Below are positions 1-64,000 of a DNA stretch of 64,000 bases, piece after piece. Both the position numbers and the translations under genes were made by a program. Location of the stretch: NCBI GenBank assembly GCA_900315545.1, contig OMZM01000006.1, positions 17,615 through 81,614 of the forward strand, written 5' to 3'. This DNA comes from an uncultured Prevotella sp. GTDB lineage: Bacteria > Bacteroidota > Bacteroidia > Bacteroidales > Bacteroidaceae. Below the pieces are notes generated by a model. That model did not search any database. It saw only the letters and a program-made list of their open reading frames with translations, and had not been told where the DNA came from. Position 1 is the first letter of the stretch, and each line of letters opens with the position of its first letter.

Positions 1-611
1 AGTTTATCGAGATATACGCGATGAATGCTGACAAATTTCCACTTAGCCATTTCTTCAACCTGTCTACAGACGAAGCCAACATGCTTAACAGCATGACGAC
101 GGTGGGTGCATCCGGAGCCATCTACGGCATATTGCTCGCATTCGGAATGATATTCCCAGAAGAACGGATATTCATATTCCCACTGCCCGTACCTATAAAA
201 GCAAAATGGTTTGTGATGATATACGTCGTCATAGAGCTTATGTCAGCACTGGGAACAAGCAACAGCGGCGTGGCTCACTTTGCACATCTCGGCGGAATGT
301 TGTTTGGATTCTTCCTCATCAGATACTGGCAGCGGCATCCCGAGCTTGATGCACGATACGGCAGAAGCGTAGGACGACAATTCTTCGACAACATGCAAAC
401 AAAATGGAACAGGCAGACAAACAGGAAGCCAGAGCCACCTATACGAGAAGAAAAAAACGAGCGTCCACAAACAGACTGGGGCTACAACACCAACAAGAAA
501 CGCAAGGAAGACGAAATAGACCGCATACTCGACAAAATAAGAAAAAGCGGATACGACTCGCTAACGGACGAGGAAAAGAAACGTCTGTTTGACCAAAGCA
601 AACTGAACTGA
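1..611 (+). CDS. Rhomboid family intramembrane serine protease, C-terminal part (5' end outside window)
   Basis: The frame is open from base 3, before the first Met at 21, so the gene begins upstream of the window and only its C-terminal part is visible. Rhomboids cleave substrates within the membrane using a Ser-His dyad. The nucleophile motif GASGAIYG lies about 30 residues after the visible Met, and the catalytic His motif HFAHLGGMLFG follows near visible residue 90, with hydrophobic segments around and between them. After the last helix comes a charged, Lys/Arg/Glu-rich cytoplasmic tail of about 85 residues. The next gene starts 10 nt downstream, so the two are probably cotranscribed. Family assignment is firm; the substrate is unknown. 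Confidence 0.9.
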   Translation, partial: FIEIYAMNADKFPLSHFFNLSTDEANMLNSMTTVGASGAIYGILLAFGMIFPEERIFIFPLPVPIKAKWFVMIYVVIELMSALGTSNSGVAHFAHLGGMLFGFFLIRYWQRHPELDARYGRSVGRQFFDNMQTKWNRQTNRKPEPPIREEKNERPQTDWGYNTNKKRKEDEIDRILDKIRKSGYDSLTDEEKKRLFDQSKLN

Positions 612-621
612 CAAACAAGCA

Positions 622-1725
622 ATGAAACTGAAGCATCTGCTTAACATAGGGAACAGGATAGTTTATCTCTTGGCGGGAATAAACATCATTTTCGTATGCA
701 TTATGTTTGTCGCAGGTTACAGCGACCACTTGAACCCAAACAGTTTCCCATTACTCTCCGTAGCAGGCTTGACTCTGCCTATATTCATATTCTCAGTCGT
801 TGCGTTTATGCTGTTTTGGCTATTGATAAAGCCCAAATACACTATAATATCCATAGTCGGACTGCTTCTCTGCTACTCGCCGATACGCAGCTACTGCCCT
901 ATCAACATCAAGCATGAGACTACTGAAAAGACTATAAAAGTGCTAAGCTACAACGTAATGATGTTCGCTCTATGCGACAATTATTACGATAAGAACAACG
1001 AGATACTGCAATACATGCTGCAATCGGACGCCGACATCATCTGCCTGCAGGAAGCACAGACGGAACCAGACATATACGACATGCTGAAACGGGAAATGAG
1101 TAAGAAAAACTACTATACAGATTCTGTCAAGAAAAGCAAAAGTTTCAACACTCTTATATTGTTCAGCAAATATCCAATCTTAGGACACGAAAAAATACTT
1201 TACGAGTCAACGTCAAACCAAAGCGTAGCCTACTATCTCAACATAGACGGCGACAGCGTCATGGTTATAAACAATCACTTTGAGTCAAACCGCATATCGA
1301 AAAAAGAAAAGAATGACATACGACAGATTATCAGAGGCGGCATGTCCAAAGACAGCATAAAAGCCGACGCCAAACTGCTGATATCCAAGCTCATCGAGGC
1401 AAACAAGACAAGGAGCAGGCAGGTTGATTCTGTCGCAAAATTCATCGACAATTCTAAGATAAAAAGCATCATTGTCTGCGGCGATTTCAATGATAATCCA
1501 AACTCATATACCCACTGGCAGCTGAACAGACGCCTTACCGACTGCTACCGCGAGAGTGCTTCCGGTTTAGGATTTTCATACAAACATGGCGGCATAAACG
1601 TGCGCATAGACAACATTATGTGTACAAAGAATTTCCGCCCGTATGAATGTAAAGTCGACTCAAAAATGCCTTTTTCCGACCATTTCCCTATATTATGCAA
1701 GCTGAAAAAACAGTCAAAACCTTAA
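622..1725 (+). CDS. Endonuclease/exonuclease/phosphatase (EEP) family membrane protein
   Basis: This 367-residue protein has about three N-terminal hydrophobic helices (residues 1-95) followed by an EEP hydrolase domain. Visible EEP motifs are LSYNVM at the domain start, CLQEAQ with the metal-binding Glu, NNHFES, GDFNDNP, and SDHFPI with the catalytic Asp-His near the C-terminus. EEP enzymes are metal-dependent phosphoesterases acting on nucleic acids, phosphoinositides or other phosphoesters, and the substrate cannot be read from sequence. The helices suggest the catalytic domain is tethered at the inner membrane. It follows the rhomboid gene by 10 nt, an arrangement I recall as common in Bacteroidales. 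No terminator is obvious before the secDF promoter. Confidence 0.88.
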   Translation: MKLKHLLNIGNRIVYLLAGINIIFVCIMFVAGYSDHLNPNSFPLLSVAGLTLPIFIFSVVAFMLFWLLIKPKYTIISIVGLLLCYSPIRSYCPINIKHETTEKTIKVLSYNVMMFALCDNYYDKNNEILQYMLQSDADIICLQEAQTEPDIYDMLKREMSKKNYYTDSVKKSKSFNTLILFSKYPILGHEKILYESTSNQSVAYYLNIDGDSVMVINNHFESNRISKKEKNDIRQIIRGGMSKDSIKADAKLLISKLIEANKTRSRQVDSVAKFIDNSKIKSIIVCGDFNDNPNSYTHWQLNRRLTDCYRESASGLGFSYKHGGINVRIDNIMCTKNFRPYECKVDSKMPFSDHFPILCKLKKQSKP

Positions 1726-1764
1726 AAAGCAACACTTTTTTTTTCGTATTTTAAGAAAAATAGT

Positions 1765-1772
1765 TATCTTTG
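1765..1772 (+). promoter_or_regulatory. Bacteroidetes -7 promoter box upstream of secDF
   Basis: TATCTTTG matches TAnnTTTG. It lies about 57 nt before the secDF start codon, downstream of a T-rich stretch that may stand in for the -33 element. No perfect TTTG is present at the expected spacing. Confidence 0.65.
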
Positions 1773-1829
1773 CACGCTATATTGTATTTAATAGTCGAAA
1801 TATAAACATAACAAAAACATAAAACAAAA

Positions 1830-4802
1830 ATGCAAAACAAAGGAATTGTACTTTTTACTGCCGTCTTACTGACGTTGGCAAGCATTTTCTATTTGTCTTT
1901 TTCGGTTGCCACATCTTATTTTGACAGCCAAGCAGCAAAAATCAAAGATCCGATAGCACAGCAGGATTACAAAGATTCTGTAAAATATCTCGGTCTCTAT
2001 TCTTATCAGAAATGCTTGGAGACACAAGTTGGTCTCGGTCTTGACCTTAAAGGCGGTATGAACGTCATCCTCGAAGTTTCTGTTCCAGATCTGGTAGAAA
2101 ACCTTTCCGGACACAAGAACGATGCAGCTTTCCTTAAATCCATGAAGGAAGCCCGTGCAGAAGAGGAGCAGACACAGAGTGATTTCATCTCATTGTTTAT
2201 CAAGGCTTATCAGCGCAATGCTCCCGGACACCGTCTGGCTGAGATTTTCGCAACACAGCAGTTGCCTGACGTGAAAACAAACAGCACAGATGACGAAGTA
2301 GAGAAAATCCTTCGCGAGCGTGTCAGCGAGTCTGTTGCCGATGCAAAGAACGTCATTACCAACCGTATCGACCAGTTCGGCGTTGTTCAGCCTAACATAC
2401 AGATGCTCGAAGGTCAGCAGCAGGGACGCATCATGGTTGAGATGCCTGGTGTGAAAGACCCTGAACGTATGCGTAAGCTGCTGCAGGGTAGCGCGAACCT
2501 CGAGTTCTGGGAGACTTACAACGCTCAGGAAGTGGCAAGTTACCTTGCACAGATAAACACACGTCTTGCCGGCAACACTGACAGCAACGACAGTACTGCC
2601 AATGCTGACGAGAGTACAGAAGCAAAGGAAGACTCGACAAAGGCTTCACTTTCACTCAACAAGAAAGGTTCTGACGATAAAGCTACTAAAGCCCAGCTGG
2701 AAGAGGCTAAGAAGATGAATCCGCTGTTCTCAAGACTTGACAGCCGCTATCTTTCAGGCTGCATTGTCGGTCTGGCTAACGTACGTGATACAGCAGACAT
2801 CAACAAGATGCTGAAGAGCGATGCAGCAAAGCAGATTTTGCCAGCAGACCTCAAATTGCTGTGGGGTGCAAAGCCTACAGACTTCATCAAGAACAACAAG
2901 CGTATATACGAGCTTTATGCTCTCAAGGTAACGACAGCCGACGGCAGAGCTCCTCTGGAGGGTGATGTTGTTGAGTCAGCACGCGACGACTTCAACAATT
3001 TCACAGGCAAGCCAATCGTCAGCATGTCTATGAACGACGACGGTGCACGCCGCTGGGCTGCGCTTACACGTGCAAACGTAGGCAAACCTATCGCTATCGT
3101 ACTCGACGGACTGGTTTACTGCGCACCTGCACCTCACAACGAAATCACTGGTGGAAACTCTGAAATTTCAGGTAGTTTCACTGTTGAAGATACGAAAGAC
3201 TTGGCAAACACACTGAAGTCTGGACGTATGAAGGCTCCTGTACGCATTGTTCAGGAAGAGGTAGTAGGTCCGTCTCTTGGTGCACAGTCTATCAAGCAGG
3301 GTATCATTTCGTTCATCTTTGCCTTCATCATCCTGATGATATACATGGTAATGATGTACAACTTCATTCCTGGTATGGTAGCCAACATGGCTCTGTTGCT
3401 TAACCTCTTCTTCACGTTCGGTATCATGGCTTCGTTCCAGTCTGCACTTACGATGCCTGGTATTGCCGGTATCGTGCTTGCATTGGGTATGGCTGTCGAT
3501 GCCAACGTACTTATATATGAACGTACACGCGAGGAGATGCGTGCAGGAAAGAATGTCAAGCAGGCTCTGAAAGCCGGCTACAGCAATGCTTTTTCTGCTA
3601 TCTTCGACTCAAACCTCACGTCTATCATAACAGGTGTCATCCTTGCCGTCATCGGTACGGGTCCTGTTCGCGGTTTCGCCGTTACGTTGATTATCGGTAT
3701 CTGCTGTTCATTCTTCACAGCCGTATTCCTGACACGTATAGTATATGAAAACCGTCTGAACAAAGACAAGTGGACAAACCTGAAGTTCTACACAGGCATA
3801 TCAAAGAACCTGATGCAGAATACAAAGGTCAACTTCATGTCTTTATATCGCAAGGCAAGAATCATCTGGGGCATTGCTGCCATCATATTCATCTGCTCAT
3901 TCTTCGTAAGAGGCTTGAGCCGCAGCATCGACTTCACTGGTGGCCGCAACTATGTTGTCAAGTTTGAGAAATCCGTTCAGCCAGAGGAAGTCAACTCGGC
4001 ACTCCGCTCAGAGTTTGAAGGCTACACGGCAAGCGCCCTTGCTCTCGGTACTGACGGCAAGACTATACGTATATCTACCAACTACAAGATAGAGTCTAAC
4101 AGTCTGAGTGTTGACGACGAGGCTGAGGAAAAACTCTTCAACGCACTGTCGAAAGCAAATCTGGTAACCCAGAAAGACCTCAAGACATTCAAGGATCCTG
4201 ACGTACGCAACGGTGGTTCTATTATCAGTTCTACAAAGGTTGGTCCTTCTATCGCAAAAGACGTAACCCACAAGGCAATCATTTCTGTCATCGTAGCACT
4301 GATAGCAATCTTCCTTTACATCCTGCTGCGCTTCCGCAATGTTGCCTTCTCTGTTGGCTCAATCGTTGCTCTGGCATTCGACACGCTTATCGTAATAGGT
4401 TTCTACTCTATACTTTGGGGAATCGTTCCATTCTCACTCGAAATCGACCAGACGTTCATCGGTGCCATCCTTACCGTTATTGGTTACTCTATCAACGACA
4501 AGGTGGTGGTGTTCGACCGTATCCGTGAGAACCTGAAACTGTTCCGCAAGCGTGACCGTCAGACACTGTTCAACGATTCACTGAACCAGACTTTGGCACG
4601 TACCATCAACACCTCAGTGTCTACGCTCATCGTGTTGCTGTGTATCTTCTTCTTCGGTGGAGAAAGCATCCGCAGCTTCTCGTTTGCAATGATACTCGGT
4701 GTCATCTTCGGTACACTGTCTTCTCTCTTCATCGCTGCTCCTATTGCATACCGCACAATGGGCAACAAGATAACGGAGGAAGAGACTGCTGAAGAAAAGT
4801 AA
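1830..4802 (+). CDS. secDF: Protein translocase subunit SecDF (SecD-SecF fusion)
   Basis: At 990 residues this is a natural SecD-SecF fusion, usual for Bacteroidetes. It uses the proton-motive force to help pull preproteins through SecYEG on the periplasmic side. The SecD half carries DLKGGMNV near residue 73, the P1 region, and a six-helix domain with GMAVDANVLIYER, whose Asp (about 557) matches the proton-relay Asp of SecD. The SecF half begins near residue 690 with SIDFTGGRNYVVKF and carries GYSINDKVVVFDRIREN, Asp about 890. A low-complexity Ser/Asp/Lys insert (about residues 250-290) interrupts the periplasmic part. The start is an ATG with an A-rich leader and its own promoter. A hairpin follows the gene. 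Confidence 0.97.
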   Translation: MQNKGIVLFTAVLLTLASIFYLSFSVATSYFDSQAAKIKDPIAQQDYKDSVKYLGLYSYQKCLETQVGLGLDLKGGMNVILEVSVPDLVENLSGHKNDAAFLKSMKEARAEEEQTQSDFISLFIKAYQRNAPGHRLAEIFATQQLPDVKTNSTDDEVEKILRERVSESVADAKNVITNRIDQFGVVQPNIQMLEGQQQGRIMVEMPGVKDPERMRKLLQGSANLEFWETYNAQEVASYLAQINTRLAGNTDSNDSTANADESTEAKEDSTKASLSLNKKGSDDKATKAQLEEAKKMNPLFSRLDSRYLSGCIVGLANVRDTADINKMLKSDAAKQILPADLKLLWGAKPTDFIKNNKRIYELYALKVTTADGRAPLEGDVVESARDDFNNFTGKPIVSMSMNDDGARRWAALTRANVGKPIAIVLDGLVYCAPAPHNEITGGNSEISGSFTVEDTKDLANTLKSGRMKAPVRIVQEEVVGPSLGAQSIKQGIISFIFAFIILMIYMVMMYNFIPGMVANMALLLNLFFTFGIMASFQSALTMPGIAGIVLALGMAVDANVLIYERTREEMRAGKNVKQALKAGYSNAFSAIFDSNLTSIITGVILAVIGTGPVRGFAVTLIIGICCSFFTAVFLTRIVYENRLNKDKWTNLKFYTGISKNLMQNTKVNFMSLYRKARIIWGIAAIIFICSFFVRGLSRSIDFTGGRNYVVKFEKSVQPEEVNSALRSEFEGYTASALALGTDGKTIRISTNYKIESNSLSVDDEAEEKLFNALSKANLVTQKDLKTFKDPDVRNGGSIISSTKVGPSIAKDVTHKAIISVIVALIAIFLYILLRFRNVAFSVGSIVALAFDTLIVIGFYSILWGIVPFSLEIDQTFIGAILTVIGYSINDKVVVFDRIRENLKLFRKRDRQTLFNDSLNQTLARTINTSVSTLIVLLCIFFFGGESIRSFSFAMILGVIFGTLSSLFIAAPIAYRTMGNKITEEETAEEK

Positions 4803-4830
4803 TCAGCACGTTCATACTCTTTTAAATAGC

Positions 4831-4868
4831 AAAGTGGCTGCAAAATCATCTGATTGAGCAGCCACTTT
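4831..4868. terminator. Bidirectional terminator hairpin between secDF and the ADP-ribosylglycohydrolase gene
   Basis: Perfect 11-bp inverted repeat, AAAGTGGCTGC at 4831-4841 and GCAGCCACTTT at 4858-4868, between two convergent genes. There is no long T-run, so termination is inferred from position and stem strength. Confidence 0.7.
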
Positions 4869-4926
4869 CATTATTGTGTTATGTCTCGACATCGCCTGCC
4901 TGCATGTTCCTGCGCGGCAGAATTGT

Positions 4927-5718
4927 CTATTTCATCTTGTTTTCCATCGTTCCGTAGAACTCATCTATGATGTCTATCATCTCCTCCGGCAGATACGACA
5001 GAGCCTTGTCTATTATCTCGTCCGGTATATCGTAGTATGCCTCTGCCATTGCTCCCGTTATGTCCGCCTTAGTGTCGGTGTCGCCGTTGGCACGTATCGC
5101 CTTGCGTATGGCATCCTCAAAGTCATTGGAATCTATAAAGCACCGCAGCGCCATAGGCACTGTTTCCTGGCACGTTGCGTCGAAATGTCCCTCACTGCCA
5201 ATCTTATACACATCCTTGAGCGGTATTATCTCATATCCGAAACGCTTTTCGACAGCCTGTTCCAGTTCATATTTCGTTATCTGCTGCGTTCTCAGCCAGT
5301 AGATTACGTCAGCCACACACTGCGCCCCTTTTACGCCTTCGGGATGGTTGTGGCTCACTTCTGCCGAGCGCCTTGCCTCTTCCTCTATCTTCGATATATC
5401 GTCGAAAAACCATCCGACAGGGCTCACTCTCATTGCCGAGCCGTTGCCGCACGAGTTGTTTGGCTGTGGGTCTGCAGCGTTAATCCAGCTGTAGAACCTG
5501 TTGCCATAGCCTCCCATAGGCTCCGGATAGCGCCGGCACCACTCCAGCAGGGCTGTCTTGTAGTCCTTGCCATGCAGTATTGCGTCTGCCACCGCGATGG
5601 TGCATATCGTGTCGTCGGTATAACTGCATTCGTCAGTAAAGAGATTGAAACCTTTTTCCGGTGCATGAGTAAACTCGAAGCGAGAGCCTACTATGTCGCC
5701 TATTATAGCACCTATCAT
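4927..5718 (-). CDS. ADP-ribosylglycohydrolase family protein
   Basis: This 263-residue protein belongs to the DraG/ARH-like ADP-ribosylglycohydrolase family, which uses a dinuclear metal centre to remove ADP-ribose from proteins or small molecules. Seen directly: N-terminal MIGAIIGDIVGSRFE, the metal-binding YTDDT motif (about residue 33), SHNHPEGVKGAQ in mid-protein, and the C-terminal metal motif NGDTDTKADITGAMAEAYYDIP written in part as GDTDTKADITGA. No signal peptide, so cytoplasmic. It starts 47 nt downstream of tRNA-Arg on the same strand with no separate promoter box between them, so the two may share a transcript. No ADP-ribosyltransferase partner is nearby. The substrate is unknown. 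Confidence 0.9.
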   Translation of the reverse strand: MIGAIIGDIVGSRFEFTHAPEKGFNLFTDECSYTDDTICTIAVADAILHGKDYKTALLEWCRRYPEPMGGYGNRFYSWINAADPQPNNSCGNGSAMRVSPVGWFFDDISKIEEEARRSAEVSHNHPEGVKGAQCVADVIYWLRTQQITKYELEQAVEKRFGYEIIPLKDVYKIGSEGHFDATCQETVPMALRCFIDSNDFEDAIRKAIRANGDTDTKADITGAMAEAYYDIPDEIIDKALSYLPEEMIDIIDEFYGTMENKMK

Positions 5719-5765
5719 AGTATTTGCATGTTATTGAAATTTGTAGTTTTTAAGTTTTAAGGATG

Positions 5766-5837
5766 CGGTTCCACCGAGAATCGAACTCGGATCTAATCTT
5801 TAGGAGAGACTTGTTCTATCCATTGAACTATGGAACC
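5766..5837 (-). tRNA. tRNA-Arg (anticodon CCU)
   Basis: The minus strand folds as a cloverleaf: acceptor GGTTCCA/TGGAACC, D-arm GTTC/GAAC, anticodon stem AGTCT/AGATT with loop CTCCTAA (anticodon CCT in DNA, reading AGG), and T-arm CCGAG-TTCGATT-CTCGG, with G as discriminator base. The 3' CCA is not encoded. Length is 72 nt. The anticodon assignment comes from hand folding. Confidence 0.95.
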
Positions 5838-5887
5838 TTTGTTGCTTTGTCGCGAGCCTCAACTTTTCACATTTTCAAAAGTTTCTG

Positions 5888-5895
5888 CAAAGGTA
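5888..5895 (-). promoter_or_regulatory. -7 promoter box for tRNA-Arg
   Basis: CAAAGGTA on the plus strand is TACCTTTG on the minus strand, matching TAnnTTTG about 50 nt upstream of the mature tRNA. It may also drive the ADP-ribosylglycohydrolase gene. No clear -33 TTTG was found. Confidence 0.55.
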
Positions 5896-6080
5896 ATCAT
5901 TTTTTCTGAGTTATAACTATTTTTGCCTCATTTTTATTTCCATTATTCGTTCTTATACCTATTATATATATACTCCGCTCCATGTCGGATGCGTCTGCCA
6001 TGTCTTTCTGCTGCCCACGATTATCGCTGCAGTCGGCACGGTTTTGTGCGCCAGAAGCACTTTGTGGCGAGAAAACATAT

Positions 6081-6525
6081 AATCAATTTTGCCTCATTTA
6101 CTGTCGCGAGAATGCCCGCGAAAGCCGCTTCTGAAATCTGAGGGGTAAAATACGCCCAAAATTCGCATACATTTGTAATTCTCTGACAATCAATCCGTTA
6201 CACACAAACACAAGTCTTATACGCAAGAAAAGTATATGTTAAAAAAGTCAAAGAGTATGTTTGACATTGTCAAACACACTGTTTGAGGGTATCAGACATA
6301 GTGTTTGGGGGTGTCGCACACTGTGTTCGGCAGTGCAAAAAAGGCGAAACAGGCATGTCAAAGGTACTCTTTGACAATTTTAACAGTTGTATCCGGTCTC
6401 GGAATTAACAAATATTTGCACTTTTAGGGGCTATATTTTTTCTATTTGGAGAGTTTTTCTCTGTCAAAAATTTTCATACTTTTTCAGTCCGAAAGAAAAA
6501 TCCGTTGAGTTTGGCACGGTTTTTG
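6081..6525 (+). repeat. Interspersed intergenic repeat, copy 1 (147-bp palindrome-bounded core at 6238-6384)
   Basis: This fills most of the 700-bp gap between tRNA-Arg and the fur-like gene. The core 6238-6384 is bounded by inverted 18-mers: GTTAAAAAAGTCAAAGAG on the left, with two mismatches to the reverse complement of CTCTTTGACAATTTTAAC on the right. Inside, 6248-6379 is six 22-bp periods. Units 1-4 follow TCAAA-N7-TTTGA-N5 with increasing decay, the fifth is unrecognisable, and the sixth (6358) is perfect. The flanks align without indels to copy 3 at 49244-49688, and in part to copy 2. No convincing coding frame. The rest of the gap (5838-6080) shows only the tRNA promoter box. Confidence 0.92.
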
Positions 6526-6536
6526 TAGGGAGTCGG

Positions 6537-6965
6537 CTAAACCTTGCAATCCTTGCAAAGTCCCTTCACGACATATTCGGTATGCTGCACGTCGAAGCCT
6601 GCAGGCAGTGCCACAGGCGGAATTTCGACGTCGGTAAGGCAGAATGTGCGGTGGCATTTCGTACACGTCAGGTGCACATGTCCGCGCCGGTGCTGATGGT
6701 CGTCGCAGTGGCACACGCAGTATTTCTGCATGCCCGAGCCGTCGTCAATCTCGTGCAGCAGCTCAGCCTCAGTCAGCGTGTGTATGGTTCTGAACATCGT
6801 CGAGCGGTCTACGGTGGGCAGCAGAGCCTCAAGGTCGGTTATGCTGAAGGCATCTGTCAGCTCGTGGCGTATCGTCCGCCATACCAGCAGGCGCACAGCC
6901 GTAACGCGCACACCTGCATTTACAAGCATCTGCTCGTCAGTATATGTCAGCGACTTGTTGTCCAT
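6537..6965 (-). CDS. Fur-family metal-responsive transcriptional repressor
   Basis: The 142-residue protein starts at MDNKSLTYTDEQM. The open frame extends further upstream, but that extension would run into the permease gene and has no Fur homology. Seen: a winged-helix half (about residues 10-85, including RVTAVRLLVWRTI and a DRSTMFRTIHTL recognition helix), then a His/Cys-rich dimer/metal domain with CVCHCDDHQHRRGHVH, a CTKC pair and a C-terminal CKDC pair typical of the structural zinc site. The ligand pattern suits a zinc or iron sensor, and Zur-like is my preferred reading. It lies 35 nt downstream of the efflux permease gene, so it probably regulates its own operon. Confidence 0.88.
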   Translation of the reverse strand: MDNKSLTYTDEQMLVNAGVRVTAVRLLVWRTIRHELTDAFSITDLEALLPTVDRSTMFRTIHTLTEAELLHEIDDGSGMQKYCVCHCDDHQHRRGHVHLTCTKCHRTFCLTDVEIPPVALPAGFDVQHTEYVVKGLCKDCKV

Positions 6966-7000
6966 ATTATAATAACGGCGCAATCCCCGTTTTATTGTTG

Positions 7001-8173
7001 TCAGTGTTCGCAACAGTGGCAGTCGTGCGGTTTCTTCCTTACGATGCGGTTGTATGCAGCATATAGCAGCAGCGCCACGAGCACGCCAGTACAAATCCAC
7101 TCAAACACGGTGCCGCTGCTCTCGCAGCAAGTCAGCTGTTCGAGCGACGACAGGAACCACTCACGCGGCAGCAGATGGTCTATTATCAGTCCTGAAGCGA
7201 CGGCACCGCCGACGATGGCAGCTATATAGGCTGCGAGCGTACGCCAGCCCAGACGATGGCGAATGATGAGTATTGAAGCCATGTTGGCTGCCGGACCTGC
7301 CATGAGCAGCACCAGACCGGCACCTGGCGTCAAGCCTTTCATCATCAGGGCTACGGCTATCGGAATGCTGCCTGTGGCACATACATACATAGGAATGCTT
7401 ATGAGCAGCACGAAAGCCATAGACAACAGCGAGTTGTCCTTGAACACTTCAAACCAGCCATCGGGAACGAAGACCGTGATGAGGGCTGCTATTACGATGC
7501 CCACGACAAGCCACTTGCCTATGTCGTCGACCATATCGACGAAGGCATAGCGCAGCGCTACAACCATCTTCTGCCAGAAGCCTTTTGCCTCGCTGCTGTC
7601 GTCGTGGTGGCAATGGCAGCTGCCCGCTTCCTCATGGCTGTGATTTTCGTCATGATGGCAGCAGCAATGGTCTTCTTCAGCCTCATCTTGACAGCAACAG
7701 CAGTGGTCTTCACCATGCTGTTTTTCAGATTCTTGGTGGCAACAGCCGTGCTCCTCATGCTGCGGCTCAGCCTCATCCTTGTCGAAGAAATTGACAAGCT
7801 GTCCCCCGAACAGAGCCGTTATGAGTGCCGTTATCGGGCGGATGATGGCAAACGGCAGCCCCATGAGCGAGTAGGTTGCCACTATCGAGTCGACACCCGT
7901 CTGCGGCGTGGCGATGAGAAACGACACCACCGCACTCTTCGATGCGCCTTCCTTGCGCAGCGACATGGCTGTGGGAATTACTCCGCACGAGCACAACGGC
8001 AGCGGAATGCCAAGCAGTGCAGCGTTAAGTACCGACCGGAACGAGCGTTTCGACAGGTATTTGGAATACAGACTTCCGGGTATGAAGGCGTGCATCAGAC
8101 CCGCTATGAAGAAGCCCAGCAGCAGATAGGGCGACATTTCGTTGACCAAATGGAGTATTTCTGTTGTAATCAT
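7001..8173 (-). CDS. SO_0444-type Cu/Zn efflux permease with His/Cys-rich cytoplasmic loop
   Basis: This 390-residue polytopic protein resembles the DUF318/SO_0444 permeases, which are linked to Cu or Zn efflux. The first membrane block includes the GIPLPLCSCGVIPTAMSL motif near residue 60 and ATPQTGVDSI near residue 90. A hydrophilic loop (about residues 138-200) is extremely rich in His, Cys and Glu (HEEHGCCHQ, EDHCCCCQ, EDHCCCHHDENH, CHCHHDD), clearly a metal-binding segment. The second block has MAGPAANMASI. The C-terminus ends in a further Cys/His cluster (HDCHCCEH). The Fur-like gene follows in the same direction, fitting a self-regulated metal-resistance operon. The transported ion is inferred, not shown. 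Confidence 0.88.
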   Translation of the reverse strand: MITTEILHLVNEMSPYLLLGFFIAGLMHAFIPGSLYSKYLSKRSFRSVLNAALLGIPLPLCSCGVIPTAMSLRKEGASKSAVVSFLIATPQTGVDSIVATYSLMGLPFAIIRPITALITALFGGQLVNFFDKDEAEPQHEEHGCCHQESEKQHGEDHCCCCQDEAEEDHCCCHHDENHSHEEAGSCHCHHDDSSEAKGFWQKMVVALRYAFVDMVDDIGKWLVVGIVIAALITVFVPDGWFEVFKDNSLLSMAFVLLISIPMYVCATGSIPIAVALMMKGLTPGAGLVLLMAGPAANMASILIIRHRLGWRTLAAYIAAIVGGAVASGLIIDHLLPREWFLSSLEQLTCCESSGTVFEWICTGVLVALLLYAAYNRIVRKKPHDCHCCEH

Positions 8174-8216
8174 AGTTGTTGATATTTATGTTTCACTTTG
8201 TCGGCATCCGACACTG

Positions 8217-8224
8217 CAAAAGTA
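8217..8224 (-). promoter_or_regulatory. -7 promoter box for the permease/fur operon
   Basis: CAAAAGTA on the plus strand reads TACTTTTG on the minus strand, about 44 nt before the permease start. No obvious long palindromic Fur/Zur box was found around it. Confidence 0.6.
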
Positions 8225-8385
8225 GAAACTATATTCATAACACGAAAACATTAGGCAACAAAACCGCCGATATTTGCAATTCAGTGGCAAAAACATCGCT
8301 CAAAACCTGTTGTTAAACAAACAAGACAATAGCAAATAATCGTTAATGATTGTGTACAAATCTATTGTTTTACAACGATTTTACT

Positions 8386-8393
8386 TACTTTTG
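8386..8393 (+). promoter_or_regulatory. -7 promoter box for the outer-membrane barrel gene at 8443
   Basis: TACTTTTG, with a TTG at 8365-8367 acting as a weak -33 element 18 bp upstream. The leader would be about 50 nt. Confidence 0.65.
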
Positions 8394-8442
8394 CAAGCTA
8401 TTTATATTATAACACACAAAAACTGTAAGTAACAAAACAATT

Positions 8443-10929
8443 ATGACAAAGAAGTTTTCAATACTGTTCTGCACACTCATGCTGCCACTGTTGGCAATGG
8501 CGCAGGGTGTCGTAAAAGGCAAGATTCTCGATAAGGCAACAGATGAGCCGATGCCATACGTCAACGTCGTCGTAAACACAAGCGCCGACGGCAAATTCCT
8601 GAAAGGTGCCATCACCGACGAAGATGGCGCATTCATCGTCAGCGACATTGCCGACGGCAACTATCAGCTGGTGATTTCATACTTCGGATACAAGGAAGTG
8701 AAACGCGAATTCAGCATCAGCAGCGAAAAAAACACGCACAACTATTCCACCATATACCTGTCGGAAGACGTAAAGCAGCTTAGCGAAGTAACCGTCAAGG
8801 GACAGCGCTCAAGCGTCAAACTGGAAGTAGACCGCAAGTCGTTCGACGTCAGTCAGGACATCGCCAACGCCGGCGGAGCAGCATCCGACGTGCTCGAAAA
8901 CATACCGTCAGTAGAGGTCGACAACGACGGAAACATATCGTTGAGAGGCAACAGCAGCGTGGAGGTATGGATAAACGGCAAGGCAAGCGGACTGACAAGC
9001 GACAACCGAGCACAGATTTTGCAGCAACTGCCTGCAGAAAGCATCGACCGCATAGAGGTCATCGACAACCCTTCGGCTAAATTTTCGGCAGAAGGCTCGG
9101 CGGGAATCATCAATATCGTACTGAAGAAAGACCGCAAGGCTGGCTACTACGGCTCAATACAGACAGGAGCAGACACACGCGGCGGAGCTAACGTCAGCGG
9201 CAACATAAACTACAACAGCTCGAAAATAGATACATATTTGAATATCGGCTACCGACACCGCGAAGGCAAGGGAGGAGCAATAAGCAACCAACAGACATAC
9301 GCGACACAGCAGTATCAGCGCTATAATGCCAACAGCCGAGACATCGGCAACAACCTGTTCACACGCGCAGGAATAACATGGCACGCCACAAGCAAGGACG
9401 ACTTCACACTCTCGGGAATGATGATGCACGGCAAAAGAAACGACTGGAGCTCAACACTTTACCACTACGGAAACATCGCCGACAACGAAGACTACATGCA
9501 GATGTACCGACGCACAAAGTCTGGAGGAGCCATGCACATGTATCATGGCGAACTGGGATACCGTCATGAGTTCAGCAGCACACACTTCATCGACATGCAG
9601 GTGGACTACAATCAGTGGAAGTCGGACAACGACAGCTACTATCGCGACTCGACAACGATAATGGCAGACAACACAAAGGCTTACAGCTATCAGTACCGAC
9701 CCATGCACATCAACAACCATTCGTGGCAGGTTAAGGTCGACTACGAGAATGCCTTTACGCCAAAACTGAAACTGCAGACAGGTTATCAGGGCAACTTCTC
9801 AAAGGAAAACACACCGCAGGAATCGTTTGCAGACAACTCATGGAACGGCGAAAATGCTACGGAAGACCAGGCATTCTACAACCGCTTCATATACAATCTC
9901 GACATACACGCACTCTACGCAACACTGACCGGAAACTTCGGCAAGTTCGGACTGATGGCTGGACTGCGTGGAGAATACTGGCGAGTGAACACCGAGAGCT
10001 ACACATGGGAACAGGAACACGACGCCGGAAAGCGCGACACACCGTTCAAGAAAGACTATTTCGAACTCTTCCCAAGCGTGTTCATGTCATATCAGCTTAC
10101 CCCCTCACAGCAACTTCAGGTCAACTACACGCGCCGACTGCGACGTCCGTGGGGAGGAGAACTAAACTCTTTCCGCAACACCCGCGATGCCTTGATGGTA
10201 GAATTTGGCAATCCGCAACTGACACCGGAATTCTCTAACTCATTCTCGCTCAACTATCTGAAGACTTGGACAGAACATTCGCTGCTCGTAAGTGCATACT
10301 ACCGCCCTACCACCGACGTCATACAGCGCATAAAATGGCAGACGGCAGACGGCATGATGTATCAAACGAACATGAACGTGGCTGAAAGCAACAGTTCCGG
10401 AGTTGAGATTGTACTGAAAAACAAGTTGTTCCGCAAACTCGACCTGACAACTACCGCAAACGCCTACTACTATCATCTCGACGGATTTACATACAACGTG
10501 GAGGGACAAACAGTTACAGGCGAAAGCGACCACAACTTCACCTGGAACGCACGAATGCAGGCAAGCATGATGCTGCCATACGACATTACCGTTCAGTTGA
10601 CTGGCGACTATCGCGCCCGACAGGTAATAACGCAGGGATACAGGAAAGCCAACTACAGTGTCGACTTTGGCGCAAGAAAGAACTTTTTCAACAAAAAACT
10701 GACCGTAGCCATCAACTGCCGCGACATCTTCAACACTCGCAAGTGGCGCAATGTCGTGGAAACGGCAGACTTCTTCCGTTCGTCTGAGTTCTTCCGAAAG
10801 GGTCGCCGAGTGAACCTTACGCTGACATGGAACTTCGGAAACACTAAGAATAAGCGTCAGCGAAACGACTTCGAAGGCGGCGACGACTTGCAGGACGGCA
10901 GCGGATACTCAAGCGGTATGGGAGAATAA
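8443..10929 (+). CDS. Outer-membrane beta-barrel family protein (TonB-dependent-receptor-like)
   Basis: 828 residues. A signal peptide ending LLAMAQG is followed by a carboxypeptidase-regulatory-like beta-sandwich (about residues 22-105: GKILDKATDEPMPYVNVVV, GNYQLVISYFGYK), a plug domain (about 115-230, with VLENIPSVEVDNDGNISLRG and IEVIDNPSAKFSAEGSAGII) and a long C-terminal barrel rich in alternating aromatics. It belongs to the outer-membrane beta-barrel relatives of TonB-dependent transporters. There is no SusD partner, so it is not a standard glycan-uptake pair. The ligand is unknown. The GH18 gene starts 25 nt downstream and is probably cotranscribed, which hints at a link to amino-sugar glycans but does not prove it. 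Confidence 0.9.
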   Translation: MTKKFSILFCTLMLPLLAMAQGVVKGKILDKATDEPMPYVNVVVNTSADGKFLKGAITDEDGAFIVSDIADGNYQLVISYFGYKEVKREFSISSEKNTHNYSTIYLSEDVKQLSEVTVKGQRSSVKLEVDRKSFDVSQDIANAGGAASDVLENIPSVEVDNDGNISLRGNSSVEVWINGKASGLTSDNRAQILQQLPAESIDRIEVIDNPSAKFSAEGSAGIINIVLKKDRKAGYYGSIQTGADTRGGANVSGNINYNSSKIDTYLNIGYRHREGKGGAISNQQTYATQQYQRYNANSRDIGNNLFTRAGITWHATSKDDFTLSGMMMHGKRNDWSSTLYHYGNIADNEDYMQMYRRTKSGGAMHMYHGELGYRHEFSSTHFIDMQVDYNQWKSDNDSYYRDSTTIMADNTKAYSYQYRPMHINNHSWQVKVDYENAFTPKLKLQTGYQGNFSKENTPQESFADNSWNGENATEDQAFYNRFIYNLDIHALYATLTGNFGKFGLMAGLRGEYWRVNTESYTWEQEHDAGKRDTPFKKDYFELFPSVFMSYQLTPSQQLQVNYTRRLRRPWGGELNSFRNTRDALMVEFGNPQLTPEFSNSFSLNYLKTWTEHSLLVSAYYRPTTDVIQRIKWQTADGMMYQTNMNVAESNSSGVEIVLKNKLFRKLDLTTTANAYYYHLDGFTYNVEGQTVTGESDHNFTWNARMQASMMLPYDITVQLTGDYRARQVITQGYRKANYSVDFGARKNFFNKKLTVAINCRDIFNTRKWRNVVETADFFRSSEFFRKGRRVNLTLTWNFGNTKNKRQRNDFEGGDDLQDGSGYSSGMGE

Positions 10930-10954
10930 CATTATTAATAATATATACTACAAT

Positions 10955-12370
10955 ATGAGGCAAATCAGGAATATCATTATCATGGCTGTTGCGGCAATAG
11001 TTGCAATGCCTGTGCTGGCTGCCGGAAACAACGGCAAACAGTCTGAAAAAAAACAGAAAGTAGTGGCTGTAGACAACGACAAGGACCAGCCGCAGAGAGA
11101 ACGGATAGTAGTGGCTTATGTCTGCTCATGGACCAATGAGCGTCTGCCAGACCCCAATCTGATGACTCACATCAACTATGCTTTCGGCCATGTAAACAGC
11201 ATTTTCAACGGCGTACGCATTCAGAATGAGCCGTTTTTGCGCAAGGTGGTGGCACTGAGAGAGCAAAATCCGAAACTGAAAATCATGCTTTCGATAGGCG
11301 GATGGACATCGGGCAACTTCTCGGAGATGGCTGCCGACGCAAAATGCAGGATGAGTTTTGCAAAAGACTGCGGACGAATAGTTAAGGAATATGGTCTCGA
11401 CGGCATCGACATCGACTGGGAATACCCTACCAGCAGCGAGTCCGGCATATCGTCATCGCCCGACGACACGAAGAACTTTACACTCCTTATGCGCGACTTG
11501 CGCAAGGTTTTGGGCAAGAAGAAACTGCTTACGGCAGCCACGATTGCCGACGGTCTGTATATCGACTTCCCCGAATGTATAAAGTATATGGACTTTGTCA
11601 ACATCATGGCATACGATGTTGCCAATCCGCCCAAGCACCACACTACCCTTTTCCGCTCGCCTCTGTCGGGCAGAATCACTGTCGAGGAGGCTGTCATTGC
11701 CCACATCCGCAACGGCGTTCCGCCAGAGAAGCTGACTCTGGGAATGCCTCTCTACGGACGCGGCGACCACTCTAACAAGATTTTAGACCAGTATGTGAAG
11801 ACGCGATACACCGACGGCAAGTATTCCGAGCGTTGGGACAGCATCGGTCAGGTGCCGTATCTCGTAGACGAAAATGGCGAACTGGTATGGGGATTCGACG
11901 ATACTCGCTCGCTCGCAGCGAAGTGTCAGTTTATCATCGACAGCAACCTGCTCGGCGGAATGTACTGGGAATGTACTGAAGACAATGCCCAGCTCGACGA
12001 AATGCGCACCATACACGAGTCGCTTATGGTAAACAACAAGGGTACGGAGGCTAAGAAGCGCGTGCTCGTATTGTATGAAAAAGCCAACGAAGAGATGGCT
12101 GTGAAGATGAACTATGCTGCTGACGAAGCCAGGAAAGCAGGCTGCGAGGTGGAAACAATGGCGCCGTCGGAGTTTACGGCAGACAAGAGTTTCGACCGCT
12201 ACCACATCGTTGTGGCTTGCGAATGTGCCTTCGGCAAACTGCCAAAAGAGCAGCAGGAGTCGCTGAAGACATACGTTGACGAGATGAAGGGTCGCTATCT
12301 GCCGCTGATGAGGGGTATGGGAACAGAGAAGACCATTAAGGAAAGCATGCGTCAACTGCTGGCTTTATAG
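10955..12370 (+). CDS. Secreted glycoside hydrolase family 18 protein (chitinase-like) with C-terminal extra domain
   Basis: 471 residues with a signal peptide (MRQIRNIII... to VLAAG). GH18 motifs are complete: KIMLSIGGW at about 109-117, the catalytic GLDGIDIDWEYP with Glu156 as proton donor, MAYD, GMPLYGRG, and the late Trp motif GGMYWECTED. These enzymes cleave beta-1,4-linked GlcNAc polymers or related N-glycans by substrate-assisted catalysis. After about residue 365 a further domain of about 105 residues begins (KKRVLVLYEKANEEMAVK), with alternating strands and helices resembling a flavodoxin- or amidotransferase-like fold, whose role I cannot assign. It lies 25 nt after the barrel gene. 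A bidirectional hairpin ends the unit. Confidence 0.92.
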   Translation: MRQIRNIIIMAVAAIVAMPVLAAGNNGKQSEKKQKVVAVDNDKDQPQRERIVVAYVCSWTNERLPDPNLMTHINYAFGHVNSIFNGVRIQNEPFLRKVVALREQNPKLKIMLSIGGWTSGNFSEMAADAKCRMSFAKDCGRIVKEYGLDGIDIDWEYPTSSESGISSSPDDTKNFTLLMRDLRKVLGKKKLLTAATIADGLYIDFPECIKYMDFVNIMAYDVANPPKHHTTLFRSPLSGRITVEEAVIAHIRNGVPPEKLTLGMPLYGRGDHSNKILDQYVKTRYTDGKYSERWDSIGQVPYLVDENGELVWGFDDTRSLAAKCQFIIDSNLLGGMYWECTEDNAQLDEMRTIHESLMVNNKGTEAKKRVLVLYEKANEEMAVKMNYAADEARKAGCEVETMAPSEFTADKSFDRYHIVVACECAFGKLPKEQQESLKTYVDEMKGRYLPLMRGMGTEKTIKESMRQLLAL

Positions 12371-12464
12371 AAGCGGAACGACAGAAAATGTTATACAAGG
12401 AATAACGTTTCCATATAAAAAACGGCAGGAACAAGCATATAAGAAATAACGTTTTCATAGATGA

Positions 12465-12506
12465 AAAGAGAGAAACGCGGACGTCTGTTCCAATGTTTCT
12501 CTCTTT
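12465..12506. terminator. Bidirectional terminator between the GH18 gene and upp
   Basis: Perfect 12-bp inverted repeat, AAAGAGAGAAAC (12465-12476) and GTTTCTCTCTTT (12495-12506), between convergent genes. On both strands the distal arm ends in a short T-run. Confidence 0.8.
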
Positions 12507-12525
12507 GTTTATTTCCGTCTGACGG

Positions 12526-13182
12526 CTACAGTTTCTCTCCGAAACACAGGTCGCCGGCATCTCCGAAGCCCGGAACGATATACTTGTGCTCGTTCATTCC
12601 TTCGTCTATTGCCGCACACCACACTGTCGTGTCCTCGTCAACGTTATCACGCAGCATCTCCAGTCCCTCCGGCACGGCTATCACGCAGGCAATGTGCACC
12701 TTCTTGGGCTTGCCCGTTTTCAGCAGCGCCTCATAGCTTGCTACCATCGAGCCTCCCGTAGCAAGCATCGGGTCGACAATGATGAGCGTCTTGCCCTCGA
12801 CACTTGGCGCAGCCATATATTCCGTATGTACGCCCACTTCCGTATGCTCGCGGTTGGTGTACATACGATAAGCCGAGACAAAAGCGTTCTCGGCATGGTC
12901 GAAAACATTGAGAAATCCCTGATGGAAGGGCAGTCCGGCGCGCAGCACCGTAGCCAGTACAATGTTCTGTTCGGGCATGTTTACCGTCGCGGTGCCAAGC
13001 GGTGTCTTGACATCCTGCTGCGTATAGTCCAGCGCCTTCGACATCTCGTAAGCCATAACCTCGCCTATGCGCACTATGTTGTTGCGGAAAAGCAGTCGGT
13101 TCTGCTGATATTCCATGTCGCGGACCTCAGCCATGAAGCGGTTGAGGACTGAGTTTTGTTCCGAAAGATTTACTATCTGCAT
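12526..13182 (-). CDS. upp: Uracil phosphoribosyltransferase
   Basis: 218 residues, normal length for Upp, which converts uracil and PRPP to UMP in pyrimidine salvage. Seen: VLRAGLPFHQGF (about residues 79-90), the PRPP-binding loop VDPMLATGGS (residues 136-145), and the uracil-binding C-terminus YIVPGFGDAGDLCFG. The usual Arg after AGD is replaced by Leu, as happens in many Bacteroidetes versions. Cytoplasmic, monocistronic, with its own promoter box and a hairpin shared with the convergent GH18 gene. Confidence 0.96.
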   Translation of the reverse strand: MQIVNLSEQNSVLNRFMAEVRDMEYQQNRLLFRNNIVRIGEVMAYEMSKALDYTQQDVKTPLGTATVNMPEQNIVLATVLRAGLPFHQGFLNVFDHAENAFVSAYRMYTNREHTEVGVHTEYMAAPSVEGKTLIIVDPMLATGGSMVASYEALLKTGKPKKVHIACVIAVPEGLEMLRDNVDEDTTVWCAAIDEGMNEHKYIVPGFGDAGDLCFGEKL

Positions 13183-13276
13183 ATATTAAACTTTATTCCT
13201 TAATTTCCCTAAGCTACAGCCTGCATTTCCTCCGCGCCTCTGCGGATGAGACGATGCAAGCAATTCTATTTCGCTG

Positions 13277-13284
13277 CAAATGTA
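13277..13284 (-). promoter_or_regulatory. -7 promoter box for upp
   Basis: CAAATGTA on the plus strand reads TACATTTG on the minus strand, about 95 nt before the upp start. No matching -33 TTTG was found. Confidence 0.5.
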
Positions 13285-13365
13285 ATAAAAATCATCAATA
13301 ATCGCCTTTCTTTTTCCATAAAAATAAGACAGAGAGATGGAAAGATTAAATTTCTTTGTCTGAAA

Positions 13366-13397
13366 TTTGCTGTTTAAAAACCTTTTTCTTACTTTTG
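13366..13397 (+). promoter_or_regulatory. Promoter for pckA (-33 TTTG and -7 TACTTTTG)
   Basis: TTTG at 13366-13369 and TACTTTTG at 13390-13397 are separated by 20 bp, a full match to the Bacteroidetes housekeeping promoter. The leader to pckA is about 50 nt. Confidence 0.8.
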
Positions 13398-13449
13398 CTC
13401 CTTAAAATTAACTGAAACGATATAATTAAAACGCATAAAAAACAAAATC

Positions 13450-15063
13450 ATGGCTAAGTTTGACAAGAAAGTATTGGAGCAGTATGGCATCACAGGTGCT
13501 ACGGAAGTGCTCTACAACCCTACCTACGAGGTGTTGTTCAACGAAGAGACGAAGGAAGGTCTGACTGGTTTCGACAAGGGACAGGAGACCGAGCTGGGTG
13601 CTATCAACGTAATGACGGGTGTCTATACCGGTCGCAGTCCTAAGGACAAATTCATCGTTGACGATGAAAATTCGCACGACACGGTATGGTGGACAAGTGA
13701 CGAATACAAGAACGACAACCACCGTGCTACGCCAGAGGCATGGAAAGCCGTTAAGGAACTGGCTAAGAAAGAGTTGTCGAACAAGAAGCTCTATGTTGTC
13801 GACGGCTTCTGCGGTGCCAACAAAGACACACGCATGAAGGTGCGCTTCATCATGGAAGTGGCATGGCAGGCACATTTCGTTACAAACATGTTCATATGTC
13901 CTCAGACTGAGGAAGACTTCGAGCAGGAGCCCGACTTCATCGTCTACAACGCGTCGAAGGCTAAGGTTGAGAACTACAAGGAGCTTGGTCTGAACTCAGA
14001 GACAGCCGTTGTCTTCAACGTAACGAGCCGCGAGCAGGTCATCATCAACACTTGGTATGGCGGCGAAATGAAGAAAGGCATGTTCTCTATGATGAACTAC
14101 TACCTGCCGCTGAAGGGCATTGCAGCCATGCACTGCTCGGCAAACTGCGACATGAACGGCGAGAACACAGCCATTTTCTTCGGACTTTCAGGCACAGGCA
14201 AGACCACGCTCTCTACCGACCCGAAGCGCAAACTCATCGGCGACGACGAGCACGGATGGGACGACAACGGCGTGTTCAACTTCGAAGGCGGATGCTATGC
14301 TAAGGTCATCAACCTCGACAAGGAGAGCGAGCCAGACATCTACAACGCCATACGACGCGATGCGCTGCTCGAAAACGTTACGGTAGACAAGGACGGCAAG
14401 ATAGACTTTGCCGACAAGAGCGTAACCGAGAACACCCGCGTAAGCTATCCTATCTATCACATAAAGAACATTCAGCGTCCTATATCTCACGCTCCGGCAG
14501 CAAAGCAGGTAATCTTCCTCAGTGCCGATGCCTTCGGCGTACTGCCTCCAGTGAGCATTCTCGATGCTGAGCAGACAAAATACTACTTCCTCTCAGGCTT
14601 CACGGCAAAACTTGCAGGAACGGAGCGCGGCATCACAGAGCCTACTCCTACCTTCTCGGCATGCTTCGGACAGGCTTTCCTCGAGCTGCATCCGACAAAA
14701 TATGCAGAGGAACTCGTTAAGCGCATGAAGCAGAGCGGTGCTAAGGCTTACCTCGTAAACACAGGCTGGAACGGCACTGGCAAGCGCATTTCCATAAAGG
14801 ATACGCGCGGCATCATAGACGCTATTCTTAACCACTCGATAGACAGTGCGCCGACAAAGCAGATACCTTACTTCAACTTCACTGTTCCTACACAGCTCGA
14901 AGGCGTAGATCCGGCTATCTTAGACCCGCGCGACACATACGCTAACCCTGCCGAGTGGGAAGAGAAGGCTAAGGACCTGGCTGGCAGATTCATAAAGAAT
15001 TTTGCAAAATACGAAGGCAACGAGGCTGGAAAGAAACTCGTAGAAGCCGGACCGAAGCTTTAA
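13450..15063 (+). CDS. pckA: Phosphoenolpyruvate carboxykinase (ATP)
   Basis: 537 residues, full length for the ATP-type enzyme, which interconverts oxaloacetate plus ATP with PEP, CO2 and ADP. In fermentative Bacteroidetes it usually runs toward oxaloacetate for succinate production. Seen: [13 protein letters not shown] near residue 60, the PEPCK-specific motif around MHCSANCD, the kinase-1a loop [15 protein letters not shown] with the P-loop at residues 245-253, and [18 protein letters not shown] for metal binding. The 3' end matters for the next feature set: a decayed second copy of its last coding stretch lies 0.8 kb downstream at 15801-15920. Confidence 0.97.
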
Positions 15064-15123
15064 TTTGGCAAGAAAAGAAAGAACATGTTACTATCATATC
15101 ATTAATGATAATATAATATAAAA

Positions 15124-15672
15124 ATGCGATTTTATGTAATAATATCATTGCTTTGTTGTTGTTTCTACTCATGCATATCCATAGAAGGTATTACAAGTGA
15201 TTATGACAAACTGAACGAAGAGCAGAAAAGCAGGATAATAAAATACGATGGAAGTATTGAAGAGCTTTCTGTAGACGGTAATGTTTATGTCATAAAGACT
15301 GGACAAGTCAGAGACTTTATATCAAATCATAATAACGTAATTATTTACGATTATACACCATGGTGTAAAGGCGACAACTGCGTGAGTCCTATAATGCTTG
15401 AAAAAATCTGCAACGACAATGGATTTAAACTATTATTAATCGCAGACTCATTTGTTGAAATATTTAAGACAAAAAGCCAACAAAGTCCCATGTTATTCAT
15501 CGACTATGATGTGTATAATACAAAAAAAAGAAACAAATATATACGTTTATTTTTTGATGAATTAACGCAAACATCGGAAAAACAACGAGGGTGTGGCATG
15601 TTCTATGTTTTCGAGAAAGGTACTTTTAAGGGAGCAAAAAACAATATTTCAGAAGTGTTCTCAGGTATCTAA
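15124..15672 (+). CDS. Putative lipoprotein, possibly thioredoxin-like (unrecognised family)
   Basis: 182 residues, not recognised. A hydrophobic N-terminus ends in a plausible lipobox (FYSC, Cys around residue 17), which suggests export and lipidation. Around residue 77 VIIYDYTPWCKGDNC resembles the strand-plus-Cys entry of thioredoxin folds, but the two cysteines are four residues apart rather than the usual two, so redox function is only a guess. The gene is clearly more AT-rich than pckA, with codons such as ATA, AAA and TTA. It sits exactly between pckA and a decayed copy of the pckA 3' end, which suggests it arrived by insertion. It has a strong terminator and no recognised promoter. 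Confidence 0.7.
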   Translation: MRFYVIISLLCCCFYSCISIEGITSDYDKLNEEQKSRIIKYDGSIEELSVDGNVYVIKTGQVRDFISNHNNVIIYDYTPWCKGDNCVSPIMLEKICNDNGFKLLLIADSFVEIFKTKSQQSPMLFIDYDVYNTKKRNKYIRLFFDELTQTSEKQRGCGMFYVFEKGTFKGAKNNISEVFSGI

Positions 15673-15714
15673 TTACTTAAATAATTCACTTTTCATTATC
15701 AATGTGTATATGAG

Positions 15715-15765
15715 GAAAGAATTTGTGCAGGCTTACTAAGTATGTCCGCACAAATTCTTTCTTTT
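15715..15765 (+). terminator. Rho-independent terminator after the AT-rich lipoprotein gene
   Basis: Perfect 14-bp inverted repeat, GAAAGAATTTGTGC (15715-15728) and GCACAAATTCTTTC (15748-15761), followed by TTTTG. Confidence 0.88.
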
Positions 15766-15800
15766 GTCTTTATCTACAGAATCATTCTATGTGATATCCA

Positions 15801-15920
15801 CGCATGACAATGCTAAGACTTACCTCGCAAAAAATGGCTGGCAGATTTATAAAGATTTTTGCAAAATACGAAGGCAACGAGGCTGGAAAGAAACTCGTAG
15901 AAGCCAGACCAAAGTTGTAG
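15801..15920 (+). pseudogene. Decayed, internally deleted copy of the pckA 3' end
   Basis: Bases 15801-15840 match pckA around 14724-14772 (GCTAAGRCTTACCTCG and the GGCTGG that follows). From GGCTGG the match jumps to the pckA end at 14980-15063 and runs to a stop, encoding [18 protein letters not shown] then KKLVEARPKL against the intact [18 protein letters not shown] and [10 protein letters not shown]. The junction lies in GGCTGG, present at both pckA positions, so a deletion between short direct repeats explains the fusion. There is no start region or active site, so it cannot be functional. The hairpin after it may be the original pckA terminator. Confidence 0.9.
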
Positions 15921-15944
15921 ACTTATAATCAAAATACCCTTCTG

Positions 15945-16002
15945 AATACTCGCGTATTTGCGCACTTGAAACATCTTGGGCTCAAATATACGAGTATTTT
16001 GT
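15945..16002 (+). terminator. Hairpin terminator after the pckA remnant
   Basis: AATACTCGCGTATTTG (15945-15960) pairs with CAAATATACGAGTATT (15983-15998) with two mismatched or wobble positions, followed by TTTTG. Its position suggests it is the ancestral pckA terminator, now separated from the intact gene. Confidence 0.75.
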
Positions 16003-16020
16003 GTGCATTTTTATTCATCT

Positions 16021-16360
16021 GACATACAGCACGTTAGCCCTAAACACAAGCCATGTGTGCAAGAAATATGAGTGTTAAAATTGTCAAAGAGCATGTTTGA
16101 GATTGTCAAACACACTGTTTGAGGAGGTCAGACATAGTGTTTTGGGGTGTCAGGCATTGTGTTTTGCAGGGCAAAACAAACGAAATAGGCACCTCAAAGG
16201 TACTCTTTGACAATTTTAACAGTTGTTTCCCACTCGAAATTTCACATATTTTTGCACTTTCAAGGCATGTTCCGATTCTATTTTGCAACTTTTTCTCTGT
16301 CAAAAAAAAGTCACAAATCGCTTAAATTTTCCGCATCAAAAATTTTTGGCACACTTTTTG
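16021..16360 (+). repeat. Interspersed intergenic repeat, copy 2 (147-bp core at 16074-16220)
   Basis: The core is bounded by perfect 18-bp inverted repeats, GTTAAAATTGTCAAAGAG (16074-16091) and CTCTTTGACAATTTTAAC (16203-16220). The 22-bp periods run from 16084: TCAAA-N7-TTTGA, TCAAA-N7-TTTGA, TCAGA-N7-TTTTG, TCAGG-N7-TTTTG, a degenerate period, and TCAAA-N7-TTTGA at 16194. Left-flank homology to copies 1 and 3 is traceable for 53 bp before the core, collinear in all three. The right flank is traceable to a GGCAC-then-TTTTTG motif ending at 16360. The remaining sequence to 16590 shows only the promoter of the next gene. Confidence 0.92.
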
Positions 16361-16532
16361 CTGCGAAAACCACAAAATATGTTTCATGCAATGCGATTAT
16401 ATATATTATCCTTCACTCGGATTGCGACCAGATAAGACTTACAACCTATATATTTGCAAAGTAAATCAAAAAAAACATTCACATAGTTAGATTTTTTAAC
16501 AAGGGAAATTGCAATTTGTCTTGCATATCTAT

Positions 16533-16540
16533 TATCTTTG
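16533..16540 (+). promoter_or_regulatory. -7 promoter box for the small barrel gene at 16591
   Basis: TATCTTTG about 50 nt before the start codon. A TTTG at 16515-16518 is closer (14 bp) than the usual spacing, so the -33 element is uncertain. Confidence 0.6.
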
Positions 16541-16590
16541 CAGAAAATATATCAATTATTACATTACTTTAATTATTTAATAATTCAACT

Positions 16591-17109
16591 ATGACAAAGA
16601 TTAAGTTGTTATTTTTGTGCATGTTATGCACCACAAGTTTGCTTGCACAAGACTCGCAGACGTCTACAAGACTGTTAGACAAGTTTTTCATCGAAGGCAG
16701 CGTGTTGGGAACTGTCAAACAACATGACATCAAGACTTTTGGGCTGCAACTGAATGTCGGTTATGATGTATTGCCAAAGTTTCATGTGTTTGCCACATGT
16801 GAAGGAACAACATCGCTGCTGGACAAAGAAAATCTGAAAACCTATGCAGAGACTACCATTCTTGGCGGAGGCATTGGGTATAGCCTTTTCAGAGACCCCA
16901 AAGGCGGCATTGTCGACATAAGAGCAATGCTTGGCACAAGCATAGGCAATGTAGACTGGAAACAAACGACATACGGAATTGGCTTCCAGTGGAAAATTCT
17001 AAAAGGCGTATCGCCCATCTTGGGACTTGGCTACAGGCATGTTAATTCCCGCACATCGTCAATGCCTGACATGAATGTTGTCTATGGAACCATTGGCATT
17101 AGCCTATAA
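16591..17109 (+). CDS. Small outer-membrane beta-barrel-like protein (hypothetical)
   Basis: 172 residues with a clear signal peptide (MTKIKLLFLCMLCTTSLLAQ). The mature part is built of short amphipathic strands ending in glycine turns (FGLQLNVGYDVLPKFHVFATCEG, cut here to GLQLNVGYDVLPKF; ILGGGIGYSLF; PILGLGYRHV; VVYGTIGISL), the pattern of an eight-stranded barrel of the OmpX/OmpA-barrel type. No catalytic motif and no peptidoglycan-binding domain. It is monocistronic between its own promoter box and a terminator. Function unknown. Confidence 0.75.
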   Translation: MTKIKLLFLCMLCTTSLLAQDSQTSTRLLDKFFIEGSVLGTVKQHDIKTFGLQLNVGYDVLPKFHVFATCEGTTSLLDKENLKTYAETTILGGGIGYSLFRDPKGGIVDIRAMLGTSIGNVDWKQTTYGIGFQWKILKGVSPILGLGYRHVNSRTSSMPDMNVVYGTIGISL

Positions 17110-17158
17110 GTAAACACAAGTCATATCGTCTGACAGAATAGACGAAGGCAAATTTCAG

Positions 17159-17189
17159 TCTCACTCTCTCAAAGAGGGTGAGATTTTTT
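17159..17189 (+). terminator. Rho-independent terminator after the small barrel gene
   Basis: TCTCACTCTC pairs with GAGGGTGAGA (one G-U pair) around a short loop, followed by TTTTTT. Confidence 0.88.
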
Positions 17190-17330
17190 ATCAGTACCAA
17201 CGTGTATTCTATAAGAAATTTAAAGAACAAATATCTTCCCTAATGCCAAAAGAATGTAAAAAAAGTGCAAAGAATAATGAATTTACATAAGAAAAGACAC
17301 AAAATGTCGGTGTAATTAGATAATTCTGCT

Positions 17331-17338
17331 TATCTTTG
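17331..17338 (+). promoter_or_regulatory. -7 promoter box for the DUF6242-to-murI operon; decides the DUF6242 start
   Basis: TATCTTTG overlaps the first in-frame ATG (17336), so that ATG would lie upstream of transcription. The next Met at 17357, which begins a normal signal sequence, is therefore the likely start. Confidence 0.7.
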
Positions 17339-17356
17339 CAAACAAAAAGCATACAG

Positions 17357-18793
17357 ATGAAACGCATATCACTTCACATAACACTGCTGCTCGCAGCCAC
17401 AATAATGATGTCGTCGTGTCTGGGCGACAACGAAGACGAGACAGTCTACTATGGCGATGCCGCAATAACGGCATTCACTCTCGGCAAGCTGAACCGCTAT
17501 CTGCACACCACGACATACGACGGTCTGGACTCGATTGCAAAGACCAATATCGACGGCACAACCTACAAGTTTACCATCGACCAGATAAACCACGTCATCT
17601 ACAACACTGACTCGCTGCCCTACGGCACCGACATCAGCAAGGTGATATGCACCATAACGTCGAAAAACAGCGGCTCGGTGGTAATAAAGAGCATGACGAG
17701 CGACTCCGTGAAATACCACAACTCTGCCGACTCGGTAGACTTCTCGCAGCCGCGAACATTCATAGTCTACTCTAACAACGGTGTCAACGCACAGGAATAT
17801 ACGGCAACCGTAAACGTACACAAGCAGCAAGCCGACCAGTTTGAATGGCAACGCACAGCCGTAGGAAGCATATTCAGGGATTTCCGCAACATGCGCGCAC
17901 TCGAACTGAACGGACGCATGTATGTAGTGGGAAGCACCGAAACGACATCGAGCATACTCTATACCGACGTCAGCGACGGACAGGCTTGGCACACAGCAAC
18001 GCCAAACATCAGCACACCGCTGACTGCCGATGCATACAAGAACACCATCGTTCACAACGGAAAACTGTACATGCTCAACGGCAACAACATCATATCGTCT
18101 GCCGACGGCACAGCATGGAACGAAGAAACAACGACAACCATAAGGCAACTGCTGGGCTCTGACGGCAAACTGGTATTTGCCTTCGACGGCGACGGCAACA
18201 TAGTATCGTCTGCCGACAACTGCCAGACATGGACAGCCAATAAACTCGACGACAGCAACACGCTGCTGCCGACACAGGACATCAGCCTCGTGGCAAGACC
18301 ACTGGCAACCAACCCCGACATAAGGAGAGTAGTCCTGGTGGGCAACAGAAGCATAGGCACCTATCCGCAGGATGCCAATGCAGTGGTATGGAGCCGCCTC
18401 ATAGAGAACGACGAAAGCGCACCGCAGTACGAATGGATGTACTACGGCGAATCATCATCGGCACTCTACAAGGCACCACGACAGAACAACCTCACGGTCA
18501 TGGCATACGACAACGGAATGATAGCCATAGGCGGACAGCCGGCAGGAAGCTGCACAGTGGCAGCCTTCTCGGCTATATACTACAGCGCCGACGGAGGCAT
18601 AACATGGAAGAAAGACAGCCGCATGAGCCTGCCGGAAGGCTTCGTCAGCACAGCCACCACATTCTGCGCCACTGTCGACTCGCAGAACCACATCTGGCTA
18701 TTCAGCCCTGCGACAGGCGAAATATGGCGCGCACGACTGAGCCAACTCGGATGGCAGGACACACAGACAATATTCCGCACAAAAAAGAAATAA
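17357..18793 (+). CDS. DUF6242 domain lipoprotein
   Basis: 478 residues from the Met at 17357 (an ATG 21 nt earlier is inside the promoter). The N-terminus MKRISLHITLLLAATIMMSSC is a lipoprotein signal with Cys21, so it is an exported, lipid-anchored envelope protein. The N-terminal part (about 35-160) is a beta-sandwich with ITAFTLGKLNRYLHT and a region reading YTATVNVHKQQADQFEW at its end. The rest is a repeated WT-and-SADG pattern (SSADGTAWNEE, SSADNCQTWTAN, YYSADGGITWKKD), typical of BNR/sialidase-like propeller blades. No enzyme motif is visible. It heads the operon with DUF6089, uppS and bamA, which suggests an envelope role. Exact function unknown. Confidence 0.85.
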   Translation: MKRISLHITLLLAATIMMSSCLGDNEDETVYYGDAAITAFTLGKLNRYLHTTTYDGLDSIAKTNIDGTTYKFTIDQINHVIYNTDSLPYGTDISKVICTITSKNSGSVVIKSMTSDSVKYHNSADSVDFSQPRTFIVYSNNGVNAQEYTATVNVHKQQADQFEWQRTAVGSIFRDFRNMRALELNGRMYVVGSTETTSSILYTDVSDGQAWHTATPNISTPLTADAYKNTIVHNGKLYMLNGNNIISSADGTAWNEETTTTIRQLLGSDGKLVFAFDGDGNIVSSADNCQTWTANKLDDSNTLLPTQDISLVARPLATNPDIRRVVLVGNRSIGTYPQDANAVVWSRLIENDESAPQYEWMYYGESSSALYKAPRQNNLTVMAYDNGMIAIGGQPAGSCTVAAFSAIYYSADGGITWKKDSRMSLPEGFVSTATTFCATVDSQNHIWLFSPATGEIWRARLSQLGWQDTQTIFRTKKK

Positions 18794-18796
18794 GCC

Positions 18797-19480
18797 ATGC
18801 GTCGGACAATAATCATACTTGCCATCATCTTGTCGAGTCTCAACGCCAAGGCACAGAGCGACCCCGAATATCTCATGGAGATAGGCGCGGGAGCAGGAAT
18901 GGTAAACTATCTCGGCGACTTCAACGGCTCGATAACGGGCAACATGCAGCCTATGGCTACCCTAATGCTGCGCCGACTGTTCAACCCATACATGGGCCTG
19001 AGGCTTCACGCATCATACGGCAAGCTGAAAGGATCGTCTGCCGACGTAAAGACTTACTACCCCGAATATCAGGAGAAAGCCTACGAATTCAGCAATACAC
19101 TTGCCGACGCAGGCATAGTGTTTGAATACAACATGTGGCCCTACGGCACCGGACGCGACTACAGGGGAGCAAAACGACTGACACCATACATCTTCGGAGG
19201 ACTCGGAGCAACATACGTCAAGACCGAAGACAAAAGCGTGGTAACGGCAAACATACCTATAGGCATAGGCGTGAAATATAAAATAGGAGACAGAATGAAT
19301 CTCGGACTGCAGTGGGCAGCACACTTCTCGCTGAACGATGAGCTCGACGGAAGAAAAGACCCATACACCGTAGAAAGCACGGGAGCATTCAAGAACACCG
19401 ACGGATACAGCACGCTGACACTCACACTGACATACAGTTTCAAGGCAAAATGCCGCACCTGCCACAACGAAGACGAATGA
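18797..19480 (+). CDS. DUF6089 family outer-membrane beta-barrel protein
   Basis: 227 residues with a signal peptide ([20 protein letters not shown]) and a short barrel-like body ([53 protein letters not shown]). It starts 3 nt after DUF6242 and ends 47 nt before uppS, in the order DUF6089-uppS-bamA that I recall from many Bacteroidetes. A role in outer-membrane biogenesis is inferred from that context. The C-terminal CRTC pair is unusual for a barrel. No enzyme motifs. Confidence 0.85.
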
Positions 19481-19527
19481 CGGGAAGGCAGAATACAACG
19501 GAAAAACAGAAAATAGATACATTTAGC

Positions 19528-20271
19528 ATGGACTACAAGATAGATGAGAATCGCATACCACAGCACATTGCCATAATCATGGACGGCAACGGACGATGGG
19601 CAACAGAACGAAACCAGCCGCGAAACTACGGACACCAGGCTGGAGTGGACACAGTGCGACGAATCACAATCGAGTGTACAAAGCTCGGAGTGAAATATCT
19701 GACACTATATACGTTCTCTACCGAGAACTGGAACAGACCAGCCGACGAGATAACAGCACTCATGGGACTGGTACTTTCATCGTTGGAAGACGAGATATTC
19801 ATGAAGAACAACGTGCGCTTCCGCGTCGTGGGCGACTTGAAAAGACTGCCCGAAAACGTGCAGCAGAAACTGCGCGAGACGGAAGAACACACAGCAAAAA
19901 ACAGTGCAATGACAATGGTTGTGGCACTGAGCTACTCTGCACGATGGGAAATAACACAGGCTGTGAAAGACATGGCGCGTGAAGCCAAGAACGGAACACT
20001 CGACCCCGACAACATCAGCGAGGAAGATGTGAGCCGACACATGCAGACAAACTTCATGCCCGACCCAGACCTGCTGATAAGAACAGGAGGAGAAGTAAGA
20101 GTATCAAACTACCTGCTCTGGCAGATAGCATACAGCGAACTGTACTTCTGCGACACATATTGGCCAGACTTCAACGAAGCCGACCTGCACAAAGCCATAG
20201 CCGACTATCAGTCGAGACAAAGGCGATTTGGAAAGACAGAGGCACAGGTGGAAGAGGAAAACGACAGATAA
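19528..20271 (+). CDS. uppS: Isoprenyl transferase (undecaprenyl diphosphate synthase)
   Basis: 247 residues from the Met at 19528; the frame is open 78 nt further upstream but that part overlaps DUF6089 and lacks homology. The enzyme condenses isopentenyl units on farnesyl diphosphate to make the C55 lipid carrier for peptidoglycan and surface glycans. Seen: [13 protein letters not shown] with catalytic Asp19, the [12 protein letters not shown] helix, [12 protein letters not shown], and the C-terminal [21 protein letters not shown] motif cut here to [15 protein letters not shown], followed by [10 protein letters not shown]. Soluble enzyme. bamA follows after 52 nt. Confidence 0.97.
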
Positions 20272-20323
20272 ATACAGAATAAACGACCGGTAAGATTAAG
20301 TTCAAAAAGAAAACAATATCAAT

Positions 20324-22945
20324 ATGCGACATATAAATAAGTTGATAGCACTGCTGCTTTTGCTCGGAGCTTTGACAACAATCAACGCACAAGAGAAAAT
20401 CGTAAATCCTGAAATATCATATCTCGGAACACCACGCTCATACGCCATCGCTGCACTGAACGTAACAGGCGGAGAGGGATATGAAGACTACATCATAACA
20501 GGAATATCAGGACTCACGATAGGACAACGCGTAACCGTGCCGGGAAGCGAAATCACCGATGCCGTGAAAAGATACTGGAAGCACGGACTGTTCTCACGAA
20601 TATCTATAAAGGCAGACTCTATCGTAGGCGACAGCATCTACCTGCACATAGACCTCGCACTGAGACCGAGAGTGTCGGAAATAAACTATACTGGCGTGAA
20701 GAAGTCTGAACGCGAAGACCTGGAAAACAAGATAGGACTGCTGAAAGGCGGACAACTGACTCCCAACCACATCGACAGGGCTAAGCTGCTGACACGCAAA
20801 TACTTTGAAGACAAAGGCTACAAGAATGCCGAAATAAGCATACGTCAGCGCGACGACGTCGCAAACAAAAACCAGATAATACTCGATATCGACATCGACA
20901 AGAAGGAAAAGATGAAAATACACGAGATTATCATCAGCGGAAACAACAAGCTGGCAAGCTCAAAAATAAAGGGCAAACTCTTCGGTAAGGGTGCATTCAA
21001 GAATGTACACGAAGCAAATAAACTGTCATCATTCATGAAAAAGAAAAAATATACACCTGAACGTTGGAAGGAAGACAAGAAAAACCTGATAGACAAATAC
21101 AACGAACTGGGCTACCGCGATGCAGTCATACTCGAAGACAGTGTATGGAACTACGACGACAAGCATGTAAATATATATGTAAAGGTTGACGAAGGCGAGA
21201 AATATTACCTGCGAAACATAACGTGGGTGGGCAACACCGTCTATCCGACAGAGCAACTCGCTGCCGTATTCGGCATGCAAAAGGGCGACGTCTACAACCA
21301 AAAGCAAATGAACAAGCGACTCACTGAAGACGAGGATGCTGTGGGAAATATGTACTGGAACAACGGTTACCTGTTCTATCAGCTCACTCCAGCAGAGATA
21401 AACATCGACGGCGACTCCATAGACCTTGAGATGCGTATATCGGAAAACATGCAGGCTCGCATAAGCAAGGTACGCATCAACGGAAACTCACGCATATACG
21501 AGAATGTCATACGACGCGAATTACGCACTAAGCCAGGCGACTTGTTCTCGAAAGAAGCACTGATGCGTTCGGCACGCGAACTGGCATCAATGGGACACTT
21601 CGACCCAGAGAAATGTCAGCCAGACGTAAAACCAAATGCGGAGAACGGAACTGTAGACATCAACTGGAACCTCGAGCAGAAGTCGAACGACCAGGTTGAG
21701 TTGTCGCTCGGCTGGGGACAGACAGGCGTGATAGGACGCGTCGGACTGAAACTCAATAACTTCTCTATGGCAAACCTGATGAGGAAGAACAAGGAAAGAA
21801 GAGGCATCATGCCTATAGGCGACGGTGAAGTGCTGTCGATTGGCGCTCAGACCAACGGAACATACTACCAGTCGTACAACACATCTTACTCTACCGGATG
21901 GTTCGGCGGCAAACGACCGATACAGCTTACAGTAGGCGCTTACTATTCGAAGCAGACCGACGTGTCAAGCAACTACTACAATCAGGGCTATCTGAACAAT
22001 TACTACAACAACATGCTCGGATACGGAATGTACAACAACGGGTACTATAACAGTTACGAAAACTATTACGATCCCGACAAATACATTCGTCTGTTCAGTG
22101 CCTCTGTTTCGTGGGGAAAACGTCTGCGCTGGCCTGACGACTACTTCACATTGTCTGTTCAGTTGTCATACACAAGATACATGCTGAAAAACTGGCAGTA
22201 CTTCCTTATCAGCACAGGAAATTCCAACAACCTCAACGTCAGCATCTCGCTCAACCGCACGTCTACCGACAACCAGTTGTTCCCACGTCGCGGCTCTGAA
22301 TTCAGTGCATCGCTGACCCTCACCCCACCATGGTCGAAGTGGGACGGCAAAGACTACAGGACACTGGCAACAAACCCGCAGTCGTCAACATACATGGACG
22401 AGCAGAAAGACAAATACCGCTGGGTGGAATACCACAAGTGGAAGTTCAAGGCACGTACGTTTACCGCACTGTCCAGCGCACAGAAGTGTTTCGTCCTTAT
22501 GACAAGAATCGAGTTCGGACTGTTAGGACACTACAACAAATACAAGAAATCTCCGTTTGAGACATTCTACTTCGGTGGAGACGGTATGAGCGGCTACTCT
22601 ACATACGCTGAAGAAACTATCGGACTGAGAGGTTATGAGAACGGACAATTTACGCCTATGCGTGCTGAAGGCTATGCCTACGAACGCCTGTCTTTAGAGT
22701 TACGCTATCCATTCATGCTTGGCAACACTACAATCTACGGACTGGGCTTCGTGGAGGCAGGTAACGCATGGACCGAAGTCAGCAAGTTTAATCCTTTCGA
22801 CGTGAAACGCTCTGCCGGTCTCGGCGTACGCATATTCCTTCCAATGGTGGGCATGATGGGTATCGACTGGGCATACGGCTTCGACAAGGTTTGGGGCAAG
22901 AAGGGCGGCTCGCAGTTCCACTTCGTACTCGGACAGGAATTCTAA
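20324..22945 (+). CDS. bamA: Outer membrane protein assembly factor BamA
   Basis: 873 residues: signal peptide (ending TTINAQ), five POTRA repeats over about residues 30-440, and a C-terminal Omp85 16-stranded barrel. BamA is the core of the machine that folds barrel proteins into the outer membrane. The barrel has the expected late FETFYFGGDGMSGYS and the closing HFVLGQEF with terminal Phe, the usual beta-signal. Unusual is a Tyr/Asn-rich segment at about residues 555-592 (NYYNQGYLNNYYNN, GMYNNGYYNSYENYY), probably an enlarged surface loop. It lies between uppS and three ompH genes, a standard envelope cluster. Confidence 0.97.
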   Translation: MRHINKLIALLLLLGALTTINAQEKIVNPEISYLGTPRSYAIAALNVTGGEGYEDYIITGISGLTIGQRVTVPGSEITDAVKRYWKHGLFSRISIKADSIVGDSIYLHIDLALRPRVSEINYTGVKKSEREDLENKIGLLKGGQLTPNHIDRAKLLTRKYFEDKGYKNAEISIRQRDDVANKNQIILDIDIDKKEKMKIHEIIISGNNKLASSKIKGKLFGKGAFKNVHEANKLSSFMKKKKYTPERWKEDKKNLIDKYNELGYRDAVILEDSVWNYDDKHVNIYVKVDEGEKYYLRNITWVGNTVYPTEQLAAVFGMQKGDVYNQKQMNKRLTEDEDAVGNMYWNNGYLFYQLTPAEINIDGDSIDLEMRISENMQARISKVRINGNSRIYENVIRRELRTKPGDLFSKEALMRSARELASMGHFDPEKCQPDVKPNAENGTVDINWNLEQKSNDQVELSLGWGQTGVIGRVGLKLNNFSMANLMRKNKERRGIMPIGDGEVLSIGAQTNGTYYQSYNTSYSTGWFGGKRPIQLTVGAYYSKQTDVSSNYYNQGYLNNYYNNMLGYGMYNNGYYNSYENYYDPDKYIRLFSASVSWGKRLRWPDDYFTLSVQLSYTRYMLKNWQYFLISTGNSNNLNVSISLNRTSTDNQLFPRRGSEFSASLTLTPPWSKWDGKDYRTLATNPQSSTYMDEQKDKYRWVEYHKWKFKARTFTALSSAQKCFVLMTRIEFGLLGHYNKYKKSPFETFYFGGDGMSGYSTYAEETIGLRGYENGQFTPMRAEGYAYERLSLELRYPFMLGNTTIYGLGFVEAGNAWTEVSKFNPFDVKRSAGLGVRIFLPMVGMMGIDWAYGFDKVWGKKGGSQFHFVLGQEF

Positions 22946-22992
22946 CATATATATAATAAAGTAGACAAAAACAATAAATTGAAAAGACAAAT

Positions 22993-23502
22993 ATGAAAAG
23001 ATTATTGACTATTGCTTGCTTAGCCATATTAGCCATAGCAGCCAACGCACAGAAGTTTGCGCTTATAGACATGGATTATATTCTGAAAAACATTCCTGCT
23101 TACGAGCGTGCCAACGAGCAGTTGAACCAAGTTTCAAAGAAGTGGCAGGCAGAAGTAGAGGCACTGAACACAGAAGCATCTACCATGTACAAGAACTTCC
23201 AAAACGAAGTTGTCTTCCTTTCACAGGAACAGAAGAAGACCCGCCAGGAGGCTATCATGAACAAAGAGAAAGAAGCCAGCGACCTGAAACGCAAGTATTT
23301 CGGTCCTGAAGGCGAATTGTTCAAGAAGCGTCAGAGCCTGATGACTCCTATACAGGAGGAAATCTACAATGCCGTAAAAGATATCTGCGAGCTTCGCGGA
23401 TACTCTCTCGTGCAAGACAGGTCGGCAGCCGGCATAATCTATGCATCGCCTAAAATTGACATCAGCAACGAAGTATTGGAGAAACTCGGATACTCAAACT
23501 AA
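22993..23502 (+). CDS. OmpH/Skp family periplasmic chaperone, paralog 1
   Basis: 169 residues: signal peptide (MKRLLTIACLAILAIAANAQ), then KFALIDMDYILKNIPAY as the first OmpH strand, and a long charged coiled coil (about residues 40-120) forming the chaperone tentacle, closing with YSLVQDRSAAGIIYASPKID. Skp-type chaperones hold unfolded outer-membrane proteins on the way to BamA. It is the first of three tandem relatives directly after bamA. Confidence 0.92.
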   Translation: MKRLLTIACLAILAIAANAQKFALIDMDYILKNIPAYERANEQLNQVSKKWQAEVEALNTEASTMYKNFQNEVVFLSQEQKKTRQEAIMNKEKEASDLKRKYFGPEGELFKKRQSLMTPIQEEIYNAVKDICELRGYSLVQDRSAAGIIYASPKIDISNEVLEKLGYSN

Positions 23503-23544
23503 TAAAGAAACATAAATTTAATAACAATAAAAACAATCAACAAA

Positions 23545-24042
23545 ATGAAAAAAGTAATTTTAATGTTAATGTTGTTCGCACCGCTGTCTATCTTTGCACA
23601 GAAGTTCGGACACATCGATTCTCAGGCTCTTATTTCGTCTTTGCCTGAGGCTATCCGCGTTCAAGGCGAACTTGAAGCGCTCGGCAAGCAGTATGAAGCA
23701 GAACTTACTTCCATGCAGAACGAGTTGCAGCGCAAGGCTGAAGAGTATGAAAAGACTCGCAGCACCATGAACGCTACAAAGCAAGCAGAAACAGAGCAGA
23801 GCCTGCAGGAAATGTACAACAAGATTCAGCAGGCGGCTTCAGACAACCAGCAGGCTTTCAACAAAGCACAGCAGGAGAAACTTGGTCCTATCCTTGACAG
23901 GGTTCGCGTTGCTATTGAGAACGTTGCCAAGAAGGGTGGATATATTTATATCATGGAACAATCTGCCGGACAGCCTATATATGTCAACACAACGCTGTCG
24001 ACAGACATTACTTCAGAGGTTAAGGCTGAATTGAGCAAGTAA
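23545..24042 (+). CDS. OmpH/Skp family periplasmic chaperone, paralog 2
   Basis: 165 residues with signal peptide (MKKVILMLMLFAPLSIFAQ), the OmpH start KFGHIDSQALISSLPEA, a Gln/Glu/Lys coiled coil, and GGYIYIMEQSAGQPIYVN near the C-terminus. Same domain as paralog 1 with clearly diverged sequence, so it is not a recent duplicate. It starts 42 nt after paralog 1 and ends 1 nt before paralog 3. Confidence 0.93.
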   Translation: MKKVILMLMLFAPLSIFAQKFGHIDSQALISSLPEAIRVQGELEALGKQYEAELTSMQNELQRKAEEYEKTRSTMNATKQAETEQSLQEMYNKIQQAASDNQQAFNKAQQEKLGPILDRVRVAIENVAKKGGYIYIMEQSAGQPIYVNTTLSTDITSEVKAELSK

Positions 24043-24043
24043 C

Positions 24044-24559
24044 ATGACATTACAGAAACGATTTATTTACACTTTGTTGCTGACATTGCTGCCAATAGCA
24101 ATGTCAGCACAAATGCGTTTCGGCTACTACGACCACGACGTAGTTCTACAGTCAATGTCTGACTATACTGAGGCTAAAGATGCTGTAGAGAAACTGAACA
24201 AGCAATATGAAGACGAGATGCAGCGTGCTGCAGCAGACCTCAACAGCAAATACGAAGATTTCCTTGACGGTCAGAAAGATTTTGCCCCGTCTATCCTCAA
24301 AAAGCGTCAGGCTGAGCTGCAAGACATTTACAACAAGAACATTGCTTTCCGCAAAGATGCAGAAAAGTTGTTGGCTGAATCGGAGAAAGCCATATATGCA
24401 CCTGTACTGCAGCGTCTGAATACTGTCATCAGGCAGGTCGGACAGCAGCACGGCTATGCTTTCGTCATCAGACACGATGCCGACATGATGCCTTTCATCA
24501 ATGAAATGATTGGCGAAGACATAACGGAAGAACTGATAGAACTTCTTAAAAACTATTAA
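24044..24559 (+). CDS. OmpH/Skp family periplasmic chaperone, paralog 3
   Basis: 171 residues with signal peptide (MTLQKRFIYTLLLTLLPIAMSAQ, cut here at LLPIAMSAQ), the OmpH start MRFGYYDHDVVLQSMSDY, a charged coiled coil and the closing GYAFVIRHDADMMPFIN. The ATG lies 1 nt after the stop of paralog 2, so translation is probably coupled. It may serve a separate client set or form mixed trimers with the other two; neither can be told from sequence. Confidence 0.92.
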   Translation: MTLQKRFIYTLLLTLLPIAMSAQMRFGYYDHDVVLQSMSDYTEAKDAVEKLNKQYEDEMQRAAADLNSKYEDFLDGQKDFAPSILKKRQAELQDIYNKNIAFRKDAEKLLAESEKAIYAPVLQRLNTVIRQVGQQHGYAFVIRHDADMMPFINEMIGEDITEELIELLKNY

Positions 24560-24627
24560 ACAAATCACTACAGGCTGGTTTGTTGCCTGTATATTTAACA
24601 ACAAATACGACTGAACGATCATACAAC

Positions 24628-25461
24628 ATGCAGAATACAAATGGTCCAATAGGCATATTCGATTCCGGCTACGGCGGGCTTACCATACTTGAAGCCATAC
24701 GACGCAAGCTGCCGGAGTATGACTATATCTATCTGGGCGACAATGCACGCGCCCCGTACGGACCACGCTCGTTCGATGTTGTCTATGAGTTCACGCGACA
24801 AGCCGTCCGCTACTTGTTTGAGCGCGGATGCCATCTCGTCATTCTCGGATGCAACACTGCATCTGCCAAGGCACTGAGAACCATCCAGCAGAACGACCTT
24901 CCCAAGTGGGACAGCAAGCGCCGCGTGCTTGGCATCATACGTCCTACAGCAGAGGAAATAGGCAGTCTGACGAAATCGAGACATATTGGCGTTCTTGCCA
25001 CCGAAGGCACTATCCTGTCTGGAAGTTACGACATAGAGATACGCAAGCTTCATCCCGACATTATCGTTGTCGGCGAAGCATGTCCGCTGTGGGTTCCTAT
25101 TGTGGAGAACAATGAAGCCGGCAGCGCAGGCGCAGACTATTTTGTAAAGAAACATCTCGACAGCATTTTGCAGCGAGACCCACAGATTGACACCATCCTG
25201 CTCGGCTGCACGCACTATCCGCTGCTGCTAAAATCAATACAGAAGTTTACACCCGACAATGTCAACATCATGCAACAGGGTGGCTATGTGGCATCGAGCC
25301 TGCAACAATATCTTTTGCGCCATCCTGAGATTGCTGACCGCTGCACGCGGAACTCGTCGGTTACGTATCTCACCACCGAAAACACCAGGAAGTTCAACGA
25401 GCATGCCTTCACATTCCTGAAAGAATCTATCGTGGCAGAGCATGTCTTCATCGACAACTGA
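24628..25461 (+). CDS. murI: Glutamate racemase
   Basis: 277 residues from the Met at 24628; an in-frame ATG at 24580 adds 16 residues without homology. The enzyme interconverts L- and D-glutamate for peptidoglycan. Seen: GPIGIFDSGYGGLTI with Asp12, LGDNARAPYG, the first catalytic Cys75 in LGCNTASA, and the second Cys194 in LLGCTHYPLL. Cytoplasmic. It closes the envelope operon and is followed by a strong hairpin. Confidence 0.97.
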   Translation: MQNTNGPIGIFDSGYGGLTILEAIRRKLPEYDYIYLGDNARAPYGPRSFDVVYEFTRQAVRYLFERGCHLVILGCNTASAKALRTIQQNDLPKWDSKRRVLGIIRPTAEEIGSLTKSRHIGVLATEGTILSGSYDIEIRKLHPDIIVVGEACPLWVPIVENNEAGSAGADYFVKKHLDSILQRDPQIDTILLGCTHYPLLLKSIQKFTPDNVNIMQQGGYVASSLQQYLLRHPEIADRCTRNSSVTYLTTENTRKFNEHAFTFLKESIVAEHVFIDN

Positions 25462-25487
25462 ACACATATACATTAATTAATAATAAG

Positions 25488-25524
25488 AGCAGCGGTCAAC
25501 ATGATGTTGCCGCTGCTTTGTTTT
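25488..25524. terminator. Bidirectional terminator between murI and metG
   Basis: AGCAGCGG (25488-25495) pairs with CCGCTGCT (25510-25517), with an inner CAAC/GTTG pairing, followed by TTTGTTTT. It lies between convergent genes. Confidence 0.85.
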
Positions 25525-25579
25525 ATGTTTCGTCATGCCTGCTGCGACAGAAGTCCATCCAGCACGGTCTTGCTATTTG

Positions 25580-27646
25580 CTATCCTACCTGACTTCCAGG
25601 CTTTACGTCCCTTGAAGTGGTAACAACGCTCAGTGTCTCGTCGAAGTCTACGGCAGACAAAATCATGCCCTGACTCTCTATACCCATCATCTTTCGCGGT
25701 GCGAAGTTGGCTACGAACAGCACTCGCTTGCCGACAAGTTCCTGTGGATTGTCGTAGAACTGTGCTATGCCCGAGAGTATTGTGCGGTCGGTGCCAGTAC
25801 CGTCGTCGATGCAGAACTGCAACAATTTCTTTGACTTCTTTACCTTTTCGCACGATTTTATGAGTCCGACGCGAATGTCAAGTTTCTCAAAATCCTCAAA
25901 CGACACTGTCGGTTTCACGTCCTTAGCCTTGTATTGTGCAGCCTCGTTCTGTTTCTTTATGTCTTCCAGACGCTGCAACTGTGCCTCTATCACGTCGTCT
26001 TCTATCTTTTCAAACAGCAACTGTGGCTCAGCCAACTGATGTCCTGCCTTCAGCAAGTCAGTCTGCCCGAGCTGGTTCCAGTCGAAGTCTGTGATGTTGA
26101 GCATGTCGCGCAGCTTCTTTGATGAGAACGGCAGGAACGGCTCGAAGGCTATTGCGAGGTTTGCGACAAGCTGCAGCGAGATATTGAGTATTGTCTCGAC
26201 GCGTTTCGGGTCGGTCTTCCACACCTTCCATGGCTCACATTCGGTGATGTAGCGGTTGCCTATTCGCGCGAGGTTCATTGCCTCTTTCTGTGCGTCGCGG
26301 AACTTGAACACGTCGAGCAACTCCTCCACTTTCTGCTTCACATCCTTGAACTCGTCGAGTGTCTGTCGGTCGGTTTCGCTGAGTTCTCCACACTCCGGCA
26401 CCACGCCGTTCCAGTATTTCTTCGTCAGTTGCAGAGCCCTATTCACGAAATTGCCGTAGACAGCCACCAGCTCGTTGTTGTTTCTTTCCTGGAAGTCGCG
26501 CCAAGTGAAGTTGTTGTCCTTAGTTTCTGGTGCGTTTGCAGTCAGCACATAGCGCAGCACATCCTGCTTTCCGGGAAAGTCGCGCAGATATTCGTGCAGC
26601 CATATAGCCCAGTTTCTCGATGTCGATATCTTGTCGTTTTCGAGGTTCAGGAATTCGTTTGCCGGCACGTTGTCAGGCATTATGTACTTGCCGTGAGCCT
26701 TCATCATCACTGGGAAGATTATGCAGTGGAAGACGATGTTGTCCTTTCCGATGAAGTGTACGAGCCTTGTGTCTTCGTCCTGCCACCATTTTGTCCATTC
26801 GCCCCATCTCTGCGGATTGCTTTCGCACAGTTCCTTTGTGTTTGAAACATATCCTATCGGGGCGTCGAACCAGACGTACAGCACTTTTCCCTCAGCTCCT
26901 TCCACCGGCACTGGTATGCCCCAGTTGAGGTCGCGTGTCATTGCTCTCGGCTGCAGGTCCATGTCGAGCCACGACTTGCACTGTCCGTAGACGTTCGGTC
27001 GCCACTCCTTGTGTTGCTGAAGTATCCATTCCTTCAGCCATTCCTGGTATTCGTTCAGTGGCAGATACCAGTTTTTTGTTTCCTTCAGCACGGGTGTCGA
27101 GCCGCTGATGGTCGAGCGTGGGTTGATGAGTTCGGTCGGGTCGAGGTCGCGTCCGCACTTTTCGCACTGGTCGCCGTATGCTCCTTCGTTGTGGCAGTGT
27201 GGGCATTCGCCTGTTATGTATCTGTCGGCGAGGAATTGCTTTGCCTCCTCGTCGTAGTATTGCTTTGTCGTTTCTTCTGTCAGTTTGCCCTCGTCGTATA
27301 GTTTCCGGAAGAATTCGGATGCTGTTTTCCTGTGCATTTCCGATGTCGTGCGGCTGTAGACGTCGAACGAGATGCCGAACTCGTCGAACGAGTCCTTTAT
27401 CATCTTGTGGTATCTGTCTACTATGTCCTGCGGCGTAACTCCTTCTTTTCTTGCGCGTATGGTTATAGGCACACCGTGCTCGTCGCTTCCTCCGACGAAC
27501 ATGACGTCTTCCTTCTTCAGCCTGAGGTAGCGCACGTAGATATCGGCTGGCACATAGACTCCTGCGAGGTGTCCGATGTGCACGCCTCCGTTAGCGTATG
27601 GCAGTGCCGACGTAACGGTCGTTCTCTTATATTTTTTCTGCTCCAT
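25580..27646 (-). CDS. metG: Methionine-tRNA ligase
   Basis: 688 residues from [20 protein letters not shown]. The frame is open 57 nt further upstream, but the promoter box at 27691-27698 lies within that extension, so the inner Met is preferred. It charges tRNA-Met and initiator tRNA. Seen: HIGH at residues 23-26, a zinc knuckle with CPHC and CEKC (about 145-165), the KMSKS equivalent KISTS at 339-343, an anticodon-binding helical domain, and a C-terminal Trbp111-like tRNA-binding domain (about 580-688, LDIRVGLI and [15 protein letters not shown]). This two-zinc-pair, Trbp-fused form is common in Bacteroidetes. Confidence 0.97.
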
Positions 27647-27690
27647 GTATGTTATTTTGTTTCTGTTTGTTACTTTTGCGTTTTCTGTTG

Positions 27691-27698
27691 CAAAGGTA
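27691..27698 (-). promoter_or_regulatory. -7 promoter box for metG
   Basis: CAAAGGTA on the plus strand reads TACCTTTG on the minus strand, about 45 nt before the chosen metG start. No -33 TTTG at the usual distance. Confidence 0.6.
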
Positions 27699-27777
27699 CA
27701 CAAAATATTCTTTATAATGAACTATTCATATTTATATTTGCAATTTTGCATGTTTCCGCTGCGTATAGAAGATATAT

Positions 27778-27966
27778 AAAAGTACAAGCTACTACTCTCA
27801 ACGAGCAGCAGCTTGTAAAAGTTGTTTTTAATTTTATCATTGCTATTTCAAAATAAGGGAAGCTTCACAGTTTCCAGAAAACTAAAATAGTTACTTATTT
27901 TGCCTTAACAATATTAAAAACCTAAATCTATTACTACTAACCTAAACAATCTATTAACCTTTTTGA
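27778..27966 (-). ncRNA. Candidate small RNA in the metG/glycosyltransferase intergenic region
   Basis: On the minus strand a full promoter is present: TTTG (plus 28000-28003), 20 bp, then TACTTTTG (plus 27972-27979). About 150-180 nt downstream a strong hairpin (plus 27784-27819, ACAAGCTACTACTC pairing with GAGCAGCAGCTTGT, two wobbles) is followed on the minus strand by a TTTTATAT run. There is no useful open frame between. The predicted transcript is about 185 nt, low in GC, with three spaced GGTTAnTA-like blocks near its 5' end. It ends before the metG promoter. No known RNA family was recognised, and the same hairpin could instead serve as an upstream insulator. Confidence 0.45.
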
Positions 27967-28112
27967 CAGTGCAAAAGTATCTACTTTTCCGTTTCTGTGC
28001 AAATATTTCCGCAACAAATTGCATATTTATTCACGATTTTTGATTTACGTCAACACTGTTTGTTTAAATCTCAAATCATAATCTTCTGAATATCAATCGT
28101 TTCCGCCGTCGG

Positions 28113-28200
28113 TTTTACAGACCGTTTGTAATGCTTTTACAAGTGCTCTGTAATCTTTTTACAGATACTCTGTAATGATTTTACAAACGCCTTGTAAAAA
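28113..28200 (+). repeat. 22-bp periodic TTACA/TGTAA array, locus A (four units)
   Basis: Four exact 22-bp units start at 28113, 28135, 28157 and 28179. Each begins TTTTACA and carries TTACA-N7-TGTAA, and the last is altered at its second half-site (TTGTAA shifted by one). A fifth TGTAA follows at about 28203. Half-sites are inverted and lie about one helical turn apart. The core geometry matches the array at 40349-40436 and the 147-bp elements, but the flanks do not. The rest of the gap between metG and the glycosyltransferase gene (27704-28365) holds the small-RNA candidate and a promoter. Confidence 0.88.
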
Positions 28201-28328
28201 CCTGTAATCACAGATTTCATAATTATACGGTATATTTATGCAGTTTTTGTTTCTTTGCATTCCTGTTGCCAGAAGTATCGTTTCCGCCTGCAAATTGTCG
28301 TTCTATTGCAAGAAAATCGCGTTTTTGC

Positions 28329-28359
28329 TTTGCATTTTGCGCGTTTAGTCGTAACTTTG
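28329..28359 (+). promoter_or_regulatory. Promoter for the glycosyltransferase gene, predicting a leaderless mRNA
   Basis: TTTG at 28329-28332, 19 bp, then TAACTTTG at 28352-28359. The ATG begins 6 bp after the box, so transcription would start at or within a few bases of the start codon. Confidence 0.65.
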
Positions 28360-28365
28360 TACCCA

Positions 28366-29640
28366 ATGAGAGTATTATTAGTAAATACGAGCGAGCGCAC
28401 CGGCGGTGCTGCCGTAGCAGCCAACCGCCTGATGGAGACACTGAAGAACAACGGTGTCAAGGCGAAGATGCTGGTGCAGAAGAAAGACAGCGACAGCCTG
28501 ACCGTCGTAGAGCTCGGCAACAGCTGGCTACAGCGGATGCGCTTCCTGTATGAGCGGTTCTGCATCTTCATGCACCTGCGCATGCAGCGCAATCATCTTT
28601 TCGAGACAGACATTGCCAACGCTGGAGCAGACATCACGCGCCTGCCCGAATACCGCGAGGCTGACGTCATACACCTGCACTGGATAAATCAGGGCATGCT
28701 GTCGCTCAGAAGCATACGCAAGATAGTGGCGTCGGGCAAGCCGATAGTATGGACCATGCACGATGCGTGGCCAGCAACGGCTATATGCCACTACACGAAG
28801 GGCTGCAAGGCGTTCACCAACGAGTGCCACCACTGCCGCCTGCTGCCCGGCAACGGCTCGAGACACGACCTGGCCAACAGGGTATGGCGACGCAAGATGC
28901 GCATACTGGAAAATGCAAACATAACGTTCGTGGCATGCTCCCGATGGCTCGAAGGACAAGCCAGAAAGAGCCGTCTGCTGCAAGGACACACCGTCGTGAG
29001 CATACCAAACTGCATTGACACTCGCGTCTACTGTCCGCAGGACAAGGCAGAGGCACGCCGCAAGCTCAGCCTGCCTGCCGACAAGCGACTTCTGCTGTTC
29101 GTCTCGCAGCGGGTAACCGACGAGCGCAAGGGCATGAGCTATCTCATAGAAGCAATCAACATAATAGCAGGACAGAGTCCGGAATGGCGCGAAAACACTG
29201 GCATCGTAATACTCGGCGGACATGCTGACGACTACACAGGGCAGTTGCCGCTACCCATCTATCCACTGGGATACATCGACAACGAGAAGACCATCGTCGA
29301 TGCCTACAACGCCGTCGACCTCTTCGTCATACCGTCGCTGGAAGACAACCTGCCCAACACCATCATGGAAGCACTTGCCTGCGGCGTGCCGTGCGTGGGT
29401 TTCAAGACTGGCGGAATACCGGAAATGATAGACCACAAACGCAACGGATACGTGGCAGAATACCGCAAGGCTGACGACCTCGCACGCGGAATAAAATGGG
29501 TGTTCGACGAGGCTGACAGCGAGAGTCTCGGCAAGGAAGCCGTGAAGAAAGTGGCTACCACGTATTCGCAGAACAGCGTGGCACTGAAATATATTGATAT
29601 ATATACACACGCAACGGCATTTAAGAACTATCGGATATGA
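28366..29640 (+). CDS. Glycosyltransferase family 4 protein
   Basis: 424 residues from MRVLLVNTSERTGGAAVAAN, a typical GT-B start; the open frame continues 111 nt upstream but lacks homology and includes the promoter. It transfers a sugar from a nucleotide donor to a glycan or lipid acceptor. Seen: acceptor domain with VIHLHWINQGMLS and WTMHDAWPATA, linker IPNCIDTRVYCP, donor domain LLLFVSQRVTDERKGM, and the EX7E-like region PNTIMEALACGVPCVGFKTG followed by GIPEMI. It has a Cys-rich CHYTKGCKAFTNECHHC patch around residue 143, seen in some GT4 enzymes of surface-polysaccharide clusters. The stop overlaps the next start by 4 nt, so the two enzymes probably act on the same glycan. Confidence 0.93.
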   Translation: MRVLLVNTSERTGGAAVAANRLMETLKNNGVKAKMLVQKKDSDSLTVVELGNSWLQRMRFLYERFCIFMHLRMQRNHLFETDIANAGADITRLPEYREADVIHLHWINQGMLSLRSIRKIVASGKPIVWTMHDAWPATAICHYTKGCKAFTNECHHCRLLPGNGSRHDLANRVWRRKMRILENANITFVACSRWLEGQARKSRLLQGHTVVSIPNCIDTRVYCPQDKAEARRKLSLPADKRLLLFVSQRVTDERKGMSYLIEAINIIAGQSPEWRENTGIVILGGHADDYTGQLPLPIYPLGYIDNEKTIVDAYNAVDLFVIPSLEDNLPNTIMEALACGVPCVGFKTGGIPEMIDHKRNGYVAEYRKADDLARGIKWVFDEADSESLGKEAVKKVATTYSQNSVALKYIDIYTHATAFKNYRI

Positions 29641-30419
29641 TACGGTTTAGCATTGTTACAGTAGCTTACAACGCAGAGGCAAGCATCGTGCACACACTTT
29701 CCAGTGTGTGCCGACAGACATATCCGTACATCGAGCACATCATCATCGACGGCGGCTCAAGCGACGGAACGGTGCAGCGGTGCAACGAATATGCACGGAA
29801 ATGCGAAGAAAAGGACATCGACCACCAGATAACGATAGTGTCGGAACCCGACAAGGGCATATACGACGCCATGAACAAAGGCATAGCCCACGCCACCGGC
29901 GACTATATCGTCTTCCTCAATTCGGGCGACCGACTGGCTAAAGACGACACTCTCGACACCGTAGCCAGCAGCGTAGGCGAGGGCGAGGAACTGCCGGGCG
30001 TGCTCTACGGCGACACCGACATAATAGACAGCGAGGGCAATATTCTGGGACGACGCAGGAAAAAAATACCGCAAAGGCTGACATGGAGGAAGTTCAGATA
30101 CGGCATGCTCGTATGCCATCAGGCTTTCTACGCACGGACAGACATAGCACGCGACACGCCATACGACCTGAAATACAAGTACTCGTCGGACGTGGACTGG
30201 TGCATAAAGATAATGAAGAAATCGCAGCAGAGAGGGCTGTCGCTGCGCAACGTGCAGGCTGTAACGGCACTGTTTCTCGACGGAGGAGCAACGACACAGC
30301 ACCATAAAGAGTCGCTGAAGGAACGATTCGACATAATGAGACGCCACTACGGACTGCTGACAACATTAGCCATGCACACGTGGTTTACCGTAAGAATGGC
30401 TCTGAGACAAAAGAAATAA
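29637..30419 (+). CDS. Glycosyltransferase family 2 protein
   Basis: 260 residues, GT-A fold: FSIVTVAYNAEASIVHTLSS at the start, IIIDGGSSDGT, EPDKGIYDAMNKGI with the conserved acidic pair, FLNSGDRL, and a later region HQAFYARTD with YSSDVDWCIKI. The family uses nucleotide-sugar donors with inversion. This version resembles WcaA/colanic-type surface polysaccharide enzymes. ATGA overlap with the preceding GT4 gene indicates coupled translation. No flippase or polymerase is nearby, so the pathway is not defined here. Confidence 0.93.
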   Translation: MIRFSIVTVAYNAEASIVHTLSSVCRQTYPYIEHIIIDGGSSDGTVQRCNEYARKCEEKDIDHQITIVSEPDKGIYDAMNKGIAHATGDYIVFLNSGDRLAKDDTLDTVASSVGEGEELPGVLYGDTDIIDSEGNILGRRRKKIPQRLTWRKFRYGMLVCHQAFYARTDIARDTPYDLKYKYSSDVDWCIKIMKKSQQRGLSLRNVQAVTALFLDGGATTQHHKESLKERFDIMRRHYGLLTTLAMHTWFTVRMALRQKK

Positions 30420-30443
30420 TACATTATTTATATATATACAGAC

Positions 30444-31802
30444 ATGATAAAGGAATATATTGAGAAAAACGAACAGCGCATACTCGACGAACTGTTCAGC
30501 CTGATACGAATACCAAGTGTCAGCGCACAACCTGAACACAAGGACGACATGACTCGCTGCGCAGAACGATGGAAGGAACTGCTTATAGCAGCAGGAGCAG
30601 ACAAGGCTGAGGTAATGCCGTCTGACGGAAACCCTATGGTCTACGCAGAGAAAATGGTTGACCCGAAAGCAAAGACCGTACTGATTTACGGACACTACGA
30701 CGTCATGCCGGCAGAACCGTTTGAACTGTGGAAGACAGAGCCGTTTGAACCGGTGGTAAAAGACGGACATATATGGGCAAGAGGTGCCGACGACGACAAG
30801 GGACAAGCCTTCATACAGGCTAAGGCTTTCGAATATGTCGTGAAAAACAATATGCTCAAGCATAACGTGAAATTCATATTCGAGGGCGAAGAAGAAATAG
30901 GCTCGCCAAGCCTCGAAGCATTCTGTAAGAAGCACAAGGAACTGCTGAAGGCTGACATCATACTCGTCTCAGACACGAGCATGCTCTCTGCCGACCTGCC
31001 GTCGCTGACAACAGGACTGAGAGGACTGGCTTACTGGCAACTGGAAGTAACAGGTCCGAACCACGACCTGCACTCAGGACACTTCGGAGGCGCCGTAGCC
31101 AACCCGATAAACGTGCTGTGCAAGCTCATTGCCGACGTACAGGACGAGAAAGGACATATAAACATTCCGGGATTCTACGACGATGTTGAGCCTATACCGG
31201 CTGAGGAACGAAAGATGGTTGGAGAAATACCGTTCAACCTGGAGAAATACAAACAGTCGCTCGACGTTGAAGAACTGTTTGGCGAAGAAGGATACAACAC
31301 GATAGAACGCACAGGCTTCAGACCGTCGTTCGACGTTTGCGGAATATGGGGAGGATACACCGGCGACGGAGCAAAAACAGTTATACCATCGAAGGCTTAT
31401 GCCAAGATATCCACTCGTCTCGTACCTCATCAGCAGTCGGAAAAGATAGCAGAAATAGTAGTAGACTACTTCCGCAAAGTGGCACCAAAGACTGTGAAGA
31501 TAGACATCAAGTATCTGCACGGTGGCGAGGGATACGTCTGCCCTATCGACATGCCGGCATACAAGGCTGCGGAACGTGCCTTTGAAAAGGCATTCGGCAA
31601 GCGACCATTGCCTGTAAGACGAGGAGGAAGCATCCCTATCATATCTACTTTCGAAAAGATTTTGGGCATAAAGACTGTTCTAATGGGCTTCGGACTGGAA
31701 TCGAACGCCATACACTCGCCTAACGAAAACATGCCACTCGACATTTTCAGGAAAGGAATAGAAGCTGTCATAAACTTCCACGAGGAGTACGACAATATTT
31801 AA
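30444..31802 (+). CDS. M20 family metallopeptidase (dipeptidase)
   Basis: 452 residues, the length of cytosolic di-zinc dipeptidases of the CNDP/PepV-like M20 group. Seen: LIYGHYDVMPAEP with His84 and Asp86, ARGADDDKGQ (112-121) with the bridging Asp, FEGEEEIGSPS with the catalytic Glu pair at about 149-151, DTSMLS, a lid domain near HSGHFGGAVANP, and the late ESNAIHSPNENM His. No signal peptide. It cleaves dipeptides, probably in peptide-based nutrition. It starts 25 nt after the GT2 gene but has an unrelated role. Confidence 0.94.
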   Translation: MIKEYIEKNEQRILDELFSLIRIPSVSAQPEHKDDMTRCAERWKELLIAAGADKAEVMPSDGNPMVYAEKMVDPKAKTVLIYGHYDVMPAEPFELWKTEPFEPVVKDGHIWARGADDDKGQAFIQAKAFEYVVKNNMLKHNVKFIFEGEEEIGSPSLEAFCKKHKELLKADIILVSDTSMLSADLPSLTTGLRGLAYWQLEVTGPNHDLHSGHFGGAVANPINVLCKLIADVQDEKGHINIPGFYDDVEPIPAEERKMVGEIPFNLEKYKQSLDVEELFGEEGYNTIERTGFRPSFDVCGIWGGYTGDGAKTVIPSKAYAKISTRLVPHQQSEKIAEIVVDYFRKVAPKTVKIDIKYLHGGEGYVCPIDMPAYKAAERAFEKAFGKRPLPVRRGGSIPIISTFEKILGIKTVLMGFGLESNAIHSPNENMPLDIFRKGIEAVINFHEEYDNI

Positions 31803-31843
31803 TTTAAACAAAAAAAGAATAATAATTTAAACTAAAAACTGAA

Positions 31844-32251
31844 ATGAGAAGATTTATTTTATCAGCCGTCATGATTGTTACGGCACTCACATTTACACTT
31901 GATGCAAACGCACAGAATGAGAAAAAAGAAGTAATGCAGAAGAAAACAGAGCGCACAACCAAGCTGGCAAAGAGAGGCGACGTAAAGAAAGTTGACGCCA
32001 TGACAGCAGCAACAGCTAAGACTGAACAGGCTGAAAAGAAGTGCGACGGTTGCAAGAAAGCTGACGGACAGTGCCCAAAGGCTAAGGCTGAAGCGGAAAA
32101 GAAGGAATGCTGCAAGGATAAGGCAGCAAAGGCAGAAGACGCAAAGTCTTGCTGCAAGAAAGAAGCAGCTGTGGCTGAGAAGAATTGTGGCGGATGCAAG
32201 AAAGCTGACGGACAGTGCCCAAAGGCTAAGGCTGAAGCTGAAAAGAAATAA
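31844..32251 (+). CDS. Secreted Lys/Ala/Cys-rich repeat protein (unrecognised)
   Basis: 135 residues with a signal peptide (MRRFILSAVMIVTALTFTLD ending ANAQ). The mature part is low complexity, Lys/Ala/Glu-rich with regularly spaced cysteines. Two near-identical 21-residue blocks, beginning CDGC and CGGC and continuing KKADGQCPKAKAEAEKK, occur at residues 67-87 and 115-135. Between them lies ECCKDKAAKAEDAKSCCKK. At DNA level the blocks (about 32051-32102 and 32195-32246) differ by about one base, so the duplication is recent or under homogenisation. CxxC and CC pairs suggest metal binding or disulfide cross-linking in the periplasm. No known family was recognised. Confidence 0.8.
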   Translation: MRRFILSAVMIVTALTFTLDANAQNEKKEVMQKKTERTTKLAKRGDVKKVDAMTAATAKTEQAEKKCDGCKKADGQCPKAKAEAEKKECCKDKAAKAEDAKSCCKKEAAVAEKNCGGCKKADGQCPKAKAEAEKK

Positions 32252-32339
32252 TGCTGCATGAAATAAGCTAACGACAATATCTAAACTCTGACAACAGACC
32301 GCATAGGTTGTAACGATTGTTAGTGTAAACCATAGAATA

Positions 32340-32377
32340 AATCATCCCCGAAAGTGTCAATCTCTTTCGGGGATGAT
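32340..32377 (+). terminator. Terminator-like hairpin after the Cys-rich repeat gene
   Basis: Perfect 15-bp stem, AATCATCCCCGAAAG (32340-32354) and CTTTCGGGGATGATT (32363-32377). No T-run follows, so it may act as an mRNA 3' stabiliser as well as a terminator. Confidence 0.7.
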
Positions 32378-32522
32378 TGTAACCGTAAAACATAAATGGG
32401 AAACTTCAATTAACAACTTACAGCAATACTATATAAAAATAATTATTTTGTACTCAACTGTACAACTATAATTATCTTAGGTAACTATATATATGTTGAC
32501 TGAAGTATATCATTACCTTTTC

Positions 32523-32885
32523 TTAAATATACCTTATAGCTCCACCACTTCCAAATGGGTAATCAGAAGCATCCTTATTAATATATGGTGAATCCTCTAT
32601 CAACTTGCCCTCAAAGATGCATCGTTCACTCTTAAACTTTGTTCCGTCTTCTGCAACATTAGTCCATTCCCAGCCATTAATTTCTATTACACTACGGACA
32701 ACTCCCTTATACACTCCCAATACATATTTAATATTTTGAGCTCTGCTCTTCGCTATTTTCCAATACTTGCGCGTAGCTTCATAAATGTCTAACCTGCGAT
32801 ATACTCCACTGGCTTTTGTCTGATCAAAACTCCTATTGAGATTTACTAATAGCATTGTTTTACCTTGACTGAATGAATTATTCAT
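32523..32885 (-). CDS. Conserved small protein of unknown function
   Basis: 120 residues, no signal peptide or membrane segment, so probably cytoplasmic. The body RRLDIYEATRKYWKIAKSRA, then QNIKYVLGVYKGVVRSV and INGWEW, and the ending DYPFGSGGAIRYI resemble a small domain I have seen as a tail on restriction- or defence-related proteins and as a stand-alone protein, but I cannot name it. It is markedly AT-rich, flanked by two hairpins, has its own promoter and belongs to no operon, which suggests an acquired single-gene insertion. Confidence 0.7.
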   Translation of the reverse strand: MNNSFSQGKTMLLVNLNRSFDQTKASGVYRRLDIYEATRKYWKIAKSRAQNIKYVLGVYKGVVRSVIEINGWEWTNVAEDGTKFKSERCIFEGKLIEDSPYINKDASDYPFGSGGAIRYI

Positions 32886-32920
32886 ACTCTAAATTATTTA
32901 AATGTCTCTATTGTCAAACG

Positions 32921-32951
32921 CAAAAATACGAAAATTCATAAACTCTGCAAA
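32921..32951 (-). promoter_or_regulatory. Promoter for the 120-residue orphan gene
   Basis: Plus-strand CAAAAATA (32921-32928) is TATTTTTG on the minus strand. A CAAA at 32948-32951 (TTTG on the minus strand) lies 19 bp further upstream, giving both boxes at consensus spacing. Confidence 0.7.
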
Positions 32952-32975
32952 AATGTTTGGTTATTATTTGCTGAC

Positions 32976-33022
32976 AAAAATCATTAAGCCCGGAAGTCAA
33001 TTGATACTTTCGGGCTTAATGA
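32976..33022 (-). terminator. Rho-independent terminator for the M23/LysM peptidase gene
   Basis: A 17-bp stem with one wobble, TCATTAAGCCCGGAAGT (32981-32997) and ACTTTCGGGCTTAATGA (33006-33022), followed on the minus strand by TTTTTG. Confidence 0.88.
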
Positions 33023-33051
33023 TTTATTATACTATTATATATATTCCTTTA

Positions 33052-34017
33052 TCAGTATTTTATCAGTTGTCCTGCTCTGACACCTTTATTCTTACCTATG
33101 TGGTTGAGTTTGCACAGTTCATCTACCGACACTCCGCGCTTGCGGGCTATAGAATACAAGGTCTCTCCTGCTTCCACCTTATGATAGCGAACTGTTCCGC
33201 GATAAGAGCTTTCTGACACTTTACCGTTTTGCTGAGATGTTTGCGCCATGACTTTTCCATCATTTACATCGCTTGGCTTATAACCTTTATCGTCGTTTTT
33301 ACCACGCAACTTAGTTGCACGAGCAGATTCTTTGTCTATCGAACTGCGACGGAACATATAGTTATCAGCTGTAACATCCTGCGCACGGAAGTCGAAGAAG
33401 AGTGCCGGGTTCAATGCAACACCACAAAGACGAGTCTCGAAGTGCAAGTGTGTACCCGTGCTTCGTCCTGTACTTCCACCCAAACCGATTGGATCACCGG
33501 CACGCACGTTCATATTTTCCTTTACCAAATGCTTTGACAAGTGTCCGTAGATTGTTTCCAATCCATTGTCATGGCGGATTACAACATAGTTGCCATAGCC
33601 GTTACGTTCATATCTTACCACTCTCACTTTGCCACTGAAGGCAGCACGGATGGTATCGCCCAAGTATACCTTGATGTCCAATCCTTTATGCATTCTGCCC
33701 CAACGCGGTCCAAAGTTTGAAGTAATTACCTTGCTTGGAGTAGGCATGTGATAGTGTCTGAGATTTATGTTGAAACTGTCAGGCAATGCTGTAGCTCTGT
33801 GCGCATACTTGTTGTCCCAGTCTTCATACAGTTCATTTGCTGGCATGTCGTAAGATTCTTTCATTATCATGCTTTGCAGTGCTAATGTGTCAAGAACCTT
33901 TGCTTTTCTGTCTACTGGTGCATAGTTTGCAATCTTGTCTTGTGCAGAAATGGTAGAAGTAGTTACAATCATCAATGCAACAGCAGCTATTTTCTTTATT
34001 GATTTCTTCAAATTCAT
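33052..34017 (-). CDS. M23 family peptidoglycan endopeptidase with C-terminal LysM domain
   Basis: 321 residues with a signal peptide (MNLKKSIKKIAAVALMIVTT to STISAQ). The M23 domain spans about 90-215 and has all zinc and catalytic residues: MHKGLDI with His110 and Asp114, YGHLSKH with His159, and THLHFE with His192. A linker follows, then one LysM peptidoglycan-binding repeat at about 278-321 (YHKVEAGETLYSIARKRGVS). It probably cuts peptide cross-links during growth or division in the periplasm. LysM at the C-terminal end is common in Bacteroidetes. It has its own promoter and terminator. Confidence 0.95.
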   Translation of the reverse strand: MNLKKSIKKIAAVALMIVTTSTISAQDKIANYAPVDRKAKVLDTLALQSMIMKESYDMPANELYEDWDNKYAHRATALPDSFNINLRHYHMPTPSKVITSNFGPRWGRMHKGLDIKVYLGDTIRAAFSGKVRVVRYERNGYGNYVVIRHDNGLETIYGHLSKHLVKENMNVRAGDPIGLGGSTGRSTGTHLHFETRLCGVALNPALFFDFRAQDVTADNYMFRRSSIDKESARATKLRGKNDDKGYKPSDVNDGKVMAQTSQQNGKVSESSYRGTVRYHKVEAGETLYSIARKRGVSVDELCKLNHIGKNKGVRAGQLIKY

Positions 34018-34121
34018 ATTCTATTTTTTCGTTCATATATAGCCATTCCAAAGTTTGGAATGTGCGAAAAATAAGTACTGAACACAATAAATGATACAAT
34101 ACATATTTTTGAAATCCGCTG

Positions 34122-34129
34122 CAAAGATA
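34122..34129 (-). promoter_or_regulatory. -7 promoter box for the M23/LysM peptidase gene
   Basis: CAAAGATA on the plus strand reads TATCTTTG on the minus strand, about 105 nt before the start codon. Confidence 0.6.
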
Positions 34130-34243
34130 ACGAAAAAAGTTGTATTTTGTTGCTTTTTACTTTAAAATTGTCGTATAATTAACAGTTATTGTTACGTTTT
34201 TAACGTTTCAGGAAGTTTTTTCGGTTATATTTCAAGAGTCATT

Positions 34244-36343
34244 CTATGATATTGCAGCCCAGTTAATATTAGTTTTTCTCAGAGAGTTCAGCCTGTTCCA
34301 CAGCATTGCATATTCCAATTTGGAGCATTCAGGGTCGTTTTCGATTATTTTCTCCGCCTCCTTTCGTGCAAGATTTATTATTTGTCCGTCGCGTGCTATA
34401 TTTGCTATTTTCAGGTCGAAAGCTATTCCGCTTTGTTGTGTTCCCTCCAGATCGCCTGGTCCGCGCAGCTGCAAGTCAGCCTCAGCGATACGGAAGCCAT
34501 CATTCGTATCGCACATTATGTCAATACGTTTGCGTGTTTCTGTAGACATTTTCTGCGTTGTAACGAGTATGCAGTAGCTCTGGTCGCCTCCACGCCCTAC
34601 TCTACCACGAAGCTGATGAAGTTGCGACAGTCCAAAGCGTTGGGCTTCCAGGATGACCATGACTGTAGCATTTGGCACGTTTACACCTACCTCTATCACC
34701 GTCGTGGCAACGAGTATCTGCGTCTCCTTGTTTAGAAATTTCTGCATCTCAGCCTCTTTCTCCGCAGGTTTCATTTTCCCATGCACCTTGCTAAGCCGCA
34801 AGTCTGGGAAAACCTTACAAAGATGTTCATATCCTTCTTCCAGGTTTTGCAAGTCAATCTTCTCGCTTTCCTTTATCAAAGGATAGACGATATACACCTG
34901 CCTTCCCTCCTCTATCTGCTGTCGTATTCCGCTATATAGCATCGACTGCTGATTGTTATACCTGTGGATTGTCTGTATCGGTTTTCTTCCAGGCGGCAGT
35001 TCATCTATGGTACTGACATCCAAGTCGCCATATATTGTCATAGCCAGTGTTCTTGGTATAGGCGTAGCAGTCATGACAAGCACATGAGGAGGATTTGCAC
35101 TCTTGTTCCAAAGCTTTGCCCTTTGTGCCACTCCAAACCTGTGCTGCTCGTCTACGACTACAAATCCAAGTCTTGCAAACTGCACATTATCTTCTATTAT
35201 GGCATGTGTTCCCACAAGAATATCGATGCTGCCGTCTATGAGTCCCTGCATGACAGCCTTTCTTCGTTTCCCTTTAACTATACCCGTAAGGAGTTCTACC
35301 CTAACGTTCATGTCGCCGAGAAAGCTTCTTATTGTTTCGAGATGCTGTTCTGCAAGGATTTCCGTCGGTGCCATTATTGCAGCCTGAAAGCCATTGTCAA
35401 CAGCTATTAGCATCGACATGAGCGCTACCAGAGTCTTGCCTGAGCCTACGTCTCCCTGTAATAGTCTGTTCATCTGCATGCCGCTGCGCATATCCAAGCG
35501 TATTTCCTTTATCACGCGCTTCTGTGCATTGGTGAGTGGGAACGGCAGATAATCTTTAAAGAATGTGTTAAAAGTATCGCCAACATGCTGGAATATATAT
35601 CCTCTATACTTCCTTCTTCTGTCACTGGCATAGCGCAGAATGTTCAGTTGCACATAGAATAGTTCCTCAAACTTCAGTCTTAACCTGGCATTTTCAGCAT
35701 CTTTTGCTGTTTTAGGATAATGTATCAGCCTCATGGCATCATCACGCGACAGAAGATGTAGTGGTGCCGTAATGAATGTTGGCAATGTCTCCGGCAGTTG
35801 CAGCGACATCTTTTCAAAGAGCGACTTTATTATTTTTTCTATCGCCCTCGACGTCATGCCCATCTTCTTCATCTTCTCTGTCGTAACATAATACGGTTGC
35901 AGTCCCATCGTAGTCAGTTCCATGTTCTCCGCCTTGTCTATTTCCGGATGTGCTATCTGAAACCTACCATTGTATACGACAGGACGTCCGAAAACTATGT
36001 ATTCAGTTCTCGTATCGTAGTTTTGCTTCACATACTTAGTTCCGGAGAACCATACCATGTCCATTACTCCACTGCCGTCGGAGAAGTGTGCTACCAACCG
36101 TTTCTTCCTGATGCCCATGTCAAACTCCTCGAAGCTGAGTATTCTGCCGCGCAACTGCACAAACGGCATGTCCGTCGTAAGTTCATTGACTGTGTAAATG
36201 CGGCTTCTGTCAACATATTTATATGGGTAATATTCTATCAGTTGCCCAACATTTTCAATGCCGAGTTCATCTTGGAGCAGTTTCTTTCGCTTTGGTCCCA
36301 CTCCTGGAAGATACTGTATGTCTTGGTCTAAGATGTTGTGCAT
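34244..36343 (-). CDS. recG: ATP-dependent DNA helicase RecG
   Basis: 699 residues, full length. RecG remodels stalled replication forks and Holliday junctions. Domains: N-terminal wedge/OB region (about 1-190, starting DIQYLPGVGPKRKKLL), then superfamily-2 helicase lobes with Walker A GDVGSGKT (297-304), MAPTEILAEQH, Walker B VVDEQH (DEQH at 398-401), MTATPIPRTLAMT, and motif VI QLRGRVGRGGDQSYC. The C-terminus has the usual LRGPGDLEGTQQSG. The start overlaps the 3' end of ispD by 16 nt, so it is translated from the DJ-1/ispD/recG transcript. Confidence 0.97.
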   Translation of the reverse strand: MHNILDQDIQYLPGVGPKRKKLLQDELGIENVGQLIEYYPYKYVDRSRIYTVNELTTDMPFVQLRGRILSFEEFDMGIRKKRLVAHFSDGSGVMDMVWFSGTKYVKQNYDTRTEYIVFGRPVVYNGRFQIAHPEIDKAENMELTTMGLQPYYVTTEKMKKMGMTSRAIEKIIKSLFEKMSLQLPETLPTFITAPLHLLSRDDAMRLIHYPKTAKDAENARLRLKFEELFYVQLNILRYASDRRRKYRGYIFQHVGDTFNTFFKDYLPFPLTNAQKRVIKEIRLDMRSGMQMNRLLQGDVGSGKTLVALMSMLIAVDNGFQAAIMAPTEILAEQHLETIRSFLGDMNVRVELLTGIVKGKRRKAVMQGLIDGSIDILVGTHAIIEDNVQFARLGFVVVDEQHRFGVAQRAKLWNKSANPPHVLVMTATPIPRTLAMTIYGDLDVSTIDELPPGRKPIQTIHRYNNQQSMLYSGIRQQIEEGRQVYIVYPLIKESEKIDLQNLEEGYEHLCKVFPDLRLSKVHGKMKPAEKEAEMQKFLNKETQILVATTVIEVGVNVPNATVMVILEAQRFGLSQLHQLRGRVGRGGDQSYCILVTTQKMSTETRKRIDIMCDTNDGFRIAEADLQLRGPGDLEGTQQSGIAFDLKIANIARDGQIINLARKEAEKIIENDPECSKLEYAMLWNRLNSLRKTNINWAAIS

Positions 36344-36996
36344 TTCACAATAGTTTCGCCCATCATCATTTCGAAGGGCGTAGTTATCTTTATATTCTCG
36401 CGGTTTCCTTCCACAGTAACAACACTAAATCCCGCCTTTTCAACGACCGACGCGTCGTCTGTAAAGCTGTTCTGATATGCTTGCTGATATGCTTTTCTTA
36501 TTATTTTTGCATCAAACGCCTGCGGTGTCTGCACCAACCGATAGTCAGCGCGAGGCACAGTCATGCCGTTGACGTGCCGCAAAGTCTCCACGACAGGTAT
36601 TACCGGTATTGCTGAGCCTTCTGCCCGAGCCGTATCAAAACACCGCTTTATGACCTCATCCGACACAAACGGCCTCACTCCGTCATGTATTGCAACGATG
36701 CCGGCTGTCTCTTCTACAAGTGAAAGTCCGTTTCTCACAGAATAAAAGCGCTCGGTTCCTCCATCTGCAAGCGAATAATCTATGTCGAAATTATATTCAT
36801 CGCACAACTGTTTCCAATATTCGTGCTGGTCTTTCGGCAGCACAACTATTATCTTCAGTGCCTGCGAAAAGTGTCGGAAACGCTCTATCGTGCGCATTAG
36901 CACAGGTTTTCCGTTCAGAGGGAGAAACTGCTTTGGTATGTCAGTACCCATCCGCAGTCCCTTCCCGCCTGCCACTATTATTACATAGTCAGACAT
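36328..36996 (-). CDS. ispD: 2-C-methyl-D-erythritol 4-phosphate cytidylyltransferase
   Basis: 222 residues. The enzyme joins CTP and MEP in the non-mevalonate isoprenoid pathway. Seen: IIVAGGKGLRMGTDIPKQFL (the CTP-binding P-loop), VVLPKDQHEYW, GGTERFYSVRNGL, IHDGVRPFVS, and the late TDDASVVEKAG. It starts 4 nt after the DJ-1-like gene and overlaps recG, giving a tight three-gene operon. Confidence 0.96.
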   Translation of the reverse strand: MSDYVIIVAGGKGLRMGTDIPKQFLPLNGKPVLMRTIERFRHFSQALKIIVVLPKDQHEYWKQLCDEYNFDIDYSLADGGTERFYSVRNGLSLVEETAGIVAIHDGVRPFVSDEVIKRCFDTARAEGSAIPVIPVVETLRHVNGMTVPRADYRLVQTPQAFDAKIIRKAYQQAYQNSFTDDASVVEKAGFSVVTVEGNRENIKITTPFEMMMGETIVKCTTS

Positions 36997-37000
36997 TCCG

Positions 37001-37564
37001 CTATTCTCCCATTAGGTGCAGGTATCGCATGCCGGCAGCCACTTCCTGAGCGATTGTATCGTTTTTCAGCATTCTCAGCAGCTGATAGCCGAAAGGCAAG
37101 GCAACAGCAGGACCTTCGCCCGTAACGATGTTTCCGTCTACAGTTACGAGTTCTGCCGTATAGTTTGCACCTGTCAGTGTATTTTCAAATCCCGGATAGC
37201 ACGTAGCATTACGTCCCGACAGCATTCCAAGTCCGCCGAGAACCAGCGGTGCGGCACATATTGCAGCTACAAGTCTGCCGTTCTCATGGTGCTCCTGTAA
37301 CGCCTTGCGCAGAGGCTCGCATTCGTTGAGGTTGGTTGCGCCGGGCATTCCTCCTGGAAGGAACAGCAGGTCGGCATCGCCGAAAGCACATTCGTCGATA
37401 AGCGTATCTGCCATCATGGTTACGCCGTGAGCTGACACGACATCCTTTCTGCCCATAACGCTGACTGTAACTACCTCTACTCCACCTCTTTTCAGTATGT
37501 CTAACGGTGCCAATGCTTCTATATCCTCGAAGCCATCGGCAAGAAATTCATAAACTTTTGCCAT
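37001..37564 (-). CDS. DJ-1/PfpI family protein (YajL/ThiJ-like)
   Basis: 187 residues, single DJ-1 domain. The nucleophile-elbow Cys103 (AAICAAPLVLGGLG) and the partner Glu13 (DGFEDIEALAP) are present, as are FLPGGMPGA and YPGFENTL. DJ-1 relatives include glyoxalase/deglycase-like and redox-protective enzymes, and the exact reaction is not predictable. First gene of the operon with ispD and recG. Confidence 0.93.
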   Translation of the reverse strand: MAKVYEFLADGFEDIEALAPLDILKRGGVEVVTVSVMGRKDVVSAHGVTMMADTLIDECAFGDADLLFLPGGMPGATNLNECEPLRKALQEHHENGRLVAAICAAPLVLGGLGMLSGRNATCYPGFENTLTGANYTAELVTVDGNIVTGEGPAVALPFGYQLLRMLKNDTIAQEVAAGMRYLHLMGE

Positions 37565-37593
37565 AATCGTAATGTTATTTCATTAAAAAAGAG

Positions 37594-37601
37594 TATATTT
37601 G
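37594..37601 (+). promoter_or_regulatory. -7 promoter box for nadK
   Basis: TATATTTG, giving a leader of about 110 nt to nadK. No -33 TTTG at the expected spacing. It lies upstream of the DJ-1 start on the opposite strand, so the divergent transcripts would overlap. Confidence 0.5.
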
Positions 37602-37651
37602 CAACATTAAGATGCAAAACACATAATTTGTTGCATATACTTTTATCATGG

Positions 37652-37682
37652 CAAAGATAATAAATGTTTCAAAAACAACAAA
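37652..37682 (-). promoter_or_regulatory. Promoter for the DJ-1/ispD/recG operon
   Basis: Plus-strand CAAAGATA (37652-37659) is TATCTTTG on the minus strand. CAAA at 37679-37682 supplies the -33 TTTG at 19-bp spacing. Confidence 0.75.
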
Positions 37683-37717
37683 AACGATAAAGATAAAATA
37701 ACAAACAAAATATAATT

Positions 37718-38605
37718 ATGTCGCTTTCTTCATTAAAGTTTGCACTTTTCGGCAATAAATATCAGACACAGAAGTCAACTGAGCTTCAACGCGTGCTTGA
37801 CATCCTGCGCGAAGCAGGCGTCAGGCTTGCCATCGACCGCGAATATGGCGAATTCATAAGCGCGAACGGGAGCATCTGTCTCGACGGCATAGAAAAATTC
37901 GACGGCGACGACTTCTCTGCCGACTTCGTCATCTCTATGGGCGGCGACGGCACTTTCCTCATGGCGGCTAACCGAGTGGGCAGCAAGCAAATTCCCATTA
38001 TCGGTATAAACATGGGGCGACTGGGCTTCCTTGCCGACATAAACTCTAACGACATCGACACCGAGCTGGGCGCAATTATTCGCGGCGAATACAACATTGA
38101 GGAGCGTACCGTCATCTGCATAGAGTCTGACGGCAAACCGCTCGTGCCCGACAACTGCGCACTGAACGACATAGCCATACTGAAGCGCGACAATGCTTCG
38201 ATGATTACCATCGATGCTAAAATCAACGACGAGGAGCTGACCACTTACGAGGCTGACGGTCTGATAGTCAGCACGACAACGGGCTCTACTGCCTACTCTC
38301 TGTCGGTGGGTGGCCCGATACTTGTTCCGCAGACCGGCATCATGTCTATAACACCTGTTGCCCCACATTCTCTCAACATCCGCCCAGTCGTTGTCAGCGA
38401 CTGTTCGGAGATTACGCTTACTGTCGAGAGCCGTTCCCACCAATTTCTCGTAGCCATCGACGGGCGTTCCGTCGACTGCAAGGAGGGAAGCACGCTTACT
38501 GTCAGGAAGGCGCCTCACACCATAAAGATTGTGAAGCGCAACGGACAGAGTTTCTTCAAGACCCTGCGGGAGAAAATGATGTGGGGAGCTAAATATAACA
38601 CTTAA
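37718..38605 (+). CDS. nadK: NAD kinase
   Basis: 295 residues. It phosphorylates NAD to NADP using ATP or polyphosphate. Seen: SMGGDGTFLMA with GGDGT at 75-79, INMGRLGFLAD, LNDIAILKRDNASM, and the NAD-binding DGLIVSTTTGSTAYSLSVGG cut as STTTGSTAYSLSVGG. Cytoplasmic. The ABC exporter gene begins 15 nt downstream, so the two are probably cotranscribed although unrelated in role. Confidence 0.97.
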   Translation: MSLSSLKFALFGNKYQTQKSTELQRVLDILREAGVRLAIDREYGEFISANGSICLDGIEKFDGDDFSADFVISMGGDGTFLMAANRVGSKQIPIIGINMGRLGFLADINSNDIDTELGAIIRGEYNIEERTVICIESDGKPLVPDNCALNDIAILKRDNASMITIDAKINDEELTTYEADGLIVSTTTGSTAYSLSVGGPILVPQTGIMSITPVAPHSLNIRPVVVSDCSEITLTVESRSHQFLVAIDGRSVDCKEGSTLTVRKAPHTIKIVKRNGQSFFKTLREKMMWGAKYNT

Positions 38606-38620
38606 AAAACTCATCTATAT

Positions 38621-40303
38621 ATGTTCAAATCATTACTGAAGCGAGACAACTCAAAATATACAGTCAAAGACATTGTCGTTTGGATGGTCAGGGCATGGCG
38701 CGGAAACCATCTTCAGGCCATACTGAATGCCACGCTCGGACTGGTGGAGGTAGCCATTAGCCTCTGCCAGGTATGGGCTGTGAAGTATGCCATTGACATT
38801 GCCTCGCACAACAAGGAGGGTTCCATATACATTGCTGTAGGGCTGATGACATTATTAATAATAGGCAGCTTTGCCGTGTCTATCTCTGAAACATGGGTGC
38901 AGAACATTCTGGGCGTGCGAGCACAGAACCGTATGCAGCAGCAGATGCTCGACCGAATACTGCGTTCGGAGTGGCACAACAAGGAAAAGATGCACAGTGG
39001 CGACATGATAAACCGACTGGAAAGCGACGTCAGCAATGTTGTCAACTTCCTGACGACTACCATTCCTAACCTGCTGTCTACTCTCTGCATGTTCTTCAGT
39101 GCGTTTGTCTATCTCTATCTTATGGACAATCGACTGGCTGTCATTCTCGTTATAGTGATTCCGATATTCCTTCTTATGAGCCGAATATATATCGGCAAGA
39201 TGAGAATACTCAACCGAAAGGTGAGGGAAAGCGACTCTATGGTGCAGAGCATATTGCAGGAAACGGTGCAGAACCGTATGCTCATAAAGACCCTTGAGAG
39301 CGATAACGAGATGATAGACAAACTGGAAGGCACGCAGAGCGAACTGCGACAGAGAATTGTCAAGCGCACGGCGTTCTCGGTAACGTCTAAACTTATCATC
39401 AACACGGGCTTTGCCTTTACATATCTGCTGGCTTTCCTCTGGGCGGCACTGCGACTCAGCGCCAACACGCTGACCTACGGCGGCATGGCGGCTTTCCTGC
39501 AACTGGTGAGCAAGATACAGCATCCGGCACGCCAGCTGACGCATCTCATTCCGGCTGCCGTCAGCGTTTTCACGGCTGCCGAGCGTCTGATGGAGCTCGA
39601 GGAGAATCCTCTCGAGGAGCAGGGAGACCCGATATGGATAGAAGGGAAATACGGTATCAGGCTGTCTGACGTTTCTTTCAGATATCCCGACAGCAACGAG
39701 TATGTGCTGAACAACATCAACTACGACTTCGAGCCGGGCACGTGTACTGCCATCATTGGGCATACCGGTGCCGGAAAGACTACCGTCATAAGGCTTATAC
39801 TCGCACTGCTTCACCCTACGAAGGGCAAGGCTGAGATATACAACGACACCAAGTCCATACCACTGAGCGCACGACTAAGGTGCAACCTCGTATATGTTCC
39901 GCAGGGCAACACGCTGATGAGCGGCTCCATACGCGACAACCTGCGGCTGGGCAAGCTCGATGCTACGGAGGAGGAAATGGTGGACGCACTGAAAAAGAGC
40001 TGTGCCGACTTCGTTTTCCACCTGCCCGACGGCATCGACACACCATGCTCGGAGCACGGAGGCGGACTAAGCGAGGGACAGGCGCAGAGAATAGCCATAG
40101 CAAGGGCGCTGCTTAGAAATCGCAACGTCATGATATTCGACGAGGCAACGTCGGCTCTCGACATTGAGACGGAAAAGCAGTTGCTGTCGAACATTCTTTC
40201 GTCGAAAGACAAGACTATAATATTCATCACCCACCGACTGGAAGTGGTTGACTACTGCGACAAGGTCTACAGGATGCAACGGTCGTTTGAACTGAACGAA
40301 TAA
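38621..40303 (+). CDS. ABC exporter, fused permease and ATPase
   Basis: 560 residues in the order of a half-size exporter: six transmembrane helices (about residues 20-310), then the nucleotide-binding domain with Walker A GHTGAGKT (380-387), signature LSEGQ (483-487), and Walker B VMIFDEATSALD with Asp507/Glu508, followed by the switch His in FITHRLE. It works as a homodimer or heterodimer in the inner membrane. The substrate is unknown: lipids, peptides and drugs are all possible. Confidence 0.94.
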   Translation: MFKSLLKRDNSKYTVKDIVVWMVRAWRGNHLQAILNATLGLVEVAISLCQVWAVKYAIDIASHNKEGSIYIAVGLMTLLIIGSFAVSISETWVQNILGVRAQNRMQQQMLDRILRSEWHNKEKMHSGDMINRLESDVSNVVNFLTTTIPNLLSTLCMFFSAFVYLYLMDNRLAVILVIVIPIFLLMSRIYIGKMRILNRKVRESDSMVQSILQETVQNRMLIKTLESDNEMIDKLEGTQSELRQRIVKRTAFSVTSKLIINTGFAFTYLLAFLWAALRLSANTLTYGGMAAFLQLVSKIQHPARQLTHLIPAAVSVFTAAERLMELEENPLEEQGDPIWIEGKYGIRLSDVSFRYPDSNEYVLNNINYDFEPGTCTAIIGHTGAGKTTVIRLILALLHPTKGKAEIYNDTKSIPLSARLRCNLVYVPQGNTLMSGSIRDNLRLGKLDATEEEMVDALKKSCADFVFHLPDGIDTPCSEHGGGLSEGQAQRIAIARALLRNRNVMIFDEATSALDIETEKQLLSNILSSKDKTIIFITHRLEVVDYCDKVYRMQRSFELNE

Positions 40304-40315
40304 GCGGGAATATTT

Positions 40316-40436
40316 TTACAGGATTTTCAGAAGTATCTTGTAATTCGATTACAAGATACTTGTAACGGCGTTACAGACTGTCCGTCACGCTGTTACGGAG
40401 TATTTGTAACACCATTACAATCCGTTTGTAATTTTC
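40316..40436 (+). repeat. 22-bp periodic TTACA/TGTAA array, locus B (four units plus a half-site 33 bp upstream)
   Basis: Exact 22-bp units start at 40349, 40371, 40393 and 40415. Units 1 and 4 are TTACA-N7-TGTAA-N5; unit 2 has a decayed second half-site (CGTCA) and unit 3 a decayed first (TTACG). An extra TTACA at 40316 lies 33 bp (1.5 periods) before unit 1. The array sits just after the ABC exporter stop in a 328-bp gap that otherwise holds only a terminator. Flanks do not match locus A. Confidence 0.88.
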
Positions 40437-40568
40437 GCACCAGAAACGGCTTGCGCCAAGAACTGGCAGCGGTGGCTGTAGCAAAGATGCCAACCGACTG
40501 AATTACAGGCTGTCAGCATCCGTTTTACACATCATTGCAGGCAATGGCGTTGACATCTGCCGAGCGCA

Positions 40569-40613
40569 AAAACATCAATAGGCGACCCGAAAAAAGTCGC
40601 CTATTGATGTTTT
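40569..40613. terminator. Bidirectional terminator between the ABC exporter and the 1518-residue T9SS cargo gene
   Basis: Perfect 18-bp inverted repeat, AAAACATCAATAGGCGAC (40569-40586) and GTCGCCTATTGATGTTTT (40596-40613), between convergent genes. Confidence 0.92.
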
Positions 40614-40631
40614 GATGGTTTGTGTATCGTC

Positions 40632-43600
40632 TTATCGACGTATCTTCATTGTCTTTCCGTTTGCCTTGTTTCTAACGACGTAGATGCCCTGTGGCAGCGT
40701 CTTGACCACGTTCTTGCCGTCGGCAACAACCTGTCCTGCAGTGTTGTAGACAACCACGTCGGCAGCCATCACGTTGTCTTCAGCTACGGTTTCGTCGATA
40801 GCCGTCAGCACGCGAGCAGTGTTCGACAGCGGAGACTCCAGCTTGTCGTCGCCATAGAGAACGGTAACGTTGATAGTATGTCCGTTCTGCGAAAGTGCCT
40901 GAGTAACATATTCTGTCGACAGAGATGTGCTTTCAGCTATGCACTCGTCGTCAACGTAGATGCGATAGCCTGCTATCGGCAGCGTCGTAATCTCGTCAGA
41001 TGACACTTCGTAGCTGATATCGTCGAGGAACATTCCCATCACGTTGAACGACGTATGGCGTATCGCGAAATGCTTTGTGCCAGCCGGCAACAGAACGACA
41101 TTCTGCGTCCATGTTGTAGTAGTTGTAGAGAAACTGTCAAGGTACTTGAAACTATTGATTTCGCTATCCGTCGTTGAATAAAGTACGTCATAGGTTTCTG
41201 CGCCGTATGCCGTAGTAGACTCTTTCGCATAGAACGTGACAGCCTGCTGCTGTCCTGACAGTTCCGGAGATATGAGCCAGTCGCTCGAAGCAGTGCCTAT
41301 CGTTGCTGAAACAGCCGGACATACCGATATTAGATACTGGTTGCCTGAGTGTGCAGCAAACTGTGGTGCCTGACCGAGGTCGAAGACTCCATTCGGATTC
41401 ATCACCTGCCATGCCATCTGCTTTCCTGCATTGGCGTAGTCATTGGCATTCTGCCATAAATATGTCATCATTCCATCACCATCATATAATTTCCAGTCGC
41501 CAAACGAGCCAGCCCTCTGTGTCTCAGAAACACCACCGACACCATAGGCTGGGAATACAGAAGTGTCCTCAAAGTCTTCGGTAACTGTCTTCGGCAGATA
41601 AACCGACGGTGTTTCCGGAGCAGTCCAGTTGAGTTTCACGACAGGATCAGCCGAGATGTCTGCCGTCAGGTCGTCAATGGCGGGCAGGTCGTTCTGTACG
41701 ACTACGATGTCAGCCGTTGCCGTATTGTTGGTCTTATTCTGGTCTACAGCCGACTTGACTACTGCCTTCAACTTTACATTCTCAGCCCATGCAGCAGTAG
41801 GAGTAACGTTGAACTTATACTGAGTCATGCCTACTAAAGATTCCAACTCGCGACCTTCCTGCTCATCGAGCAGCAGTTCTCTGATGTTCATTTGTCCAAA
41901 ACCATCCTCACGTTCGTACGTTGCAAACATTTGTACGGTATAGTCTGACGATGTCTGTTCGCTCAGATTCTCCACCTGAACGATGATACTGATATCATTG
42001 TTTACCTTAGCAGCCATTGGAGCCATTACCGACGTAACCGCAAAATCGTTGCTATGCGTACTGTAAACCTTAATGTCATCGACAAGCACACTGGCTGCTG
42101 CTTTTGCATTGAGTCCGAACTTGAGCAGAACATATGACGCGCCGGCAATATCGGAAAGGTCTACTATCTCTGCACGCCAGCCTTCCTGTCCGCTGAGAGT
42201 CTTGAAGTCAATCGTCTGAAGCACAACATCCGGTTCTGTGCCCTGCTCTACATTTGCCCTTACAGTCAGCTTGGCATCAACGCCAGGTTTTGCATAATAG
42301 TGGTAAACAAGCTTAGGGCTGACTGCATTTGCCATGTCTATCTTTCCGGAAACAATCGTAACACTATCGCCTTTCTGACTGGCTGTAAGGTTTATAGAGC
42401 CTCCATCACCATTTAACGACTCAGTAGAGAAAGCGAAATTGGCATTGCCTGCACGGTCGAAGAACCAGAAACTGTCAGTAGAGCTGCTTGAGAATGTCTC
42501 GCTGTAAGGCAACTGCTCTTTCTCACCAGCTACCAATGATGCAATGATTTGTTCGCTTTCGCCGAGACTGTTGTAAGCGCTGACCATGTACTGATAGAGT
42601 CTCATCTCGCCAGAGTCGATACCTGAAATCTGTGGGTCAAACATGTTTTCAGAAATATCGGCAATGTATGAACCTACATATCCGTTGTTTATAGGATATA
42701 TATGGAACTTGATATCGGCAGGATCGGCATATCCGCCATTGGCACCTATGCCGTCGGCAGCATTCCACATTATGAGAGCAGTGTCATCACCATTGTCTAC
42801 AATGCGCAGATTCTTTGGCGCTGCCGCCTTGTCCTTGCCTACAAATGTAGACACGATAATTGCCTCGCCACGTCCCACAGTGTTGTATGCGACAACAGAA
42901 TATGTGTATTTGCCCTCACTCTGAAATGTATCGTTAGCGTCGAACGTGCTGCCCGGAGCCGGATTGTTGACTACCTTAACCTGCTTGTTGTCGTCGAGAC
43001 GGATTACTTCCACTTTGCTTATGTTGCCCAAAGGCTGTCCCTTGACAGTTGTGGATGGTACCGTAACATGCAAAGTAGTCGACAGATTTCCGTACGGAGC
43101 ATTCTCTATGACAACATCAGGAGCTGCCGGTGCATCTTCATCAGCTACCTCGATAGACAGGTCTGTCATCCATATATAGTAACAGAAAGCATCGCTTATA
43201 GCATGGAAACCGATATAGTAGAAGTCATCACTGTCTACAGTAAACTCTGTGTCAAAGGTCTTGTAGTTTGATGATGTGAGCATAAACGGGGCAAATAGTT
43301 CATCAGTCATGCCCTGAGCTGTGGCAGACTTACCAATCTTCACTTCCATTTTCTCTGGGAAATTCTCATTGTCGCAGCTTGCCTTGAAACTTAGCTTATA
43401 CTTCTTTCCTGCCTTCAACTTTAGTTTTGGAGTAACAAGCCAGTCATCGGCACGGTTTGTTTCGCTGTAAACATACCCCACCTCATTCTGGTTTCCAATA
43501 CCCCATGAGCAATCGTCATCGTTGCTGTCGAGTACGGTATACAGGTATATTGTGTTGAAATCACTGAAGTTCTCAAAATAAGGAGGCTCGATATATTCGC

Positions 43601-45188
43601 CTACCTTTATGGTTTCAGTGTTTGCAGATGCACTTTGCATGCCCTGATGCACAGATACGACAAGGTAAGTGTAGAATCTCAACTTGTTTTCATCTATCGT
43701 TCCTGTCCACGATGTGGTAGTCAGGTCTTGCGCAACTATTGTCTGTTCAGGCAACTGCATCAGTGCATAGGTGACCTTAGAAGGGTCTACAAGACCGCCA
43801 TGCTCGCCCTTCATCTCTGGCGCATCCCACGTTACCGTGGCTTTATCGCCATTGATGACAAGATGAGCTTTCTTCGGTGCAGCAGTATTGTCTGGGCCCG
43901 ACCATATACGATAGCGGTCTTCTGGACTCTCGCCATCTTTGTTTCTTACTACCACCGACAAATCATGCATGCCACCACTGAGAGAGTTGAGCGTTAAGTT
44001 GACATTCTGTCCGACACTACCAGAGCCTATTGTATAGCTCTCGGCATCAATGAACAGTTCATATGTAACTGTTCCCGACAGTGTATTTCCTGCAAATGTC
44101 TTGGTTGGCAACTTAAAGCTTACGCTGAAGTCATACATGTTTTGCAGTGTATTTTCAGCCTTGAAATTCATTACACCGATAGGCGCTTTGGCATCAGCCT
44201 CTAACTCCTCGACAGCAATTACATCGGCATCAAGTCCACCACTTAGCGTACCTATATCTGTTCCTGCACCTGTCTGCAAGTCTACCTCTATGACATGGGT
44301 AGTGCCGTCGTCTATATTTCCAACCATATAGAGCTTGTTGAAGCGCGAGTCTATGCATGCCCTGTGAACTCCAATTCCTATTCCGAAACCTGTATTGCCT
44401 ATCTTAGTGAACTTACCAGTGGACTTATTGACAGAATAGAGTGCACCGTCATTATATCCGATGGCATATAGATTGCCAGAATTATCAGCAGCCATCGCTG
44501 CCGGAGATACCCAGTTGTCCATATCAATGGACGCAACCTTAACACGTTCCCAGGTATTATAGTCGATATAAGCAAACTCATACGGATAGCCGTCATCATG
44601 GTAATAAACGCCATATCCACGACCTGTCGTCTTGTCATAGGCAGTACCTACGGTTGCCATATATCCCAGATTGCCACGCTCAACAGACTCCACCTCAAAC
44701 GTATTTGTCAGTGTATTATACTCAAAACACCTTACCGGAGCACCTTCTGTATAGTAGCGCTGGTAGTAAAGTTTCGTTCCTACGAATGCGCCTCCAGCAT
44801 CTGCTCGCAGACGGTCGTCCTGCGAGATGAGGTTAGGTGTAAGCGATGTTGTTGAGAAAGAATATATACCGTTTTTTGATTCACCGGTAAATAAACTGTT
44901 CGATGCCATGCATGCTATGAAGTTTACTTCCTTCACGGCTTTCTTTGGAGCATCTTTCTTCTGACTGTCAACAGCCTTTCTGCCCCAACGCTCTGTCGAG
45001 CCTTTGTCTGAAACGTCTCTTTCACTCTTTACAGTCAGTTCCGTCAGGCTTTTGGCAGACGGTTCGACTTGTCGTGTTTTACATTTCGCTGCATTGTCGC
45101 TGCCGTCTTCCTGTGCCATGATTGACATTGGCACAAGAAGCAAGACAGACAGCAACAGTGTCGATAGGTTTGTTTTTAAGGTTTTCAT
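40632..45188 (-). CDS. Large T9SS-type surface protein with fibronectin-III-like and choice-of-anchor-J-like domains
   Basis: 1518 residues with signal peptide (ending VPMSIMAQ). The N-terminal third (about 80-330) has repeats such as SGNLYAIGYNDGALYSVN, like a beta-propeller. Then come several fibronectin-III-like segments (ATVTWDAPEMKGEHGG, ALIMWNAADGIGANGG, VKLNWTAPETPSVYLP) alternating with choice-of-anchor-J/cleaved-adhesin-like jelly rolls (RADDWLVTPKLKLKAGKKY, SSDWLISPELSGQQQAV). The C-terminus, VVYNTAGQVVADGKNVV then LPQGIYVVRN and MKIRR, is a type-A T9SS sorting tail. It is probably exported through the outer membrane and anchored to the surface as an adhesin. Third gene of a likely operon with the 710- and 545-residue proteins upstream. 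Confidence 0.88.
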   Translation of the reverse strand: MKTLKTNLSTLLLSVLLLVPMSIMAQEDGSDNAAKCKTRQVEPSAKSLTELTVKSERDVSDKGSTERWGRKAVDSQKKDAPKKAVKEVNFIACMASNSLFTGESKNGIYSFSTTSLTPNLISQDDRLRADAGGAFVGTKLYYQRYYTEGAPVRCFEYNTLTNTFEVESVERGNLGYMATVGTAYDKTTGRGYGVYYHDDGYPYEFAYIDYNTWERVKVASIDMDNWVSPAAMAADNSGNLYAIGYNDGALYSVNKSTGKFTKIGNTGFGIGIGVHRACIDSRFNKLYMVGNIDDGTTHVIEVDLQTGAGTDIGTLSGGLDADVIAVEELEADAKAPIGVMNFKAENTLQNMYDFSVSFKLPTKTFAGNTLSGTVTYELFIDAESYTIGSGSVGQNVNLTLNSLSGGMHDLSVVVRNKDGESPEDRYRIWSGPDNTAAPKKAHLVINGDKATVTWDAPEMKGEHGGLVDPSKVTYALMQLPEQTIVAQDLTTTSWTGTIDENKLRFYTYLVVSVHQGMQSASANTETIKVGEYIEPPYFENFSDFNTIYLYTVLDSNDDDCSWGIGNQNEVGYVYSETNRADDWLVTPKLKLKAGKKYKLSFKASCDNENFPEKMEVKIGKSATAQGMTDELFAPFMLTSSNYKTFDTEFTVDSDDFYYIGFHAISDAFCYYIWMTDLSIEVADEDAPAAPDVVIENAPYGNLSTTLHVTVPSTTVKGQPLGNISKVEVIRLDDNKQVKVVNNPAPGSTFDANDTFQSEGKYTYSVVAYNTVGRGEAIIVSTFVGKDKAAAPKNLRIVDNGDDTALIMWNAADGIGANGGYADPADIKFHIYPINNGYVGSYIADISENMFDPQISGIDSGEMRLYQYMVSAYNSLGESEQIIASLVAGEKEQLPYSETFSSSSTDSFWFFDRAGNANFAFSTESLNGDGGSINLTASQKGDSVTIVSGKIDMANAVSPKLVYHYYAKPGVDAKLTVRANVEQGTEPDVVLQTIDFKTLSGQEGWRAEIVDLSDIAGASYVLLKFGLNAKAAASVLVDDIKVYSTHSNDFAVTSVMAPMAAKVNNDISIIVQVENLSEQTSSDYTVQMFATYEREDGFGQMNIRELLLDEQEGRELESLVGMTQYKFNVTPTAAWAENVKLKAVVKSAVDQNKTNNTATADIVVVQNDLPAIDDLTADISADPVVKLNWTAPETPSVYLPKTVTEDFEDTSVFPAYGVGGVSETQRAGSFGDWKLYDGDGMMTYLWQNANDYANAGKQMAWQVMNPNGVFDLGQAPQFAAHSGNQYLISVCPAVSATIGTASSDWLISPELSGQQQAVTFYAKESTTAYGAETYDVLYSTTDSEINSFKYLDSFSTTTTTWTQNVVLLPAGTKHFAIRHTSFNVMGMFLDDISYEVSSDEITTLPIAGYRIYVDDECIAESTSLSTEYVTQALSQNGHTINVTVLYGDDKLESPLSNTARVLTAIDETVAEDNVMAADVVVYNTAGQVVADGKNVVKTLPQGIYVVRNKANGKTMKIRR

Positions 45189-45249
45189 ATCAATTTAATA
45201 TTATAATTATAATCAGGTTTGCAGCATCCAGACATGTTGTCTGAATGTA

Positions 45250-47382
45250 TTATTTTACGGTCATCTTGCTTATGATGCCCGTATTGTTGTCTTTCACGAC
45301 GTATATTCCTCGTGGTAATGTAGAAAGGATATTCTTCCCTGCCTTTACCATTTCTCCACTAAGCAAATATACCGTCAGTATTGCATCGTCCGACATTGCC
45401 GTATCAACTGTCTCGATTGCCGTTGAACCTTGCAGTTCCACTGTATTTGAGAGTTTTGATTCTCCAGCGTTGTATACTATTCCCACGCGATATTTGTGCA
45501 TTCCATTGACCATCATGTCTGTATATGCCTGTTGCGTATTTGGCACTACTGCAATGATTTTTTTGTCGCGATATACGTTATAGTTCTCAATTTCCAGATT
45601 AGCCGGTTTATAGCTTATGTCGTCAAGCATAAGTGCATATGCATCGGCAGACGTTACCCTGATTGCAAAATAACGTGCATTATGGGGCAGTACCTGTGTA
45701 TAGTTTGTCCACTCTGTAGGAACGCCATCAACGGTATTCAGCAGTTTAAAGTCTTCTATCTCATTGCTTTCTGACGAATAGTACACCTCAAATTTTTCCT
45801 TATAATTACCCGACATCGCCCTTGCATAGAAGTCGATTGTCTGTCCTCCTTCTGCAATCAGCGGCGATATGAGCCAGTCGTCGTTGTGTCCTTCCGGAGC
45901 CTGCGAGCCTACAGCAGACACACATACCAGATACTGCTTGCCAGAATGTGGTGCAAACTCTGGATTGTTTTCCACGTTAACACCTATTGATGACGGATTG
46001 AAAACGAGGAACGACATTGGTTCGCCTTCGTGTTCAAACTTTATACCATCAATACCATATGTGAACGCATAGTCGTTGTCGACGGTTTTCCACGCTCCTA
46101 TTCCGCCCGCAATCCATGCTTCATAGTTGTCAAATGTGTCAATCGTCTGTACACTTTCGCCTATTTCCGGCTGCTGCCATTCAAGAACGACGCGACCATT
46201 CTGGTCTGTATATCCCGTCAGTGCATCTATATAAGGGTACGATGGCTGGTTTACCGGCATCTCAACAGGTCCGTACTCATTGTCGCTGGTATCCATGTCA
46301 GACGTATAGTCCACAACTGCCGTGAACTTCATCACTTCCGGATCGGTAAGTGTCGGCATGACATAGAAGAATCGTGCGAGGTCGTAGTATGTCGGAATGT
46401 TGCTTGCATCGGTAACGGTATCAAAGAGTTCTCCATCCTTATACAGATGCACCTTATATCCCTTGGCTGTTTCCTGTCCGAGATTGGTTACCTTGACAAT
46501 TACCATGCTCTCGGTGCCGATGGCACCGTTCTTTGGTGCTATCACCTTTGCCTGCAAGTTGTATTTCAGGTATTCGATGACATATATATTGTCGATGACG
46601 AACGGCATGTCTGTCGTGTTTGCCGTCGGTTCGAAGTTTATCATGATGTATTCTTCGTCCTTATAGTCGCTCAGCGACAGTACTTCACGTCCCCAGCCCC
46701 TCTCAGTATAGTCCATGTAATTATAGTTCTTCAACAGTGTCTTTGTGCCGTCGGGCGTAGTTACATATACGTTCATTTGCATGTCGTAGCCAGCCCACAG
46801 TCCCTGCGAGAACATCAGTGCCGGATTGTCGCTTCCTCTGAGCGAGATTTTGCCTGTATTGATCGTAGACTTGTCTGACTTGTCTGACAGATAGAGCACC
46901 ATTGCACCGTATTCGTCGTCAACGGTGTAGCTGTCGCTGATGCCAAAACTGCTCCAACCGCTGTTGTCTCCCCACCAGAAGTAACCTGTTGGGTTATTCT
47001 TGTCGAACGATTCGTGGAATGGCAGCGTATAGGCTGCGCCAACAACTGTTGCCGTTGAACGCACCTTGTCGCTCTCCTCGTTGTTTATCGTTGCCGACAC
47101 GCGATAGTACAGACGCATCTGCTTAGCTGTAAGTACTAAATCGCCGTCTGTGTATGATGTTTCCGTTATACCTGTTGCAACAGGGTCGCCAACCTTGTTG
47201 TATACGTTGTAGGTTATGTCTGCTTCATCTACACCCTCGGGTTTCTGCCAAGAGATGAGTATACTGTTGTCGTCTATCTGCTTTGTTTCCACGTTAGTGG
47301 GTTGCGGAACATTAGATGTTTCCTGTGCCATTATCCTGACTGCAAGAGACAACAGGAAGGCTGTAAATAGATACTTTTTCAT
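45250..47382 (-). CDS. T9SS-type surface protein with fibronectin-III-like and choice-of-anchor-J-like domains
   Basis: 710 residues with signal peptide (MKKYLFTAFLLSLAVRIMAQ). One fibronectin-III-like domain (about 22-115, SILISWQKPEGVDEADITY), two jelly-roll adhesin-like modules (about 118-270, and about 420-600 with NDDWLISPLIAEGGQTIDF), and a second short FnIII-like stretch. The tail VYLLSGEMVKAGKNIL then LPRGIYVVKD is the same type-A sorting tail as in the 1518-residue protein, of which it is a shorter relative. Probably a surface adhesin. It starts 24 nt after the LRR gene stop and ends 61 nt before the next start. Confidence 0.88.
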   Translation of the reverse strand: MKKYLFTAFLLSLAVRIMAQETSNVPQPTNVETKQIDDNSILISWQKPEGVDEADITYNVYNKVGDPVATGITETSYTDGDLVLTAKQMRLYYRVSATINNEESDKVRSTATVVGAAYTLPFHESFDKNNPTGYFWWGDNSGWSSFGISDSYTVDDEYGAMVLYLSDKSDKSTINTGKISLRGSDNPALMFSQGLWAGYDMQMNVYVTTPDGTKTLLKNYNYMDYTERGWGREVLSLSDYKDEEYIMINFEPTANTTDMPFVIDNIYVIEYLKYNLQAKVIAPKNGAIGTESMVIVKVTNLGQETAKGYKVHLYKDGELFDTVTDASNIPTYYDLARFFYVMPTLTDPEVMKFTAVVDYTSDMDTSDNEYGPVEMPVNQPSYPYIDALTGYTDQNGRVVLEWQQPEIGESVQTIDTFDNYEAWIAGGIGAWKTVDNDYAFTYGIDGIKFEHEGEPMSFLVFNPSSIGVNVENNPEFAPHSGKQYLVCVSAVGSQAPEGHNDDWLISPLIAEGGQTIDFYARAMSGNYKEKFEVYYSSESNEIEDFKLLNTVDGVPTEWTNYTQVLPHNARYFAIRVTSADAYALMLDDISYKPANLEIENYNVYRDKKIIAVVPNTQQAYTDMMVNGMHKYRVGIVYNAGESKLSNTVELQGSTAIETVDTAMSDDAILTVYLLSGEMVKAGKNILSTLPRGIYVVKDNNTGIISKMTVK

Positions 47383-47406
47383 AATTTGGTTCTTGGTATG
47401 ATGTTA

Positions 47407-49044
47407 TTATTTCATTACTTTCTTAACCGTTCCGTCGCTGCTGCGTATAATGTTCAGTCCGCGCTGTGGAGCAGGAAGTGGCTTGCCGTCGATTGTGAAA
47501 TAACTTTCTTGGGTGTTAATAGCCGGATGGTTGCCTATAGAGTTGTATTCCATTTCGGTTATGTTGGCAAAGTTTTTCCAATCGTTTGCTGCCTTGTACA
47601 GTTCACTTGTTCCGTATGGTACGGTCAGGACACATGTTCCCGTTGGTACTTGGAAGAATGGCATCATCTTGCAGGTTGGTGGTTCTGTTGCATAGACTGT
47701 GAGCTGCTTTAACCCTGTGCAGCCCATGAATGCGTATGCGTTAATCTCGTATACGCTGGCTGGGAGCGTTACGCTATTCAGTTTTACGCAACCGTAGAAT
47801 GTCTGTGGCTCTATCACGGATACGCCGTCGGGTACTATAAACTCTTCCAACAACTCACAGCCTTGCAACGCACCGTCGTCTATCTTCTTTATCGTAGCTG
47901 GAATTTTCAGGTCGACAAGCGACTTGCAGTTGTAGAGAAGCCACTTAGCCATAGACTTGATTCCCTCTGGAATGTGTACAGATGTCAGTTTGCGGCAATC
48001 GCTGAACGTACCTGCACCCATGTAGTTTATCGTTGCAGGGATATTTACGTTTTCCATGTTGGCACATCCGTCGAAAGACCAGTCGCTGAGTGTCGTGATT
48101 GTCTCAGGAAGGCTGACTGAGGTTATCTTCGTACAAAATGAGAATGCGTATTCCTCGAGCTTTGTAACACCCTCTGGCACATTGTAGCTGCCAGACTTGT
48201 TTATAGGACAACGTACGAGTGTACCCATGTCTTTTGAGTAGAGAACACCGTCTACAGATGCATAGACCGTATTACCGTCAACAACGTTTATGGCTTCAAG
48301 TCCCGAGCAGTAGTTGAACGAACTTACGCCGATGGACGTTACCGTAGAAGGTATATCGATACTTGTAATGTTTTTGTCGAAGCAGAATGCCATGCGCTCT
48401 ATTGTTTCCAGTCCCTCTGGCAAAGAGATAATCTCAAGGTCGAGTACGTTTGACATAGAATCGTAGCCTATGACTTTTATTCCGGCAGGAACGCTATAGT
48501 AACGCAGGTTGCGTGCCTGTGGATACTTTATCAGCTTGTTGTCTGCCTTACTGAACAGCACACCGGAGTCGCTATAGAAATTCTCGTTGGACTCCGGCAC
48601 GGTTATCTTATGCAGATTTGGGCATGAGCTGAATGCTGAAACGCCGATTTTCTTCAATGTACTAGGCAGAGTGATATATTTCAGCACAGGGCAGTTGAAG
48701 AATACATATTGTCCAAACTCGTCGTTGACAGTGTAAAACTCCTCGTAGGAAGTATAGTCGTACATGTAGTAGTCGCCTCCTGCCACTATGCGTGCATCGC
48801 TGAGGTCGAGTTCCGACAAAACACCTTGCGACGGTCCGCCAGACAACTTGATGCCTGCCATCTCGCGTATGTAGCGCAGGTCGGTACCGTTTATCGGTCC
48901 GGAAACGACCAATGAAGTGACATTACTGTAGTCGGGCACTTTCTCTTGCAGTGTACCTGCATCTGTCAATTCAACAACTGTTTGTGAGTTAATCTCACTT
49001 GCTGCAAATGTTGCGAGCAATAAAAATAATAATAATTTCTTCAT
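47407..49044 (-). CDS. BspA-like leucine-rich-repeat surface protein
   Basis: 545 residues from the Met at 49044; the open frame upstream lacks homology and contains the promoter box. Signal peptide MKKLLLFLLLATFAASEINS. The body is a run of BspA/treponemal-type LRRs of about 23 residues (LKKIGVSAFSSCPNLHKITV, VTSIGVSSFNYCSGLEAINV). BspA-type LRRs bind host matrix proteins and drive coaggregation in oral species. The C-terminal DGKPLPAPQRGLNIIRSSDG then TVKKVMK is the second type of sorting tail here, shared with the Omp28 proteins at 49.8-53.4 kb. First gene of the operon with the two jelly-roll proteins. Confidence 0.9.
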   Translation of the reverse strand: MKKLLLFLLLATFAASEINSQTVVELTDAGTLQEKVPDYSNVTSLVVSGPINGTDLRYIREMAGIKLSGGPSQGVLSELDLSDARIVAGGDYYMYDYTSYEEFYTVNDEFGQYVFFNCPVLKYITLPSTLKKIGVSAFSSCPNLHKITVPESNENFYSDSGVLFSKADNKLIKYPQARNLRYYSVPAGIKVIGYDSMSNVLDLEIISLPEGLETIERMAFCFDKNITSIDIPSTVTSIGVSSFNYCSGLEAINVVDGNTVYASVDGVLYSKDMGTLVRCPINKSGSYNVPEGVTKLEEYAFSFCTKITSVSLPETITTLSDWSFDGCANMENVNIPATINYMGAGTFSDCRKLTSVHIPEGIKSMAKWLLYNCKSLVDLKIPATIKKIDDGALQGCELLEEFIVPDGVSVIEPQTFYGCVKLNSVTLPASVYEINAYAFMGCTGLKQLTVYATEPPTCKMMPFFQVPTGTCVLTVPYGTSELYKAANDWKNFANITEMEYNSIGNHPAINTQESYFTIDGKPLPAPQRGLNIIRSSDGTVKKVMK

Positions 49045-49082
49045 AATGATGTTTTTAGTATTATGTTGTTTAAATATTTCTG

Positions 49083-49113
49083 CAAAAATACACTTTTTTA
49101 TTGACAATTCAAA
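49083..49113 (-). promoter_or_regulatory. Promoter for the BspA-like LRR operon
   Basis: Plus-strand CAAAAATA (49083-49090) is TATTTTTG on the minus strand; CAAA at 49110-49113 is the -33 TTTG at 19-bp spacing. It excludes the more upstream in-frame Met. Confidence 0.75.
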
Positions 49114-49243
49114 CTATTTTAAATAAAATATATTACATATTGTATATTATTCCTGTATTTTGCATTTTACAACCAGTAAAACTTTATGCACGACTTTCCT
49201 CACTCATAACTGTGCCACCTTACCATTGTCGTGAAATAATGCT

Positions 49244-49688
49244 AATCATTTTTGGCTCGTTTACTGTCGCATGAGTGCCTGCGAAAGTCGTTTCGGAAAT
49301 AAAAGGGGCAAAATATGCCCAAAATTCGCGTGCAGTTTTAATTCACTGACAACCAGATTGTTATCATAAAATACACGACCTATGTGCAATAAATACGAGT
49401 GTTAAAATTGTCAAAGAGCATGTTTGAGGTTGTCAAACAGTGTGTTTGAGGAGGTCAAACATAGTGTTTGGGCGTGTCAGACACTATGTTTCGCAAGCCC
49501 GTTTTGGCGAAATGGGCAACTCAAAGGTACTCTTTGACAATTTTAACAATTATTGCCAGTCTGGAAATTAACAGAATTTTGCACATCCGACACCTATTCT
49601 GCATCTATTTTGCGAGTTTTTCCCTGTCAAAATTTTTCATACATTTTCGCGTTGAAAGAAAATTCTGACAAGTTTGGCACAGTTTTTG
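49244..49688 (+). repeat. Interspersed intergenic repeat, copy 3 (147-bp core at 49401-49547)
   Basis: Core bounded by perfect inverted 18-mers GTTAAAATTGTCAAAGAG (49401-49418) and CTCTTTGACAATTTTAAC (49530-49547). Six 22-bp periods from 49411: three near-perfect TCAAA-N7-TTTGA/TTTGG units, TCAGA-N7-TTTCG, a degenerate unit, and a perfect unit at 49521. Copies 1 and 3 are collinear over 445 bp with no net indel: the CTGTCGC motif lies 137 bp before both cores and the TTGGCAC motif 127 bp after both. It fills most of the gap between the LRR operon promoter and the terminator of the 647-residue gene. Confidence 0.93.
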
Positions 49689-49694
49689 CTGTAA

Positions 49695-49740
49695 CAAAAA
49701 TCGGGACTGAACATTGCGCTGTGCAATATCCAGTCCCGAT
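49695..49740 (-). terminator. Rho-independent terminator for the Omp28/TlpA gene cluster
   Basis: ATCGGGACTG (49700-49709) pairs with CAGTCCCGAT (49731-49740), with an inner ATTGC/GCAAT stem, followed on the minus strand by TTTTTG. Confidence 0.9.
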
Positions 49741-49784
49741 AAAGTTTTTATATCACAGGTTTATTTCCAGTGATGCGTATCGTA

Positions 49785-51728
49785 TTACTTAACGACAACC
49801 TTTGCTGTCTTGCCGTTGCTCAGCTTGATGATGTTGACACCGCGCTGTGGCTGTGCTATCTCACGACCGTCAACGGTGTAGAACTTCACTACATCTGCAT
49901 CCGCTGCCTTAAAGTCCTCGATACCGAGCTGTTCTTCTGTTGGCTGCAGATAAACCTTTGCAGCATTTTCGATTGTTCCGTTAGGATTAACAACATAAGC
50001 AGCGACTGCTACCTTGTCAAGCTTGAGAGCATTCTTCAGAATAGCCTTTGTAGGCATCTTCAGTGTGAATGTGCTTTCCTTGATATCACCATTCATCATA
50101 GTGCCGAGAGCAGCTGCAGTGTTGGTTGTGCCCGTATAAGAACTTGCAATAGCTACGTCGTTGAATGTCAAGAACACGTATGACTGTCCATACTGTCCGC
50201 CAGAACAGAAGTCTGCAAGAGGTGTGCCCACTACGCCGAAGTATGACGCAGTGTTAGATGCATAGTTGTTGCCCTGACGCCAAGCAGCTGTAGTACCTGA
50301 AAGGTCATCGGCGATAAGTACAAACTCTATTGAGTATGGACCGCCGTCTGCAACAGCCTCGATAGTTGCAGTTGCAGTTACTTCGGTGCAGTCGTCGTTG
50401 TATTCACCTGTTATATTCACATCGACAAGTGCAGGTTTAGCCAGTTCTGCGTTGAAGTCGTCAACGATACCACCTAACTTATCACCTGATCCATAGTATG
50501 GGTCCATCGCTGCGCCACGATTGATGCGTGCAGAAGGAGCACCAGCAAATGATACGTTAGCATAGCTTGACGGATACATTGGGTCGCTTGCGTTATACTT
50601 GTGGATAGCCGCACCGATAAATTTCTCACCAAACTCTTCGCGAAGAAGTTCCATACCTACCCAGCCACGTGTACACCATGGACAACCTGTACCTGTAAAT
50701 TCCTCAACAACAACATTGCGCTTGACGAAACGTCCAATAACATTAAGCTTACCTTTGCAAGATACAGGATTCTCGAGTTCCACACCATTAATCTTTGTTA
50801 CGGTAACGAGAATGTTCTTTGTACCTTCTGTTCCCTGTGCAGGAATCTTAGCGACAAATTTACCAACATCGCTGAAATTCAGAGGAGTAGAGAATGTATA
50901 AGTCACTGGTTCATATTCCTGTTCGTCGTTGGAAACAACATACTCTATAGAAGAAATTGCATTTTCGCCGATGCAGGCAATAGTGATAGTTGCCTCTGCC
51001 TCGTCGTCCTTACCTACTATAATATCGTCAAAATCGAAGATATTGGCACCGTAAGGCATTTTCACAAGTCCGTCGACATAAGCCTGAACACTGAGGTTAC
51101 CATAGTCGGCAACGTTGACACTGTACCACTGTATGCCCTGACCTAAATTTCCATAAGCCATTGTTGGACAAATGATGCCTTCTTTAACGAATGACATAGG
51201 ATAAGCACCTTTTATCTCGTTGATTTCATAACCCATGTAGATTGCATCGATATTTGCCGCATCAATTGTGTAAGTATCATCAAACTCTACATCACACCAG
51301 CCTTCCTGCTGATACTCAATAGCCTTTTCAAGCACTGTCTCTACAGCATCATTGCGCTTTACTGCTATGAAAGCCTTAGATGCCTTACACTTGTTGTTTG
51401 CAAGAGCAAAACGCAAACCTGCAATCTTGCCGCCATCATACGCATAAAGCAGTTCCTGCGGATATGACTGTGCAATGCTATAAGTTGCATTCTGATTGAA
51501 TCCGAGGCTACTTTCCCCATACTTGTCAGATGTATAACCGCCCATTAGCACACGGTCTTCATTGGTTTCGGCTTTCTTACCCTGAACCTTGGAAATACTC
51601 TTTGCAGGAGTTGCCTGCTGCAGGCTCATAGAAGCCTTAGGCACTGCCATTACGACACGGCTGCCCTGAGCATAAGAAGCAACAGATGATACTGCTACCA
51701 ATGCTACAATAAGTAATCGCTTAATCAT
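49785..51728 (-). CDS. Omp28-related T9SS-type protein with CxxC thioredoxin-like domain
   Basis: 647 residues with signal peptide (MIKRLLIVALVAVSSVASYA). The first half is a beta-rich region of unclear family. The Omp28/thioredoxin-like domain starts near residue 335 with VVVEEFTGTGCPWCTRGWVG, giving a CPWC redox motif, and runs through a PSARINRGAAMDPYYGSG segment. It ends KFYTVDGREIAQPQRGVNII then KLSNGKTAKVVVK, a sorting tail of the DGR-PQRG-NI type. Probably secreted or surface-anchored, with a possible thiol-oxidoreductase role by analogy with Omp28-like proteins. Last gene of the cluster. Confidence 0.85.
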   Translation of the reverse strand: MIKRLLIVALVAVSSVASYAQGSRVVMAVPKASMSLQQATPAKSISKVQGKKAETNEDRVLMGGYTSDKYGESSLGFNQNATYSIAQSYPQELLYAYDGGKIAGLRFALANNKCKASKAFIAVKRNDAVETVLEKAIEYQQEGWCDVEFDDTYTIDAANIDAIYMGYEINEIKGAYPMSFVKEGIICPTMAYGNLGQGIQWYSVNVADYGNLSVQAYVDGLVKMPYGANIFDFDDIIVGKDDEAEATITIACIGENAISSIEYVVSNDEQEYEPVTYTFSTPLNFSDVGKFVAKIPAQGTEGTKNILVTVTKINGVELENPVSCKGKLNVIGRFVKRNVVVEEFTGTGCPWCTRGWVGMELLREEFGEKFIGAAIHKYNASDPMYPSSYANVSFAGAPSARINRGAAMDPYYGSGDKLGGIVDDFNAELAKPALVDVNITGEYNDDCTEVTATATIEAVADGGPYSIEFVLIADDLSGTTAAWRQGNNYASNTASYFGVVGTPLADFCSGGQYGQSYVFLTFNDVAIASSYTGTTNTAAALGTMMNGDIKESTFTLKMPTKAILKNALKLDKVAVAAYVVNPNGTIENAAKVYLQPTEEQLGIEDFKAADADVVKFYTVDGREIAQPQRGVNIIKLSNGKTAKVVVK

Positions 51729-51833
51729 GATTTTTGTACTGTTTTTAGTTATTATTAATTATTATAATGTGTTGTTTCCTTATATCCTGTCTGCCCGCCA
51801 TGTGGCGACGCACAGGCAGATTGTTTGTTTCTG

Positions 51834-52778
51834 TTATCTTACGGCAACCTTTACGACTTTGCCGTCAGACAGTCTGACAATGTTCACGCCAGACTCAGGC
51901 TGCGACAACAGACGACCGTCGAGACTGTAGCGTGCCAGCTCGCGCACCTCACGAGTAGTGTTGGCTTCCTCGATGCCAGTAGGGTCGGCAGGTACGACGT
52001 CTGTAGCATTCTCAACAACGCAGTTGCCTACGTTGAACTGGTCGTAGCAGGAAACGAAAGCAACAATCTTCAGGTCGGCTTTCTTCCAGTTGGCATTAAC
52101 GTCGAATGTATAGCTGTAGGCAGCCTCATTGCTATCATCCCACGACAGCTCGGCGCCCCATGTCTCGTTAACGGCACGGCCTACGTGCTGGTGGATGAAC
52201 TGTTCCGACGTTCCCTGCTGATAATGCTCAGGAATGTTGTCTTCCGTTACGAACACCGTCAGACGTGCAGGATTGGCAGAAAAGTCTTTCTTCGTCTTGC
52301 AGTTTACAGTAACGATTATCTTGTTGCCTGCATCGTTGAAGCTGGCAGCCAAGTCTATCTTCACTTCCGGAGCTATGTCGAGACGTGTCTGCACCTTCTT
52401 CTTGTGTCCGGCAGGACCCGACGGGCGACCCTCAACCGGAGACATCTGCAACTTGTCGTTGTCGTCGAAATGATAGCGGTCCCACATGAAGGCAGGTGCA
52501 TAGGTGCTGCCACCATAAAGCCACAGATACTCATAGTCTGCCGGAATGGTCAGCCAGTCCTCTCCGAAACCTGCATGATGACATATCGTTACGGTCTTTG
52601 CAGCTACTGCTGGGAAAGCCTTGTGGAAAGACTCAAGTCCCTTTGCAGCATCAGGACAGTACTGACACTTTTCTGTTGTAAATTCCTCTATCAGCACACG
52701 GCGGGTCCATTCCTCTTCCTGAGCAGAAGCAACTGACACCGTCAGAAAGCATAATAGAGATAATAATAATTTCTTCAT
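51834..52778 (-). CDS. Omp28-related T9SS-type protein with CxxC motif
   Basis: 314 residues with signal peptide (MKKLLLSLLCFLTVSVASAQ). The Omp28-like domain begins at once: RRVLIEEFTTEKCQYCPDAA, with a CQYC motif near residue 38, followed by TICHHAGFGEDWL and APAFMWDRYHF, then a beta-sandwich part with HQHVGRAVNETWGAEL. It ends LDGRLLSQPESGVNIVRLSD then GKVVKVAVR, a sorting tail like its neighbours. The gene lies 10 nt after the 207-residue protein gene. Confidence 0.88.
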   Translation of the reverse strand: MKKLLLSLLCFLTVSVASAQEEEWTRRVLIEEFTTEKCQYCPDAAKGLESFHKAFPAVAAKTVTICHHAGFGEDWLTIPADYEYLWLYGGSTYAPAFMWDRYHFDDNDKLQMSPVEGRPSGPAGHKKKVQTRLDIAPEVKIDLAASFNDAGNKIIVTVNCKTKKDFSANPARLTVFVTEDNIPEHYQQGTSEQFIHQHVGRAVNETWGAELSWDDSNEAAYSYTFDVNANWKKADLKIVAFVSCYDQFNVGNCVVENATDVVPADPTGIEEANTTREVRELARYSLDGRLLSQPESGVNIVRLSDGKVVKVAVR

Positions 52779-52788
52779 GTTGTTTAAA

Positions 52789-53412
52789 TTATTTGTTCAT
52801 TACTTTCTTCACGCTGCCGTCAGACATTCTTACAATGTTCAGACCGCGCTGTGGCTGTGTCAGCTGACGACCGTCAGCAGCATAGCGGGCAACTTCTGTT
52901 ATGTTTGCCTTAGATACTTCACCTACTGACGCAGGGTCTAAATAAACAAGGTTGATGTTTATAGAACGGCTCTCGCCATTAGCCTCAATCTTCATGTTTG
53001 CCGCAAAACTGCCATAAATACCAACATTCGCCATTTCATTGATGTGATAGTCCAAGCCTGAACTGTCGTACGCTGATAGCGTTCTGCTAATTTGGAATGG
53101 ACTCTCATTCACCATCATACAATTACCTCCCATACACCACTCTAATTCCCAGTTTATATCGTCTGTGAAAGTCAGAGTTGCTATGTAGTTAATGTCTTCT
53201 GATGTTTTGTTCATTAGAAGCAAATCTTCTGGTGCTCCCAAATGTACAAGTGTTTCCAGACCATAGCCATAATCTTCTTCCACTTCTTCTGCATAGAAAG
53301 TGAATGTGGCGTTGTCTTCAACTTCTACACCTCCCTTTGTAAAAACGAATGACTGTGCGCTTGCATACGCTGCCATACTAAGTACGGCAATAAGAGTAAA
53401 AATTTTTTTCAT
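52789..53412 (-). CDS. Secreted protein with T9SS-type tail (otherwise unrecognised)
   Basis: 207 residues with signal peptide (MKKIFTLIAVLSMAAYASAQ). The body looks like a single beta-sandwich (FTFYAEEVEEDYGYGLETL, ELEWCMGGNCMMVNE with two cysteines four residues apart, YGSFAANMKIEANGE). It ends YAADGRQLTQPQRGLNIVRM then SDGSVKKVMNK, the same tail as the LRR and Omp28 proteins. Position between two Omp28 genes suggests a substrate or partner of the same secreted redox system, by inference only. Confidence 0.8.
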   Translation of the reverse strand: MKKIFTLIAVLSMAAYASAQSFVFTKGGVEVEDNATFTFYAEEVEEDYGYGLETLVHLGAPEDLLLMNKTSEDINYIATLTFTDDINWELEWCMGGNCMMVNESPFQISRTLSAYDSSGLDYHINEMANVGIYGSFAANMKIEANGESRSININLVYLDPASVGEVSKANITEVARYAADGRQLTQPQRGLNIVRMSDGSVKKVMNK

Positions 53413-53471
53413 ATAAATTCCTTTTTATTATTGTTATTGCATATTAAAGAAAAAAGGAGAACTCCACGCGG

Positions 53472-54305
53472 TTATTCCGCAGGAGTCTCCTCTGTATCGT
53501 TGTCAAACAATGGTTTGCGTATTACCTGAAGGACGCCGTTGTCGTTGTAGATGAAAACTATGACTGCAAGGTTTTCTGCTTTGTAGCGTTCTGCTACGTT
53601 GTAGCTGTAACTGAAGTCGAGCGAAGCACCTTCGGATGCACGATAGTCGTCGCCCCAAGCACCATTAAGCGCATCGCGGAACACGTTGTTGTGAACATAC
53701 TGCGGATTGGTCTTGTTGTCTGGCATAGCCTGCGGAGCAACAATGCCATCTTCAAGTAGCCACACCTGTATCTTTCCACTGACTGTCTCTAAGGCAACGG
53801 TATTGATGTCTACCTTCAGTTCTCGACTGCTGTTGTCGTATGCTGTCTCTACATCAATGTTTACAGGCGACGGCTTCTGCAAATCTTCCAGTATCTTTGC
53901 GCCCCATGACGTGTGGGCAAGCACGCCTGTGCGGTTTACTGTTCCGTTTGGCCATGAAGTGATGTTCCAGAAGTTGTTGTATGTCTCGCCCAAATCGGTC
54001 TTCAGTCCGTATGGACGTCCGTTAGGATGAGCCTCGTCTCTATAGAATATAGCCAGTCCACCAGCATGGATACTTACTGCCACTACGCGGTCTTTGCCAT
54101 AAGCCTCCTGAAACTGCTCTATCACAACGTGGGCATCTGGACAGTTCTTGCAGTTCTGACCCGTGAAGTCCTCAACGAGCACGTTGCGACCCATTGCTTC
54201 AGGCTTCATGTAGACGAAACGGTCGTCTTCGTCAACCTTGTCGCAGGAGTTCAACGCTAAGATTAGAAGTCCCGCTACTATATATATGTATGTTCTGATC
54301 TTCAT
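53472..54305 (-). CDS. Omp28-related lipoprotein with CxxC motif
   Basis: 277 residues with a lipoprotein signal (IVAGLLILALNSC, lipid Cys at about residue 20). The Omp28/thioredoxin-like motif NVLVEDFTGQNCKNCPDAHV gives a CKNC pair around residue 53, followed by VSIHAGGLAIFYRDEA, NITSWPNGTVNRTGVL and a beta-sandwich with QYVHNNVFRDALNGAWGDDY. Unlike the two other Omp28 proteins here it has no sorting tail and is lipid-anchored instead. The DUF6029 gene ends 17 nt upstream. Confidence 0.88.
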   Translation of the reverse strand: MKIRTYIYIVAGLLILALNSCDKVDEDDRFVYMKPEAMGRNVLVEDFTGQNCKNCPDAHVVIEQFQEAYGKDRVVAVSIHAGGLAIFYRDEAHPNGRPYGLKTDLGETYNNFWNITSWPNGTVNRTGVLAHTSWGAKILEDLQKPSPVNIDVETAYDNSSRELKVDINTVALETVSGKIQVWLLEDGIVAPQAMPDNKTNPQYVHNNVFRDALNGAWGDDYRASEGASLDFSYSYNVAERYKAENLAVIVFIYNDNGVLQVIRKPLFDNDTEETPAE

Positions 54306-54322
54306 AAACTTGTCCTCCCTTT

Positions 54323-55972
54323 TTAAAAGTTATAATTATACGACAGCGTAAAACCTTTCTGCGCCGGCACATAACGGCAGACACCACCAGAGCAGTTGAA
54401 GCCTGCGCGCGTACGTCCATAGCCTACGGCAAGACGGTGCGAGCCTGTGTTGAACGTAACGAGTCCTTGATAGTAGTGCAGGTTGGTTTCGCCTACATTG
54501 TACATATCGCTGATAGTGAACATCCAGTGAGGCACTACCGACAGCTCGAGCAGTCCATAAATCCAGTCGCCTTCGTCCTCGCCTGTCTGCAAATACTGTG
54601 CTTCGCCACGCAAAGTCAAGTTCTTGTTAAACTTGTTCTTTGCATCTACGATGAATATGTTTGAGCGAATCTTGTCTCCATGTCCCTCTACGACAGCCTT
54701 GTTGTAGAACTGGTTCATGTACATGAAGTTGAGGCTGAATGTCTTTGTGAAACGTTTTGATATCTGAAGGTTGATATCCTGATACAGCATGCCACCCCAT
54801 TTCCAGAACGATGAGCCGTAGCCGTCTGTACCCATAAGGTTGGCTGCGTCGCCGCCGAGCAGCCCTGCTCGGTCGTTGCGGTCAATCTTCTCCACGTGAG
54901 AGAAGTTCACTTTCACGCTTGTGCCATACTTGCCGCCAAGTGTTGTGCCTTTCTTGAAAAGATAGCCAAACTCGGCTTGATATGCCCATTCGCCATTTGG
55001 GTTTGTAGCGTATGGGTAAAGTGCAGCAAGTGCGTATGTGTGGTCGAGAGTAAACGCAGGGAGGTGGTTGATGAACGATGATGTTCCGTTCATGTTTCTA
55101 CGGCTGCGGAACGACATGTTGTCTGAGCGCTTGGCCTGCAACAAGATACTCATTCCTCGCTTAGAATAGCTTGCCGACAGCATAGCAACATTACCCTTGC
55201 GGTAAATGTATCCATTATCGAACGACGGGTCCTGTGTCTTCTGTGCATATTCTGCCAAGATATTGAGGCCGCCTTTCTGCAAACGGATGCGGGCATCCCA
55301 AGCATTGACGTCGAGCGGAAGGTTCAATTTGTGCGTAGCATCTGCCATGATGTCCTCGTCGGACTCATGCTTGTTGACATAAGAACCGCCAATGGTAAGA
55401 TAAGTACCACTGTTCGACAGTCCCTTAAACCACTCGTCAAGACTTATTTCCATGTCTGCACCCGACACCCATGAGTCGTTGTGAGCCCAGTAGCGACGCT
55501 GCTGACCGGTGAGTCCCTTTATCTGCAATCCCTTTACAGGACGCACTGTTATGCGGGCACCAAGCAACGAGTTGTCGATACCGAGAGCACGCTCTTCGTA
55601 TGTACGGAAGATAAATCCCGAACCAAACTGGTCGTAGAAGTTACCAACCGTAACGTCAAAGTTCTCTGCATGGAATTTGGCATAGATATTTGCAAGTCCC
55701 CATCCTTTGAAATCGTTTTCAAAACCTGGCAACGGGAAGCGCAGGAACTCTACTCTTGCACCTGCATCAAGATGCTTGCTACCAACTTGCACATCAGCGT
55801 AGGTGTTTGTCAGTCCCCAATGGCTTGTTTCCTGTGTGCCTATCTTCTCATCGTCCTGCGGAATGAGCACGTCGCTCTGAATACTTCCACTGACAGTTAC
55901 CTTGTTGTCCTGTGCATTTGCCATGCCGCACGACAGTAAGACCGCAGCGATAAATACGTGTACACGCTTCAT
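54323..55972 (-). CDS. DUF6029 family outer-membrane porin-like protein
   Basis: 549 residues from the Met at 55972 (MKRVHVFIAAVLLSCGMANA signal peptide); the extra upstream residues of the open frame are not signal-like. The body is a long series of amphipathic strands (VTVSGSIQSDVLIPQDDEK, KFHAENFDVTVGNFYDQFGS, closing GFTLSYNYNF with terminal Phe), typical of a porin-size barrel. I recognise it as DUF6029, and I recall such genes next to Omp28 and thioredoxin genes in Bacteroidales. Role unproven; a channel or receptor for the secreted redox system is a plausible inference. Confidence 0.85.
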   Translation of the reverse strand: MKRVHVFIAAVLLSCGMANAQDNKVTVSGSIQSDVLIPQDDEKIGTQETSHWGLTNTYADVQVGSKHLDAGARVEFLRFPLPGFENDFKGWGLANIYAKFHAENFDVTVGNFYDQFGSGFIFRTYEERALGIDNSLLGARITVRPVKGLQIKGLTGQQRRYWAHNDSWVSGADMEISLDEWFKGLSNSGTYLTIGGSYVNKHESDEDIMADATHKLNLPLDVNAWDARIRLQKGGLNILAEYAQKTQDPSFDNGYIYRKGNVAMLSASYSKRGMSILLQAKRSDNMSFRSRRNMNGTSSFINHLPAFTLDHTYALAALYPYATNPNGEWAYQAEFGYLFKKGTTLGGKYGTSVKVNFSHVEKIDRNDRAGLLGGDAANLMGTDGYGSSFWKWGGMLYQDINLQISKRFTKTFSLNFMYMNQFYNKAVVEGHGDKIRSNIFIVDAKNKFNKNLTLRGEAQYLQTGEDEGDWIYGLLELSVVPHWMFTISDMYNVGETNLHYYQGLVTFNTGSHRLAVGYGRTRAGFNCSGGVCRYVPAQKGFTLSYNYNF

Positions 55973-56066
55973 AATTATTATATATCTTTTTAAACGTGCA
56001 TGATGTAGAAGCAGCAAAGCCACTCCTACATCCCTGCATTTCTACAATGTTATCTTCTCGTACGAA

Positions 56067-56555
56067 TCACTTTATTAGTTCTCGCACTTTTTCTATGAGT
56101 TCTATTTCTGCACCGTCGGTGTAGCCATTGTGCTTGTAGACAATGTTACCATCGCCGTCGCACACTATAACATAAGGTATCATCTGTATTCCCAGTGCGC
56201 GCTTGAAGTCGCTGTTTGGGTCGAGCAACACGTCATATTCCCAACCGTGATTGTCTACCAGAGGCTTTACCTTATTTATATTCTGTGCCACGTCGATAGA
56301 CACAGCATAGAGTTTCACTCCTGTTTCTTCTACCCACTCTTCGTAAACTTCGTGTATTGCATCCAGCTCACGGTTGCAAGGCTTACACCAAGTTGCAAAA
56401 AAGTCAATGATAAAAGGTTTGCCGTCGTTCGACAAAGTATCTGTCTTAACGGTCTTGCCGTCGATAGTCTTCAACGTAACTGACGGAAGCTGAGCCTGCA
56501 CTGTACCGATAATACCGAACAATGCTACTGCGATTGATATAAATAACTTCTTCAT
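56067..56555 (-). CDS. TlpA-family thiol-disulfide oxidoreductase
   Basis: 162 residues with signal peptide (MKKLFISIAVALFGIIGTVQA). One TlpA/AhpC-type thioredoxin domain: LPSVTLKTIDGKTVKTDTL, then IIDFFATWCKPCNRELDAI with the WCKPC active site near residue 56, and the cis-Pro in GIQMIPYVIV. It acts in the periplasm, probably keeping cysteines of exported proteins reduced or rearranging them. It is the first gene of the series that continues with DUF6029 and the Omp28-type CxxC proteins, which makes a shared redox pathway likely. Confidence 0.93.
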   Translation of the reverse strand: MKKLFISIAVALFGIIGTVQAQLPSVTLKTIDGKTVKTDTLSNDGKPFIIDFFATWCKPCNRELDAIHEVYEEWVEETGVKLYAVSIDVAQNINKVKPLVDNHGWEYDVLLDPNSDFKRALGIQMIPYVIVCDGDGNIVYKHNGYTDGAEIELIEKVRELIK

Positions 56556-56577
56556 AGTTTGTAAAATTTTATGGTTG

Positions 56578-56585
56578 CAAATTTA
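56578..56585 (-). promoter_or_regulatory. -7 promoter box for the TlpA/DUF6029/Omp28 cluster
   Basis: CAAATTTA on the plus strand reads TAAATTTG on the minus strand. The nearest -33 candidate (CAAA at 56609) is 23 bp away, slightly long. Confidence 0.55.
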
Positions 56586-56735
56586 ATGATAAATGCGCTT
56601 TATAATATCAAACATAAAGTTAAAAAACGTTTAAACCTACGATTTTACACATAAATGGACGCTTTTTCCTTATTATTTGACATTTATAATGCTATATTTT
56701 CACTATTCTTTCTGTATTTGTTTAATATTGGTTTA

Positions 56736-59927
<3,192 letters not shown>

Positions 59928-59949
59928 TCATTGTGTTTATATTCTGCTG

Positions 59950-59980
59950 CAAAGTTATTACTTTTTCTTCAAATAACAAA
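59950..59980 (-). promoter_or_regulatory. Promoter for the GH2 beta-galactosidase gene
   Basis: Plus-strand CAAAGTTA (59950-59957) is TAACTTTG on the minus strand; CAAA at 59977-59980 is the -33 TTTG at 19-bp spacing. Confidence 0.75.
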
Positions 59981-60090
59981 ACCATATAAAAAAGAGCAAC
60001 CGTTTCACAACGCTTGCTCTCCAAATTGGTAGAAATCGCTATTTATAATAGCATCATGAAAAATAAAAAAAATTATATTTCGTTTAGTAT

Positions 60091-60294
60091 TTACGCATCT
60101 GTTCCCCAACTGCCTAAATCATCCCAGCCTGACAAGTTTCCCCATGGGTCGTCTTCATCTTCAAATGTATTTTCGTTGGCGAAGTTATCCGACGTGGCAG
60201 GTTTCGAAGGTCCAGCCCAATCATCCATAATATCCTGCTTACCGCAGACATTTATGACGTCTATTCCCGGCTTTATATATTTCATCTTATTCAT
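60091..60294 (-). CDS. Small acidic protein of unknown function
   Basis: 67 residues. N-terminal half MNKMKYIKPGIDVINVCGKQ is mildly hydrophobic and basic, the C-terminal half is very acidic and Trp/Gly-rich (ENTFEDEDDPWGN, SGWDDLGSWGTDA). No signal peptide. A rare good ribosome-binding site, AGGAGG, lies 5 nt before the ATG at 60294 and decides this start over the Met three codons later. The gene follows the giant LRR gene by 15 nt and is surely cotranscribed. The two-part design resembles a leader plus core peptide, but no modification enzyme or transporter is adjacent, so a precursor-peptide role is speculative. Confidence 0.75.
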   Translation of the reverse strand: MNKMKYIKPGIDVINVCGKQDIMDDWAGPSKPATSDNFANENTFEDEDDPWGNLSGWDDLGSWGTDA

Positions 60295-60309
60295 ATATGC
60301 CTCCTATAT

Positions 60310-63300
60310 TTACTTGATATACACCTTCTTGCCGTTGTTGATATAGAGTCCTGGCTGTGTCGGCTTGTTCTGCAAGCGCATTCCAGAGATTGTATACCAT
60401 GCATCGTTACCTGTTGTTCGTTTTTCCTTAACTACTATGCTTGGTGCAGATGTTACGTCTGTTTCTGTATCGAAGTGGAAAGCCATACCTCTTGAGCCTA
60501 CCGACTCATAAATGGCATCTACGTCTTCCTTTGCGATGTAGCAGCGGTGTGCTGCAACTGTTGTACCTCTGTAGGGCCAGAATCCTATCATGCCCGTGCC
60601 CAGTTTTTGTTCGCGTCCTAATGTCAGCACAGTAAATGGAGTTACTTCCTTTGCTGAGAACGAGTAATGCAGTGTGCTGTTTTCCGGATTTGTTGTATCG
60701 AACGTATCATAATACATCGCATCCGTTGGGGTGGTATCCTGCGTGAATTCAGCTCTAAGCAAATTGACTTTAAGCTGTGCTTGATAAATCGCATCATCCT
60801 TGATATTGCTCCATCCGAGATACTCCGGTTCCCAGTTCTTGTGCATGGCATAGAAACCTGCCACGTGCGACAAATCCTTGCCTTCAACGCTGAATGTCTT
60901 TGCTGGTGTCGTGCCGTCTGCCTTTACGACATTCTCGAACGCAGGCACAGTCTTGACATATACAGGAGTGTTCTTCGGTATGATGTCGCCAGCCTCACCT
61001 ATCTTTATCATGTTGAGCTGCTGTTCTACCTCCGCACCTCCTCCGTGTATAATTTTTTCTATGTCTACTACTCCCGAAGCGATATAAACCTCTATACCTT
61101 CCGGCACTTCCCATTCGTAGCTTACGCATACAGTGCCTGAGTAGTAGTCTACTCCTTCACCCGATTTTGTTGCAGGGTTTATATAGAGCACGTATGGCTC
61201 AAGGTGTATCTTTGCCTTCAGGTGTCCGTATGATGCAGGCTGCGACGTACCCTCGCGGTCTATTTCCGTATCGTAGTTGTAGCGTACAATCTTGCGGTGC
61301 AGGTCAAGGTCTCCAGCCTTGTGAATTTCGCCATCATGCGTCTTCATATAGTATACGCTGTTGTCGCTTGCATCCTTCAAGTTGATAATGTCCATCTTTC
61401 CGGCATTAGAGGCAACCGTTGCGTCATAGTTGGTTCCCTCGTAGTCATACAAGTCGTCTTCCGCCGATATCTTCAAGTCTGTTATCTCCATGTCTTTGTA
61501 TGCGAACGGCAGGTAGAGCACGCAGATGTCGTTCTCGCCGTCTTCGCGCAATGCTCCCGGCACGCAGTGGTTGTCAGCACCTTCCGTATAGTAAGTGCCG
61601 TCGTCGTTCATCTTTACACCGCCCTTTATCACGTCGAGTTCGCGGAACGTGGCATTGTGTGCCCAGTTAGGGTTAGTTCCCAATACGTTTGCCGCTTTTA
61701 CCGGCGAGAGATCGAGAGTAGTGAAGCGGTTGTTGTTTATCTGCAAGTGAGTAAGGTTTGGACCAACATTCGAGAAGTCCAGGTTTCTTATCAGGTTGTC
61801 TGAGCAGAACAGACGCTTGAAGTTTGAAGAAAGATAGCTGAGGTCGATACTCTGTATAGTATTTGTGTATGTACCGCCTTCCAGTATCGTATAGTCATAG
61901 TCTACGGACTTTGTGCCTCCGTTTAGCGTCGGAACATTGTGTGGACCGACGTATGTCTTCACGAGGTATGAGCCACCGTTTACCTGAAGTTGCTGCAAGG
62001 TGTTTACATTATCTTGCGTACGTTCGTAGCCATCTGCCCATTCCGTCCATTTAGGATTTGTCCAGTTAGCACTCGGCACAGTCATGAAGTCGGCGCTGGT
62101 CAGGCGGTTACGGTGAGCAATGAACTTTATCAGCTTTGGAAGACTGTGTACACCACTCTTAATAAATGCCGAGTCGGTCATCATGCCCTGTATAAGGCTT
62201 ATTGACTCCAAATTGTTGCATCCATGTACGTCGAGCGACTCTATTAAGCTGTTTACACAACTTAATTCAATCATGTTTGAGCATCCGCTGACATTGAGTT
62301 TCTTTATCTTAGTATGTTCATAGTCCTGATTGTCGCCGTCGACACCTGTCAGGCGGAGCGCCTGCAACGCCGTACATCCGCTGACGTCTATTTCCTCCAG
62401 CTTGGTACGCTCGCTATAGAATTTCTTTGTTCCCAAATAGTTCATGCCTGAGGTTTTGTTCTCTGTATTTGTCCAACCAGTTGTCAATATATTAGGAGCC
62501 TGTGGGCGTATTCTCAGGTTCACCAGATTTGTCAGTCCGTGTGCATCGAGCTTTGTTATCGGTGTGAATCGGCAGTCGAGTCCTATCAGGTTTGTCAGGT
62601 TAGTCACGTCGAGCACTCCTTTCACTCCCGAGCCGTGAATATCGAGATAGTTCAACTGTGTCGGCGCCTTGAAAGTCTGTGTCAGCTGCTCGTCGGTAGG
62701 ATTGTCGTTCAGTCCTTCTATCACAAGATGCGTGATGTATGGATTTCCCGAAGCGTCCAGATTTTCTCCCCTGAACGTGAACTTCCGAAGGTTGGTCAGG
62801 TCTGCCGGAAGAGTATAGTTTGTGAGTGCCGGCGACTGCTTAACGTCGAGACGGAATTCACTGATATTCTTCATTGTCAGGCTCTCTACACCTATCAGTG
62901 TCAGGTCGTTGAGATATGTATATGTACTTGCGTCGAAGCTCTTGTCTTCAAGCGATGTCGCGTCGTAAACGAGTGTAGACACTTTCGGAGTTACGCCGTC
63001 GCCCATATAGAATTTTGCACCTTTGACATGAATAGAATGAAATACTATGTCCTTATATTTAGTAAGGTCTAATGTTGTTCCTGCAAGTCCGGAGTTGGTA
63101 ACGTCTATCGTAAACACGGCACTGCCTGATGGCTGTGGGTTTGGATAGGTCGGGAACGTTACCGACGTGAGGTTTGTTGCGCCAACGCACGTGAATGTCG
63201 TCAGCTTTGGGAAGTTAGCGAAATTCACTGATGTCAGGAGCGGCGTATTGTCGCACTTGAAAGTCTCCAAAGAATTTTGCGAGCCGTTAGGCAGCGTGAT

Positions 63301-63888
63301 GGATGTCAGCTGCGTATTGCTTATGTCAAGATACTTGATACTTGCACTGTTATAGTCTCCATAAGACGAACCATTGGTAAACGTCAGCGTCTTGAGATTT
63401 TTGTTCTTCGACAAGTCGAGAGTAATATTTTTTGCATTATTTGCTTTAATAGTCAGATTTTCGAGATTGGCAAAGTATTCTATTCCCTTGAAATTATCAC
63501 CAGAACTTTTGGTGTAGTTAAATTCTTTAATGTTATCACACATTGCCTTCGTCATCACTCGATTACCGCCATTGTAGTTATTTCTTACGAAAGGACGGAA
63601 ATTACTCTGTGGGAAGAAGTAGTTGACACCAATAGGTTCTGACGAACCGTTTTCACTTTCGTCCACTCCTGTCGGCAGGTCGACGGATGTGCCGGAAAGA
63701 GTAACCGTAGGCTCTTTAAGGATTATGTAGTAATCGCCTATTTTCTGTCCTTCCTCATCAAAGTCCATAAGCCACTCAAGTCCTGTTTCAGCATCGACTA
63801 CCAGCTTAGTTCCGGCTACAGTCTGTGCATTCAAGCCCATCTGTAACGATGCCAACACCAATGCTAATGTAAAAAGTCTTTTTTTCAT
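60310..63888 (-). CDS. Giant leucine-rich-repeat surface protein with T9SS-type tail
   Basis: 1192 residues with signal peptide (MKKRLFTLALVLASLQMGLN ending AQ). About residues 110-740 are leucine-rich repeats of the short type that name Thr/Asn-rich strands (LENLTIKANNAKNITLDLSK, LKTLTFTNGSSYGDYNSASI, LDISNTQLTSITLPNGSQN). The rest is beta-rich. The C-terminal YTISGMRLQNKPTQPGLYIN then NGKKVYIK is a short sorting-tail variant found on many Prevotella surface proteins. Likely an adhesin or matrix-binding protein. The window ends 112 bp upstream, and no promoter box was found there. Confidence 0.87.
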   Translation of the reverse strand: MKKRLFTLALVLASLQMGLNAQTVAGTKLVVDAETGLEWLMDFDEEGQKIGDYYIILKEPTVTLSGTSVDLPTGVDESENGSSEPIGVNYFFPQSNFRPFVRNNYNGGNRVMTKAMCDNIKEFNYTKSSGDNFKGIEYFANLENLTIKANNAKNITLDLSKNKNLKTLTFTNGSSYGDYNSASIKYLDISNTQLTSITLPNGSQNSLETFKCDNTPLLTSVNFANFPKLTTFTCVGATNLTSVTFPTYPNPQPSGSAVFTIDVTNSGLAGTTLDLTKYKDIVFHSIHVKGAKFYMGDGVTPKVSTLVYDATSLEDKSFDASTYTYLNDLTLIGVESLTMKNISEFRLDVKQSPALTNYTLPADLTNLRKFTFRGENLDASGNPYITHLVIEGLNDNPTDEQLTQTFKAPTQLNYLDIHGSGVKGVLDVTNLTNLIGLDCRFTPITKLDAHGLTNLVNLRIRPQAPNILTTGWTNTENKTSGMNYLGTKKFYSERTKLEEIDVSGCTALQALRLTGVDGDNQDYEHTKIKKLNVSGCSNMIELSCVNSLIESLDVHGCNNLESISLIQGMMTDSAFIKSGVHSLPKLIKFIAHRNRLTSADFMTVPSANWTNPKWTEWADGYERTQDNVNTLQQLQVNGGSYLVKTYVGPHNVPTLNGGTKSVDYDYTILEGGTYTNTIQSIDLSYLSSNFKRLFCSDNLIRNLDFSNVGPNLTHLQINNNRFTTLDLSPVKAANVLGTNPNWAHNATFRELDVIKGGVKMNDDGTYYTEGADNHCVPGALREDGENDICVLYLPFAYKDMEITDLKISAEDDLYDYEGTNYDATVASNAGKMDIINLKDASDNSVYYMKTHDGEIHKAGDLDLHRKIVRYNYDTEIDREGTSQPASYGHLKAKIHLEPYVLYINPATKSGEGVDYYSGTVCVSYEWEVPEGIEVYIASGVVDIEKIIHGGGAEVEQQLNMIKIGEAGDIIPKNTPVYVKTVPAFENVVKADGTTPAKTFSVEGKDLSHVAGFYAMHKNWEPEYLGWSNIKDDAIYQAQLKVNLLRAEFTQDTTPTDAMYYDTFDTTNPENSTLHYSFSAKEVTPFTVLTLGREQKLGTGMIGFWPYRGTTVAAHRCYIAKEDVDAIYESVGSRGMAFHFDTETDVTSAPSIVVKEKRTTGNDAWYTISGMRLQNKPTQPGLYINNGKKVYIK

Positions 63889-64000
63889 AATTATTATTTT
63901 TTACCCGTTGGCGGAATTAATTTAAGTTGATAAATATGAGTAAAAAGTTGCACATATCGCTGATTTTTAGTAACTTAGTGGTGTTCAAAACATTAAGTCC
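63889..64000. other. Upstream region of the giant LRR gene, no feature recognised
   Basis: AT-rich sequence with no TAnnTTTG match on the minus strand and no hairpin. The promoter may lie beyond the window. Confidence 0.5.

Follow-up and report, generated by a model that had tools for sequence, protein, structure and literature searches.

Arrays of inverted half-sites with a 22-bp period, two half-site classes and an even spacing in the genome of an uncultured Prevotella

Introduction

The BIME/REP repeats of enterobacteria are, like the arrays described in this report, intergenic and palindromic, and their hallmark is a REP palindrome that goes with a RAYT transposase. REP is a defined sequence, whereas the arrays share a grammar that is free of sequence, namely 22-bp units, each with two inverted half-sites. 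Approximately 600 BIMEs have been proposed to split the E. coli chromosome into topological domains, of which they would be possible barriers, and even spacing is not described in the part of the review that deals with them (PMC6907758).

Within the Bacteroidales, the BrickBuilt MITE of Porphyromonas gingivalis is also an intergenic dispersed element with internal short tandem repeats, and may be set beside the 447-bp element that carries the TCAAA/TTTGA class of the arrays. BrickBuilt has 23-nt direct repeats, 1 to 22.8 in number, rather than 22-bp units with inverted half-sites, and IS5-type terminal repeats such as GAGACCTTTGCA, whereas the present element ends with TAATCAATTTT and TTTGGCAC..TTTG; with repeat type and terminal repeats both different, the identification of the TCAAA element as BrickBuilt was rejected. 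Nineteen copies of BrickBuilt are reported, only in P. gingivalis and P. gulae, and neither an inverted half-site grammar nor even spacing enters the description of it in the portions drawn on here (PMC4596501).

Sigma-54 promoters with NtrC-type sites recall the TCAAA element in that the latter has a perfect -24/-12 sequence at one end, but such a promoter is absent from the other array classes and its orientation to genes is inconsistent. The binding sites at transposon ends of the Mu/Tn7 type measure about 22 bp, as the array units do, but they are not known to form a strict 22-bp row of inverted 5-mers. A further likeness may lie in target immunity, which for Mu is described over 5-25 kb in the relevant part of the source (PMC7350765). 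A limited search of the openly licensed literature yielded no description of such arrays in Prevotella.

Array grammar and genomic setting

The window, i.e. the whole 64-kb stretch of DNA analysed, lies at C22:17615-81614 in a genome of 2,288,422 bases (2.29 Mb) in 56 contigs that is 92% complete, and contains five arrays of two half-site classes, to none of which a strand is assigned. The TTACA array at 40349-40436 is formed by the units TTACA-agatact-TGTAA-cggcg, TTACA-gactgtc-CGTCA-cgctg, TTACG-gagtatt-TGTAA-cacca and TTACA-atccgtt-TGTAA, in the exact register that the initial annotation had claimed, and the evidence overall is stronger than was claimed there. With a weaker fifth unit at its start, TCAGA-agtatct-TGTAA, which keeps the same register, the TTACA/TGTAA array comprises five 22-bp units at 40327..40431, with eight of the ten half-sites within one mismatch (seven exact, one with one mismatch and two with two). 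Nearby, at 40569-40613, a long inverted repeat lies between two convergent genes; it is likely a bidirectional terminator, separate from the array. The second TTACA/TGTAA array, at 28115..28197, has four 22-bp units, all intact. The TCAAA/TTTGA arrays of element copies 1, 2 and 3, at 6248..6374, 16084..16210 and 49411..49537, respectively, each have six units in register, of which three are intact. The claim of at least four units per array thus holds for the TTACA class (five and four units), and is generous for the TCAAA class, in which both half-sites are intact in only three of six units. Matches to TTACA-N7-TGTAA-N5-TTACA number nine in the window, whereas first-order Markov shuffling, repeated 20 times, never produced one. 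For the neighbouring ABC transporter, the best named homologues come from Prevotella multiformis, P. denticola and an uncultured Prevotella (63-65% identity), and the 15-18 kb around these homologues contain no TTACA-N7-TGTAA or TCAAA-N7-TTTGA unit.

Genome-wide, a slightly looser TTACA pattern is found 72 times (0 for the reversed control) and the TCAAA pattern, when one mismatch is allowed, 766 times (2 for the control). The two classes have no long homology in common. The TTACA arrays listed in the genome are 33, of which 24 are free-standing and nine lie inside copies of the 447-bp element, where they replace most of the TCAAA array. By strict chaining, the free-standing arrays have four or five units in 20 of 24 cases, three in two and two in two. 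When their units were picked without regard to spacing, successive units were separated by 22 bp 55 times and by 44 bp six times, with no other distance below 60 bp.

The period is specific in a second species of the genus (genome G325), with 28 clusters at 22 bp and 0, 1, 0 and 0 at 20, 21, 23 and 24 bp, respectively. Inner gaps of 4-10 bp between the 5-mers also yield 16-31 clusters in that genome, which we ascribe to half-sites longer than five bases and to the presence of two dyad axes per period. Thus, of the rule initially put forward (5-mer, 7 bp, inverted 5-mer, 5 bp), the 22-bp period with inverted symmetry is a firm invariant, whereas 5-7-5-5 itself is only a convenient framing.

The agreement between TTACA arrays is 0.72-0.98 at half-site positions, a value due in part to construction, as units were chosen by their half-sites, and 0.27-0.35 at the free positions of the spacers, where 0.25 is expected at random. 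Replication slippage alone, the origin that the initial annotation had set against its own interpretation, is not supported for the TTACA class, given that the free-position likeness of units is 0.313 within arrays and 0.317 between arrays (p 0.61). A trace of common descent is detectable, with a best-register free-position identity of 0.500 against 0.486 after reshuffling (none of 40 as high), and three of 231 array pairs reach an identity of at least 0.7.

Covariation was evaluated for positions facing each other within the unit. In the TTACA class no covariation was found for pair 6/12 (52 vs 50.9) or for pair 8/10, while pair 7/11 covaries (59 vs 43.8, 0 of 2000 shuffles; with distinct units only, 41 vs 32.8, 66 of 2000). 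In the TCAAA class pair 8/10 is complementary in none of 105 units, with 36 expected, a result that can be explained by common descent of the copies. In G325, five pairs were compared across 121 CTYYN units and none stood clearly above shuffled values, the two stem pairs giving 59 vs 60.5 and 49 vs 61.4. An RNA stem is therefore mostly rejected by the pair tests, TTACA pair 7/11 excepted, and half-sites read one by one on DNA, possibly with a preference for symmetry, fit the data better. DNA binding is preferred to RNA hairpins because the TTACA spacers are nearly random, the units are not slippage copies and most pairs are without covariation.

The genomic setting was determined for 83 array loci, 24 from this genome and 59 of 60 from other genomes (L266 being left out), with gene calls from our own codon-usage script rather than a standard caller. 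The loci are mostly intergenic: 46 lie between co-directional genes, 21 between convergent and 11 between divergent genes, four are at an edge and one is called inside a gene.

The 447-bp element carrying the TCAAA arrays

All three copies of the element in the window are on the + strand. Copy 1 (6080..6526) is 75-78% identical to the other two over 447 and 302 bp: two of the copies align over 447 bp at 75%, and the third over approximately 300 bp at 78%. For copy 2 (15915..16361), aligned over about 300 bp, the left end is deduced from the length, and for copy 3 (49243..49689), the reference for scoring the genome, the ends were obtained from an alignment of 31 copies (32 rows, of which one repeated the window copy and was dropped; copy 2, at 16 kb, is not included). 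The genome contains roughly 130-170 copies; comparison of copy 3 with it gave 169 first-look candidates, and the 40 of these that were scored were copy 3 itself and 39 others at 76-79% identity. In the alignment the element has sharp ends, judged by eye to be unlike inverted repeats of each other, a 19-bp inverted repeat that surrounds the array, and a right end whose core, TTTGGCAC..TTTG, is invariant in all 31 copies.

No target-site duplication was detected in these 31 copies: the longest word shared by the flanks averages 4.3 bases, against 4.4 with shuffled partners, and adjacent flank words of three or more bases occur in four copies against 3.6, although the copies are old and may have lost a duplication, and their ends are themselves deduced. 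Among 60 genomes of the genus the element is present only here, plus one half-copy in another, namely L067 of genome G005, the sole trace in the 59 other genomes, which is broken off inside its array. Neither 72,556 plasmid records nor 50,697 phage records contained a match to the element, and in viral contigs the TCAAA pattern was not found and the TTACA pattern gave one two-unit match, in AT-rich DNA.

Several details of the element may be recorded. The inner 7 bp of the second TCAAA unit (window 6270-6286 and 49433-49449, and other copies) read CACACTG in 19 and CAGTGTG in 11 of 30 copies, i.e. both orientations are found, as if a small palindrome flips. Many contigs of this genome (C2, C12, C16, C17, C18, C21, C22, C25, C36 and C56) begin less than 0.5 kb from a copy, and the repeat probably breaks the assembly at contig ends. 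Near the end of contig C18 (L170:6434-6681) there is a 27-bp tandem repeat of 8.7 copies.

The right end carries, on the + strand, the sigma-54-like -24/-12 sequence TTGGCAC-N5-TTGC (49674-49689, also 6511-6526 and 16346-16361), to be compared with a consensus given as TGGCAC and TGC, 5-7 bases apart, in the relevant portion of a published account (PMC12316311). TTGGCAC-N5-TTGC is matched 98 times and TTGGCAC-N5-TTGT 41 times in the genome, with 0 and 1 matches for the controls, and the former reaches at most 18 matches per genome among 398 others of the genus. RpoN is encoded in the genome, as is a single clear enhancer-binding protein, which combines a Fis-type HTH with a sigma-54 interaction domain (218 bits); three further matches to the interaction domain (24-38 bits) are probably other AAA+ proteins, the profile also matching archaeal controls. 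Forty copies were examined, and for 39 a downstream gene was called: this gene is co-directional with the right end in only 24, while in the other 15 the right end points at the 3' end of a gene, so that it is not simply a gene promoter. Within 400 bp, no sigma-54-like site was found at any of the 24 free-standing TTACA arrays, and one at the 59 arrays of other species. Thus, a sigma-54 promoter accompanies the TCAAA element and not the arrays as a family, and a sigma-54 regulon as the general function of the arrays was rejected on account of the free-standing arrays without promoter and the mixed gene orientation. L214:1974-2190 of genome G163 is a TCAAAG-type array with a TTGGCAC-N5-TTGC site about 130-200 bp away, as in the window element.

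Spacing of the arrays in this genome

In the window the five arrays of the two classes are separated by 9.8, 12.1, 12.2 and 9.1 kb. Among the 6188 choices of five of the window's 17 intergenic gaps, the coefficient of variation (CV) of the intervals is as low in 0.4%, and no gap below 9 kb is found in 1.8%. A map of the genome was built from the right ends of the element (134 of 139 kept), the TCAAA arrays among the matches listed, the TTACA arrays, and four elements from gaps. The map is incomplete, and because marks less than 600 bp apart were merged, at least one genuine pair (C17 at 146.6-147.1 kb, within 0.5 kb) counts as a single site. On all mapped contigs it gives 171 sites on 51 contigs and 120 intervals, with a mean of 11.9 kb, a median of 11.1 kb and a CV of 0.39. 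An exponential null with the same mean has a CV of 0.99 (lowest of 5000 runs, 0.74) and predicts 41 intervals below 5 kb (lowest, 23), while 19 of the observed intervals are under 8 kb and four under 5 kb (1.4, 1.9, 3.3 and 5.0 kb), the close pairs counting against a lattice. On 14 contigs of known length (1.33 Mb), which happen not to include the three shortest intervals, the CV of 92 intervals is 0.36 against 0.91 for uniform placement, and 13 intervals against 45 are under 8 kb; the uniform null allows any position, while arrays use mostly intergenic DNA. An earlier, less complete site list had given a CV of 0.61 against 0.92.

The spacing is common to the two classes. Of 21 free-standing TTACA arrays that could be tested, not one was less than 5 kb from a TCAAA element, against 10.3 expected, and none of 20,000 simulations was as low (three of the 24 arrays were left out, either because their contig has no listed element or because the array is not listed). 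The notion that both classes are read or generated by one mechanism, advanced on the window alone, gains strong support from this shared comb. Recombination between near repeats would not explain the avoidance across classes because the classes share no long homology.

Four more TCAAA elements came to light in 20 gap stretches (332 kb), and the remaining sixteen contained nothing resembling either element, no array at threshold and no third class; gaps of about 15-29 kb without a detectable array count against a lattice. A half-site-blind scan followed by clustering, as originally proposed, was also performed. The detector scores each position for four or six 22-bp units with inverted 5-mers of any letters, the threshold in the scan of G325 being the maximum of six first-order Markov shuffles plus one. 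About a quarter of this genome (579 kb in all, the 20 gap stretches included) showed no third half-site class at a score unreached by shuffles, four AT-rich matches at 29-30 being near chance, and a third class was set aside on that coverage, whereas several classes emerged in the second species.

Arrays in other species of the genus

The two-half-site pattern was counted in 399 genomes of the genus, with 364 matches in the present one, at least 10 in 23 of the 398 others (e.g. G186, 114; G128, 71; G028, 58; G164, 49; G121, 46) and 0-2, the chance level, in most. The reversed control pattern is itself enriched in some genomes (G325, 133; G172, 115; G167, 50), and in G325 this reflects another class, AATTT-N7-AAATT with the spacer AACTT or AAGTT. 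Loci taken from twelve genomes show TTACA, TTCCA mixed with TTACA, TTACAC..GTGTAA, TTACAAAG..CTTTGTAA, TCAAAG..CTTTGA and other half-sites; the register is poorly kept in L266 and in the loci from G163. By scanning three whole contigs of G325 (902 kb) with the detector, 31 (four-unit) or 32 (six-unit) arrays were found, most of them far above threshold, whose classes include AATTT, TGGTA/TTACC, CTYYN, CTGCA and TTGNG. The idea of one grammar with several half-site classes, first suggested by the two in the window, is thus borne out by AATTT, TGGTA/TTACC, CTYYN, CTGCA and others in the second species and by further ones elsewhere.

In the same contigs the median spacing is 22 kb and the minimum 11.9 kb. 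A single interval falls below 12 kb, where about 10 would be expected, and none of 5000 random sets reached this minimum. The CV, 0.65 against 0.92 (p 0.013), is raised by two long gaps, one of 76 and one of 86 kb; these array-free stretches in an otherwise regular comb (C22, about 68.6-144.6 kb; C15, about 59.8-146.0 kb) speak against a lattice. On the first contig alone the CV test is marginal (p 0.04-0.08) and the minimum test gives 0.0002-0.0016. For the AATTT class taken alone, 13 intervals among the matches listed have a CV of 0.44 against 0.86 (p 0.0036). In 400 kb of G163 no clear comb was seen, its AT-rich DNA giving many marginal matches. A comparison of 20 own-other and seven other-other locus pairs with any protein match identified arrays beside the same gene in L022/L228, L038/L239, L015/L214 and L235/L252, too few to judge.

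With regard to the units themselves, in G325 CTTTN..CAATG units flank AATTT units in the same register, and an element in L242 is about 18 units long. Along many of the G325 arrays L232-L251 the spacer switches from AACTT to AAGTT once, as if at a point of inversion. The 5-bp spacer CAATG/CATTG is found both in the TCAAA arrays of this genome (window 6265-6269) and in the CTYYN arrays of G325 (L242, L244).

Interpretation

By taking these data together, the best reading, which we favour tentatively, is that the arrays are interchangeable multi-dimer binding platforms that organize the chromosome. Binding of the arrays by one or more putative proteins is strongly suggested. Such a sequence-specific protein would be bound as a row of dimers along one face of the helix, each 22-bp unit offering two inverted half-sites with centre distances of 12 and 10 bp, i.e. 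about two helical turns. Arrays with different half-sites would perform the same job, because the classes replace each other inside one element and occupy one comb. The job would most likely be chromosome organization, with the arrays as anchors or as barriers between domains whose size would be approximately 10 kb in this genome and 20 kb in G325. The nearly random TTACA spacers and the many spellings on one G325 comb speak for selection of this kind. On the other side stand the covariation of TTACA pair 7/11, the trace of common descent among TTACA arrays, and G163, with its lack of a clear comb. The likeness of the array spacing to the size of bacterial domains is only suggestive, and the relevant section of a review gives E. 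coli domains a size of 10-400 kb and describes their barriers as placed at random (PMC6907758). The wider proposition of a chromosome-wide lattice of architectural sites in bacteria of this genus, in which grammar and distance (about 11 kb here, about 22 kb elsewhere) would be kept while the letters are free and several spellings coexist, is put forward with more reserve. The interpretation given in the initial annotation, that of a family of arrays obeying one rule, is on the whole partly supported.

The main rival, which appears rather unlikely, holds that the arrays are transposase-binding sites of non-autonomous mobile elements and owe their spacing to target immunity. In its favour, the TCAAA element is a dispersed 447-bp repeat whose ends are sharp and whose array is enclosed by a 19-bp inverted repeat, and among 60 genomes of the genus it is nearly confined to this species. 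It looks more like a multiplied element than an array kept for function. Random sequential placement with a 7-kb exclusion reproduces the CV (0.37 vs 0.36 observed) and the intervals below 8 kb (12.7 vs 13), less well those above 18 kb (11.3 vs 8), and Mu cis-immunity, which peaks at about 5 kb and weakens between 5 and 25 kb according to the part of the study that bears on it, is a fitting precedent (PMC7350765). However, six of 92 intervals are below 7 kb, so that the exclusion must be soft, immunity would have to act between arrays with different half-sites, and the free-standing TTACA arrays differ too much to be near-copies of a single sequence. The 31 copies without target-site duplication also count against it, with the reservation that they are old and their ends deduced. 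The Mu-transpos_C domain (PF09299), expected of a Mu/Tn7-type transposase, had no match in this genome, nor in any of 14 control genomes, so that this search had no positive control.

The arrays have also been considered as upstream activating sequences of sigma-54 promoters, bound by the Fis-type HTH of an enhancer-binding protein, in which case the element would be a portable regulated promoter. This is improbable. The right-end matches (98 + 41 vs 1 in controls), its invariant core in 31 of 31 copies, and the encoded RpoN and enhancer-binding protein agree with it, as does the 5-7-5 spacing, which we take to equal that of the NtrC dyad, but the promoter site is near none of the 24 free-standing TTACA arrays and one of 59 elsewhere, 15 of 39 copies face the 3' end of a gene, and a single enhancer-binding protein cannot easily read several half-sites. 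Highly improbable are RNA hairpins acting as terminators or stabilizers in 3' regions: the mostly intergenic position, the 5-bp stem and 7-base loop possible in each unit and the covariation of TTACA pair 7/11 would suit them, whereas the other pairs tested do not covary, the 46 co-directional, 21 convergent and 11 divergent settings among 83 loci do not, and the 40.4-kb array has a separate long inverted repeat near it at 40569-40613. Equally hard to credit are neutral minisatellites born of slippage or unit duplication, which would account for the exact duplicates among some neighbouring units of the second species but not for TTACA units that are no more alike within an array than between arrays, nor for the strict register, the random spacers and the even spacing.

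Concluding remarks

If the reading of the arrays as chromosome-organizing platforms is correct, sites that share a grammar, differ in sequence and are evenly spaced would be direct evidence of a positional code in a bacterial chromosome, which is otherwise usually deduced from contact maps, and what sets the size of domains would become testable. If it was instead target immunity that placed the arrays, they would be a natural, genome-wide record of the range of immunity in vivo.
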